64,000 bases of DNA, from the NCBI GenBank assembly GCA_029204225.1, contig CM055099.1:53270231-53334230 (forward strand), given 5' to 3'. The position numbers were made by a program, and so were the translations under genes. The notes under the pieces are model-generated. The model searched no databases. It was not told the origin of the DNA and saw nothing but the letters and a program-made list of their open reading frames with translations. Origin of the DNA: Diphasiastrum complanatum. Its lineage: Eukaryota; Streptophyta; Lycopodiopsida; Lycopodiales; Lycopodiaceae. This document shows positions 1 through 64,000 of the stretch, in pieces. Position 1 is the stretch's first letter. Each line of letters starts with the position of its first letter.

Positions 1-16
1 AAACTCGTAGGAAGAT

Positions 17-18
<2 letters not shown>

Positions 19-92
<74 letters not shown>
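19..92. repeat. (AT)n microsatellite
   Basis: An uninterrupted run of about 37 AT dinucleotides. It lies just upstream of an LTR relic. Confidence 0.97.
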
Positions 93-94
<2 letters not shown>

Positions 95-109
95 TTTCAT
101 GCTAATATA

Positions 110-300
110 TGAGTTCTCTTGGGTTCATCTATCCATTGGTGCACTATCTTGATGATATCTTGCAATCTTGTGTGTAGAATGCTCATAGTTTGCTATTTTT
201 GAATCCACAGGTGGAAAATACAGTAGGATACTGTTATTGTACAAACAAAAACTTCATTTTATCATATATTTGATGTTTGATCAAGATCGTATTGAGTTTG
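110..300 (+). mobile_element. Diverged family A-type LTR fragment
   Basis: This stretch matches, in opposite orientation, the LTR segments near 9420-9610 and 27240-27440. Shared blocks include the region around TTGGTGCACTATCTTG, the TCTTGCAATCTTGTGTGTAG block and the TTTGATGTTTGATCAAGATC block. It resembles the 27.2-27.4 kb copy more than the element A LTRs. No internal retrotransposon sequence is attached, so it is a solo or truncated LTR relic. Its ends are not defined. Confidence 0.75.
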
Positions 301-1781
301 TATCTCTTTGATTAAGTAGATGTTGATTTTCTACATTGCAAATGGTGTAAATTGTCTTTCATAACCAAAGATCAATGGTTTATTTTGGATCTTAATGGTC
401 TGAAATTCTTCACAATTGCCGCACTCATCCTACTCTCGTATGGGGCATATATTTAGAAAATCTTCTATTTCCTACTCTTTCTGTGTTACCTTCTGCATGT
501 GAGGTTGAGTCTTCACATAGTCTTGAGATAGTGATAGAGTGACGTAGTCCTATTGTCGCATCACATAGCCTATTGACGAGTCACATAGTTCTATTGAGAT
601 TGAGTCACACATATCGATACATGTTGAGTCTTCTTGTATAGTGATCGACTTTGTGATCTAGAAGGATACACATAGCGAGTTAGAGTCAACTCTACAAGTT
701 GATGCTGATTACCTTGCCTTCTACTTTGGGTAGCATTTCCAGATGGTGTTGCTCCAGCATTACAGGTTGATGTTGCTCCAGATCTACAAGGTGTTGAGTG
801 CCTTGCACCTATATGGCTTGATTCATAGATACCGTGTTCAATGGTCATTCTTGGTTTCATTGATACTAATACCGCATACCTTGGTGGTTTTTCTACTATT
901 TCTCTTGCGCATACTTCAAATATCCCTCCTAGTTTGTTATTTTACAAGTTCAATTCATTTTACATCGTCGTCGCAATTACTCTTAAACATCTCACACTCT
1001 TCGATGCCTATGATATTTCAATTGTGCAAAAAACAAAACACACTTTACAGCTAAACAACTCTAATAAATAAACACTCTAAAAATATGACTTGTATAACAG
1101 CCGCTGAAAAAAAGTCTTGTTTCACAATGTCTTTAGTTTTTAACATTCCACTTATCAACTAACTACCCATCAACAAAAAAGAATAACCTTGAAAAAAGTC
1201 TTGTTATAATATGGTCTATCTTAACATCCTCAGTCTCATCCTACTCATGAATAAATAGTCACTTGATAAAAGCACTTAATGAATGCTAGGTTTTGTAGGG
1301 TGAATTGATACTCGATTTTCCCCCCCTCCAAGGCTCAAAGGGACCCGACGGTTCTCAACCGTAGTTGGTTCTTACAAAAGGGCATAACCGCCGGTTCTAC
1401 ACATAAGCAGGTTCTTGAGAAATAGTGTACCCGCTGGTTAGTGGGGATCTCAGTTGGGCTTCATCCTTCCTCTTGAGATTGATACCATCTTGCTGGGTGA
1501 CACCTTGCTTACTCGTCGCTCTGATCTCACCTTTTGGCATGTTTGTAGGTTAGCGGTTTCATGAAAAATATGGACTGCCTAGAAACTGTAGGTTTTTGAG
1601 GGCTTAGTCCCATTTGTTAAGGTTTCTATATGTTTTGGTTTTGCACACTAGTTACTCTCTTATGAAATTGCCTCACTGCGTAGAGTGCTATGTTGTATAG
1701 TTTGCCTTTTTAGGGAATGTAGTGAATGGGCATAGAGTATCTTTATGGCCTACAAAAAAAACAAAAATATTTTAAGATGGG
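301..1781. other. Unassigned sequence
   Basis: No recognisable coding region, RNA gene or mobile element. The open frames are short and on both strands with no family resemblance. A C-rich patch follows 1320, but I cannot assign it. Confidence 0.5.

Positions 1782-4792
<3,011 letters not shown>

Positions 4793-4876
<84 letters not shown>
4793..4876. repeat. (CT)n microsatellite
   Basis: About 84 bp of pure TC/CT repeat, about 250 bp outside the left end of element B1. Confidence 0.97.
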
Positions 4877-4879
<3 letters not shown>

Positions 4880-5132
4880 TAGGCAAAGGATGGTAATCTT
4901 TCTAAACTTCTTCAAGTTCTATTAAGATCAGAAACTAAAAACAATTTGGAAAAGATTATTGGCTTTTCTAGTAGTAGGAAGCTTGTAGTTGAAATACCCA
5001 ATAAATTCAGTTCTCTTGTTCAAGAGTAGTTATGCTTATAGAATTGTTTAGGGGCTGATTTTTTATTATGTTAGAGAAGTTTGAATGTGGGCTTTTGGTT
5101 TAAAATCTTTTTGAAAAAAAATCTGTGGAATG

Positions 5133-6250
5133 TATTGGAAAGAAGGAGTGTGTGAGAGTGTGATAGACGAAAATAACTAGCTCGAAAAGAAAACGAACAC
5201 GAAAAAGAAGCAAACTCGAAACTCGAACGAGAAACGAACTCGAACAAAATGTATCCGTGCGCAACAGAATGAGCTATATTAATTCTTCCCTAAGCATGAC
5301 TACGCCTATCATAAATGAACAGAATGTTAGTGATAGAAATCACGGTCATTTTGATTACATAGCCAAACAGTAACAAAACACCAGAAGGATAATTTGTCAT
5401 GAATAGCTAGACAAATTATATGTTGTGAATGATTTGCGAAGAGCTAGACTGAGCTCGACTGATAATCAGTCGTGAATGATTCACGAAAGACAAGACTAAA
5501 TATTAGTCATCAACAACTAGACTAATAATAACTCGCTAAAACAGATTATCAGATTGAGCAACAAGAAAAGTCAAACAGAATGAAGAATAAACATAGCAAT
5601 GTTGACACAAATCTAAATGCAGAACAAAGAGCTGTTATCAGATTAAGTATAACAAATATACATGTCAATAATGCAGTAGTGCACAAGACAATAGCGGATG
5701 AAACTGCGTGCTCTATAAAGCTAATTCAATTTGTAAGAGGAATGAACCTATTACTGACAAATAAAGAATCAATGCGCAAGGCATCTACTTCGTCTATATC
5801 TTTGATAAGCTTCTGATGCTATATTTACACACACTTGTTCTCCCTCTCTCAATCTCCCTCTCTCAATCTCCCTGTCAATCGGAATATGCAAATGGTATTC
5901 AGTATATATACATACAATGTTACAGGTGTGCATATGAAGAAAGTACAAAGTGGATGTGTTGTCTATAGGATATCGTGGGTGGCTATTGTCATTGTCAAGT
6001 CTGTTAGCACAGTTGCATGGTGTGAGCATGAAAGGGCTGTGACGTCAGCTTTTGTTGAGATGAACGTTGGTGAAGATTTTGCCTTTTCATCGCCTGTGAG
6101 AATTTATTTGTATTTCTACAGACAATCACATTTTATTTGTCTGTCTTATCATGTAAATATGCAGACTGTGCAACAACGTGAGTAAAAATGCAGCATGAAT
6201 GGAGGCAAACTAAAATGAGATTTAGGAGAGTAGAGGAGATAAATCCAACA
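5133..6250 (-). repeat. 3' LTR of B1
   Basis: About 1,118 bp, matching 15566-16642 and, with insertions, 22222-23450 and 61108-62342. Its inner end is CCAACA next to the polypurine tract. Its outer end reads TATTGG instead of the family's TGTTGG. It lacks the extra block of about 130 bp present in the B2 and B3 LTRs. Confidence 0.9.
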
Positions 6251-6262
6251 CCTCCCCTTAAT
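6251..6262 (-). other. Polypurine tract of B1
   Basis: On the minus strand this reads TTAAGGGGAGG directly against the LTR start TGTTGG, the normal plus-strand priming site. The RNase H frame ends inside it. Confidence 0.85.
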
Positions 6263-7603
6263 CTGAATCCGTGAACGTCTTGATCTTCATACTAAGTAAT
6301 GCACAAAATTTGTTGTGTGCATTAACACTTAATGCTTTCGTGACTATGTCTACAACCATGTCCCGCATTCTGCAGTACGTTAAGCTCACCTTCTTGTTGA
6401 GAACCTTGCCCCTAATGTAGTGATATTTGATTTCAATGTGCTTACTCCTAGAGTGAAATCTAGGGTTGGACGATAAGCAATAACACTTTGACAATCACAA
6501 TATAAAATTTTAGAGCTGTACTGATACAGATTAACGTCTGACAGTAAATTTATCAGCCAAAATGCATCCTTAATAGATTGAGAAACAACAATGTATTCTG
6601 CTTCTATAGAAGAAAGTGCGATAGAGGTTTGCTTACAACTGTTCCATGAAATAGGACCGCCGTTGAAGAAGAATGTAAATCCAGATGTGGACTTATGATT
6701 GTCTACATCTCCTCCCTAGCTTGCATCAGAATATCCACTCAGCTGATGAAGATTGTCATTGCTGACATTTCCATAGTAAATGCACTGGTCCATGGTAGCT
6801 CGAATATATCTCATGACTCTTATGAGAGCCTTCCAATGGGTAATGCTAAGACTAGCCATATATTGGCTAAGTGAGGTTACTACAAAAGAGATATCTGGTT
6901 TTGTACAGACCATTGCGTACATGAGAGGTCGAAGTATCGATTGATAAGGATACTCTCTCATCTTCTCCTCTTCCTGCTTGGTCTAGGGACATTGGTCCTT
7001 TGATAAATGTAGGCCTGGATCCATCGGTGAGTGAGCTAATTTACAATTCATTAGATTGTATCTGTTAAGAACATTGTGAAGATACCTTTGTTGAGTGATG
7101 TAAATCAGTCGTTTCACTCTGTTTTTGTGGATTTGAATGCCCAAACAGAAGTGAGCTTCGTCCAGATCAGTCATGTCGAACTCTAAAAACAGCATCTGCT
7201 TCAAATCCTTGACCATATTGCTATTGTTGCTGAAGAGAAACATATCATCCACGTATAAGGTGATGATAATGAAGGATTGTTGCACTAACTTGGAATAGAC
7301 GTTGCAATCAGCAGTGCTTGGTTTGAATCCTTGTTCGATGAGGAATGTGTTGATTATCTGAAACCAAGCTTTGGCAGACTGTTTTAAGCCATAAAGTGCT
7401 TTGTGGAGTTTACAGACATGATTCTTCATACCTTCCAGAATGTATCCTTTGGGCCGGATCATGTAAATATCTTCTTGTATAACTCCATTCAGATAGGCTA
7501 TTTGTACATCAAGTTGATGTACTTTGAGATCGGCAGCTGTAGCATAAGACAGGAGCATTCAGATCGACGAATGTTTGACTACCGGACTAAAAGTCTCGAT
7601 GTA
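6258..7603 (-). pseudogene. B1 pol: reverse transcriptase and RNase H
   Basis: C-terminal half of a copia polyprotein. The RT part (about 7558-6983) shows HQLDVQIAYLNG, YGLKQS and the catalytic LYVDD intact. The RT tail and connection continue through 6716-6961. RNase H follows, with ALSSIEAEYI and the end of pol at 6258. Breaks: stop codons near 6980 and 6715, and further frame loss in RNase H. The RT start is cut off by the inverted segment at 7604-7999. The domain order and the GLKQ/YVDD spacing are typical of Ty1/copia, and the protein is very close to B2 and B3. It cannot make a full product as it stands. Confidence 0.9.
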
Positions 7604-7999
7604 GTCAAGACAACGCATTAGACGAAGATGTTGCTACTACCCAGCAACAAGTCCTAGGAGTGGTTCATCAGTCAAATCCTCTCAGAAGATCAAGCTAAGT
7701 GCGCACATAGCCCACAAGGTATACTCCTGAGTCTGCATGTCTCTTGATACAGAAACCAACTATAGTCGAAGAGGCACTCAGCCAACCAGACTCTGATCTA
7801 TGGAGAAAAGCTATGGATAGAGAGTACTCCTCTCTAATCAAGAACCAGACGTGGTCACTAGTCGAAGCTCCTATTGGTTGTAGTATAATTGATTACAAAT
7901 GGATCTTCAAGATCAAATACAATGCCAACGAAACAATTGATTGAAAGAAGGCAAGACTAGTAGCATGAGGATTCACTCAGATCTCCAACGAAGTGGGTT
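7604..7999 (+). mobile_element. Inverted internal segment of B1 (integrase-RT linker)
   Basis: This block reads on the plus strand (for example EEALSQPDSDLW and YKWIFKIKY, the start of copia RT), while everything on either side reads on the minus strand. The same block in B2 (about 24780-25170) is colinear with its neighbours. The junctions are near 7603 (after the TGTAGTC sequence) and near 8000 (before AAGTGGGTTGAC). It is therefore a local inversion of about 395 bp after insertion of B1. Confidence 0.88.
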
Positions 8000-9299
8000 G
8001 ACAATAAACATGCCCGACTCAGAAGCTCAGATAGTCGTGTCAATGGCAGGTGATGAAGGTTCTCTTGGAGCAATATCCTTGCGTTTGATATTGATGAACT
8101 GATCCTCGATAAAGACTGTTTTTCAGCTATACAAGATTTGCTAGGTATTAGGATCATACAACTTGTATGTATTATCAGATGAAGTATATCCAATCAGGAT
8201 GGTCTTCAGACCTTGGAAGTCCAGTTTCTTCCTCGTGTCTTTTGGGATCTGTGCGTAGGCAACACACCCAAACACTCTTAGGTTCTTCACAAAAGGCTTA
8301 GAGTCTGTCCACACCTCGTGGGGTGTCTTTCCAGAGAGGGCCTTGGTCCAACATCTGTTCTGGACGTAAGCTGCAGTGGAGACAGCTTCAGCTTATAATC
8401 TCTTGGGCAACGATGCATGCACTAGCATACATTTGGCAAATTCAACCAGGGTATGGTTCTTCCTCTTGACTAAGCCATTAGATTGAGAACTGTAAGGAGT
8501 GATGAATTGCTGCTCAATGTCTTGGCTTTGGCAGTACTCCTTAAACTCTATGGAGATATATTCTTCACCATTGTTTGATCTTAGAGCCTTAATCGTCCGT
8601 CCAGTCTCCTTTTCTACACGCTCCTTGAAGATTCTGAAGTATTTGAAGGCTTTTGATTTCTTCTTCATAAAATACACCATAGTCCTTCTGGAAAATTCAT
8701 CAATAAAAGTTATAAAATAATTTGCATCCTTCAGCGAAGGATTTTTCATCGGGCCACAAATGTCTAAATGTACAATGTCTAACAATCCTCTAGCCATATG
8801 CTGATGGCTTGATTTAAATGGTTTCCTAGTCTGTTTACCAACTAGACAAGCTTGACAAACAGGTAACTCGACTTTATCATGAGGATAGTTGAGATCAAGA
8901 ACAATAGATTGTCTAGACATTTGCTGTACAACAACATGATTCAAGTGACCAAGTCTATAATGCCAAAATAATTTTTTATTTGCATGAATATAAGTATTGA
9001 GCGCCTGACTAGAGGCAGAAAAACAATGACTTAATTTATACAAGTATTCATGTCTCTTTTCGGGTGCTAGGATCTTGCATGTCTTATCAACTACTTTACA
9101 CTGATCACATTTCAATTCTACTCTATGTCCTAGATATATGATTTAGCTTACAGAGAGCAGATTTGTAGACAAATTTGGTACATACAGGACTTTAGAAAGT
9201 AGCTTAGATTGATCATTTGCAAAGCTTAATCTTACAGTACCTTCACCTTTAATAGCTTGTGTGCTATTGTCGCCAAGGTGAACATATTTCTGGGTACTG
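8000..9299 (-). pseudogene. B1 pol: integrase, pre-integrase and end of protease
   Basis: From right to left: end of protease (about 9340-9143, with VHLGDNSTQAIKGEG and the LYVPNLSTNLLSVS end); GAG-pre-integrase (WHYRLGHLNH, then CQACLVGKQ) around 8990-8840; integrase core with HLDICGPM, FIDEFSR and NNGEEY (usually DNGGEY) to about 8393; then the integrase C-terminal region to about 8000. The catalytic D, D and E positions are partly kept, although the second motif is altered and the AERKNR-type motif reads VKRKNH. Stops near 9140 and 8395 and frame changes break it. The protease N-terminal half lies beyond element A at 14471-14600. Confidence 0.88.
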
Positions 9300-9304
9300 T
9301 AAGG

Positions 9305-9958
9305 TGTGAAAGATTTTAGATCATTCAAGATCCAATCCATGTCCCAAATCTTTGGTTACAATAAGGAGCAAACCAACAATCCTGCCAATGTAGAAAAATC
9401 AGCATCTACACACAAAATGAGATGCAAACTCTAAGAGATATTGATCAAACATGAGACAAAACATAAAATATGTTTGCTTTCCATACAATTACAGTACCCT
9501 ATTGTATTTCACACGTGTGGAACTGAAAATAGCAATAAATGATCATTCTACACATAGAATTGCAAGATAACACCAAGATAGTGCACCAATGAGTAGTAGA
9601 ACCCAAAGAGAACCATGTATAATGATGAAATGAGAGATAGAAGAGAGAAGATGTGTCTTTCCACGAGTTACATCCTTTTATAGAGTTTTCAAATCCTATT
9701 TGGCCACTTGGCTTTCTCTCCAAAATGTAAACCCTACTATTTTTGGGTCTAGATTCAATGTACCCAAAGTTCAAATTTGAATCTCTCTCAAACTCAACTA
9801 CCAACTTTCCCACACTTTCCAAAAGTTTTTATTGAATGTATTTTAAACTAATATAGCTTCAAAAAGTTTATCTCTAAGTCTAAAATGAGTTTTGGCCTCT
9901 TATTGACAATTTACCAAAATGTGACTAAACTAGACTAAACTAGTTGAAATCTCTCACA
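9305..9958 (-). repeat. 3' LTR of element A
   Basis: 654 bp starting TGTGAAAGATTTTAG and ending CTCTCACA on the plus strand, with TG...CA termini. It contains a palindromic ACACGTGTG G-box near 9510. Confidence 0.93.
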
Positions 9959-9970
9959 CTTCCTCTTCAA
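9959..9970 (-). other. Polypurine tract of element A
   Basis: The minus strand reads GAAGAGGAAG immediately before the 3' LTR, as expected for plus-strand priming. Confidence 0.75.
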
Positions 9971-10068
9971 CTAGTTTTGGCATAGTTTTGACAATAGAAC
10001 TTTGATCCAACTTTAGAACGATCTCCATCCTAAGTATAGATCTTCTTTCTAAGTTTCTAAAGTATCTT

Positions 10069-12354
10069 TCATAATTTATATAGAGAATAGTGTCCAAATT
10101 GGACGCTATTTCTTACATCAATTTTGCACATCAAGATATAACTAGAACATGAAGAACCAAATAGAATGTGAATGAAATGATTCCTCCATGTTTCAAACTT
10201 TGTACTCTCTGGAAAATTACAGCAACCAAACAATAAATGTGAGTGATGACCATTTGCTTGTTTGTCTCCTCCAACTTTGTCCTTTCTTGATATGTCTTCA
10301 CCATAAAACTCTATGAATGAGCCTCCATCTCCATCTTGCCACAAGATATTATCAAACCTTGATGACTTGGCCGTGAATGAGTGACATAATGAACATCCAT
10401 TAGCTTCATTTCCATCAGCAAAACCAACCAAGAATGTTGCTGCTCCTTTGACCTTACTTGAGTCTTCAATAAGCTGCAAAAACAGATCCATAACATCTTT
10501 GCCAAATAACCTTCCTTTGATGCTCTTGACTAGCTCCAAATTGCCACCTTTCTCTTTGTGTTGTTGAAGCCCTTTGAGACCAACCTCTTGATCTTCCTCT
10601 TGATCATCAAAGTCATTGAACAAACTTTGTTTTCCAGATCCATTACTTGCTTTTCCAGTATGAAAAACATGAGAACCAATATCCACTTGCATAGCATCAT
10701 CTACACAAGAAAATTCTTCAAAACATGTGAATAAAGCAAAGTGTGTCACTTCCACTTGCTTACCTTTCTCTTGATCATCAAAGATATGAATATCTTCAGA
10801 TCTGAACCTCTAGAAATACTCCCTCTCAAACATATGATCAATATCCAACAAGATCTCATCAATGTTTGATCTCGATCTTCCATAAAGGTTAGTGAAAACA
10901 ATGTCACCATCATAAATCAAAAGATAGATTCCAAACTTTCCATCCAACATGAAGTAGAGTAGGTGAAGATGAGTATCAAACCTAAGAAATCCAGCGCTCT
11001 TGAATCCATAACAAAACTCAATAAGCTCACCAATGAGATCTCCCTTGTCTTGAAGAAATTGCCTCTCGATTTGTTCCATGTAGTCTTCTCCAACCAACCT
11101 TTTGCCATCTCGATCATGAGTGATCAATTCACAATCATAGAATCCTTTGAGTTGATGAAGAGATGTGAGATCCATGCCTTGGATCTTCCCAAGAATCAAT
11201 ATTCCATTGCTCTTTCCTTCATAAGACTCCCTCTTAATGATTGCATCATAAGAAGTAGAAACCTCAAAAACATTAGAAGCCATGAAAAAAATGATTAGTA
11301 CCTTCAACATAAGAATAATTGAAATACTCTCTTTTTTCAAACAAGAACTTCTACTCAATGTTTTAGGTAATAAATCATATGATAATGATTCTTCCTCACT
11401 ATCATTCACAATGACATCATTCAAAGTACATCCTACTTTGAACTCTTTACATACTTCTCTTCTTCCTGACTTGTGACTATCTCCCTCACTAAGTCTCTTG
11501 ATAGAAACATTTGATCTACTCTCTTTATGAAGACATGTAACTCTACTTGCTGGAAAAATGACTTTCTTGGAATCATAACAAAAGAATGTAGAAGAACCAC
11601 CTCCTTCATGCATGTACCTAGCAACATCCTTTTCCATATGATCAAAGAAATCATTAGCAACAATCTTTTCCAAGGAAGAACCTTCTCCTCCATTGATGAA
11701 GTTAGCTCTTTCCTTACCTTTTGCATGCTTGCACTTTCCATGAAGAACCTTTGAAACACCATAATTATCCTCAAGACTAGCCAAGTTAGCACAAAGATGA
11801 ACATCTCCAAGAAGCATATTAGATCTTGACCTAGATCTAACATAAGGAAGCTTTTTAGACTTTGCATAAGATCCACCAATCTTATTGATGCTAAAAGGTA
11901 GCTTTGGAAAGTTGAGACCAATCTCCTTTTCCATTCCATCCTTTTTGTTAGCCATAACAAAAGCATCAAGATTGAAAAGTCTACCTTGTTTATTGCCCCT
12001 AGCAACCAAGACTTCTTCCTTTGTAATGAAACAAGCATCACCCCCAAACTTTGCCATGTATCCTTTCTCTATCATTTGACCAACACTTAACAAATTCTTT
12101 GAAAGTGAAGGAATGTAAAGAACACCATCAAGTCTTGCTTTCCTATTAGTAGAGAGACAAATAGGAATTGAACCAATACCTTCAATCACATACTCACCAC
12201 CATTGGCCATTTGAATCGCTTTCTTGGCTCCATCATAAGTGACCAAAGAAGTAAAGAACTCCTTGTGACTAGTCATGTGTGAACTAGCTCCACTATCAAT
12301 CCACCATGAATCGTTGTCACTTTCACTTGATAATATAATTGAAGAACACATCAA
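10069..12354 (-). pseudogene. Element A: protease plus degenerate RT-like polyprotein
   Basis: One frame of about 760 codons, interrupted by a single TAG at 10810-10812 where element F has a glutamine codon. Near the start is a copia aspartic protease with WWIDSGASSHMTS, ending LYIPSLSKNLLSVGQM. Integrase is absent. After a region conserved only with F comes a copia RT-like stretch (about 11180-10810): LHQLK, DYMEQ, CYGFKSAG and then LLIYDGDIVFTN where copia RT has LLIYVDDIIITGN. The catalytic YVDD is thus YDGD. The tail (10755-10069) includes LVKSIK, MDLFLQ and CKIDVRNS, shared with F. It is 1 nt out of frame with gag. No polymerase activity is expected. A structural or carrier role is possible but unproven. 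Confidence 0.75.
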
Positions 12355-12371
12355 AAGAGAATCACCACCAC

Positions 12372-13208
12372 CTAGATCCTCATCATTAGTAGAAAGTTGA
12401 TTTGCTTGCTACCTTCATCTCTCCGCTTCTTCAAACATTCATTTGAAAAATGCCCTTTGATTCCACAATAAAAGCATTTCAACTTAGACTTATCTTTCTT
12501 TTTTCCAAAAGAAGAAGTCTCACCTTGATCTTGCCCTTTAGACCACTTGCCTTTCCCTTTTCCCTTGAACTTGCCTTTGATGAATATAGCATCCTCTTCA
12601 TAATGAGATGTCGATGTAGATCCACCTCCTCTTGATTGAAGCCTATACTCCTCATTCACCAAGATCTCTTGCAAATCCACAATACTTGGCAAAGTCTTTT
12701 GAATAGCAAAATTTTGAACAAGACTAGCATGATCATCCAACAAGCCATTAAGTATAACTTGAACAAGTTCTACCTCCTTAATGCTTTCATCAATACATGC
12801 TAACTCATCATTGAATGCTTTAACTCTCAAAACAAAGGCATGAGTACTCTCTTCTTTCTTTTGCAAACTTTGAAAGATTTGCCTCCTAAGAGTAAGCACT
12901 CTTGATGTAGACTTGGATTCATAAAGCTTCTTCAAAGCTTCCCAAGCCTCCAAAGATGATGTGCGCTTACCAACTTCCTTGAGAAGTTCATTGGTAACAT
13001 TCATCTTAATCATGTGTAAAGCTTTCTTTGCTCTCTTGTCGTACCTCATTTGATCTTGTTGAGTTGCTGGTCTCTCCTCCAAACCTACAACAATCTCCAT
13101 CAACTCATTCATCTCCAATAAGGACTCCATCCTCACCTTCCAAGTAGAATAGTTGATTGAGGTAAGCCTATCATTGCTCTCCAACATAAATCCACCACTT
13201 GTAGCCAT
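12372..13208 (-). CDS. Element A gag (copia capsid, zinc knuckle)
   Basis: About 278 codons, intact. It begins MATSGG and has the copia gag core (YSTWKVRMESLL near residues 20-32, then a predicted helical capsid region) and a CCHC zinc knuckle CFYCGIKGHFSNEC near the C-terminus (12490-12450). Gag would form the particle that packages element RNA. The start at 13208 matches that of the related gag of F by homology. The frame ends 18 nt before the protease frame, which is shifted by 1 nt, so either a programmed shift or a lesion separates them. This intact gag is the best-preserved gene of element A. Confidence 0.88.
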   Translation of the reverse strand: MATSGGFMLESNDRLTSINYSTWKVRMESLLEMNELMEIVVGLEERPATQQDQMRYDKRAKKALHMIKMNVTNELLKEVGKRTSSLEAWEALKKLYESKSTSRVLTLRRQIFQSLQKKEESTHAFVLRVKAFNDELACIDESIKEVELVQVILNGLLDDHASLVQNFAIQKTLPSIVDLQEILVNEEYRLQSRGGGSTSTSHYEEDAIFIKGKFKGKGKGKWSKGQDQGETSSFGKKKDKSKLKCFYCGIKGHFSNECLKKRRDEGSKQINFLLMMRI

Positions 13209-13798
13209 GTTGAAGTGACCTGATCTTCTCTTTCAACCTGTTTCAATGCACAAAGCACTCTCTTGAATGTCAAAAAATGAACTCAAGAAGAAATCACAAA
13301 GATATGGAACCTCTCAAATCTCTTCTAGCACTTCTAACTAGAAAATTAACACATAGAATAGTGAAATCTTGATCAACCTATGATCTATCCTCAATATAAT
13401 GATTCTTTCCACTTCCTAAGATTGAAACACACTCAAATGAAGTTCAGTAACCTCACAAACTAGAGATCCAATCAAAATTAGGGTTTTGACAAAATCAGAA
13501 AAAATTGAATATCTCAAATTCTACATGCAATTTCTAGAAACTTGGTATATCTTCTTGTAGACTCCAATGAGACCTTCCTAATGCACCAAAAATCATCTAA
13601 TTCTAGTAAGCCAAGTGTGAAATCGAAATTGATCAAGTATATAGCCCTATATTGGGTTTTGACCTACAAAAGATCAATTTTACACATGCAAAAATGCTGA
13701 TTTTTGAGTAGAGATCAATCTAGCATGCTCTAGCATTGGTGACTCCTCCAAAATCCTTGCTAAAGATGGCTGATCCTTTCATAATCTGAAACACAATA
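13209..13798 (-). other. Element A 5' leader
   Basis: Untranslated leader of about 590 bp between PBS and gag. It has no recognised gene. It is homologous to 26640-27130 in the B2 chimera. Confidence 0.75.
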
Positions 13799-13810
13799 TC
13801 TCTGATATCA
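13799..13810 (-). other. Primer binding site of element A
   Basis: The minus strand reads TGATATCAGAGA directly after the 5' LTR. This is close to the initiator tRNA-Met complement TGGTATCAGAGC. Confidence 0.8.
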
Positions 13811-14465
13811 TGTGAAGGATTTTAGATCATTCAAGATCCAATCCATGTTCCAAATCTTTGGTTACAATAAGGAGCAAACCAACAATCCTGCCAATGTAGA
13901 AAAATCAGCATCTACACACAAAATGAGATGCAAACTCTAAGAGATATTGATCAAACATGAACCAAAACATAAAATATGTTTGCTATCCGTACGATTACAG
14001 TACCCTACTATATTTCACATGTGTGGAACCGAAAATAGCAATAAATGACCATTCTACACATAGAATTGCAAGATAACACCAAGATAGTTGCACCAATGAG
14101 TAGTAGAACCCAAAGAGAACCATGTATAATGATGAAATGAGAGATAGAAGAGAGAAGATGTGCCTCTCCATGAGTTACATCCTTTTATATAGTTTCCAAA
14201 TCCTATTTGGCCACTTGGATTTCCCTCCAAAATGTAAACCCTACTATTTTTGGGTCTAGATTCAATGTACCCAAAGTTCAAATTTGAATCTCTCTCAAAC
14301 TCGACTACCAACTTTCCCACACTTTCCAAAAGTGTTTATTGAATGTATTTTAAACTAATATAGCTTCAAAAAGTTTATCTCTAAGTCTAAAATGAGTTTT
14401 GGCCTCTTATTGACAATTTACCAAAATGTGACTAAACTAGACTAAACTAGTTGAAATCTCTCACA
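13811..14465 (-). repeat. 5' LTR of element A
   Basis: 655 bp, TG...CA termini, partner of 9305-9958. It should carry the promoter for leftward transcription. Confidence 0.93.
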
Positions 14466-14470
14466 TAAGG

Positions 14471-15409
14471 TGTATAGGACTCAAACAGCCAATGAGGCTA
14501 GTCATGTGTTGAGGACTCAAGAATCCAGGAACTTCTTGAAGGCTGGTCATGAAGGCATTATGATCTGTTTCTTGAATAGGTTGTGGAGCTTCTACAACTG
14601 CATTTGCCACTTGATTCGACTGTCCCTTGCTATTGTTCTTTGCTTGTAGTATCTGACAATCTTGAATTTCCTAGTTGTTTCGCTTGCAGTATTTACTGAA
14701 CAACTTCTTCTTTGTCTGCGGATTCGACTATTCTTTGTGTTGTGCTGGTTTCTGGTTTGGCTTTGGTTGCTTTGGGCCTTTCTTCTTCTTCTGCTTAGTC
14801 ATGCTCTTGTTGGTGTATAAGATGTGAGAATCAGCTAAGGAACTTGAGGCTTCGTTCCTCCGCGTATCTTCCTGCAACAACATAGTAATGACTCTCAAAA
14901 GAGTCAATTCTGGATGTGTCATGATGATCATCACCCAGTTGTTGTATGAGCTTGGCAAGCTTGTAAGCAGTTGCATCACTGTGTCTTGATCGTCTATGAC
15001 AGATCCGACAATGGCCATTTGCCTTAGCAGGTTCTTGAACTGATTAATGTGATTATGTAAGGAATCACCATTCGTCATCTTGAGGGAGTAAAATTTCTTC
15101 CTGAGATGTATCATGGAAGCTATATCTCGCACTTCGTATAGTGTGCTCAAGATGTCCCAGACTTCTTTTGATGTCTGAGCCTCGGATACATGGCCGATTT
15201 GGATATCCGTAACGTTGAGGATGATCAGTGTGAAAGCCTTTCCATCTGGTGATTGTTGCATCGTCTGCTTCAGGTTTCCCTTTTGCACCTGTGACAATGT
15301 CATACAACTCTTTAGCCATTAGTATAATTTTCATCTTAAATTTTCATAGATGGTAATTGGCTCCATCAAGCTTGTCCATGATGGGACTGGCTTTCCCTTG
15401 GAAATCCAT
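14471..15409 (-). pseudogene. B1 gag and start of protease
   Basis: Gag starts at 15409 (MDFQGK), with the copia gag N-terminus LDGANYHL followed by a stop where tryptophan is expected, then a frameshift near 15260. The capsid-like part continues as 15303-14728 (KEVWDILSTLYEVRD, LLTSLPSSYNNW). The zinc knuckle near 14700-14650 is damaged: the first cysteine reads as serine and a stop follows. Protease N-terminal sequence (HMTSLIGC-type) occupies 14600-14471 and continues on the other side of element A. It belongs to element B1. The K/Q/P-rich basic stretch near the C-terminus is typical of nucleocapsid. Confidence 0.85.
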
Positions 15410-15553
15410 GTGGCAAAATTAGTCTTAGTAATAGGAAAAACTATCAGTGACTTAAGTATGAAAATCTGGTATAGAATTACAGAACAAGAAGACAATTACT
15501 CTATCGGCTAGTAGAGTCTTGTACCGTGAAAGCTTATCAGGATACGAAAAGAA

Positions 15554-15565
15554 GCTGTGATACCA
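15554..15565 (-). other. Primer binding site of B1
   Basis: The minus strand reads TGGTATCACAGC directly after the LTR end, one mismatch from the initiator tRNA-Met complement. Confidence 0.85.
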
Positions 15566-16642
15566 TGTTGGAAAGAAGGAGAGTGTGTGAGTGTGAGAGA
15601 CGAAAATAAATAGTTCGAAAAGAAAATGAACATGAAAAAAAAACAAACTCGAAACTCAAACGAGAAACAAACTCAAACAAAATGTGTTTGTGTGTAGCAG
15701 AATGAGCTATATTACTTCTTCTCTAAGCATGACTACGTCTATCAGAAATGAACAGAACATTAGTAATAGAAATCACAATCATTTTGATTATGCAGCCAAA
15801 CGAAAACAAAACACCAAGGATAATTTGTCACGAATATCTAGACAAATTATATGTTGCGAATGATTTGCGAAGGGCAAAACTAAATATTAGTCGTCAACAG
15901 TTAGACTAATAATAATTCGCTAAAACAAATTATCAGATTAAGCAACAAGGAAAGTCAGATAGAATGAAGAATAAGCATAGCAATGTTGACAGAAATTTTG
16001 AACGTGGAACAAGGAGTTGTTATCAGATTAAGTATAACAAATATACATGTCAATAATGCAGTAGGGCACAAGACAATAGCGGACGAAACCGCGTGCTCTA
16101 CAAAGCTAATTCAATCTGTAAGAGAAATGAACCTATTACTGACAAATAAAAAAATAAATGCACAAGGCATCTACTTCGTCTATATCTCTGATAAGCTTAT
16201 GATGCTATATTTACACACACTTGTTCTCTTGATTTCTCAATCTCCCTCTCTCAATCTCCCTGTCAATCTGAATACGCAAATGGTATTCAATATATATACA
16301 TACAATGTTACAGGTGTGCATATGAAGAAAGTACAAAGTGGATGTGTTGTCTATAGTAGATCGTGGGTGGCTGTTATCATTGTCAAGTCTGTTAGCACAG
16401 GTGCATGGTGTGAACGTGAAAGGGCTGTGAAGTCAGCTTTTGCTGAGATGAACGTTGGTGAAGATTTTGCCTTTTCATTGCTTGTGAGAATTTACTTGGA
16501 TTTTTGTAGACAGTCATGTTTTATTTGTCTGTCTTATTTTATATGTAAATATACAGACTGTGTGACAACATGAGTAGAAATGCAGCATGAATGGAGGCAG
16601 ATTAAAATTGGATTTAAGAGAGTAGAGGAAATAAATCCAATA
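15566..16642 (-). repeat. 5' LTR of B1
   Basis: About 1,077 bp. The inner end is TGTTGG, and the outer end reads CCAATA instead of CCAACA. It is followed by the TSD GAATG. Open frames inside it on the plus strand are antisense to the element. Confidence 0.9.
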
Positions 16643-16647
16643 GAATG

Positions 16648-16994
16648 GATAGAGGAAGTCTTCCTCTACATCTACAAAAATTTTAGTGGAAAAAGATTGA
16701 TTCTAGCTTGTGTTTTTGATCAAAACTAATGTTTTTTTTGCATAAATGAAGTGTTAAAACTTTTGATTTTCATTTTGAAGTTTTGTTTTTAGACTGTAAA
16801 TCTGAAAATCAGATCTAAAAAGTGAAATTAGTTATACCTTTCTACCTACTAGTTTAATGTTATGGGCAATGTAGGCAAGAAAGGGTAGTATAACTTTATG
16901 CATAAAAAAGTTTTTGAAGTTCTATTTTTTTGAAGTTTTGATTTTCAGACCTGTTAGTTGCCATGTACTTGGTTCTACAAAATTTCAAACTTAT
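16648..16994. other. Unassigned AT-rich spacer
   Basis: No gene seen. An imperfect palindrome GAGGAAGTCTTCCTC lies just outside the B1 target site. Confidence 0.5.
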
Positions 16995-18420
16995 CTCCTT
17001 GTTGAGTATCTTGCTCCTGATGTAGTGGTGCTTAATTTCAATGTGTTCGATCCTAGAGTGAAATCTAGAGTTGATTGATAATGCAATAGCACTCTGATTG
17101 TCACATTAAATAATTGTTGGACCAGACTATTTGAGACCAATATCAGACAATAAATTTCTCAGCCAAATTGTCTCTTTAGTAACTTGAGAGGCTACTATGG
17201 ACTCAGATCTGTAGATGACATTGTAATGGAAGTTTTTTTCTGACTATTCCAAGATATTGGACCATTATTGAACATAAAGACAAGTCCAAAAGTTGATTTT
17301 ATTTGGTGTCAATATCACCTACCCATTTTTCATCTGTATATGCATGAAGTGTATGGATATCGGATGAATCGTCATCACCATAGCAGATACAAAGGTCAAT
17401 AGTAGCTCGTACATATCTAATTACTTTGAAAAGAGCTTTATAGTGGATCTTACCAGGGTTACCAGGGTTGACCATTGAATACATCGGGGATCCGATGATT
17501 GATTGATATGGATATCCCTTTATTTCGGCTTTCTCTTCATTGGTCTGAGGGCTTTGTTCCTTGGATAATTTTAGACCTGGATCCAAGGGATTATGTACAA
17601 ATTTGCAGTTCATAAAATTGAATCTCATCAGCAAATTATAGAAGTACCTTTGTTGGGTGATGTAGAGAAGTCTTTTGCTTCAGTCTATGTGGACTTGAAT
17701 CCTGAGACAATAATGCACTTCTCCAAGATTTGTCATCTCGAATTCTTGGGATAGCATCTTGGTATCTTTTCTCAGTCTGATATTGTTGCTAAACAACAAC
17801 GTATCATCCACGTAAAGTGTGATGATGACAAAGAATTGATTGATAGCTTTGAAATATACATTATAGTCTGTAGAGCTTGGTTCAAATCCATGATTCATCA
17901 AGAATGTGTTGATTCGATGAAACCATGATCTTGATGATTGTTTCAGACCGTACAAAGCATTATGGAATTTGCATAACTGATCTTCACAACCATTGAGGAT
18001 ATAGCCTTCTGGCTGGATCATATAGATGTCCTCCTCGATAACTCCATTGAGGATGTCGTTTGTACATCCATCTAGTGTACCTCAAGATCTACTACAACAA
18101 CATATGATAATAGTAGGCAAATGGAATTGACAACTGGGCTAAAGGTTTCGAAGTAGTTGATATTGGAAATTTGTGAAAATCCTCTTGCCATGAGTTGAGC
18201 TTTCCTTCTGTTGATACTACCGTCTGCTTTGTATTTGATCTTAAAGATCCATTTGTAGTAGATTATCTTTCTATCTACATCTTGGTGACAAACCATGTGT
18301 TGTTCCTCAACAATGAGTTGTACTCCTTGTCCATTGCTTCTTTCCAGAGATCTGAATCGGCCTGTGACATAGCTTCCTCAACTATGGTTGGCTCTTGAAT
18401 AGAATAGTGAGCGAAATCAT
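16995..18420 (-). pseudogene. D pol: linker, reverse transcriptase, RNase H
   Basis: The pre-RT linker carries EEAMSQADSDLWKEAMD, followed by the RT start (YKWIFKIKY, ARGFSQ near 18270-18170). RT continues at 18021-17680 with IQPEGYILNG, ALYGLKQSSRSWF and LYVDDTLLFSN, keeping the catalytic YVDD. The RT end and RNase H are at 17634-16995 with SIIGSPMYSMV and GDIDTK, and the terminal RNase H is badly decayed. Several stops and frameshifts, and a deletion near 17450 that removes the TRPDI-like motif, make it non-functional. Confidence 0.86.
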
Positions 18421-18992
18421 CAACATATTGGACATGTTGAGTTCGGTTTTTTTTTTATCTTTTGGTTGAAGTCTCTTGTTGCGATGAGCTGAAGAATGTC
18501 TAGACATGTTACCTATCAATACATGATTAAGATGACCAAGTCTATAATGCCAAATCGATTCTTTATTGACAGATGTCGAACTGCTTAAAGCACAATTAGT
18601 TACAAAGTTACAATGACTAAGCCTATATAGATATCCTTGCCTCTTTCCGAGTGCAAAACTCCTCTTGCTTTTATCAAGAATTTGACAGAAATCTACTTGA
18701 AAGTCTACCTTATGTCCTAAGTCTATAATTTGACTGACCGACGACAATAGATTTGTCACCGGTTCGAGACATACAATACATTTGGTATCAGTTTTGACAG
18801 TCCATTCTAAAAATTCAGTCCAAAAGTACCTTCACCTTCAATTTTATGTGAGCTATTGGCTCCAAGGTAAATGAATATCTTGGTGTTGTAGGCCGAATAT
18901 TTGATGAACCATTCTTGATGGCTTGTCATGTGCGTTGCTCCAGAATCGAGGAACCATTCCTCCGATTGTTTGACATGGTGATGGTTCACCAT
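18421..18992 (-). pseudogene. D pol: protease and GAG-pre-integrase, integrase core missing
   Basis: The protease start (EEWFLDSGATHMTS) is at 18992-18807. Pre-integrase (SIWHYRLGHLNHVL, MSRHS) is at 18759-18500. After MSRHSS the frame passes directly into the proline/lysine-rich pre-RT linker, so the whole integrase catalytic core and its C-terminal region are missing. A homopolymer A tract near 18450 causes one frameshift. Compared with B1 and B2, about 1 kb is deleted. This element could only integrate with help from another. Confidence 0.82.
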
Positions 18993-19240
18993 GAAGGCTT
19001 CCTGCTCGTTGCCGTCATCTTCTTGGATCTTTTGCTTTGTGTTTGCTACATGGGCTTGTTGATCTGGCTATTTCTTCTTGTCATTGTTGAACTTCAAGGT
19101 CCGACAATCCTGGATTTCATGGTTCTCATCCTCTTGTAGTACTTGTAGAATAGTCTTTTCTTGTTCTGAATAGGTTGTTGATTATGGGCCTTCTGTGACT
19201 GCTTATGATTGTTGTTGATTTGTTAGACAACTCTCTTCTT

Positions 19241-19868
19241 CTAATGTTTCCTTGTATTCTTCTTTGAGAATAATGCTTGTGATTTGTTGATGGAGAACGA
19301 GGATGCTCCGTTCTTTCTTGTCTCCTCCTGCAGCAGCATGATTATTACTCTGGACAATGTAATTCTTGAGTTTGTGGAAATCATCATCACCCAGTTTTCA
19401 TATGAGGATGGCATACTGGACAATAAGGTCATTACAATGTCAGAGTCTTCGATCACTAAACCTATTGCCACCATCTCTTCCAACATATTCTTATATTGAT
19501 TAATGTGATTCTGAGCAGAATCATCTTCTGACATTCTGAGTGAGAAGAACTTTATCTTCAGATATAGCTTTGAAGTGACATCTCTCACTTCGTATAGTGT
19601 GTTCAAGCCTCTTTTGAAAATTGGGCTTGTCTGATGTGGCCAATCTATGTGTCGAAGATGTTAAGGGTGATCAAGGTGAAAGTCTTGTCATCCTCGAGCT
19701 TCCACTTGGAAATGGCTTGCTCATCGACACTGGGAAGTAGTTCGGTTTCAGCGACTATTTTCCAATTGAAAGCTCCTTGTCCATATGTACTACTCTCATC
19801 TTGAATTTCCATAAGTGGTCATTTGAAACATCAAGTTTGTCTACCATTAGAGCAGACTGTGAATCCAT
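19241..19868 (-). pseudogene. D gag
   Basis: Begins MDSQSALMVDKLDVSNDHLWKF at 19868 (only its first half is similar to B1 gag), with a stop soon after near 19755. The capsid-like part runs 19606-19241 (NTLYEVRDVTSK, LLSSMPSSYENW, LLQEETRKN). The zinc knuckle around 19140-19180 is degraded. The family resemblance to B1 gag is clear. Confidence 0.8.
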
Positions 19869-20010
19869 CTAGAAGTTCAGGATGAGTGTATGAAGATAGT
19901 AGATTATATAACTGGAAACAATTATAGCAAGTGTCTACTCTTTATTAAAACAATCATTTTGATAATGTAAGCTCTAAGTTTGTCTTTAAGAATGAGAGAG
20001 TAGAATTACT

Positions 20011-20022
20011 GCTCTGATTCCA
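20011..20022 (-). other. Primer binding site of D
   Basis: The minus strand reads TGGAATCAGAGC, one mismatch from the initiator tRNA-Met complement, immediately inside the LTR. Confidence 0.85.
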
Positions 20023-20382
20023 TGTTGGAATTCTATGATATGTTGCGGCGCAACGAAGGCGGGCACTCAGAATCCTCAATGCATGCAACTATGTCTATCG
20101 GATTCAGACCGACTTTGACAGATCGAAGTCTGTCCTGCTTGATCACAACTTCGAAGTCACTGGATCGACATGATTGATTCCATAGCCATGCACACATTAA
20201 CTGAGTTTTAGATTTAGCTTGGTGGAAGCGTATTAGATGTGGAAATGAATGTATCATCTATTGTGTATCATTCTATTCCTTTGTGTGTTTGCAGAGTATG
20301 TGACTATACAAGTATTTACAACAGCTAGTGAATGGATCTAGATTAGCAGAGAGATAGGGATGGTGAGGATAGAAATCCAACA
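20023..20382 (-). repeat. 5' LTR of D
   Basis: 360 bp, beginning TGTTGGAATTC and ending GAAATCCAACA. Matching 7-bp terminal inverted repeats (TGTTGGA-type / CCAACA) support the ends. Confidence 0.82.
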
Positions 20383-21074
20383 ATGCCTGCATGTTTAACA
20401 GTGTGTTTTCTTTCAAAAAACTCATTCCAACATTGTGAACTCTTGGTGTATCCTCTTTTCCTTGCAAAAATCCTTACAATCTATTTCCAATGTGAAATGA
20501 GATTTAGAAAAGCCAGAACGCTCTGATACCACTGATGATATCTTGTAGCGTCAAATGCTCTAATACCACCAATGGAAATTATCGGGGATGAAGGCCAGAT
20601 AGAGCCGACTTGGTAGGAGTAGCTACTGCTACTAACTGCCGTCTAATTCTCTTCCAAGTCCCAGATCGCTACTGCAAATCTGTTGTAAAATTAAACTTGT
20701 ACACAGCAAATAATGTTGAGTAAAACAACAACGGAAAGATATCTACTGCTAGCATGCATTCCAAAATTGCAGATCATACACATTATAGAATAGAGTATTG
20801 CAAAAATCGCTTATGTTATCAAAACTGAATATACAATGTTTTATTGAGCGTTGTCTGTTTCCCAAATCAGCACGTTGGCGAAATAGAGGTGTTCTCTCTC
20901 ACGAGTAATGCGACTAGCTACTGTTGATTGCAATATCAAACTCTTCCAGTTTTGTCTATTCTATATGACTTCCTTTCTTATGTGATCAATCCAGGGAACT
21001 GATTCAGTTAAAAGGTCTAATAAAAAGAGATGCATTAGATTTAATCATAACTGATTCTAGTTTCTCGTCGTTGT
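20383..21074. other. Unassigned, contains an isolated primer binding site
   Basis: No gene. A perfect tRNA-Met PBS complement (TGGTATCAGAGC on minus) occupies 20520-20531, and a one-mismatch copy lies at 20557-20568. The sequence to the right may be part of a further LTR, but its ends are unclear. Confidence 0.55.
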
Positions 21075-21712
21075 CCTCCGTGCATTAGCCGTCTTTTGCC
21101 CGTTGCACAGTGCCTTCATGTTGCAGACCTTCACATTCTGCCAAAAGACACTTTCGCAATTCTAAGGGCAGTGTCGCCTTTTCATGGGCAATGTCACTTT
21201 TTTCCAAAAGGCCAAAAACCCGACAATAGGCCAAAAAACATTTTAAAGGCATTTGGAGACAGTGTCGCTTTTTCTTGAAAGACAAAAAACGTGACAATAA
21301 CGCTTTTTCCCGAAGGGCAAAAAAGCCGACAGTAGGACATAAACTAGTTCTAAGGTCAGTGTCGCTTTTCTAAGGGCAAGTGTTGCTTTCTTTCGAAAGG
21401 CAAAAAATGTGACAGTAGGCCAGAAAACATTTCTAAGGCATTTAAAAGACAATGTTGTATTTTTCGCATTTTTGTCCTTTTCGCAAAAATGCGAAAAATA
21501 CGATAGTGTTGGGAAAAGTTGCCAGAGTTATTTTCTAAGTGTTTAAGACCTAGTGATGCATTTTTCTCATGACCAAAAAATGCGAACTGTGCAACGAAAC
21601 AGTTCAAAAATGCAGACTGTGCGAAACATAGTTCAAAATAAACAGTTGCTAAAACTAGCAAAGGAAAAACTAAGAAAAAATACAAAGGCTTTGAAAGATA
21701 AAATCTCTTAGT
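21075..21712 (-). repeat. Family C 3' LTR (C1)
   Basis: Homologous to 54140-54769. It contains imperfect internal repeats around GTGTCGCTTTTTC ... GGCAAAAA ... GACAGTAGG, and a perfect 18-bp inverted repeat (21457-21474 and 21484-21501, 9-nt loop). The right end meets a polypurine tract (minus strand TGAGAGGGAGC). Confidence 0.78.
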
Positions 21713-21716
21713 TTCT

Positions 21717-22221
21717 TTAGCTCCCTCTCAAAGTTGGTATGTTTTTTATTCCTAAGCTTGCATGCTGCTTCTCAAAAATTGCCTTGTCAAGAGGCTTCAT
21801 GAAGATGTCAGCCACCATCTGTTTTGTTGGAACAAACTCGGTCTTCAATCTGTCTTTCTCAACTAGATCTCTTATCAGATGATATTTGATAGCAATGTGT
21901 TTAGTCCTGGAATGAAACACTGGATTTTGTCAGATGAATGGCGGATGTATTATAAATGAACAATAGCAGCGGCTAGTGGAGTTCTCTCCCAGTCCGTCAA
22001 AGAACTGTTTGAGCCATCTAAGCTCATTTGCCATCTTGACTGCTACAACATATTCTACTTTGCAAGATGATTGAAAAGTTATGGTCTGCTTCCTGCTGAT
22101 CCATATCACAACTGCACTAGCTGCTATTGTGCATCCTCTTGAGACGCTCTTGCAGTCATCTTTTAGGGATGCCCAGCTTGCATCGTTGTAGGATTTGATT
22201 TGGAATCTTTCATGCTAAAAG
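21717..22221 (-). pseudogene. C1 RNase H, end of pol
   Basis: The end of a copia polyprotein: SRTKHIAIKYHLIRDLVE, TKQMVADIFMKPL and the C-terminus near 21717. The upstream part (about 22200-21925) decodes in several frames as the RNase H core (a SRKQT-type start and the E of VEYVV). It is interrupted at 22221 by the LTR of B2. Close relative of 54775-55140. Function lost. Confidence 0.85.
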
Positions 22222-23450
22222 TGTTAAAAAGTGGGGTGTGAGAAATGGAGATAGCTAAAAAAAAATGAATACGAAAAGAAGTGAATTCAAAACTCGAAAA
22301 GAAACGAACTCGAATGGAAAATGTTCATGCGCAGCGAAATAAGCTATCTCACTTCTTTCTTAAGCATGACTACGCCTATCAGACTCAAACAGAACATTAG
22401 AGATAGAAATCACGTTAGATCTGATTACATAGCCAAACATTAAGTATCAAAACATCAGAAAGATAATTTGTCGCGAACAACTAGACAAATTATTAGTCAC
22501 GAATTATTTGCGAAGAGCTAGACTGAGCTAGACTAATAATCAGTCGTGAATTAGTCGCGAAAGACAAGACTAAATATTAGTCACAAACAACTAGACTAAT
22601 AATAATTTGTGAAGTGCATACTACCAAATTAAGCAATAAGAAAGTCAGACAAAATGTATTATAAAAATTGCAATATTGACACAAATCTAAATGCAGAACA
22701 AACAGAGCTATAATCAGACTAAGTATAGCAAAATATACAAGTCAATAATGCAGGTGAGCACAAGACAATAGCGGATGTAACCACGTGCTTCACAAAGCTA
22801 ATCACACAATCTGTAAAGGTGATGAACCTATTACTGACAATACATCTGGAAGAAAGAATCGATGCACGAAAACATCTACAATGTATGTCTCTAATTATTA
22901 GTGATGTTTCGTTCTGATGTTGTTATGCTTTACACTTTAAATACGTAGATGGTATTCAATATATATATAATTTAACAAGCGTGCAGATGAAGAAAGTACA
23001 AAAGTGGATGTGTTGTCTATGAGAGATCATGGGTGGCTACTATCGTTATCAAATCTGATTGCACAATGCATGGGATGTGCGTGAGAAGGCCGTGACGTCA
23101 GTCTTTGCTGATATTAACATTGTTAAAAATGCAAAAAATGTGACACTCTGACAAATGCCTTAAAAATTGATTTACAGGGTACCTTCGTTTTTCCATAAGG
23201 ACACCTTTGACATTTGTAAGACTGTCATCTTTTTCGCCTATTACAAATCACGTGTAAAAATAGTGTCATCTTTTTCACCATTTTCGCCCATGGAAATTTA
23301 CTTGTATTTATACAGATAGTTACGTTTTATTCGCCTGTCTTATTTTACATGTAAATATGCAGATTGTGCGACAACACAAGTAAAATACAATAGCATGAAT
23401 AGAGGTAGATTAACATAGAATTTAGAAGAGTAAAGAAAATAAATCCAACA
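22222..23450 (-). repeat. 3' LTR of B2
   Basis: About 1,229 bp, TGTTAA...CCAACA. Like the B3 LTR, it carries an additional block (about 23110-23290) rich in GTGTC / CTTTTTCGCC motifs that the B1 LTRs lack. Confidence 0.88.
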
Positions 23451-24925
23451 CCCCCCCTTAATCTGGATCCGTAAATGCCTTGATCTTCAAACTAAGCAAT
23501 GCACAAAACTTTTTCTGTGCATTAACATTAATGCCTTTGTGACTATATCTGCAACCATGTCCTGCGTTCTACAGTATGTTAAGTTTACCTCCTTGTTGAG
23601 AACCTTGTCCCTAATGTAGTGATATCTAATTTCAATGTACTTACTCCTAGAGTAAAATCTAGGGTTGGCCGATAAGGCAATAGCACTCTGATTATCATAG
23701 AATATAATTGTGGGGTTGTACTGATACAAACTAATGTCTGACATTAAATTCCTCAACCAAAACGCTTCTTTAATAGAATGAGAAGCAACAATGTATTCTG
23801 CTTCTGTATAAGAAAGAGCGATAGAGATTTGCTTACGACTGTTCCATGAGATAGGACCGCCATTGAAGAAGAATGTAAATCAAGATGTGGACTTACAATT
23901 GTCTACATCTCTTCCCGAGCTTGCATCAGAATATCCACTGAGCTAATGAAGATTGTCGTTGCTGACTTTTCCATAGCAGATGCACTGGTCCATGGTAGCT
24001 CGAATATACCTGATGACTTCTATCATAGCCTTCCAATGGGTAATGCCAGGGAGCTTACTGCAAAAGATATGTCAGGTCTTGTACAGACCATTGCATACAT
24101 GAGAGATCCAAGTATCGATCGATAAGGATACTCTCTCATCTGCTCCTCTTCCTGCTTGGTCTGGGGACATTGGTCCTTTGACAAACGTAGGCCTAGATCC
24201 ATTGGTGAGTGAGCTAACTTACGATTAATTATATTGTATCTGTCAAGAACATTGTGAAGATACCTTTGTTGAGTGATATAGATCAGTCGTCTAGCTCTGT
24301 CTCTGTGGATTTGAATGCCCAAACAGAAGTGAGCTTCGTCCAGATCAATCATGTCAAAATCAAAACACAACATCTGTTTAGAATCCTTGACCAAATTGGT
24401 ATTGTTGCTGAAAGACAACGTATCATCCATGTACAAGGTGATGATAATGAAGGATTGTTGCACCGACTTAAAATAGACATTGCAATCAACAATGCTTGGT
24501 TGGGAACCTTGTTGGATGAGGAATGTGTTGATCCTCTGAAACCAAGCTCTGCCAGACTATTTCAAGCCGTAAAGTGCTTTGTGGAGTTTACAAACATGAT
24601 TTTTCATACCTTCTAGAACGTATCCTTTGGGCTAGATCATGTAGATGTCTTCTTGTATAACTCCATTGAGATAGGCTGTTTGCACATCAAGTTGATGCAC
24701 CTCAAAGTCGGCAACTACACCATATGATAGGAGGGCTCGGATTGATGAATGCTTGACTATTGAACTAAAAGTCTCATTGTAGTCGACGTTGGAGATCTGA
24801 GTGAATCCTTGTGCTACTAGTCTTGCCTTCCTTTGATCAATTGCTCCATTGGCATTGTACTTAATCTTGAAAATCCATTTCCAATCAATGATATTGCAGC
24901 CAATAGGAGCTTCGACTAGTGACCA
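23451..24925 (-). pseudogene. B2 pol: reverse transcriptase and RNase H
   Basis: RT (24720-24023): near the start GVIQEDIYMI, ALYGLK (frame broken near 24560), then LYMDDTLSFSN, where the catalytic valine of YVDD is methionine (YMDD, still compatible with activity). A deletion of about 25 nt near 24050 removes part of the SLSQYMA region. RNase H runs about 23950-23487 with NPRFYSRSKYIEIRYHYIRDKV and TQDMVADIVTKAL. A polypurine tract abuts the LTR at 23451. It is clearly homologous to B1 and B3, with several frame breaks. Confidence 0.87.
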
Positions 24926-24928
24926 TGT

Positions 24929-26631
24929 CTAGTTCTTGATCAGAGAGGAATACTCTCTATCCATAGCTTCTCTCCAGAGATCAGAGTTTGGTTGGCTGAG
25001 TGCCTCTTCGACTGTTGTCAGTTTTTGTATCAAAAAACATACAGACTCAAGAGTATACCTTGTGGGCTGTGTGCGCACTTGGCTTGATCTTCTGAGAGAA
25101 ATCGAGTGATAAATCACTCCTGGGACTTGTTGCTAGGTAGCAGCAACATCTTCGTCTGATTCATTGTCAAATAGTGGGTCGACAATGGACACGCTTGAGC
25201 CAAAATCTCGGATTGTCGTGTCAATGGCAGGTGATGAAGGTTCTCCTAGAACAATATCTTTTCCTTTGATGTTGACGAACTGATCCTCGATAAATACTTT
25301 ATCCCAGTTGTACAAGATTTGCTGGGTATCGGGATCATATAGCTTGTATGTGTTATCAGATGAAGTATATCCAATCAGGATGGTCTTAAGACCTTGGAAG
25401 TCAAATTTCTTCCTTGTGTCTTTCGGGATCTGTGCATAGGCAATGCATCCAAACACTCTTAGGTCCTTCACAGAAGCCTTAGAGCCTATCCTCACCTCAT
25501 GGGGTGCTTTGCCTGAGAGGGCCTTGGTCGAACATCTGTTTTGGACGTAAGCTACAATGGAGACAGCTTCGGCCCATAAGCTCTTATGCAGCGATGCATG
25601 CGTTAGCATACCTTTAGTTGATTCAACCAGAGTACGGTTCTTCCTCTCGGCTAAGCCATTAGACTGAGGACTGCAAGGAGTGATGAATTGTTGCTCAATG
25701 CCTTGGCTCTGGCAGTACTCCTTAAACTCAGTAGAGATGTACTCTCCACCATTGTCTGACCTTAAGGTCTTGATAATTCTGCTAGTCTCTCTTTCTACAC
25801 GCTCCTTGAAGATTCTGAAGCAAATGAAGGCTTCTAATTTCTTCTTGATAAAGTACACCATAGTCCTTCTGGTGTCATCAATAAAAGTTATAAAGTACTT
25901 TGCATCTTTTAGAAAAGAATTCTTTATCGGGCCACAAATGTCTGAATGCACAACGTCTAACAATCCTCTAGCAATATGTTGATGGCTTGTTCTAAATGGT
26001 TTCTTAGTCTGTTTACCAACTAGACAGTCTTGACAGACAGGTAACTCGACTTTATCACTAGGATAGTCTAGATCAAGAACAATAGAATGTTTAGACATTT
26101 GTTGTATAGTAGCATGATTCTAATAACCAAGTCTATAATGCCAAAGTAAACTTTTATTTTCATGAATTATAGAAGTACTAAGCGCTTGACTAGAGGCAGA
26201 AAACCAATGACTTAATCTATACAAGTATCCATGCCTCTTTTTGAGTGCTAGGATCTTGCATGTCCTATCAACTACTTTGCACTGATCACATTCGAATTCC
26301 ACTTTATGTCCTAGATGTGTGATTCTCTTACAGAGAGCAGATTCGTAGATAAATTGGGTACATATATGACTTTAGAAAGTAGCTTAGACTGATCATTTGC
26401 AAAGCTTAATCTTACAGTACCTTCACCTTTAATATCTTGTGTGCTATTATCACCAAGGTGAACATATTTGTTGGTACTGTAGAGTGTATAGGACTCGAAA
26501 CAGCCAATGAGATTGGTCATATGCTTAGTGGCACCATAATCCAAGAACCAAGAACTATCGTTGGATGCTCCTTGATGGCTGGTCATGAAGGCATTATGAT
26601 CTGCTTCTTGAATGTCAAAAAATGCACTCAA
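24929..26631 (-). pseudogene. B2 pol: protease, integrase and linker
   Basis: Protease at 26631-26311 (WFLDYGATKHMT, so the catalytic DSGA reads DYGA; VHLGDNSTQDIKGEG). Pre-integrase at 26302-26120 and integrase in a long open stretch 26098-25133: CQDCLVGKQ, HSDICGPI, FIDDTRR (two residues short), SDNGGEYIS and AERKNRTLVE keep the D, D, E residues, and the C-terminal integrase domain has GCIAYAQIPKDTRKKF and LIGYTS. The linker (EEALSQPNSDLWREAMD) precedes RT at 25117-24929. This is the best-preserved integrase of family B in the window and shows the ancestral order inverted in B1. The N-terminal end is the recombination junction at 26606-26613. Confidence 0.87.
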
Positions 26632-27146
26632 GAAGCAATCACAAATATATGGAACCTCTCAAATCTCTTTCTTGCACCAAACCTAGCAAATCAACACATA
26701 CAATGGAACACCTAAACTCATTCAAATGGAACACCCTACATCTCATGAGCTTTTACACTTTCTAAAATTGAAACACACTCTTGAGAAGTCCAAAAACCTC
26801 AAAAATAAGAGATTTAAACAAATTTAGGGATTTGACAAAAGTATAAAAAATTGCATCATCCAAATTCTATAGGCCAATGCTATAGAGTTGATATAATATC
26901 TTGTAGTCTTCAATGAGACCTATCTAATGCAAGTAAAGTCAATCTAGTAAGTTATGTGTGAAATCAGCCTACTTCAAGTTTATAAACCTATATTGAGTTT
27001 GATTTACAAAAAATCATTCTACACATGAAAAATTCTTGATTTTTGAGTAGAAATCAATCTAGCACACTCTAGAATTGGTAACTCCTCCAAATCCTTGCTA
27101 AAGATGGCTGATCCTTCAATAACCTGCAACAATAGATCCGATACCA
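26614..27146 (-). mobile_element. Family A leader grafted onto B2
   Basis: Homologous to the element A leader 13209-13810, including the GCTGATTT/TTGAGTAGA block and the AAGATGGCTGATCC block. A PBS-like sequence (GATACCA on plus) ends at 27146. No reading frame. Confidence 0.82.
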
Positions 27147-27460
27147 TGTGAAGAAATATAAATCACTAAGATTCAATATGTCCCTTTGATCTGAATGACA
27201 ACACATCTAGCACCATTGACAATGTAGGAATCAAGCACCAACTACACATAAGTGATGTAAACCCAACAAGATCTTGATCAAACATCAAATATATGATAAA
27301 ATGAAGTTGTTGTAACAGTGAAGTACTATATTTCACACTTGTGGATCCATTACTCAACATACAATTGCATTCTACACACAAGATTGCAAGATATCAACAC
27401 TATAGTGCAAAAATGGATATATGAACTAAAAGAGAACTCATGCATAAGCATCAATGAAAG
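27147..27460 (-). repeat. Truncated family A-type LTR
   Basis: Starts TGTGAAGAAATATAAATC and follows the family A LTR for roughly 300 bp before homology is lost near AAAGTACCAATG. The palindromic G-box is decayed to CACACTTGTGG. Confidence 0.8.
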
Positions 27461-27769
27461 TACCAATGATGGTAAATTAAGTGGATGAAATCGCATGATT
27501 GGCATAAGATGTTGCTACTCATACTTCCACTTTCTATTTGAGGTCTCTTCGACGATGACGTACGAAATACGCTTTACAATTTATCAATGATGATTAGGTT
27601 TGTATATCTTTTTAAACACTTATATAAATATGTGCTATTTAAATATATGCTATTTCAATATTTTATGTGCTAAACAGCCTAATGTTATATCAATATTCTC
27701 GTAGGTGGATTTCCTCAAAAGAAATAAAAAATAATGAATTAGAATCCATGAAAATCCAATGATCGAAAT

Positions 27770-28413
27770 GGTATGTTTGTTGGAGAGAGATTTTCCAACT
27801 TCCTTTTTGGATATACAAGTTCATCTTCTAATGCATTTGGTCGAAGAAGTATCAATTGCAGAACCTGTGCACACGTGATGGATGTTCTACCTTGAGTGTT
27901 TTATGAAATTTTTGAAAGGCTTTGTGAGACAAAAGACAAGGTAGCATTGCAGAAGGTTGGATTGTACAAAAATCTATGTTTTATATCACCAAAATAATCT
28001 CACAATTGGATCATGCAAGTCCAAAAATGTGGTGTGAAAAAGAAGATGAACGTATTAAGGGTGAAGTACCACAAGGAATTGGTGTGCAAAAATGAATTTC
28101 ATCTCAATTAAAAGAGAAAATGGACACGTTCATAATATATAACTGTGGACAATTGGAAAAGTGGATTTCAAGGTATGAAGAAGACAAAAAGGAAAGAAAC
28201 ATAACATTGAAATGAAGAAGAAATATCAATCGAAGAAGAAGGAGAGCGTTGGAGAACGACAAACTTTTGGAGCCTTTACCTTCAAAAAACACTCGTGAAT
28301 GGATTTTTGATACATTAGAGAAAATATGGGCCCAAAGAGGGCCCTATAAGAAATGCCATAATCCATCATCCAGAGGAGGTCATAGAAAAAGACAAATCCG
28401 TGCATTCAAGTAG
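27770..28413 (+). pseudogene. CACTA transposase-associated DUF4218 relic
   Basis: The plus strand decodes as the DUF4218 domain found beside the transposase of plant CACTA (En/Spm) elements: LLERDFPTSFLDIQVHLLMH, HLVEEVSIAEPVH, WM, then after one frameshift near 27930 GSIAEGWIVQKS, and FIIYNCGQLEKWISRYEED further on. These match the family pattern of a FPPSFFD.M.HL.VHLVEE block followed by a PEGSIAEGYI-type block and a YNC..V block. At least three in-frame stops and a frameshift disable it. No CACTA terminal repeats were found. The identification rests on my recall of the family motif, but several blocks fall in the right order. Confidence 0.78.
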
Positions 28414-28716
28414 GTTATAGCTTATTTGGTATTGAATATTGCTTGAACTTTTTGATTCATTCATAATCAGTAATTTTGTTATTTATTCATTTAAACTTTT
28501 TGTTGATTTGCTTATTATATACTGTTGTGAATACTATGAGTGTCCTAATTTCTACTGACATTTTCATGAACATTATGTTTCTAATGCAAATCAGCATTGG
28601 TTGTTGAAGACCATTTGGCCGATGAGATTGCAATTGGAAATTCACTAGGCTCTGTTTTGACTTCTAAATCTATGAAATCAATGTTAAATAATAGCAACAT
28701 GAAAAAGATTAAGGCT

Positions 28717-28985
28717 TCAGTTACTGATAGCATTATAGATGAACACATCCCTGTTAGTGAAAACATTGTAGGTTTCTATATTGTACAGTCGATACATTCC
28801 ATTAGAAGAACAATAACCGACAAAAATAGTTTTGAATGAATGCTCATCGAGTTTCTTTCTTTTGTCCTTTGGGACATGAGCATAGGCAGTGCAACTGAAT
28901 ACTCTCAAATGTTTCAATGAATGTTTGGATCCTGTCCAAACTTCATGAGGAGTTTTGATGTTAGCCTTCTGCCGCCGTTCTTGCT
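28717..28985 (-). pseudogene. Copia integrase C-terminal fragment
   Basis: The minus strand reads KTPHEVWTGSKHSLKHLRVF, then CTAYAHVPKDKRKKLD and TIFVGYCSSNGMYRLYN, the conserved C-terminal region of copia integrase. Nothing upstream or downstream of pol is attached, so it is an isolated scrap. It lies between the CACTA relic and an unrecognised frame on the other strand. Confidence 0.85.
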
Positions 28986-29111
28986 TTTTTTGCACCTTCC
29001 ATCACCATTGCTTCTTCCATCCTTCTTCCCTCTCGTATTTCTTCCATTTTCACCCCACTTCTCCATATCAACCCTCTCGATTCACAGTTATCTCTTGACA
29101 CCCCCAATTGG

Positions 29112-29522
29112 ATGAACATCCTTGAACTCACACCTCAAAATGCTCCCTCCATTCCTGACACCGCTCTTCATGAGTTCCCCTTTGTTCCTATCATTCCATC
29201 CTTTGAGCAATCCATCCTCACGCCTCTCCACACCGCTGTCACCCCTCTCACACCTCTTTTAGATCCATCTCATGAGCTTGTCGAGGGTGATAAAACGTTG
29301 CTCAATGAAGCATTTGTCCAAACAAAGTACATGCCATCGCCTAACCATGTTGATCCCATCGCACCAGACAACATTGCGGCACCAGAGAATCTTGTAGAAG
29401 ATGATGATGACAATGTGCAGGTCATCGGGACGACATCTCACCGAGCCCCAGCAAGTAGCACTGTATCGGCCAGACCCACGGACCTCACATCGGCCTACGA
29501 AGTCCTAGGAACTTTTGTCTAG
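29112..29522 (+). CDS. Unrecognised proline-rich, acidic open frame
   Basis: 136 codons beginning MNILELTPQN, rich in proline, threonine and alanine, with an acidic patch (VEDDDDN) and an S/T-rich end. The same frame reopens after a TAG, and a short amphipathic stretch (LELATNNTQLRAKITQL) follows at about 29550-29610. No family recognised. Its position next to the 5'-truncated copia E and its composition recall accessory frames of LTR elements, but that is a guess. It could also be a relic of a host exon. Confidence 0.35.
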   Translation: MNILELTPQNAPSIPDTALHEFPFVPIIPSFEQSILTPLHTAVTPLTPLLDPSHELVEGDKTLLNEAFVQTKYMPSPNHVDPIAPDNIAAPENLVEDDDDNVQVIGTTSHRAPASSTVSARPTDLTSAYEVLGTFV

Positions 29523-29649
29523 GATGCGGTAGTGTCCAAAACTATACTGGACGGCCGAGTATTGGAACTAGCTACCAACAATACACAACTACGAGCAAAA
29601 ATCACACAACTCACTGGAATTCCAATAATTACAATTCGCGTCACCAGAA

Positions 29650-30329
29650 CACGAATCATTCGAGTTTGTCACATTTCCTAAACACCAGTACACTATGTAA
29701 ATATACACACACACTCTCTCTACAACGACATTGTAGCCTTACTTTCTGAAGTTGTACGTCTGGCCAATCAATTAGCTGGAGCAGAAGCGAGATCAATGAC
29801 GAACTCATTGAGTTTGAGATCTTCGACTACATCTTCTTTGATCTCCTATGAACTCAAAGTCTTAGAGTTTGAGGTCCATGTCATCCACACTGCCCCGCGA
29901 GACATAGACCATATCAAAGTTCACTTTAGTGCTTTTAGTAACTATGTTGTTTCACGCTCGTGGCCCACACAGTCATTGTAATTGTTCCATGTATATATAC
30001 ATAATGGCCACTCACGAGAAAGATGATGAGATGATGAAGAAGACACATGCAGTGACATGCATGTAGAGCATAGTAAATCAGAGTTCCTGCATGAACTCCA
30101 TTGTGTCTTAATTATCTGATTCCTCAGAATCAGAGATATTTGAGAGAGTGAAAGTCATTCTAGAAATAGAGATAGTTATTTAATCTGTAGCTAGCTAAGT
30201 AAGATTATTGCACACGATGCACCACTACTATGAACCATTCTTGGGTTATATAGAGTTGCTTAGAGTTGGATCCTAGAAGTAGGGCTGTATATTATCCACG
30301 TTGAATCCTAAGATAGTCACTCTTTATTC
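29650..30329. other. Unassigned sequence upstream of copia E
   Basis: Short plus-strand open stretch (29796-29981), otherwise non-coding. Copia E begins abruptly near 30330 without its 5' LTR or gag N-terminus, so this DNA may be part of another disrupted element. Confidence 0.45.
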
Positions 30330-30339
30330 AAATAAGCAA

Positions 30340-31214
30340 TAGCTCCAAAAGAAGAAACCTTCGAAGGACAAGAAGACGAAAGTTGAGCAAACTGATTCAG
30401 ACCAGCAATTACAACTACACAATCGACAATTTCAAAAGCCTAAGACCAGACTCTTCTGCAAGTACTGCAAGAGAACCAACCATGACATCAAGGATTGTTG
30501 AGTTCTCAAGCACAACGAAGCAAATAAAAATATGCAACAAAATGGAAGATCTTATTTTGCCAAAACCTCTCTCGAAGATCCAACACTGCTAATGATACAA
30601 GATGAACCCACTAGAGATGCAATGGACTGGTATCTTGATTCTAGTAGTTCTCAGCACATGACCTCATGCGAGTAATTATTCAAAGACCTCACACCAGAAT
30701 TGAAGTACCACTACTTCGGTGACTCAAGCGCACTGCAGATCGAAGGCAAAGGTTCTATACGCCTCTATCTTCCTAATGGTAAATTGACCTTGCTCAAGGA
30801 TGTACTGTATGTATCCAAACTGACCAAAAATCTATAGTCAATCAGCAAGCTCACTGATCAAGGTTGCAGAGCCAAGATCAATTCAAGACAATGTATCATT
30901 TTGGAAAAGAATGATAAAGAAATTCTCTTTGCAAACAGAGAAGATAATCTGTACACTCTGGGTCATGAATATGCACTTTCCTCTAATGTGAGTACTTCAA
31001 ATGCCCAATTATGGCATCGAAGATTAGGACACCTAAACATCAGATCAATCTTGTATATGCATCATCACAATATGGTCAAGGATTTAAACTTTAATGTTGC
31101 CTCCACTGACATTTGACATGTCTGTGAGATGTGTTTACTAGGCAAACAACCTAGATCAAGATTCCCAAAAGGACAAGCCACTAGAGCTAAGTCCATTTGA
31201 TACATAGTGATATG
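30340..31214 (+). pseudogene. E: zinc knuckle, protease, pre-integrase
   Basis: End of gag with a zinc knuckle CKYCKRTNHDIKDC near 30455-30500, then a stop. Protease with MDWYLDSSSSQHMTS (DSGA reads DSSS) near 30630, continuing to VLYVSKLTKNL and a stop near 30836. GAG-pre-integrase follows (QLWHRRLGHLNIRSI near 31005-31050, CEMCLLGKQPRS near 31125). A stop precedes the break at 31214, where F is inserted. Confidence 0.86.
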
Positions 31215-31861
31215 TGTGAAAAATACAGATCCTAAGTGGATCTAAACTCCAAGATCATTGGCTTGAATGCTTGCACTCCAAACTACATAAGCTAGGAATT
31301 GGCAACACATTCTATGCTACCTAGAATGCAAAGAACTTGATCAAAAAACATTTATCACAAATGGAAACTTCCATAAACATCAAGTGCGGCCCAAAATAGC
31401 ATTATACAGTCCATAATACATCAGCCTACCACTTTTGGAAAGCACCTAAGATCATACACACAAAGCTTGAACTCAATCACTACACAATGCCAACAATGGA
31501 AGGAGAACCCAATAGAAAAATCTCTCATTAAGCAAATGAATACAATGGATCTGCTCCAACCTGTTTCTCCACGGCCTACCTGCTATATATAGCTGAGAGA
31601 GATGACTCTCTCTCCTCTCTCTAGACCCTCCTTACCTAAAATATGCCCTATATAGGTAAAATTGGCATATATGTCCAAAATACATGAAAATGGACTCATT
31701 TCGAAGGTCTTGAAGTTTGACACTTCTTCATACTGAAAAAATACACTTACTAAAAATATCTAGACCTGTTTCACACGTGTGAAAAGTCAGATCCTAAACT
31801 ATGTGCCATTTTTAGCAATTTTGGCCTAAAACTAGACAAGGAAATGTTGACAATTTTCACA
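31215..31861 (-). repeat. 3' LTR of F
   Basis: 647 bp, TGTGAAAAATACAG...ATTTTCACA, apparently identical to 36123-36769. Confidence 0.96.
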
Positions 31862-31873
31862 CTCCCTCTTCAA
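31862..31873 (-). other. Polypurine tract of F
   Basis: The minus strand reads GAAGAGGGAG directly before the 3' LTR. The reading frame ends at 31875, just before it. Confidence 0.85.
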
Positions 31874-31874
31874 C

Positions 31875-34800
31875 TTAACTTGCTAGTTTTACAACACTAC
31901 TTTGTTCCAACTTAAGAATGATCTCCATCATCAGAATAGATCTCTTCTCAAGGATCCTAATATGTACAAAATAGGACACAACATAATTGATATAGATAAT
32001 AGTGTCCATATAGGATGCTTCACTATTTCTTACATCAATTTTACATAGAATCATAAAAATGGTACATGTAAAAGAACATAGAATCTCAATTAATGAATTC
32101 CTCCATGTATCCATCTCTGGTTTCTCTGTAAAATAGCAGCAAACAAGTTGTAAATGAAAGTGATCAACAAGTGTTTGCATGCCTCCTCCACATTTCACTA
32201 TACATATAGTGAATGCAACATGTATCTCCATGAATGAACTTCCATCACCACCTTGCCTTTGTAGATCTTCAATCCATGAAAGCCTTTGAGTGAATGAATG
32301 CCAAAAAGATGTGTTCCCTACTCCATTTGAATGACCAAAACCTGAACTTGAAATACTTGAAGTACCTCCACAAGATTTGCACACAACGCTTGATCCTACA
32401 ATGTCAACAAGTTGCCAATTTGCCAACACTAGAATACTAGATCTTGAACTTTGTTCAAAAGAAAACATATTGACCACTTCAATACCTTTCAAGATCTGAA
32501 TGAATTCATGTACTTGATCATACAAACCAGCAATGATAACTATTCCATCTCCAAGATCCAAAGGATGCAAAACTATGGAACTAGTTTTATTGAAATTTGA
32601 CAATTTCAACATATTGACATAACAATGTTCATACATGAGATTAGGCAAGTGAGGTAGAGTAAGAAGACACTTCCTTGCAGCTCCAAAGACCTTACTTGAA
32701 CCTTCAAGAACCTGTAAAAACAGATCCAAAATGCCTTGACCATTTGTCTCTTCTTTGATGCTTTTCACTAGCTTCGAATTGCCACTTGTCTCTTGGTGTT
32801 GATGAAGCAATCCAAGATCAACCTCTTGATCTTCCAATAAGACATCAAAGATCTTGCATATGTGAACATCTTCAGATCTGAAACTCTGAAGATACTCCCT
32901 CTCAAACACATGATTAAGATCCCACAAGATCTCATCAATGCTCAAATTTGACCCTTCACTATAGTTAGTGAAAACAATGCCACCATCATAAACCAAAAGA
33001 TAGATTCCAACATTTCCATTTAACATGAAGTAGAGTAGGTGAAGATGAGTATCAAACCTAATCAAAACAGCCCTCTTGAGTTCATAACAAACCTCAATAA
33101 GCTCACCAATGATATCTCCCTTGCCTTGAAGAAGTTGCCACTTGAGTTGCTCCATGTAGTCTTCTTCAACCAACCTTTTGCCATCTTGACCATGAATGAA
33201 CAATCCACCACAATCATAGAATGCTTTGAGTTGATGAAGAGATGTTAGATCCATGCTTTGGATCTTCCCAAGAACCACTCTTCCATTGCCCTTTCCTTTA
33301 CAAGACTCCCTCTTAATGCTAGCACCACAAAAGTTAGAAACCTCCCTCTTGATAGTTGCACCATAAGAAGTAGAAGACTCTTGAATATTAGAAGCCAAGA
33401 AAAGAATCCTTAGTACCTTCAACATAAGAGTGATTGAAGTACTCTCTCTTTTCAAACATGAACTTCTACTCAATGATTTAGGTAATGAGTCATATGATAA
33501 TGATTCTTCCTCACTATCGTTCATAAAAACATCATTCAAAGTACATCCTACTTTGAGCACTTCACATACTTCTCTTCCTTTTGACTTGTGATCTCCCTCA
33601 CCAAGTCTCATGATAGAAACCTTTGATCTACTCTTTTTATGAAGAAATGTGACACCACTTGTTGCACAAATGACTTTATCACAAAAAGATGTAAAAGAAC
33701 CATTTCCTTCAAGCATGCTCAAAGCACCATCATCTTTTCCCACATGATTACATACATCAATATGAAAAGAATTAGAAGAACAACCATCTTCTTGCAAAGA
33801 ATGACACTTAGCATCTCCATCTTTTTCCATATGAACAAACAAGTCATTAGCAACAATCACTTCCAAAGAAGAATCTTCATCAACTCCATTGATGAAGTTA
33901 GCTCCTTCCTTACCTTTTCCATTTTTGCACTTGCCATCTAGTTCCATTGAAGAGCCACCAAGACTTGAAAATCTATGAGTAGAAGAGTTCAAACATGATA
34001 CTAATTTAGCACCACATGACTCCATTTGACTAGTAGGTAGCACTAGTCCATCTTCAAGATCCAATGGATCCAAAAAATTGACCATAGATTCACCAAAGCT
34101 TGCCAAGTTAGCACAACAATTATCATCTCCAAGAAGTACATTAGATCTCAACCTAGATCTAGCATTTTGTTTCTTATGGCATTCATTTGCAAAATGTCCT
34201 TTCACTCCACAATAAAAACATTTGAACTTGGACTTATCTTGCTTCCTACTTTGCAAAGAAGAAGAATGCTTTCCATGCTCCAAACTACCTTGCTTGGACC
34301 ACTTGCCTTTGAACTTGCCCTTTGTGAAAAGAGCTTCTTCATCTCCACCTTGTGTTGATGCACCACCACCTTTGGCTTGCAACCTATGCTCTTCAGCCAC
34401 CAAGATCTCTTGCAAGTCATTGACACTTGGCAAGGACTTTTGTATAGCAAAGCATTGTACAAGGTTAGAATGTTCATCAAGCAAACCATTCAACATGACT
34501 TGAACTAGTTCCCCATCCTTTATGCTTTCATCTATGCATGCTAGATCATCATTCAAGGATTTAACCTTCAAGACAAATGAATGTGCACTCTCTCCCTCTC
34601 TTTGACAACTTTGGAAGATTTGCCTTCTTAGGGTGAGAACCCTAGATGTGGATTTGGACTCATAGATCTTCTTCAAAGCATTCCATGCTTCACTTGAAGA
34701 AGTACATTTACCAACTTCTTTAAGAAGTTCATTGGTAACATTCATCTTTATGATATGTAAGGCTCTTTTAGCCCTTCTATCAAAATTTAGTTGCTCTTGA

Positions 34801-34949
34801 AGAATTAGAGGTCTTTCTTCAATTCCCACAACTATATCCATTAGCTCATTCAACTCTAGTAAAGACTCCATCCTCACTTTCCAAGTTGAATAGTTTGTAG
34901 AGTTTAACCTCTCTTTAGCTTCCAACATGATTCCACCATTGGATGTCAT
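31875..34949 (-). CDS. F: gag fused to a degenerate RT-like polyprotein
   Basis: Uninterrupted frame of about 1,024 codons. The start at 34949 (MTSNGG) is chosen because it aligns with element A gag. An in-frame ATG exists 22 codons upstream at 35015. Gag core YSTWKVRMESLL lies near residues 20-35, and the zinc knuckle CFYCGVKGHFANEC near 245-260. No protease DSGA and no integrase can be seen. Residues about 570-690 resemble copia RT: LHQLK, DYMEQ, CYELKRA, then LLVYDGGIVFTN where YVDD is expected, so the catalytic aspartates are altered. The C-terminal 330 residues (LVKSIK, DLFLQVLEGSSK, TWRNSL, CKIDVRNS) are shared with element A, with an insertion. The product probably acts as gag, and the role of the rest is unknown. 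Confidence 0.85.
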   Translation of the reverse strand: MTSNGGIMLEAKERLNSTNYSTWKVRMESLLELNELMDIVVGIEERPLILQEQLNFDRRAKRALHIIKMNVTNELLKEVGKCTSSSEAWNALKKIYESKSTSRVLTLRRQIFQSCQREGESAHSFVLKVKSLNDDLACIDESIKDGELVQVMLNGLLDEHSNLVQCFAIQKSLPSVNDLQEILVAEEHRLQAKGGGASTQGGDEEALFTKGKFKGKWSKQGSLEHGKHSSSLQSRKQDKSKFKCFYCGVKGHFANECHKKQNARSRLRSNVLLGDDNCCANLASFGESMVNFLDPLDLEDGLVLPTSQMESCGAKLVSCLNSSTHRFSSLGGSSMELDGKCKNGKGKEGANFINGVDEDSSLEVIVANDLFVHMEKDGDAKCHSLQEDGCSSNSFHIDVCNHVGKDDGALSMLEGNGSFTSFCDKVICATSGVTFLHKKSRSKVSIMRLGEGDHKSKGREVCEVLKVGCTLNDVFMNDSEEESLSYDSLPKSLSRSSCLKRESTSITLMLKVLRILFLASNIQESSTSYGATIKREVSNFCGASIKRESCKGKGNGRVVLGKIQSMDLTSLHQLKAFYDCGGLFIHGQDGKRLVEEDYMEQLKWQLLQGKGDIIGELIEVCYELKRAVLIRFDTHLHLLYFMLNGNVGIYLLVYDGGIVFTNYSEGSNLSIDEILWDLNHVFEREYLQSFRSEDVHICKIFDVLLEDQEVDLGLLHQHQETSGNSKLVKSIKEETNGQGILDLFLQVLEGSSKVFGAARKCLLTLPHLPNLMYEHCYVNMLKLSNFNKTSSIVLHPLDLGDGIVIIAGLYDQVHEFIQILKGIEVVNMFSFEQSSRSSILVLANWQLVDIVGSSVVCKSCGGTSSISSSGFGHSNGVGNTSFWHSFTQRLSWIEDLQRQGGDGSSFMEIHVAFTICIVKCGGGMQTLVDHFHLQLVCCYFTEKPEMDTWRNSLIEILCSFTCTIFMILCKIDVRNSEASYMDTIIYINYVVSYFVHIRILEKRSILMMEIILKLEQSSVVKLAS

Positions 34950-36110
34950 GATGCTAAAATATTCTTGTGTCCTTAGGCTCTGTTCTAATGCACCTAGCAC
35001 TCTCCTTTCTCTCAATAAATGAAGAAGGAGAAGATCTTAAAAGATTTAGAACCCTAAATGACCTCTATCTTGAAACTATTTGGCTTTCAAGCATAGAAAG
35101 GAAGATTGAAACACATGCAACACTTTGCACACACTAAGAATGGATTACAAACTCAAACCAACCTGAACACACTCTTGCTTAAGCTCTCAAACTTTCCAGC
35201 AAGTGACCAAATCAAGTTATGGTGTGAAGAGTTACTTGCATTCTTAGAAAATACCCAAAACTAGGATGCCAAAATTACCTAGTAATGAACAAACTTGATC
35301 AACATATGATCACCACACTAAGATATTGATTCAACCTGTAAAACCACATGTAAACCACACTTCTAAAAGTTTATAAACTCCAGCAAGTGATAAATACAAG
35401 ATTTAGAGGTGAATGAATGAGCACACTTAGTGAATCACAAGACTAGCTTCACTATCTTGTCAAAATTTGGTGTTTAGATGTAGATCTAAGATCACTTCAC
35501 ATGAGAATGTTCCTCAACCTGTTAAGAACCTGAAAACACACTTGCATAATGGTTAACACCTTCCAGCAAATGCTCCAATCAAATTACATAAGGAGAGTTA
35601 CTTACATGCTCAACAAAGTACACCAAAATTTATGCCAAAATTGATGACAATCTTTACAATATGCTCTTCACAATGGAGCTTACAATATGTTCACCCAAAA
35701 AAGGGGATCTTTCATCCAAATGGGAGCTTTGCTCAGCCTTTAGGAGAATTACAACTCACTCAAAAGAGCATTTGTCATCCACTTAAGGAGAAGTTTCATC
35801 CACTTAAGGAGAGTGTTCATCCAAGAATGGAGATTGTCAACAATAGGATTGAAAAGAACATTGTTAGTATTGAATATACACAAGCCTCACAATCACAAAT
35901 GATTAGGTGTTATGATCTGATCCAAAATAGTTTCTTTTCAGCCTCTGATCTTCAATAGACCTGAAATATGCTTTTGATCCACAAGTTCAACTCACAAAAC
36001 AAAGGTTAGTAAGATTTGATCAACAAAGCAATGCAAAATCATGCTAGAACTTGATCAAACATCCAAATATCACCAAAAATGGAATACTTACTATGAATAG
36101 AAGCCAACCA
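34950..36110 (-). other. F 5' leader
   Basis: About 1.16 kb between PBS and gag. A plus-strand open stretch at 35632-35958 is antisense and has internal repeats (HPLKE/HPKKG-like) but no family. Nothing else seen. The leader may hold the packaging signal by analogy with other LTR elements. Confidence 0.6.
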
Positions 36111-36122
36111 GCTCTGATACCA
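36111..36122 (-). other. Primer binding site of F
   Basis: The minus strand is exactly TGGTATCAGAGC, the initiator tRNA-Met 3' end complement, with no gap from the LTR. Confidence 0.95.
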
Positions 36123-36490
36123 TGTGAAAAATACAGATCCTAAGTGGATCTAAACTCCAAGATCATTGGCTTGAATGCTTGCACTCCAAACTACATAAGC
36201 TAGGAATTGGCAACACATTCTATGCTACCTAGAATGCAAAGAACTTGATCAAAAAACATTTATCACAAATGGAAACTTCCATAAACATCAAGTGCGGCCC
36301 AAAATAGCATTATACAGTCCATAATACATCAGCCTACCACTTTTGGAAAGCACCTAAGATCATACACACAAAGCTTGAACTCAATCACTACACAATGCCA
36401 ACAATGGAAGGAGAACCCAATAGAAAAATCTCTCATTAAGCAAATGAATACAATGGATCTGCTCCAACCTGTTTCTCCACGGCCTACCTG

Positions 36491-36500
36491 CTATATATAG
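36491..36500 (-). promoter_or_regulatory. Candidate TATA box in F LTR
   Basis: CTATATATAG lies about 180 bp downstream (in the direction of transcription) of the G-box palindrome. A leftward start near 36460 is predicted. Confidence 0.6.
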
Positions 36501-36676
36501 CTGAGAGAGATGACTCTCTCTCCTCTCTCTAGACCCTCCTTACCTAAAATATGCCCTATATAGGTAAAATTGGCATATATGTCCAAAATACATGAAAATG
36601 GACTCATTTCGAAGGTCTTGAAGTTTGACACTTCTTCATACTGAAAAAATACACTTACTAAAAATATCTAGACCTG

Positions 36677-36692
36677 TTTCACACGTGTGAAA
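36677..36692. promoter_or_regulatory. Palindromic G-box in F LTR
   Basis: TTTCACACGTGTGAAA is a perfect 16-bp palindrome containing the bZIP/bHLH G-box CACGTG. The same ACACGTGTG core occurs in the element A LTR (about 9510) and in the G leader (about 40591). Confidence 0.6.
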
Positions 36693-36769
36693 AGTCAGAT
36701 CCTAAACTATGTGCCATTTTTAGCAATTTTGGCCTAAAACTAGACAAGGAAATGTTGACAATTTTCACA

Positions 36770-37460
36770 ATATGTGTGGCCCTATGAGTACTCCCTCTCT
36801 GTGTTCAGCACTATATTTTATCACTTTTATCGATGATTAACCGAGATTTACCAGCATTATGTTCATTAAGAACAAGTATGAGGCATTCAACTATTTTAAA
36901 GACTTCAAACAGTTTGCTGAGACACAGATTGGTCGACTCAAGACCATTCGTACTGACAGTGGTGGAGAGTTTCTATCAAACGCAATGTTTGACTATCTAG
37001 TATCATTTGACATTCATTATTAGTTCACCACCAGCTACACACCGCAGTAGAATGGAGTAGCCGAAAGGAAGAACCGAACATTGCTAAATGCAACATGTTC
37101 AATGATGTCAAATGCTCAGCTCACCAAGAATTTTTGGGCTGAAGTTGTTCAACAGCTTGCTATCTGTAGAACTATTCGAATACCAAAGCAGTCAACTCAA
37201 AGACTCCTTTCGAAGTTTCCATTGGCTACAAACCGAGTTTAAGACACCTTTGAGTGTTTGTGGCTATCTTTGTTATGTACACATTCCCTTTGATTAGAGA
37301 AAGAAACTTGACCCTGTCAGCTGCAGGAGTATCTTCATTGGATACTCGACTTCACACAAAACTTATCGAATTTTTGATGTGGAGTCAAGCCGAATCTCAA
37401 TTAGTTGAGATGTAGTCTTTCTCGAAGACAAATTCTTTGACTTCAAGCAGAAGCAACAAA
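36770..37460 (+). pseudogene. E: integrase
   Basis: Continues directly from 31214. It shows MCGPMST, YFITFIDD then a stop, TIRTDSGGEFLS, and NGVAERKNRTLLNAT with the D, D and E positions recognisable. Stops occur near 36838, 37021 and 37048, and a frameshift follows at about 37150 into the GCKAYVHIP-type C-terminal region (which reads CGYLCYVHIPFD). Confidence 0.86.
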
Positions 37461-38540
37461 TGCAAGAGTTCGTCCCAACGACTCCCACCATTACCATCGA
37501 CAGGCCTCGACCTGTGACTGTCCTGACAAGCATTGAAGATACCTCTGTCACACAACAGAGAGACTCATCATCTCAGCAGCCGACTATTGTTCAAAGATCT
37601 GCTCGACATCGACAAGAACCTGATCATTTTACCCCTCAAGCATTCATCAGCAACGATGAACCTGCTTTAGTAACAGAAGTATTGTCAAGTTTGAATGTAG
37701 ACAACTAGCATTCTGCCATGCATGTTGAGTACAACTCATTGATGAAAAACAAGACCTGACATCTTGTCGAAGCTCTTACAAATGCAAAGATCATCGACAC
37801 CAAGTGGATCTTCAAGATGATGCTCAATCCAGATGGTTTAACAGCCACATGGAAATCTTGCTAGTAATCAAAGGTACGAACAAGCCTATGGGATTGACTA
37901 TACTGAGACATACAGTCCAGTCATAAAACTTCAATCAATTCGATCTTTATTCTCCTTCGTAGCTGTCGAAAATCTAGAAGTACACCAAATGGCCTTTCTG
38001 AATGGATATATACAAGAAGACATCTAAATCTATCAACCAGAAGGTTACGTCCTTCAAGGCCAAGAACATAAAGTATGTAAGCTGCAAAAGGCTCTCTACG
38101 GGCTAAAGCAAGCTCCAAGGGCCCGGGTTGATAGAATCAATCGATTCTTGTTGCAGCACGACTTCATTCCTAACTCTACTAACTCTAATGTTTATCTCAA
38201 ACACATAGGCTCAAGCTATGTCATAATAGTACTGTATGTTGATGACTCACTAATCATCAACAATTTGAATCAGTTGTTTCATGAGACAAAGACAATTTGT
38301 CGAAGGAATTTCAAATGACTGATTCAGGCCCTGTGCACTACCTTATTGGAATCGAGATAACTAGAGACAGAGCGAAGAGAAGTATCACGTTAAGTCAGAA
38401 AGGTATCTAACCAGTGTACTCTACAGGTATGGCATAGAAAATTACAAGTCAATAGACTCGCCTATGGACCCAGGACTCAAACTGTCAAAGAACATGTGCC
38501 CGACAACTGATGCAAAGAAGAAAGAGATGTGCAAATACCC
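37460..38540 (+). pseudogene. E: linker and reverse transcriptase
   Basis: A linker open from 37460 to 37708 (RSARHRQEPDHF) leads into RT: KWIFKM near 37803, then multiple frameshifts, EGYVLQGQ near 38040, the LKQAP motif near 38105 and the catalytic VLYVDDSLI near 38230. The RT end (PYQSIVGLIMY near 38540) enters the tandemly amplified segment. Not functional. Confidence 0.84.
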
Positions 38541-38544
38541 CTAT

Positions 38545-39335
38545 CAGTCAATAGTCGGATTGATCATGTATACCATGGTCTACACTAGACCTAATCATGT
38601 ATGCCATGGTACACTACACCTGATTAGTCAATAGTTGGATTGATCATGTATGCCATGGTCTACACTAGACTTGATTTAGCATTTACAATCAACACATTGT
38701 CATAGTTTATGTCAAATCCCGGACTACCTCACTAGAAGGCTCTACTCTGAGTATTGAGATACATTCAAGCCACTAAGCACTATGCTTTGTGTTATAATGG
38801 AAATACAGAGGATAGTCGAATTGATCATGTATACCATGGTCTACACTAGACCTGATCATGTATGTCATGGTACACTAGACCTAATCATGTATGCCATGGT
38901 ACACTACACCTGATTAGTCAATAGTTGGATTGATCATGTATGCCATGGTCTACACTAGACTTGATTTAGCATTTACAATCAACACATTGTCATAGTTTAT
39001 GTCAAATCCCGGACTACCTCACTAGAAGGCTCTACTCAGAGTATTGAGATACATTCAAGCCACTAAGCACTATGCTTTGTGTTATAATGGAAATACAGAG
39101 GATAGTCGGATTGATCATGTATACCATGGTCTACACTAGACCTGATCATGTATGTCATGGTACACTAGACCTGATCATGTATGCCATGGTACACTAGACT
39201 TGATTAGTCAATAGTCAGATTGATCATGTATGCCATGGTCTACACTAGACCTGATTAGTCAATAGTCGGATTGATCATGTATGCCATGGTCTAGACTAGA
39301 CCTGATTTAGCATTTACAGTCAACACATTGTCACA
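38545..39335 (+). repeat. Nested tandem repeat inside the RT of E
   Basis: Segments of about 260-290 bp beginning GATAGTCGGATTGATCATG recur at 38551, 38811 and 39101. Inside them, 30-60 bp subunits built on TGATCATGTATGCCATGGT...CACTAGACCTGAT recur about ten times. The subunit corresponds to the copia RT motif LIMYAMVYTRPD, so this is local amplification of a coding motif. Confidence 0.9.
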
Positions 39336-39777
39336 TTTTATGTCAAATCCTGGCCTACCTCACTAGAAGGCTCTACTCAGAGTATTGAGATACATTCAGG
39401 CCACTAAGCACTATGCTTTGATTTATAGTGGAAATACAAAGGATGATATGACATTACTTACTTATTCTGACTCTGATTGGGGTGGTAATGTGGACACAAG
39501 AAAATCCACATCTGGCTATCTTTGCTTTTTGGCAAGAGGACCCATTTCGTGGAATAGTCGAAAGTAGAAATGCATTTTCTTGTCCTTTACAGAAACAAAA
39601 TATGTCGTCGCTACCTCTGTAGTGAAGGAAATTATCTGGTTCAGAAGATTGCTTCAGGATCTTATGATCAATGTTGCATTATGTGTGAAGATTATTAAAA
39701 TATTATCTTCCTATCTCAAGTTTGGGGCCATGTCCATGGTTATTTCCACTATATTTCATGTTGTACATAAAAAGGTA
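39336..39777 (+). pseudogene. E: RNase H
   Basis: MRYIQATKHYALIYSG, SDSDWGGNVDTRKSTSGYLC, then GPISWNSRK followed by a stop, and SFTETKYVVAT (usually STTEAEYVAAT). The frame is lost by about 39700. No LTR follows, because the G element begins at 39778. Confidence 0.86.
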
Positions 39778-40419
39778 TGTGAATTGAGCACATAACCTTC
39801 TAGTTTAGGTTGAATTTGAGTTAGGTAGATTTAATTTTGATGACAATTTCATGTAGAATTTAGATAGCATGCAATGGCATATTCTATGCATGCAAGCCAC
39901 ATGCAATTAGTGCATGCAACATGCAAAGTGGTTTCTGTGATCTACACATGTCTAGGCAGTTTTATGAGTTGACATGCAGAACATGCAACATCCATGCATG
40001 CAGTTACACATGTGGATCTCTGGTAGGTAAATTAGTTTAGTTAAGTGGACTTTCCATGCAACTCCACTATAGGAATCCGAGTCTCTCTCATGTAGGGAAA
40101 GCTTGGCATGTTTTGCCATATTGTGTATAATGAGATTTTGGTAATTTGGACTCATTCTCTCTCTACCCGAGTTCTCTTTCATTGATTTTCTCTCTCTACC
40201 CGAGAGCAAACTGTTTTTCCCATACTGAGCACTTAGAATTATTTCTGACATTCAATTCTCATAGTGAGAAGTTAGATTTTTTCATCAGATGTATGCCATT
40301 GTGCTCTTGTCATAGATTTTTCAAGTATACTGTTCTCTGATCAATCTCATGCAATCACAACACCTTAGTAAGATCCTGTAGGGTGTGTGGTGAAGTTCAC
40401 ATGTGCTAAAAACTTCACA
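39778..40419 (+). repeat. 5' LTR of copia G
   Basis: About 642 bp from TGTGAATTGAGC to AACTTCACA, followed directly by a perfect PBS. The LTR ends resemble those of A and F (TGTGAA...TTCACA). The left boundary is inferred from the inverted terminal match. No second copy is in the window. Confidence 0.72.
39868..40002. promoter_or_regulatory. Cluster of nine CATGCA (RY) motifs in the G LTR
   Basis: CATGCA occurs at 39868, 39889, 39900, 39913, 39920, 39973, 39982, 39993 and 39997. RY motifs are bound by B3 factors of the ABI3/FUS3/LEC2 class in seed plants. The cluster lies where U3 should be. Confidence 0.6.
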
Positions 40420-40431
40420 TGGTATCAGAGC
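40420..40431 (+). other. Primer binding site of G
   Basis: Exact TGGTATCAGAGC immediately after the LTR end TTCACA. Confidence 0.92.
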
Positions 40432-41097
40432 TTGTGCCTTGAAGAGGTGAGGGTGTATACATCAGATCTTTAGTGCTTTTGCTTGTAGGAACTCGGATTT
40501 CAAACTCACTGAGAGACAAGCTATCTGTGGATCATAAGTGGATCAAAACGAGCTTGATCTATTCCGGCAGAGCCCTGTATGGACAGAGAGCTCACACGTG
40601 TGAAATTAGCCCTCATTAATTGAGTGCTACTTCTCTAGATTTGATCCAAATTTGATGTTCTATAGCTTGTTGGATAGGTATTGAAGAGTAGAATGTGTTG
40701 CTCGTGTTTCTAAATCAATTTGATTTGTTTTTAGAAGAGTTTTAGGAAATCAGAGAGTTTGAGAGAGTACTCAACTCGTGGGATATGCCAAAGTGAGCAC
40801 ACATCAGTTCTTTTTATCATTTTCATCATTTTTCACTGTCAATCAAGTAGAATTGGATAGAATGATTGTTCTGAGGTCTTAGACTTTTGACTTCTTACTT
40901 GCATGTGCTTCTTTTTTGTGACTGAAGCAAGATCCAAATTCAGGATAAATTGATTTATTGTGTTGAGAATTTGTTTTCACATCTGTTGCTAGATTTCATA
41001 GGTTGGATCAACATCAGTGTTAGATCCTAGATTGAGATAGTAAGCAACATCCTTTCAACTCCATTTTTTATCATTACTAGAATTTCTCAAAGAGAAG
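40432..41097 (+). other. G 5' leader
   Basis: About 670 bp with no gene. It contains the G-box palindrome core ACACGTGTGAAA near 40591. Confidence 0.6.
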
Positions 41098-41612
41098 ATG
41101 TCTTCATCTGGTTCACATTTCTTGGAGCACAGTGAGAGATTAACATCTTCCAATTATGCAATGTGGAAGATCAGAATGGAATCACTATTGATTTTACAAT
41201 ATGTAATGGATATTTTGAGTGGAGAACCTACTGCACCTAATGAAGCTACATCATTTCACAAAAGAACCAGAATTGCCCTTCATTTCATAAAATTGAATGT
41301 AACCAATGAAGTGTTAAGAGAGGTCAGTACATGCACTACTGCCAAGGAATCTTGGGATACTCTAAAAACAATCTATGAAATCAAGAATACTTCTGGATTG
41401 CTTACACTTATAAACCAAATATTTCTAAGTTATCAGAGAGGATGAGAGTGCTTCATCATATGTCATGAGAGTTAAGGATCTTCATCAAGAGTTAGCTAGT
41501 ATTGGTGATGCTCTTAAGAACACTGAACTTGTTCAAGTAGTCCTAAATGGACTTAGAGATGAGTATGACAATATTGTGCAGACTTATGCTGTCAGGGAGG
41601 ATCTTTCAAGAC
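41098..41612 (+). pseudogene. G gag, truncated
   Basis: Starts MSSSGSHFLEHSERLTSSNY and is homologous to the gags of A and F (MWKIRMESLL, KLNVTNEVLREVS). A stop and frameshift at about 41440 interrupt it, after which the frame resumes (VMRVKDLHQELASI, VVLNGLRDEYDNIVQTYAVR). Homology stops at about 41612, before the zinc knuckle, where a coiled-coil frame begins. Nothing else of pol follows. Confidence 0.85.
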
Positions 41613-42422
41613 TCTCTCAAAGAGTCCTATGAGAAGATCGACTCGCTTGAATCAGACAACACACAACTAATTGAACGAAATCGTTCTCTCAAAACACAGC
41701 TTCAGACTGCAACAAACGAAGCTGATTTTTTGAAGCAGACCAATGAGGCCAAGTCTATAAATTTTCAGACTCAAAATGATTCTTTGAAACAACAACTGTT
41801 GGCCTCAAATCAACACAATGTTGCTCTCCAGAAGCATTTACAAGAAGAGCGAGTCACACGAATAAAGGTAGAAGTTGCTCTTACTTTGTGCAACAATGCA
41901 GGCTCGATCACTATAGACCTCACGAAACTGAACCAACTCCAAGGCCAGATGCTCAAAAATTTGTGAGTCGAGTTCATGCAACCGGTCGAGGATGCGAAGG
42001 CTCTTGTCGAGGAAGAGTTGGCTGAGTTAAAGGAGCTATCTAGTGAAGCCACCCCAACTTGCAGTGGGCCCGACTCTCATGAAGAAAACATTCAGGCCCT
42101 GCTACGCATTGATGATCTGACGTAGCAAATTCAAGTTGTGCCTGCCTGCTCGAGAGTTACTGACCATCCAGAGTATTTGGAGGTAGTCACAAAGATTGAC
42201 AAGCTCGAACATGAGTTGTCAGATTTCAAGCAGCAGTTGGAAGACCAGAAGTTAGCTGTTGAGTTGCAAACTCAGGACTTGGCTACAGTAACTACTCAAG
42301 CAAAGCGAACACGTCAAAATCAGTCGAAGGTATGTGTTGAAAGATTCCATTCATTTGACGATTCTGGAAGTGGTGTCCTCAGGCATTTAACATTGAATTA
42401 CAATGGCGTGTGGACTACATGA
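41613..42422 (+). pseudogene. Unrecognised coiled-coil protein
   Basis: One frame of about 270 codons broken only by TGA at 41964 and TAG at 42123. The first part has clear heptads (YEKIDSLESDNTQLIERN, then FLKQTNEAK and LKQQLLASNQHNVALQKHL), and a second coil follows the stops (YLEVVTKIDKLEHELSDFKQ). It is alanine/glutamine/glutamate-rich with no cysteine pattern. I do not recognise the family. It begins exactly where gag homology ends, so it is either fused to gag by a deletion or belongs to a different element or host gene. Base composition is slightly more GC-rich than its neighbours. Confidence 0.5.
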
Positions 42423-43510
42423 TGCTACCAGGTGCAGTAGGCATCGCCTTCGATGATTGGAAGCAACCATGGGACAAGGACGACTTTCTCTGGTTATGGG
42501 CCCAGTTATCTATCGAGCAGAAAGGATGTCTCTATTGGGGCATCATTCAAGGTAAATTTCAGGTCGTGCCTTCCAATTCAGTAGAGCTATACATAGGCAC
42601 TTCTGCTATGTATGCTCTCGAATACATTCGTATCAAAGAATTCCAATTTTTGCAAAACGAAGACAATAAGTGACATTTTTGGAAGCGAAAGTCATAGTTT
42701 CAACTATACAAACCACAAGTTGTTGCGGATCTAGGTGCTTTTGACGATGCAGGTTTGCTGATTAATGTAAATATGGCCTATCTTGAACTTTTCAGTCTTA
42801 CGTGGATTGGGAGCGAAACCTTGCAGATTATTTTGCGGAGATTCGACACAATCTGCAAGATAGAAGGAAGTCACTACGTTATAAACAATTCTGTATATAT
42901 TCATTTTGGCAGTTTGGAACTTTTCCAGCAAAGACATTGTTTTTCGTTCAGAATCTTTATGTTAAAAGCTCTTTCATAAGATTTTCAGCTCGCTATTGTA
43001 AAGAAATCACACTACGTAGTGATTCAGATGCAGACAGAAAGTTAACTTAGGAGCTGTTCGATGGAACATTGCTCCGTGTTAAGCTTCAAGAATTCTGCAA
43101 CCTACCAATTGGCCATTATACGAAATCCAAAGAAGACTTGATGTTGATTGAGGCTCAACAAAATTTGGAGTTTGCCCAAAAACTACATGAAGGATTGAAT
43201 CCTTCGTAAATATTCATTCTTGTCTATATCGTGGTAATGTTTCTATGTGATGATGAATCCAAATCTTTGAACTTTAGATATGTTTTGAAGTTTGATTCCA
43301 GTTCTCATCAACAATTCAAAGATCAAATCAAATCAACCTATTTAAAGAAACAACAAAGACACATATTTTCTAAGACGAAGAAATATCTAAAGGAAGAAAC
43401 ATATGAAGAAATATCTTTTCGCCTTAATGAAAGTCTGAAGAATAGAAATTTTTGTGAATGATCCTCAAAAGAAAGATGATATGTTCACGAGGACGTTCCA
43501 CATTTGAGAA
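42423..43510 (+). pseudogene. Unrecognised decayed coding stretch
   Basis: Three shifted open stretches on the plus strand: 42410-42673 (GIAFDDWKQPWDKDDFLWLW), 42802-43050 (DWERNLADYFAEIRHNLQD) and 43231-43461. They look like one protein with frameshifts, following the coiled-coil frame. No domain recognised. A purine-rich GAGAAAGGGGATATG at 43495-43510 resembles a polypurine tract before an LTR start (TGATGCCACG). Confidence 0.35.
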
Positions 43511-44969
43511 AGGGGATATGTGATGCCACGAAACTGTTGAAAAATGAATATCAACATAAATATGGCATGATATACTCAAAAATGAAGATATGAGCTGGAT
43601 AAATATAAATCATGAAGAGGCCTAATTCATTTTTTGGGAATATATCTCCTAAGTACTTGCCTTATATTTAAGGACAAGACCTTTAAAAAGAAAGACATTG
43701 CCTTGGATAACCTTTACTAGGTCGTCCATGCGAAACGACTAGATATGAAAAGACATGTTAAACTAGAGTAATTTTAACTCCTAATTAAATATACCCTTAT
43801 AATATATTGAACGTATACTCAATCTAATTGTTAACTAGACCTTTTCGCGGGAGCGACACACCTGTTGTTTTAGAGGTGTGTTTGTTCGCCTCGTAGAACA
43901 TATATTGATCTCACACTTTAGTCTCAACCATCGAGAGAGAAGAGTTTATGCATATGTAAGAGGTTGAAGAAGTCAATAGAGTGCTGAGAGTTATTCTCCC
44001 TTATCTCTGTTTTCCGCACTATTGAGTGTGAGTGATCTTGAGTCTACTAGCAATCTCTAACGCATTACATGAATTACTCTCTGATCAGACAGACTCTCTA
44101 GCGCAATACAGTCATTTGTTGTGTATCCGTAAAACATGCTCCAAATAACTGTCTTAAAATCATTCGTCTGTCGCGAATACTTTCTTTTCGGCACTCGGAT
44201 AACGACTACATTTGGTACAGTCTAGCACAATCAAAACTGTATGTATACATATGAAATGACAATCATGGTTTAAACAATTGAGTCTTTGATCTGTGTTCCT
44301 AATTGTAATTGACATAATTTTCTAACGTGCTCTAAAACTATTCGTTTTCTTTAACCAAAACCTTGGACTTAAGCTGTTGAGGACTTCTATCTAGAAACGA
44401 ACAGTTCGCAAATGCGATTAATTAATTGTCTGCACAACCACGAATACATCAAACATTTATCGACTCTCTGTTGACACCTTAATCAGCTGGAGTGTAGTAT
44501 TGTTGTACTACTCTGATAACATCTCACCTGTAGAACGCATTTCATTTGATTTGATAGAGGCCAGATTGTTGTTCTGAAATTATTAACATTACACACCCCA
44601 AACACAAGTAATATTGGTTACTTTCTAATGTCTGTTGACAACCAGAATAACACTCGAAACCATAATTGTACCAAATACATAACTTTCTAATGTTTTCCTT
44701 TGTGGGAACGGCATTATTTACTACGCAATATATATTAACCTTGTTGGTATAGTACGACAGTAACATAGGTTGGGCTAGGCTTGCTGACATCCTCATGGGA
44801 CATATATCCAACATCACATACTACTCTCCTTAAATAAGTTATGTCCTCAAAACTCAAGGCTGAATATAAGACTTTGGCATGACATAATGAAGAATGGATA
44901 CTCGTGCTCATGCCATCGCCCTCTAAACTCATACAATCAGGTCATCACTCATTTCTAGTATCCAAGATC
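43511..44969. other. Possible LTR and unassigned sequence
   Basis: If 43495-43510 is a polypurine tract, a plus-strand 3' LTR would start at about 43520 (TGATGCCACG). No matching copy or LTR end can be found in the window. No gene seen. Confidence 0.3.
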
Positions 44970-45227
44970 TTGTGGGGTTCAAATCGAGTCACATTGGATG
45001 ATTCCTTTGATAGGTCCAATCGACCTTCAAACCAAGGTGATCCCCCTGACACAAACTTTTCTTTAGACAACTTACATGCAAAACTAAGTGTATCTGAGTT
45101 CCTTTAATTAAGAAGGTATAGTTGGTAAGCCAAAATTTCAATCTTTTCAAGAATTTGGTATGGTCCTCTATATCAAGTGGACAACTTGTGATGCTTGTCA
45201 GTATGCACTACTTTATAATTCTTTTGG
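44970..45227 (-). pseudogene. Ty3/gypsy integrase C-terminal relic
   Basis: The minus strand reads HKLST, YRGPYQILEKIEILAYQL, then after a frameshift GTQIHLVLHVSCLKK. This is the conserved GPY/F region and IHPVFHVSCLKK motif of Ty3/gypsy integrase, just before the chromodomain position. It has one stop and one frameshift, and nothing else of this element is attached. It is the only gypsy sequence I could identify here. Confidence 0.82.
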
Positions 45228-45234
45228 TGTTCAA

Positions 45235-45560
45235 AACTTTGACGTAAGAAGAAAAGATCCGACTCAATTTATATAAGTAAGCTTGCCTCCTTTCAAGTGC
45301 AAGAACACTCATTGAACTATCATAGATTTTACAACAATCAGAACCAAATTCAAATTTATGTGCTAATTTTGCTATTCTACTTATACAGAGTAGTTTCTTT
45401 GTAGAATAGGGACGTAAAGCATATTAGGATAGGACTTCATTTTTCATGTTGGAAGTGGAGCTTTGCAATACCATCATGGATGACATGGTGAGCACTGTCA
45501 TCACCTAGTTGAACGTATTTATTGGTGACATTGTTGATATTGTTGGAACCATTCCTTGTG
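45235..45560 (-). pseudogene. Copia protease/pre-integrase relic
   Basis: The minus strand shows NKYVQLGDDSAHHVIHDGIA (the copia protease flap region) near 45540-45450, and LALERRQAYLYKLSR (pre-integrase) near 45310-45260. Several stops. It directly abuts the gypsy relic, so at least two insertions or deletions meet here. Confidence 0.75.
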
Positions 45561-46758
45561 ATATGAATGAACTAATATGAATTGTATCAAAAATGCAAAA
45601 ATAAAAGAAAAATCTTAGTAAGTGACATTCATGCATTAAGATATTTTTGGAATGATTCTTGAAAAGTAACGCATTCAATAACAAAACTACAATATTACAC
45701 TGATAGAAAGCATTCAAGTGTTGTGCAAACTTCTCAGATCAATTTGAAGATTGATATTACAATACTGAGAAGACCAAAGATATTGTGGATCTGATTGAAT
45801 GTATGTTTATTCTCATACCCAAATTATCATACAATATGTTCCATTTGATCATTCGACCATTATCATTCTAATCATTCTCATTGATCATCTGACATTATCT
45901 CTCACTTAGATTCCATAAATTTTTATAACTAAAGAGCACAAGTTCTTGGAGATTTATGATAGTTGCTAGGTTAATTACTTGATACTAAAGGTGGTATATT
46001 GACTTGCCAAGTATTGACTTAGACTTATTATACCTTGTACAAGCATCTAAAGACATTTGACATAGACGTTGAGGGTCATATGTGAGTTTCATCGTTGGTC
46101 CGTCAAATTAAATCTAGTGTGTTTCGGTAGTTTGTCTTCTATTCATTTCTTGTAGACGGTCTCAAGGTAAGGGCAAAAAGGAGAAAGGCTCACAAGAGAA
46201 AGAGCTCCATTTTGAGTGGCACCATAAAAATGTCGATCGACATTTTTGTTGATTGGTCAAAGCTCAACATTGTCCTTTCCAGCAAATGGGCTTTTTACAC
46301 TTGAGTCGGCATTTGTTCAACATTTACACCGATCGGTATTTTTTAGCATTTAGGCCGATTGATATTTTGGGACTTGTATTCTAGTAATTTTCTTAAGTAG
46401 GAAAAAATGCCGATCGGAAAATTTCTAGACTTAGGCCTTTAGGCATTTTGCCTACTTATTTCTTTCAACAATTTTTGATTGCTTAAAAATTCCTTTTGGT
46501 AACTCAAAATTTTCATTGATCGACGTTGAACGACATTTGTCGCGGTCTATCCAAAACTTATTTTGTATACTATGTTGAATGCTAGGTGTTGAATTATATA
46601 AAATTTGAGTTTTTTTTTTCGGTGGGTAGAGTTTTCAAGAACTAGGAAGGAGTTTGGGTTTGGAACTTGTTCATTTCTTCACCGATTTGCAAGCCGACTG
46701 ATCCAAGAGATCACTAGCTATAGGACGATTTCACAGGGCTTGAAGACAACCAGGAAAG
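45561..46758. other. Unassigned sequence with GCCGATCGG motifs
   Basis: No gene. Between 46230 and 46420, variants of CCGATCGGYATTTTT recur four times in both orientations. Origin unknown. Confidence 0.45.
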
Positions 46759-46993
46759 AGGTAAAATAGCAATGATCAACTTATCCATTGCTTTCTTATT
46801 TCGACGGCACCACGTGTGCTTAGTTCTAGAATTATCGGGTCGTCTTTCTTTTACGAGCCCTTTGAGTGCTTTTAAGCAACTTTATCTTTGTACTTGTAAG
46901 TCAGTTGAATATACAGTCTGTGGAGAGCAATTTTTTTAATGTTGTGCTGAGGTGATTGATTCGGTCGGGTGTTTAAACTGTTTTTTCTTAACT
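46759..46993 (+). repeat. 5' LTR of I
   Basis: 235 bp, homologous to 52454-52710 (shared ATTTCGACGGCACCACGTG block and TTTGTACTTGTAAGTCAGTT block). Ends are AGGTAAAA...TTCTTAACT rather than TG...CA. It contains CACGTG. Confidence 0.85.
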
Positions 46994-47006
46994 TGGTATC
47001 AGAGCC
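46994..47006 (+). other. Primer binding site of I
   Basis: TGGTATCAGAGCC directly after the LTR, matching the initiator tRNA-Met complement. Confidence 0.92.
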
Positions 47007-48251
47007 CCTGGTGGCTTGAATCACCGGACAAGAACAGAGAGCTACGAATTCATGACGGTTTGTTGGCTAGGAAGCACAAACTTGAGTTTGTGGAGATTCG
47101 TGGAATAGCTCAAAACTGTAAGAAGATTCAGAGGCAGGGGATTGTCAACGGAATCAGAGGGCAAGCAAAAAGTGAAGCTGAAAATCTTCTGAAGGGTTGC
47201 TTGGCATGTGATTGGTTTGAATCCAATTGAACACTGTTTGAAGAGCGGTTTGGAGCAAAACATTGCTTGCTATAGGGCAACCTCGGCCAGATAGGAGCTG
47301 CTAGTGAAAGCTTAGGAAAAGCCTGAGTAAAGCCCAATATATCCTTCTCTTCAAAGCTGCTAGGGTTTCAAAGTGCAAAATCGTGGATATCTCCTTGTAG
47401 GAGGACTTTTTCAGAGCTATAAGTTCTGAGGAAGGGCGCCCTAGTAAGGAGAATCAACCTGTAAGAGGCCGTGGAAGGCCGTGGATCAGATAGAGAGCTG
47501 GATCACGATTAGCAGCTAGAAAACCAGTGAGAAAGCCATAGCCAGGAGAGCTTGGAGAGCGAAGGAGGCAGACAGACCTCGCGTGCGCCCAGTCGCGCAA
47601 CTACCATAGCGTTTGGAGGGGTCTAGTGCTTGCAAGGAATCCATTTCAGTGTCCACAAGGAACCTTGACCAGCGGATCATGTCTATTGAAGATCTATGAT
47701 GGAAAATGGAGGAATATAGGCCGCAGGATCAAGGGCCACCGTTGGGATGCATGTGAAAAAGCTTGAAGGGGTCTGAAGTGCAAAGTGTATTGCAGCTTCA
47801 TTAAAAATTTTCAATCTGAAGAAAAATTGTTGGGTCCCAAGTTTTTGAAGGGTGAAGTTTTTTCACACTGAAGAAACAGTTAAAAAACCCAAATTGCCCT
47901 TATTTTCACCTCCTTTAGCCTATTTTGGCCAAACGAAAGGCTATAGCCTCCAAACGAAGGGCACCCTAACTGTACCTGCAAGTACGATACACCAAAACAG
48001 AGTGATTGCCATAGAGAAAGGGTTCAAAGCACGCCAGAAGTGATTTCACCACTCCACTGGGCAGGTAGTTGGTAGTTGGTGATGAGAAGCATTTTGGAAA
48101 GCGACGCCAGTTTGGCTTTCAATTTGGCAAAAGAGCGGCGAGTGGCCTAGTAAGCCAAAAAATTGCAGGTCATTATTTGTGATTTCTGACATCACGATTG
48201 GCTTCGACATACGTTTTATAGAATATAGGTGGAGTTTCAAGTAGTTTGGAG
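47007..48251 (+). other. I 5' leader
   Basis: About 1.25 kb without a recognisable gene, unusually long for copia. Downstream of the right LTR, 53130-53240 has weak resemblance to 47740-47830. Confidence 0.6.
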
Positions 48252-48866
48252 ATGGCAAACATCAGTGAGACAATTTTGGGCGATGCAAGCAAACTTGATG
48301 GGGCTTCTAACTACAACATCTGGAAATTCAAAATGAGGAGAATTTTGATGGAGAAAGAGTTATGGGAGATTGTGGCAGGTATTGAAATCCGACCAAATAC
48401 CACTCCAGGTGATATGAGGGCCTTTGATAAAAAGGTGTAGAGAGCATTGTCCTTAATCAATCTTTCAGTGAAAGACCATGTAATCACTCATATAAGTGAT
48501 GCCACGACGGCTAGGGAAACTTGGGAAGCTCTTAGAATGCAATTTCAAACTTGAAATCCAGCTCGGGCCATGTTCTTGAAGTCGAGATTGAACACAGTAA
48601 GGATGGAAGAAAGTGAATCATTGGGATCTTTCTTCACAAGGATAAAGGAGCTGAGAGATCAACTTGTGGCGATTGGAGAACCAATCAGGGATGTTGAATT
48701 GGTACATACCACAATGAGAGGTGTCTCAGAAGGGCTACAGATGTCTGTGAGCGGCATTGCTTCGAGGGAGAGATTGTCTACTTTTGAAGACTTCCACGGA
48801 ATCATGTTGCAGGAAGAGCAGCGTCATGAAGTGGTGAAGTCAAGGAAAACCCCATAGGAGGATCAA
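48252..48866 (+). pseudogene. I gag, N-terminal part
   Basis: Starts MANISETILGDASKLDGASN and has the copia gag core (YNIWKFKMRRIL). Three single-codon stops interrupt one otherwise open frame: TAG near 48438, TGA near 48552 and TAG near 48856. Capsid motifs continue across them (LKSRLNTVRMEESESLGSFF, IKELRDQL). The zinc knuckle is encoded further on, at the beginning of the next long frame. Confidence 0.88.
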
Positions 48867-48869
48867 GCC

Positions 48870-51152
48870 TTGCTTGCTAAAGGCAAGCAGAAAGGATGGA
48901 AAAGGGTTCCCAAAAAATCCAAGGATGATGATGACGAGGGAGAGTCGTCATCCAAAGAGAAAAAGAAGAAGAAAGACAAATGTTACTATTGCCACAAACC
49001 GGGTCATTGGGCACGCGAATGTTACAAGATGAAAGCGAACATAAAGGCAGGAAAAGTGACTCAACAAGGAAACATTGCCAAAGATGATGGAGAAGATGAC
49101 GAGACAAGTGTCTTCTCATCGGCATTGGCATCCCAAGTTGATGATGGTGCCAGATGGTTCATAGATTTAGGTGCCACAAGGCATATGACCAGGAAACGTG
49201 ATTGGTTTGAGAAATTCTCACCAATCCATGATGGGGATAAGTTCAGTCAAACCAATGGGAAAGAATGCCAAATACAGGGTGTGGACAATGTACCTGTACA
49301 ATTTTCTGATGGTAAAATCAAGAACATCCCTAATGTGCTTTATGTTTCTGGACTCAAAAAGAGTTTGCTTTATGTTGGTGTAATGGCAAATCAACATTTT
49401 AAGGTTGAATTTGTCAAGGATGGTTGCCTTATGAGGGATATAAACCACAATTATAAAGTGGTGGCGAAGGGTTATAGAGATAGTAACTGTGGCCTTTATA
49501 AATTGGATGCTGCAAAACCAGGAGAATATGATTTGGCTATCTCAACAGCATCTCAATCTGAGTTGTGGCACAGAAGACTTGGTCATTTGAACTATGGGAG
49601 CTTGAGATTGATGGCGAAGCTGAAGATGGTAATAGGGTTACCGGCATTGCAGAATGATCATCATGCAATATGTGAAAGATGTGTCATGGGAAAGCATCAC
49701 AGGAAGACATTCAAGAAAGGTGGAGCTGCAAGAGCTAAGAAACCGCTGGAACTTATTCATAGCAACCTGTGTGGCCCAATGAAGACCATGTCATTGGAAA
49801 AAGCATATTATTTTATGACTTTCATAGATGATTACTCAAGGAGGACATGGATTTATTTCTTGAAGAAGAAATCTGATGCTTTTGCTCGCTTCAAGGAGTT
49901 CAAGACTTTGGTAGAGAACCAACTGGATGCACGCATCAAAGTGCTAAGATCTGATAGAGGGGGCAAATACAAATCTGATGATTTTGAGGACTTTTGCAAG
50001 GAACATGGCATCAAAAGACAATTCACACAGTCACACACGTCGCATAGTAATGGTGTAGCTGAAAGGAAAAACAGGACTATTATGGAGAGTGCACGCTCCA
50101 TGATGAAGCACATAGGCTTGATCGATTCGCTTTGGTCGGAAGCGTGCAGTGCAGCAACATTCTTGCAAAATAGGAGCCCTACATTTGCGGTTCCAAATCT
50201 GACTCCTGAAGAAGCATTTACTGGAATAAAGCCAAAAATCGACAAGTTTCGTGTCATTGGATGTAAGGCCTATGTACATGTGCCAAAGGAGGAGCGAAAG
50301 AAACTTGATGCCAAAGCAATCAAGTGTATCTTCGTCGGTTATGATGAAAGAATGAAAGCTTACAGATGTTTTGATCTTGTAATGAACAAGATTGACATTA
50401 GCAAAGAAGTGATCTTTGATGAAACGCATAGGTATGAAGATGAAGACCATGCAAGTGATGAAAGCATCAAGAGACTTCCCTTAATTTTGGAGGAAGAAGA
50501 TGAAGAAGATGCTCCACAAGATGATGCACGTGAAGACGAGAGTCAAGAGGGCGAGTATGAAAGAACAACACCTATTCAAGAGCCTAGGGGGAGGTACTTG
50601 CCAATAGGAGCAATAAAGGAGAAACCGGTCGGAAGTAAGAGACATTACTTGGACACTCCTTGGGATACATACTCTCCACGTAGTGTATCACCTGAATCTA
50701 AGATACCAAAATGGTATGAAAAGATCATGAAGGATGCAAAGTTAAATCAAATAGGATCTAGCACACAAAGTGAAGTGAGAAGACCAACAAGGGAAAGGAA
50801 GTCTCCTGATCGTTATCATGTGAACTATGCCCTAATGAGTGACATTTTGAAGTGTCGAGAGCCATCAACCTTTGATGAGGGAAAAGATCACAAAGAGTGG
50901 CAAAGGGCAATGGAAGAGGAGATAGAATCCATCCACAGGCATGATACATGGGAGTTGGTTGATCTACCACTTGGAAAGAAACCCATTGACAACAAATGGG
51001 TGTTTAGAACAAAGTTTCATGCGGATGGCACAATAGCAAAGTATAAGGCATGCCTAGTAGTGAAGGGTTATGAGCAAAGCAAAGGAATTGACCATGAAGA
51101 GACATTTGCTCTGTGGCTAAGTGGACTACGCTACGCCTTATCATTGCCTTAG
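48870..51152 (+). pseudogene. I: nucleocapsid, protease, integrase, start of RT
   Basis: Open frame of 760 codons. Zinc knuckle CYYCHKPGHWARECYK near residues 38-53. Protease WFIDLGATRHMT (DSGA reads DLGA, so catalysis is doubtful) to LYVSGLKKSLLYVG. Pre-integrase LWHRRLGHLNYGS and CERCVMGK. Integrase with LIHSNLCGPM, FIDDYSRRTW, LRSDRGGKY and AERKNRTIMES, keeping the D, D, E residues. C-terminal integrase GCKAYVHVPKEERKKLD. Acidic linker. RT begins with NKWVFRTKF and GIDHEETFA. A one-base deletion near 51112 shifts the frame, and the product ends at 51152. Close in style to the plant Tork/Retrofit-type copia pol. Confidence 0.93.
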
Positions 51153-52362
51153 CATCTCGTTTTGGGTGGAAGATCCATCAAATGGATGTGAAGTCTGCAT
51201 TTTTGAATGGTGACTTAGAGGAAGAAGTTTACATGGTCCAACCGTAGGGCTTTATGGCAAAAGGGCAAGAACTGAAGGTATGTAAACTACACAAAGCACT
51301 TTATGGCCTTAAGCAAGCGCCACGTGCATGGTATGGACGCATTGACAGTTACTTTCTTTCACATGGATTTGTAAGAACAAATTCAGATCCAAATCTTTAT
51401 GTTCTTATAAATGATGACAGCATTGCCTTGAGTGTACTTTATGTTGACGATATCATTATCACTGGCAATGATGAGGATCTCACTCGTTCTATCAAAGCCA
51501 ACTTGTGCAAGCAATTTGAGATGACAGATTTAGATCTTATGCACTATTGCTTGGGTGTCGAAGTATGGCAAACTAGCAGTGATATCATGTTATGTCAATA
51601 CAAGTATGTAGGCGAGATATTGGAGAGATTTCACATGACAGAGTGCAAACCTTCCATCACCCCTTGCGAAGCTGGTAAGACATTATCTCGTTTTGATGAT
51701 AGTGCACATGTTGATGCTACACTATTTCGTCAACTAGTTGGAAGTTTAATATATCTTATGACTACATGTCCTGATATCTGCTATGCTATAAGCTTGATTA
51801 GCCAATTCATGTCATCACCCACTATGGACCATTGGAAAGATGCAAAAAGGATTTTGAGGTATGTGAAAGGTACACCTAACCTTAGCCTAATCTACAAAAG
51901 ACAAAGTGTTTTACCTAAGTTGCAGGGTTATGTTGACGCTGATTGGACATGAAGTATAGATGATAGAATGTCAACAACAGGTTATGCCTTAAATTTTGGT
52001 AGCGGTTGTTTTTCATGGTCTAGCAAGAAGCAAGATACTATTTCTCTTTCTTCTATAGAAGCCGAATATAAAGCATTAAGTTCTGCTACCCAGGAAGCTG
52101 TTTGGCTACATAAGTTGTTATGTGAGATTGGCATGAAGCAGGTACACCCTACTGTTATTTTTTGTGACAGTCAAAGTGGAATACAAGGACAAAACATATT
52201 GAGGTAAAATATCACTTTGTGCGTGAGAAGCTACAATCTGAAAATATAAGTATTGTACACTGTTCTACGTTGTTACAAGTTGCTGATATATTTATGAAAG
52301 CTTTAAGTAAAGAAAAGTTTGAGACTTTTAGAGCCAAACTTGTCTTGGATCTGGTTATATAA
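51153..52362 (+). pseudogene. I: reverse transcriptase and RNase H
   Basis: RT continues with HQMDVKSAFLNGDLEEEVYM, a TAG at 51246, then an open frame 51254-51952: KALYGLKQAPRAWYGRID, SVLYVDDIIITGN (catalytic YVDD intact), LVGSLIYLMTTCPDI, and RNase H GYVDADWT with TGA at 51951. Next 51968-52207: TTGYALNFGSG, SLSSIEAEYKALS. A deletion of about 39 nt near 52190 removes the RTKH-proximal part, and the frame then resumes as VKYHFVREKLQSEN, VADIFMKALSKEKF to a stop near 52362. Lesions are few and independent. Confidence 0.92.
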
Positions 52363-52453
52363 AAAGCCTTCACTTGTAATACTATCATGGAGGTATGTTC
52401 CATGAATAGAGTAAACTCTAAATTAAAGAGAGACGTTGATCATTGAGGGAGAG

Positions 52454-52710
52454 AGTTAAAATAACAATGATCAACTTATACAATGCTTTCTTATTTCGAC
52501 GGCACCACGTGTGCTTAGTTCTAGAATAATCGGGCCGTCTTTCTTTTACGAGCCCTTTGAATGCTTTTAAAAAACTTTATCTTTGTACTTGTAAGTCAGT
52601 TGAATATACAATCTGTGGAGAGCAATTCTGTTGTCTTGTCTTGTTGCACTTGATGTTGTGTTGAGGTGATGATTGATCCGGTCGAGTGTTTAAACTGTTC
52701 TTTCTTAACT
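52454..52710 (+). repeat. 3' LTR of I
   Basis: 257 bp, preceded by a purine tract GAGGGAGAG. Longer than the 5' copy by a 20-bp TTGTC-rich stretch near 52635. Confidence 0.86.
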
Positions 52711-52715
52711 TAAAG

Positions 52716-54135
52716 ATGTTGTGTAATGCTGGTTCTTGTCAAAAAAAGACATAGAAACTCCAAGCAAGGGCTTGTAACTGGAAAAAACACCAATCTCTCC
52801 CAAAAGATACATCTTTTGAATGTTGTAAATTCATACAATAGGGTGCTTAAGAATTTAAAAGATATTCCAACCAACCGTGCTTGTTGGCCATGGATAGACC
52901 AGTGAGTAGGAGTTTGCTTCAAGCGGCTGCCATAGCCAAAAACTTGGAAGGAGGAGCAAAACCTAAGTAAAGAGGAGAGAGAGACGCGACGATGCATGGC
53001 CAACTAGTGAATCTAGCTAGTGGCCTGAGGTGTCTAGTGTATTGTAGAGCAAGTGGTGGCACTCAAACTTGTAGATGACTACCAGATCAAGATTGCTAAA
53101 GATCGATGGTTGATGATGAAAGGATCTATGTTGTTGGCCAACTTATAACCATCAGATTTGCAAAGATCCACTCTAAATTTCAATGAAAGGGCCCGAAGTG
53201 TATGACACGCTTCAATTTTTTAAAAAAATCTCAAAATGAAATAGGAGTTGGGGAGTGACAGTTGATACTTTGGCAAGTGATCAAGTGAACTGCATGGTTA
53301 TATGCACAATGGTCTCTAGGTTGGCATCACATGTTGTTGTTTTTATCCACCATTATTTGGTAATCAGGATACAAGTTTGTTGGTTAGATCTAGTTGGAGT
53401 CTAGTTGCACTACAAGTGGACAGATTCTTGGGGAGCTATCAGTGGGTGGATACTTAGTGATTAGATGGTATATGGTACAAGGTTCTATTGGAGCTATCCT
53501 ACCTGATATGCTACAGGATCGTGGGTGAGTTGATCATCATGATGGTTGGATCTAGTTTGCATTTGCTTTGCTTTGGTTGATATGATGGATATAGTGGCGA
53601 GATAGGCTCCTTTGTAGGAGGCCTATGTACTGGTCAAACATGGGAAGTTGAGCCTATATGTGGGTTGGATCAGAGTTGACAACATCAAACATGGGAAGTT
53701 GAACCTACATGGGATGTAGGAGAGGCAAATCATCATCAGTATCTCTAAGAGACCGGCGAGCTACTCAGGTATAGCCTATGGTGAGATTTGTGTATATTAA
53801 TTCATTGAGTCCTTGGTAGACTCTTGTGCTTGGAGCATGGGGAATGGATGGGGATCAGCTTTTCGGGACTTATTGGACAAGATGTTAGGGCAAAGTGACT
53901 TGGAGCATGGCTTTGTTTGGGAGATACATCAGAGATGAGGCTTGGAGCGCTCCTTGGATCGATGGTTGATCTCAGATGATGTATGGCGACATCTAGTTGG
54001 ATATGCTTGGACGTGAGGATATCCTAGTTACAGGCATGAGGCCATTATTGAGGACCTGATTTGGTAACCAATGGTGTAGTAACGGATCTATAGGTGGCAC
54101 ATGTGTTGGTACGACATGGTAGCACTTATGGGCAT
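52716..54135. other. Unassigned sequence
   Basis: No recognised gene. The first 500 bp are weakly similar in composition and short words to the leader of element I. The rest is G/T-rich on plus with no reading frame of note. Confidence 0.45.
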
Positions 54136-54139
54136 GCCC

Positions 54140-54769
54140 TTCTCCTGTTGTTCGTGCATTAGCTGCCTTCTGCCCATTGGATAGTGCCTTCATGCTGCAG
54201 GCCTTCGCCTTTTGCTTAAAGACCCTTTTTAAGATTTTAAGGGCAATGTCATCTTTTTAGGGGCACCTTCGCTGTTTCAAGGGCACATAAGAGCACCTTC
54301 GCTTTTTTCTGAAAAAGGCAAAAGCCCGAAGGTAGGCCTGCAAATATTTTTAAGGCATTTGAGAGACAATGTTGCCTTTTTCCAAAGGGCGAAAAATGCA
54401 AAGGTTGGGCCAGAAAATTTTTCTAAGGCATTGGAGACATTGTGTCACATTTTTTTCGAAGGGTGAAAAATGCAAAGGTTGGGCCAGAAAATTTTTCCAA
54501 GGCATTGGAGACAGTGTGTCTCTTTTTTTGCAAAAATGCGAAAAACGCGATAGTGTCGACAAATGTTGCCAGAATTATTTTCTTAGTGTTTTAGGCCTAG
54601 GGATGAATTTTTCTCATGACCCAAAAATGCGAACTGTGTGACAAAACAATTCAAAAATGCACACTGTGTGAAACATAGTTCAAAATGCACAGTTGCTAAA
54701 AACAGCAAAGAAAAAAACTAAGGAAAAATGCTAAGGCTTTGAAAGATAGGAACTAGTAGTTTCTTCAGC
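54140..54769 (-). repeat. Family C 3' LTR (C2)
   Basis: Homologous to 21075-21712, with the same CAGTGCCTTCATG start region, internal repeats and end before a polypurine tract (minus TTTGAGAGGGAGC). A tandem pair of about 75 bp lies at 54395-54545 (GAAGGGTGAAAAATGCAAAG repeated). Confidence 0.8.
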
Positions 54770-54774
54770 TCCCT

Positions 54775-55140
54775 CTCAAAGCTGGTATTTTTCTGATTTC
54801 TAAGCTTGCACGCTCCTTCTCAAAAATTGTCTTGTCAAGAGACTTCGTAAATATATTAGCCACCATCTGCTTCGTTGGAATAAACTCGATCTTCAGCTTG
54901 TCTTTTTCTCAACCAGATCTCTTATCAGATGATATCTGATAGCAATGTGTTTCGTTCTGGAATGAAACACTGGATCCTTCGTCAGATGAATGGCAGATGT
55001 ATTATCCATGAATAGTAGCAGCGGCTTGTTGGAGTTCTCTCCCAGTCCGTCAAGGAACCGCTTGAGCCATGCAAGCTCGTTCGCCATCTTGGCTGCTGCA
55101 ACATATTCAGCTTTGTAGGATGTTTGTGCAGTTGTTGAAA
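54775..55140 (-). pseudogene. C2 RNase H, end of pol
   Basis: The minus strand reads MANELAWLKRFLDGLGENSN, MDNTSAIHLTKDPVFHSRTK, HIAIRYHLIRDLVE. This is the copia RNase H C-terminal half, closely matching C1. The last 40 codons are frameshifted near 54905. RT is missing upstream: the sequence changes strand at about 55145. Confidence 0.86.
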
Positions 55141-55159
55141 ATGAAAAATCATATATCTT

Positions 55160-55950
55160 GACTATAGGCTTGTCACGAAGTTTTTTCTATGTGAGGTTGT
55201 TGTTTCATATTGTAAATGCCAAATTTGGCCTAGAAGGAGCTCGAGCTACATGGGTTCTTGTTATGTCCATGACCAGTACATAAGACACAGTATACTCCTA
55301 GTCTTGGATACACGGTACTCCAGTGAAACAAGCTGTTAAAATTCAACTCCAATACTTGCTTTATCAAGAAAGATGATGAGATCCTAGCTAATGGATCTAG
55401 ATATGGTGGTATCTTCAAGTTGAATTCTTCTGAGACTGCAAAATTTTGTGAAATTGCTCTTATGTCTAAGGAGGAGTTATGGCATAAGTCTATGCTTTCT
55501 ATGATCAAGAATGATAAGGCTATTGGCCTTCCAAGATCACTTTCCAAAGATATCAAGCCTTGTGAGGCTTTTGCTATTGCAAAATCACATAGAAATCCAT
55601 ATCAAAAGTCTTTTATTAAGACTTCTCATCCTTTGGAATTAATTTACTCGGATGTTCATTTTTCTTCCTCAAAAAGTATTGGTGATGCAACTTGTTTTGT
55701 TACCTCCATTGATGATTTTACAAGATATACTTGGTTGTACTTACTTTCTTCAAAAGCTATGGTATTTGATTACTTCCTAGTCTTCAAAGCTTATGTTGAG
55801 AAACATTTTTCTTTCAAAGTTAAAGCTTTAAGATGTGATGGAGGAGGTGAATACATCTCCAACAAGTTCTATGATTATTGTGAGGTTCAAGGGATTAAGA
55901 GAGAGTTTTCTTGTGCTTATTCTCCATCTCAAAATGGAGTTGCTGAATGA
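55160..55950 (+). pseudogene. Copia pre-integrase and integrase core, plus strand
   Basis: FKLNSSETAKFCEI (pre-integrase), CEAFAIAKSHRNP (CEACAIGK-type), LELIYSDVHFSS, SIDDFTRYTWLYLL, ALRCDGGGEYIS and SPSQNGVAE, which keeps the D, D and E of the integrase core with moderate changes. The frame is open from about 55420 to 55950 and stops exactly at the motif E, where sequence on the opposite strand begins. Probably part of a plus-strand family C-like element. Confidence 0.87.
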
Positions 55951-56310
55951 TAGGAGAATCCTTTTGAGAATCTTTGATCTCAGCCTCCTCAAAGATGAAT
56001 TTTTGATTCTCATGTCATCCCTACTCTCAATTGTAACTGAGGTAGAGGGAACATAGATTCTGTAAGCCTTCTTGTTGGATGAGTATCCAACCATGATCCC
56101 TTTGACTGAATTTGAATCATCTCTTTTCCTTGTTTCCAAGGGTACATGAACAAAGGAAGCACATCCAAAAACTCTAAGGTGATCAACCTTAGGTTTCTTC
56201 TTAAACAAGACTTCGTATGGTGATCTTCCTACAAGTGCATTGTGAGGTAATCTATTGCACAAATAGTTTCTTCTTCCCAATATTCAATAGGCAAAGAAGC
56301 TTCAACTCGG
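55951..56310 (-). pseudogene. Copia integrase C-terminal part, inverted
   Basis: The minus strand reads CNRLPHNALVGRSPYEVLF, then HLRVFGCASFVHVP and GIMVGYSSNKKAYRIY. These are the domains that should follow 55950 on the plus strand, so this block has been turned round relative to its neighbour. One frameshift near 56275. Confidence 0.86.
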
Positions 56311-57471
56311 ATTTCTTTATCACATTCACATAGAGATCGATTCATTCGTGTTGGTTTGCATGAGTGTGTGTGGGCTTGCATGTTACCTTGTCAAGGGGGT
56401 CTAGATCTGAGTCGGAGTTGTATGTGTTTATGCATTTGCTACATCAAAAACAAAATAGTCATTTGATATGCTCTTTGACTTGTCATTATGTCTACTAGTT
56501 GTCTATCTGGTGAGGGTATAATGGTGGCAGTAAGATTTCCACAGGTTGAGCCTCAGTCGCTCACTTATGTCAGCTTTCAGTTTTGTGCTTGTAAGTGTCT
56601 GATAGGACGTCAGCCTATCTAGATGGAGGATGTAAGTCTCGTGGTGGCAGTGGGATCTCCTTAGTTTGATCCATGTCGCTCATGTGGTACACTTGTGTTT
56701 CAAGTTGGATGGGGATGAGTCAGTTGGTTGAGAGTGTGATAGACTCTCTATGTGAGCATCGTGTGTGCATGATACTTTGTGAGTGAAACCTGGTGGTTTG
56801 TTGGTGACAGGTGTGCTTGAGTGAGTCAAGTACAGGGTAGCAGGACATGCACAACATCTTTTGGATACTCCAGACATTGCTACAGTTTGTATTTCTTTAC
56901 TCTTATCACATTTGAGCTTAAGGGAGAGAGTTAAAAATCAGAGTTAATTTGATATACATTTTATAAACTTCAAATGTGATATTGTATTTAGTATACATTT
57001 AATTAGATTTACTGTATTTGCATTAGGGGATATTAGAACTCAAAATGGGCCCTTTGTCAAGATGTTGTTTTTGACTTCGCACACTTTCAATGCTTATGTG
57101 TCCCAATGAATGGTGTTCATCTGTGACGAACTGTAACAATAGTTGACGGACGGAAATTATATTTAACTTTCCTGTCCAAATTTTTGTAATTTTCAAGTAC
57201 CCCGCCGGTCTGAACAAACAATTGTGATTGGACCACAGTTACTGCCCAAATACTCTTATGATGCCCATCATTGTACACTCGAGGTTGATTTGACGTCAAT
57301 AGTCATAAATTGTAGTTAACTAATCCTTGTAGTTTAGGAACTTCTTGTCATTCATAGGTATACCTCTCATTTTCTTCATTCTATCTCTTATTTTGGATTT
57401 TCATTCTTAAGTTTACCTCTCAATCTCTACATTCTCTCCGTTCTCAGCTTGCGTACACATATTTTCGACTA
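56311..57471. other. Unassigned sequence, possible LTR start at 56920-56935
   Basis: No gene. TTAAGGGAGAGAGTTAAAAA at about 56918-56937 resembles the polypurine tract plus LTR start of element I (52444-52462), so an unrelated copia 3' LTR may begin here. The part after 57010 is probably the 5' flank of the following gene. Confidence 0.4.
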
Positions 57472-58328
57472 ATGGCTACACATAATCGGAGACCAAGAAA
57501 AACCATTGATGCAATAAATATTTGCAATGAAAAAAATGCAGAAGATCAATGGATACCAAGAATATATAAAAATATCAATGGATCTTGATGCATTCCTCTG
57601 CAAAAGGCTTATTTTGAAAAAGAAAAAGATCCAAAAACATATATAGAAGCTCTTGGAAAGGCAGGATGATGGATTTTAAAGTATCATCTACCGGTCAATC
57701 TATCACATAAGTTTTAGTTCAGCATGTTTTATCTTCACACTGAACTCAATATTCATGATTTGAATCCAAATGATAAAAGAAAATGCAATTGTAAGTTTCC
57801 AGATTCAATTTCTTTAGAGTTAGCATTTTCTTAAAATTATATATTTCTTGTGATGTTTTTGTTGGTTTTGCAGATTTGTATCCATCAAATTTCGTTGAAT
57901 GGCAAACAGTTCAATCGATTGTAGAAATAATCGATGTCATACATTCGGATATCGGTATTTTGCAATACAAAGGTCGTTCTGCAAAATCACTTTTAGAGTC
58001 AAAAGTTTTCTATTATGATCACACCTATTTTCTTGATAAAAATGGTTTAGTTGGTAGATTAGAGCCATATCCTCTACCAGATTTTTCGAGTGAGAATTGG
58101 ATTTCTCCCGATGCAGCAATTTCAGAAAGTTTTCGATCTATGTTATATATTGATATTCAAAGTATATTAAAATGTAGCACTGGACCAAATAATAATAGAT
58201 TAAGTTGGTATCTACCTTTTACTATTTTTGTTGATTTTTTTTTCCAAATGCAATGTTCGGAGAACGAAAACAATGTGATATATTTCTATAAAAAATTTAT
58301 GTACATGTGTTTCATCCACATCAAGTGA
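57472..58328 (+). pseudogene. Unrecognised two-exon gene, decayed
   Basis: Start ATG at 57472 (MATHNRRPRKTIDAINICNE). Exon 1 (57472-57790) is in one frame with stops at 57596, 57667 and 57715. The first two are TGA and fit CGA-to-TGA decay. An 83-bp intron (57791-57873) has consensus GTAAGT and TTTTGCAG ends, and restores the frame exactly (phase 1). Exon 2 (57874-58328) is fully open (YPSNFVEWQTVQSIVEIIDV, LPDFSSENWISPDAAISESF), about 150 codons, and ends with TGA. No family recognised. It has no transposase or pol motif. It converges on the H3/Ulp1 gene, with 19 bp between the stop codons. Confidence 0.6.
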
Positions 58329-58777
58329 GATGAACTTTTTATCATTATCAACTATCTATGATCTCTAAATCCATTTCTCCAGTTGGAAGTAGCTTGGGTG
58401 GAGAACACTTTGCCACTGCAACTGGATATGAATTTTCGATCACAAGCTTTATGGTCTCCTGCCTGAAGTGCATTATCTCCATTGGGGAGACCTTCGGACA
58501 TTTAAACTGAAAAAAATATAAACACAATTAAATGTTATTAATCAAAAATAGTTATTAGGAATTTAATCATGAAAAGGAAAACAAAAACACAATTAAATGT
58601 TATTAATCGAAGATTATCTCTTCTAGATTAGGAAGTTCATCTTGTAGTGCAAGCCAGTTGAAAAAAGTGTTTGGCATTGCATATTATATACCAACCACAG
58701 TTGATAGAATCAACCTGCTGGGAGGACTGCAGTATCCAATATAAACAAAAGTTAGTAATAAAATTTTAACATTATGA

Positions 58778-58847
58778 AATATCGGATCAACGCGCAGGAT
58801 GTTATAATAAAATTTTCAACAGAATGAGTACGCGTCGAACCGATATC
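58778..58847. repeat. Inverted-arm unit 1 (intron 2)
   Basis: 70 bp: left arm AATATCGGATCAACGCGCA, unrelated spacer of about 33 bp, right arm CGTCGAACCGATATC. The arms are near-complementary (AATATCGG / CCGATATT). It lies within intron 2 of the H3/Ulp1 gene. Confidence 0.85.
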
Positions 58848-58863
58848 CAAAAAATATTATTTG

Positions 58864-58934
58864 AATATCGGATCAGCACGCACGATATAAAAATAAACCA
58901 AACAACAACTACAAGGGCCCGTCGAACCGATATT
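58864..58934. repeat. Inverted-arm unit 2 (intron 2)
   Basis: 71 bp: AATATCGGATCAGCACGCA, different spacer, CGTCGAACCGATATT. It is 16 bp from unit 1 in the same orientation and ends 12 bp from the donor of intron 2. Confidence 0.85.
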
Positions 58935-60049
58935 GATAAATTTTTACCTCTGCATCAACCATTTTCAGTTTCGTATATGCTATTACATTTGGTACTGGAA
59001 AGAGCTCCAGTATTTTTTGGATATGGCTCTTGGCAATTTTGTGTGTGTGTGTGTATAATAGAGTTCATCTTTAAACAAATTGGATTATACACACCCTCAT
59101 CATTGACATATAAGGACAATACATATAAGCTCCAATGATCACTGCAATCAGAAAACAATAAATTTATGAGAATCAATGTGAAATCAAAATTCATATGAAA
59201 AATTCAATTTAATAAAATCTAAAAAAATACACTTACTTTGTTGTGTATGGGAGCACGAGAATTGGAGTCCCCAGTCTGACGTATTGGAGCATATCACTGT
59301 GCAGAATTTTGAAATCAAGGAAATCAAATGCAGCCATGAATTTAAGGGGAAACAATGCTACATCTATAAACAATGGGGTTTGGAAAAACTCCATCTAGTA
59401 CTAAATTGTCCCACCTCCTGCATTGTCATCTAGCATTTTATCCCTACTTTCTAATTCACCTGTATCTAATTTTGAAAGGGGAAGACCAGCATTCGTCTTC
59501 GGCATCTTAAAACTGTATCGAGGACCTAAAGCTGTAAGATATGTATTTAACAATTGTTCATACTGTACATATTGAGGACTATTTACAAAGGCAAGTGTAG
59601 GGGGTGACAGAAGTAATACAGATAAACCACAAAAAGAATCGTCATTCAAAATTGATTCTACCTTTAAATTTACAAAATCATCTAAATCATTTCCTAGAAC
59701 AGGAGATGGGGAAATAATATTTGTGGGGTTAGAAGGAGACTGAGATTTTGAAGGAGGAGGAGATTTATTAGGAGAAGAAGACTTAGCAAGAGAAGATAAA
59801 GATGGAGTTGTTGGAGGAGAAGAAGGAGACTTGGGAGGAGATTGCCTAGCAGATAGAATCTCAACCAGAGGAGATGGCTTTGAAAAATCCCTCGCTTTAT
59901 TAGGAGGGTCATGAGACCTCCTTTTCTTTGAAACACTCCTGCTCTGTACTCGAAAAACAAGCCGGGATGGTTGAAAGTGCTTTCGTTTTCTCTTCTTTGA
60001 ATCGTGTTTTGGAGGAGAGGAAGGAGCAGGTCTAAAGTCTCTGCAAATT

Positions 60050-60455
60050 TGTCATATGTGTCCCATAGCCTGAACACAATGTTGAAATCCTTGGACATGA
60101 TGGTCACCCTCTTGGCATGGATAGCTGCAACAATAGTATCTGAAAAAAATTTCATTTGGAAATCCTCATATGCAGTGTGCAGCGCCTCTATTGCCGTTAC
60201 AGTCCATCTCACATCTGTAGATAGACTTCTTGTAACCTGTCTGATGGATCTCTGTATGTGAGCTTTCAGAATCAAAAGATTATTGGTCTTCTGTAGCTTC
60301 CGAATATCCTTGAGCCAAGGTGGGTCTCTTCTTCTGCCCCTTGACTTAGGAGGAGGTGGTGGCGGACGAGGCGATGGTGGTGCATTTCCTTGACCCCCTC
60401 CCGTGATTGGGATTCCACTAGGGTGCACTCGTGTTGTTTGCTTAGTCTGCACCAT
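60050..60455 (-). other. Histone H3-like domain
   Basis: N-terminus VQTKQTTR parallels the H3 tail ARTKQTAR, with K4 kept and K9 replaced. A proline run and KSRGRRR follow. The fold begins LKDIRKLQKTNNLLI (H3: LREIRKYQKSTELLI), then RSIRQVTRSLSTDVRW, EALHTAYEDF, FSDT and IHAKRVTIM, which is identical to H3, then SKDF. Loop 1 has the canonical H3 length. Tryptophan 84 sits where CENP-A/CenH3 proteins have W and canonical H3 has F. The H3 C-terminal RRIRGERA is replaced. The resemblance extends over the whole fold. Confidence 0.85.
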
Positions 60456-60463
60456 TAGTGTCC

Positions 60464-60525
60464 AATATCAGATCAGCGCGTGAAGAAGAAGAACTCAGGA
60501 TCAGAAGTCAGGTCGAATCGATATC
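60464..60525. repeat. Inverted-arm unit 3 (5' UTR)
   Basis: 62 bp: AATATCAGATCAGCGCG, a GAAGAAGAAG-containing spacer, GGTCGAATCGATATC. It ends 8 bp upstream of the H3/Ulp1 start codon. Confidence 0.8.
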
Positions 60526-60678
60526 TAAATTTAACCAAATCGATAGCTGGTAGCGGATGGGTGTGCACGAGTAAAAGTGGAATGTAGGAAGGTTGCTTTG
60601 AACGAGCTGAATTGATATTGCATGGAAGTAGAGAACAGTAAAAACTTTAAGCAAAAATTTTTCAGCGTCGTCCATCTG

Positions 60679-60686
60679 TATATATA
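60679..60686 (-). promoter_or_regulatory. Candidate TATA box of the H3/Ulp1 gene
   Basis: The minus strand reads CTCTATATATACAG about 225 bp upstream of the start codon. This places a transcription start near 60650. Confidence 0.5.
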
Positions 60687-60689
60687 GAG

Positions 60690-61107
60690 AAAATCTGAAA
60701 TGATTGCATACATGGTGGTTTGGATGTCCGAGGCTCGGATTACGCTGATAATTACTTTGAGATATTCAGAGGCTTGTCAATCAAATCAAACCAAATATCC
60801 ATCTTTCATCAAAATGATTAGTCGATAATAACGACCCCAATTAATTTCTACAAAAGTATGGTCACATCTACAATTTATTGCTGAAATTGACAAGATTAAG
60901 CTATAAATATCTGACCTTTTTTTATATCCAATCATTATAATTTCGAAAAATTGCAAAGGCCATTATTTCACCCAATAGCAAATCGACGCGCATATACTGC
61001 ATGTGTAAAGCAGAGGTGCTATTCTCGTGCATTGAACCGATATTGGACAGAATATGAATGATCAGAGCTTGACTCGATAGATTCTACATATCTTTGGACA
61101 GTATGAA
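60690..61107. other. 5' flank of the H3/Ulp1 gene
   Basis: AT-rich, with no coding sequence. Contains unit 4 and ends at the LTR of B3. Confidence 0.55.
60974..61044. repeat. Inverted-arm unit 4 (upstream flank)
   Basis: 71 bp: AATAGCAAATCGACGCGCA, unrelated spacer, CATTGAACCGATATT. The most diverged copy, about 290 bp upstream of the candidate TATA box. Confidence 0.75.
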
Positions 61108-62342
61108 GGTTGGAGAAATAGGGTTTGTGAGTGGAGAAACGAAAATAGCCCAAAAAGAAAACGAACACAAAAAAAGAAGCAAGCTCGAATCTCAAACGAG
61201 AAATGAACTCGAAACTCGAATGAGAAATGAATTCGAACAAAACGTGGTCATGCGCAGCATAATGAGCTCTATTACTCTTTCCCTAAGCATGACTACGCCT
61301 ATTAGAAATGAATAGAACGTTAGTGATAGAAATCATGGTCATTCTGATTACGTAGCCAAACATTAACAAAACATGAAAATAATAATTTGTCGTGAACAGC
61401 AAGACAAATTAATTGTTGCAAATGATTCTCAAAGAGTTAGACTGAGCTAGACTGATAATTAGTCACGAAAGGCAAGACTAAATATTAGTTGTCAATATCT
61501 AGAGTAACAATAATTCGCTAAGAGTAGATTACCAGATTGAGCAACAAGAAAGTCAGACGTAATGAAGAAAAAACATAGCAATATCGACACAAATCTGAAT
61601 GCAGAACAATAGAGATGTTATCAGATTAAGTATAGCAAAATACACATGTTAATAATGTTGTGGAGCACAAGACAATAGCGGACAAAACCGCGTGCTCTAC
61701 AAAGCTAATTCAATTTGTAAAAGGAATGAACCTATTTTTGATAATAAAGAATCAATGTGCAAGGCATCTACTTCGTCTATCTCTGATAAGCTTCTATTGC
61801 TATTATCTTACACATACACTTGTTAATGCCACTGAATATGCAAATGGTATTCAATATATATACAATTTACAGGTGTGCAGATGAAGAAAGTACAAAGTGG
61901 ATGTGTTGTCTATAAGAGATCGTGGGTGGTTGTTGTCGTTGTAAAATCTGTTAGCACAGTTGCATGGAATGAGCGTGAAAAGGCAGCGACGTTAGCCTTT
62001 GCTAAAATGAACGTTGGTGGAGATGTGAAAAATGTGTCACTCTGATGCCTTAGGATTTGATTTACAGGGTGCCTTCACTTTTCCTAGGACACCTTCAGCA
62101 TTTTGTAAGGTAGTGTCGTCTTTTTCGCCTGTGACAAATCACGTGTAAAAACACAGTGTCGCGTTTTTTGTCTTTCTTTCGCCTGTGAGAATTTACTTCT
62201 ATTTATGCAAACAATCACGTTTTATTCGTCTGTCTTATTTTACATGTAAATATGCAGACTGTGAACAACAGGAATAAAAATGCAGCATGAATGGAGGCAG
62301 ATTAAAATGGGATTTAGGAGAGTAGAGGAGATAAATCCAACA
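61108..62342 (-). repeat. 3' LTR of B3
   Basis: About 1,235 bp ending AAATCCAACA. It contains the extra GTGTCGTCTTTTTCGCC block (about 62030-62190) also found in B2. The outer end GGTTGG is mutated. Confidence 0.86.
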
Positions 62343-64000
62343 CCCCCCTTCCCCTTAATCTGGATCCGTGAATGCCTTGATCTTCAAACTAAGCAATGCA
62401 CAAAATTTGTTGTGTGCATTAACACTTAATGCTTTTGTGAATATATCTGCAACCTTGTCCTGCGTTCTGCAGTACATTAAGCTCACCTCCTTGTTGAGAA
62501 CCTTGCCCCTGATGTAGTGATATCTGATTTCAATGTACTTACTCCTAGAGTGAAATCTAGGGTTGGATTATAAGGCAATAGCACTTTGATTATCACAGAA
62601 TAAAATTGTAGGGTTGTATTAATACTAATTAACGTCTGACAGTAAATTTTTCAACCAAAATGATTTTTTAATAGATTGAGAAGCAGCAATGTATTCTGCT
62701 TCTGTAGAAGAAAGTGCAATAGAGGTTTGCTTACGATTGTTCCATGAGATAGGACCGTCGTTGAAGAAGAATATAAATCCAAATGTGGACTTACGATTGT
62801 CTACATCCCCTTCCCAGCTTGCATCAGCATATCCACTGAGCTGATGAAGATTGTCGTTGCTGACATCTCCATAGCAGATGCACTGGTCCATGGTAGCTCG
62901 AATATATCTCATGACTCTTATGAGAGCCTTCCAATGGGTAATGCCAAGATTAGCCATATATTGGCTGAGTGAGCTTATTGCAAAAGAGATATCTGGTCTT
63001 GTACAAACCATTGCATACATGAGAGATCCAAGTATCGATCGATAAGGATACTTTCTCATCTGCTTCTCTTCCTGTTTGGTTTGGGGACATTGGTCCTTTG
63101 ACAAATACAGGCCTAGATCCATCAGGTAGTGAGCTAATTTACAATTGATTAGATTGTATATGTTAAAAACATTGTGAATATATTTCTGTTGAGTGATGTA
63201 AATCAGTCGTCTCGCTCTGTCTCTATGGATCTCTGAATGTCCAAACAGAAGTGAGCTTCATCCAAATCAGTCATGTCAAACTCTGAAAACAGCATTTGCT
63301 TAGAATCCTTGACCAAATTGGTACCAATTGTTGCTGAAGAGCAACATATCATCCACGTATAAGGTGATGATAATGAAGGATTGTTGCATGGACTTGGAAT
63401 AGACGTTGCAATCAGCAATGCTTGGTTTGAATCCTTGTTCGATGAAGAATGTGTTGATTCTCTAAAACCAAGCTTTGGTAGACTGTTTCAAGCCGTAAAG
63501 TGCTTTGTGGAGTTTACAGACATGATTCTTCATACCTTCCAGAACGTATCCTTCGGGCCAGATCATGTAGATATCTTCTTGTATAACTCCATTCAGATAG
63601 GCTGTTTGTACATCAAGTTGATGTACTTCAAGGTTGGCAGCTGTAGCATAAGACATGAGCATTCGGATCGACAAATGTTTGACTACTGGACTGAAAGTCT
63701 CGCTGTAGTCAACGTTGGAGATATGAGTGAATCCTCGTGCTACTAGTCTTGCCTTCCTTCAATCAATTGTTCCGTTGGCATTGTATTTGATCTTGAAGAT
63801 CCATTTGCAATCAATTATATTGCAGCCAATAGGAGCTTCGACTAGTGACCACGTCTGGTTCTTGATCAGAGAGGAGTACTCTCTGTCCATAGCTTTTCTC
63901 CATAGATCAGAGTCTGGTTGGCTGAGTGCCTCTTCGACTGTAGTCGGTTCCTATATCAAGAGACATGCAGACTCAGGAGTATACCTTGTGGGCTATGTGC
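62343..64000 (-). pseudogene. B3 pol: linker, reverse transcriptase, RNase H (partial)
   Basis: The linker and RT start (EEALSQPDSDLW, YKWIFKIKY) are at 63960-63770. RT is at about 63760-63203: AAANLEVHQLDVQTAYLNG, HKALYGLKQSTKAWF, YVDD intact near 63350, and a small insertion with frameshift near 63330. The RT end and RNase H form one open stretch 63122-62625: GLYLSKDQCPQT, SILGSLMYAMVCTRPDIS, SGYADASWEGDVDNRKS, ALSSTEAEYIAAS. The final RNase H segment to 62357 is broken by stops. It continues beyond the window, where integrase, protease and gag would lie. Confidence 0.9.

Follow-up and report, generated by a model that had tools for sequence, protein, structure and literature searches.

The stretch of DNA analysed here (64,000 nucleotides, hereafter the window) almost certainly carries a decayed copy of a four-exon gene that encodes a histone H3 joined to a C48 protease domain and that belongs to a family of elements bordered by terminal inverted repeats (TIRs), with both domains under constraint between its subfamilies. 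The H3-C48 order is not a product of chance, because it recurs unbroken elsewhere in the host genome inside a repeated mobile element. From these unbroken copies it appears that a transposon makes its own enzyme-tagged histone.

The H3-C48 gene copy in the window

The H3 part of the window copy matches the Pfam Histone profile (E 1.3e-21) and solved H3 chains in the PDB (best E 7.7e-18). An AlphaFold2 model of the window H3 places helices at residues 46-56, 64-77, 86-113 and 121-133 (mean pLDDT 72.9), which as modelled is the aN/a1/a2/a3 pattern, and the PDB matches listed for this model by Foldseek were H3 chains of nucleosomes or related complexes. Residues H113, R116 and D123 were invariant across 15 rows comprising the window and database proteins; P0013-P0017 were used solely as rows of the alignment underlying the fold model. 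With its histone fold, H3 aN helix and HAKRVTIM-KD region, the domain is an H3.

Downstream on the same strand, the protease motifs HWSLYV, KMNS and NCG start at 59140, 59071 and 58702, respectively. Neither the separate C48 pieces of the window nor their joined sequence matched a Pfam family, and the identity of the pieces rests on tblastn and tblastx alignments to an intact relative that is itself above the Pfam cut-off (tblastn 40%, E 0.002 for exon 2; 65%, E 1e-6 for exon 3). Exon 4 of the window gave no significant tblastn match to the intact exon 4. Introns 1 and 2 are common by position to the window and to the intact genes of the element family (family B, below), and a third acceptor is likely. 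The window copy is a pseudogene, since every frame of exon 1 has stops and exon 2 is shifted at a (CA)n run.

The preliminary description of this DNA had placed an H3 tail and fold, a basic P/S-rich linker and the HWSLYV and NCG protease motifs on one strand, and had assigned them to one intron-containing gene with small lesions. The H3 assignment was borne out by Pfam, the PDB and AlphaFold2, the motifs lie where it put them, with GT-AG introns at 59236-59142 and 58947-58727, and lesions were found.

Table 1. Coordinates of the fusion gene copy, its neighbours and related element genes (window positions unless a locus is named).
Feature	Position	Strand	Evidence
Window in the host assembly	G000:C8:53270231-53334230		
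H3-C48 gene copy, whole	60455-58351	-	
Exon 1: H3, basic/P-S-rich linker and middle segment, C48 start; stops and frame-shifts	59237..60455	-	
H3 domain of 134 aa with its short N-terminal tail (MVQTKQTTR...); frame open	60054..60455	-	Pfam, PDB, AlphaFold2 and Foldseek
Linker and middle segment, frame differs from H3 frame	59404-60051	-	
Intron 1, GT...AG; position as in intact family-B genes	59142..59236	-	
Exon 2: HWSLYV (catalytic His) and KMNS motif; (CA)n run shifts frame	58948..59141	-	
Intron 2, GT...AG; position as in family B	58727..58947	-	
Exon 3: QQVDSINCGWY (oxyanion Gln, catalytic Cys); 3' end of exon uncertain	58600..58726	-	
Exon 4, C-terminal part, stop at 58351	58351..58506	-	Position, AG acceptor and open frame only
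Gene Y, convergent neighbour, decayed; homologue of L016:6539-7709(-)	57472..58328	+	tblastn, tblastx, reading frames, position of start codon
Element end-like sequence	57021..57063	+	29/43 bases equal to family-B right TIR
Copia-type polyprotein pieces, adjoining the element and not part of it	62355..64000	-	
Gene X of the intact element	L016:2137-3879	-	
Gene Y of the intact element	L016:6539-7709	-	
Gene Y relative in family A	L010:1656-2854		

Intact relatives and the element that carries them

A Pfam Histone profile search of the host assembly (1.74 Gb, apparently that of a plant, judging by its size and Copia content) yielded at least 153 matches; its first look had flagged 6,325 candidates, and 150 of these were scored. 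By score, the first 13 rows are near-canonical H3. Lower-scoring H3-like rows of all families combined are spread over every one of contigs C1-C23 as well as over smaller contigs, and among the matches listed no single cluster was evident by eye. Forty places were sampled, 20 of them picked for long open frames and biased accordingly, the other 20 taken non-randomly from further down the list. They comprised 22 members of one family (family A), three A-like places, 13 members of a second family (family B, the H3-C48 fusion), one place of the L024 type and one genuine intron-bearing H3.

Six family-B loci fell in the long-open-frame sample. Exon 1 ran uninterrupted from the H3 start into C48 in five of them (324-329 aa by our own count), and exons 2-4 were present in five of the six; L011 retained exon 4 only in part and L026 had none of exons 2-4. 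Two of the five loci with exons 2-4, L016 and L022, are lesion-free, each encoding a 470-aa protein in four exons separated by three GT-AG introns. Both proteins exceed the curated Pfam cut-offs for Histone (26.4 bits) and Peptidase_C48 (20.7 bits), with 97.3 bits (1e-27) and 42.2 bits (1e-10) for L016 and 94.2 bits (9e-27) and 39.9 bits (5e-10) for L022; the broken pieces of the window stay below the Peptidase_C48 cut-off. L016 and L022 are also the unbroken paralogues with the same domain order that the preliminary description had proposed looking for in the host genome. In the second sample, at least four (L056, L057, L059 and L065) of the seven family-B rows, each covering ~0.75 kb, had stops or shifts.

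These loci bear on the suspicion that two adjacent unrelated genes, or an assembly join, were read as one. Such an artefact would fit the different frames of the H3 and C48 parts in the window, but it has a negligible probability: the continuous exon 1, albeit in loci chosen for long open frames, speaks against it, and for the family it is refuted by the two full intact genes.

The element at L016 spans 8,681 bp between perfect 35-bp TIRs (CATTAGAGGAGTTCTCAATATCAAAAAGACCCTTT). A second full copy, at L022, has ends that differ from those of L016 at a few bases; the two align from sharp end to sharp end, with an extra insertion in L022. Ends related to CATTAGAGGAGTTCTCAATATCAAAAAGACCCTTT were found at L015, L023, L024, L026, L032, L034 and L039. 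At L016 a putative transposase comes first and the H3-C48 gene third, both on the plus strand; gene X lies between these two and gene Y comes last, both on the minus strand. The transposase was assigned from its position and from CxxC and GxE-like motifs seen by eye; Pfam returned no family at E 10 for its joined reading frames, and none above cut-off for the putative transposase, gene X or gene Y. An early idea that gene Y contains a BAH domain found no support in Pfam. Gene Y is conserved between families A and B, and in family A its end gave a weak PB1 signal (0.052). A family-A counterpart of gene X was suspected by eye only.

The element family is DNA transposon-like, with many dispersed copies in the host genome. 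No target-site duplication flanks either of the two complete copies (L016 and L022), and in further copies searched for such duplications at most one element end was found per copy. Typical CACTA elements end in CACTA, and Mutator elements have long TIRs and 9-bp target-site duplications. The element fits neither description: the ends found here begin CATTAG, no target-site duplication was seen and no transposase was recognised by Pfam. The preliminary description had offered a transposon-borne origin as one of its readings, and this side of it is upheld by the inverted-repeat ends, the dispersed copies and the conserved neighbour genes. Its other reading, a deSUMOylase-like domain tethered to nucleosomes, is a conjecture, and the Asp of the Ulp1 triad is not conserved in place (below).

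At L024, an H3-linker remnant cut before C48 (4440-5619) lies near an inverted element end and is followed by a second decayed H3-C48 copy (7500-8620), an arrangement that reads as a nested insertion or rearrangement.

Outside this assembly, none of the protein-database matches (4 of 142 candidates; 13 of 4,565) had both H3 and C48, and a C48 domain was given for no match in the search tables. P0001-P0003, P0005-P0008 and P0011 were rejected as foreign fusions, being canonical or near-canonical H3 with unrelated or duplicated sequence, as were P0004, P0009 and P0012, which are more divergent H3 with other extensions. P0010, from another data source, is a related H3 with a long C-terminal extension; it was not counted as an H3-C48 fusion because the extension has no significant alignment to that of the fusion (best E 1.4 and 2.6) and no Pfam C48 match. 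IMG/VR scans with exon 1 of L016 and with P0010 found no relatives. The fusion is known here from the one host genome.

Histone relationships, constraint and possible action on chromatin

In a tree of 20 rows and 92 columns, in which the CENH3 rows were entered by hand and P0010 and CENP-A were flagged as long branches, the window, L024a, P0010 and the two family-B subfamilies (B1: L011, L016, L022, L023 and L026; B2: L015, L056, L060 and L066) formed one group with support of 99/96. This group stood apart from host H3, from family A and from the hand-entered CENH3 rows. Family A is a second repeated element family, in which a long Q/P-rich insert precedes the histone fold. Its H3 begins MSEEMARTKQTAR, with small variants, in 13 of 13 family-A loci of the long-open-frame sample (L009, L010, L012-L014, L017-L021, L025, L027 and L028), and no C48 match was found in these 13. 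We claim no TIR for family A, because the TIR-like site at L017:8944 is directed away from the family-A copy. Three further diverged H3-like rows (L053, L067 and L069) group with family A in the tree, which suggests that several element lineages carry an H3.

The tails of five lineages (window, A, B, L024 and P0010) were compared by eye, that of family A being read from the inner Met of MSEEMARTKQTAR. Only L024 has K4 replaced; the other four lineages retain it. At K9, P0010 alone retains the lysine, whereas the window has V, A and B each have D, and L024 has A. The ARKS motif around K27 is absent from all five.

Selection ratios were calculated from pairs that are not independent, with codons containing stops skipped. 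Between B1 and B2, dN/dS was 0.12 over the histone fold, 0.26 over the tail, 0.46 over the linker and 0.54 over the middle segment. Comparison of L015 with B1 gave a pN/pS of 0.21 for exons 2-4, and with each B1 copy a ratio of 0.26-0.30 for exon 1. Among the five B1 copies exon 1 is near neutrality (pairwise 0.54-1.37), as expected of dead copies after a burst, and exons 2-4 have a pN/pS of 0.44. The H3 fold gave 0.52 within B1 and 0.18 within B2, and the non-fold parts, with few changes, 0.56 to 4.5 within the two subfamilies. The contrast between these ratios within subfamilies and the low values between subfamilies over the histone fold (0.12) and the protease exons (0.21) suggests that, in transposing lineages, both the H3 and the C48 half were preserved at the protein level.

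This bears on plain gene capture, in which a transposon picked up host H3 and host protease genes and their fusion was of no consequence at any time. Transposons commonly capture host genes, and the drift of recent copies would agree with plain capture. There is also a fungal precedent: hAT transposons captured histone H3 in Pseudocercospora fijiensis and relatives, and H3 amplification is described in Pyrenophora tritici-repentis, in the part of the report available (PMC6710886). Plain capture is already disfavoured and very improbable here, however, as both halves are constrained between subfamilies instead of having a dN/dS near 1, divergent copies share intron positions and a neighbour gene, and the element H3 lies far from host H3 in the tree. 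The fungal case resembles the present one in that H3 reached a high copy number, through a TIR transposon in the case of P. fijiensis. It differs in that the P. fijiensis copies are, as far as that part of the source goes, intronless captures of host H3, inactivated by RIP and without Ulp1 (PMC6710886); here a divergent H3 clade is fused to C48, has introns in the C48 half and is constrained between subfamilies. The words 'fused' and 'Ulp1' do not occur in the PMC6710886 text.

The C48 half of the fusion aligned weakly (E 0.001 to 0.01) with solved Ulp1-like proteases, including yeast Ulp1 and SENP2. In this comparison His, Gln and Cys are in register, and all three are retained in both intact copies; the Asp of the triad is not in place, so the enzyme may be inactive. 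The Asn of the shared KMNS motif is a candidate third catalytic residue, and a Cys-His-Asn triad instead of Cys-His-Asp is possible. In one of two main rival explanations, which we consider unlikely, the C48 domain has lost catalysis and reads SUMO on a variant nucleosome, or the protein acts as a dominant-negative histone whose tail, for want of K9 and K27, upsets silent chromatin. The Asp not being kept in place would fit such a decoy, as would the replacement of K9 in four of the five tail lineages and the absence of ARKS from all five. Against it stand the catalytic His, Gln and Cys of both intact copies and the pN/pS of 0.21 over the exons that hold them, as expected of an active site; furthermore, the third residue is Asn in papain-type proteases.

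The explanation that we favour, taking the established structure together with the proposed action, is that the element probably encodes a chromatin-tethered SUMO-protease-like factor. The details of how the protein would act on chromatin are put forward with guarded confidence. Through its H3 part it would be built into nucleosomes or attach to them, either at the element or across the genome, given that H113, R116 and D123 are kept in the window and that C-terminal tags on H3 are tolerated in practice. The C48 part would then remove or bind SUMO-like modifiers on nearby chromatin proteins, such that chromatin of the element would be harder to silence or nucleosomes bearing the protein harder to strip. 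With no K27 motif in the tail and, for the most part, no K9, although K4 is mostly kept, nucleosomes containing the element H3 could not be marked at the K9/K27 silencing sites, and a nucleosome that brings its own protease and lacks both sites would resist silencing or eviction. A more specific proposal is tentative and rather doubtful: that a plant DNA transposon lineage builds its own silencing-resistant and self-protecting nucleosomes from a K27-less, mostly K9-less H3 and a SUMO protease, and that family A might do likewise with its Q/P-rich insert replacing the protease (a 'bring your own chromatin' counter-defence). In plants, according to the available part of PMC12903445, SUMO modifies chromatin proteins including centromere factors, SUMO cycling has been described, and CDC48 reportedly removes CENH3 that is SUMOylated.

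The second main rival, a transposition co-factor, is about as unlikely as the decoy. Here, the H3 would guide insertion to chosen chromatin, possibly centromeric, and C48 would process the transposase or repair factors. The position of the H3-C48 gene in the full element, with the putative transposase to one side and gene Y to the other, is in keeping with this, as is the recurrence of Ulp1 domains in Ginger1 and Mutator, for which a role in transposition has been suggested (PMC2836005, available in part). The spread of H3-like rows over all of C1-C23 (all families; no single cluster by eye) and the separation of the H3 clade from plant CENH3 (a short tree with hand-entered CENH3 rows) argue against it.

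Several components of the favoured reading, a transposon-encoded SUMO-protease-like factor on chromatin, have counterparts in known systems. Transposon proteins that act on host chromatin marks, like the protein proposed here, include the VANC anti-silencing proteins of VANDAL and the TET/JBP genes of KDZ transposons; we know of no histone-protease fusion among them. Plant CENH3 is likewise a divergent H3 with an altered tail; inspection by eye showed loop 1 of family B to be longer by one residue, and a Trp close to that place in the window copy. Unlike CENH3, the element H3 falls outside the hand-entered CENH3 rows in the tree, is fused to C48 and is borne by a transposon.

Ulp1-bearing DNA transposons, which the preliminary description had given as background, are in print: Mutator elements of Arabidopsis, melon, rice, maize, hydra and lancelet and Ginger1 of Hydra are listed in the part of PMC2836005 available. 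As here, these are DNA transposons with TIRs that encode a Ulp1-type C-terminal catalytic domain. In Ginger1, however, Ulp1 ends the transposase (PMC2836005, same part), whereas here it forms the C-terminal half of an H3 protein, and in contrast to both Mutator and Ginger1 the present element has no Pfam transposase match above cut-off and has ends that begin CATTAG. Viral histones are a further case in which a non-host genetic element encodes a histone fused to another domain; unlike the present protein they are viral and many are doublets to quadruplets, and 'protease' has no occurrence in the text of that source, available in part (PMC9145170). Ulp1 in transposons, H3 captured by fungal hAT elements and viral histones are therefore already in print. 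Among the matches listed in open PMC text, neither an H3-C48 fusion nor a transposon histone under constraint came to light, in agreement with the preliminary description, which knew of no described fusion of this kind.

A histone-protease fusion that stayed under constraint in diverged subfamilies would represent a transposon investing in its own nucleosome component. It is a natural protein joining a SUMO-protease-like domain to a histone. It also makes it possible to ask directly whether an element can work from within the nucleosome against silencing based on H3K9/K27 and SUMO. In genomes of this kind, element-borne H3 can also swamp H3 gene counts and searches for CENH3.

Surroundings of the window copy

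Two parts of the family-B element lie at their expected places beside the window copy. The window gene Y matches that of L016 by tblastn (1e-11 to 1e-21), and ~450 bp beyond its start lies the end-like sequence, which had the top score over all window positions on both strands (next best 25). The transposase of the family-B element was not found in the window by tblastn, and the left element end turned up neither there nor in the 6 kb that follow; Copia sequence intervenes where the left end was sought. With gene Y and the end-like sequence present and the transposase and left end not found, the window copy reads as belonging to a related element whose right half is the same, the copy itself having diverged and been truncated or interrupted.

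Two related short repeats with ~85 bp spacing and AATATCGGWTCRRCGCG-like ends lie inside intron 2 (58778-58946). Traces of such repeats were made out by eye around the start codon, near 60463-60540 and near 61050, and together they possibly constitute a small MITE family. Further away, positions 28313-28344 resemble CATTAG-type ends (27/43 bases to the end-like sequence at L017:8944) and may be the end of a further element. The window also contains a tandem array at 38561-39256 with 290-bp and 29-bp periods, rich in ATCATGTATGCCATGGTACAC.
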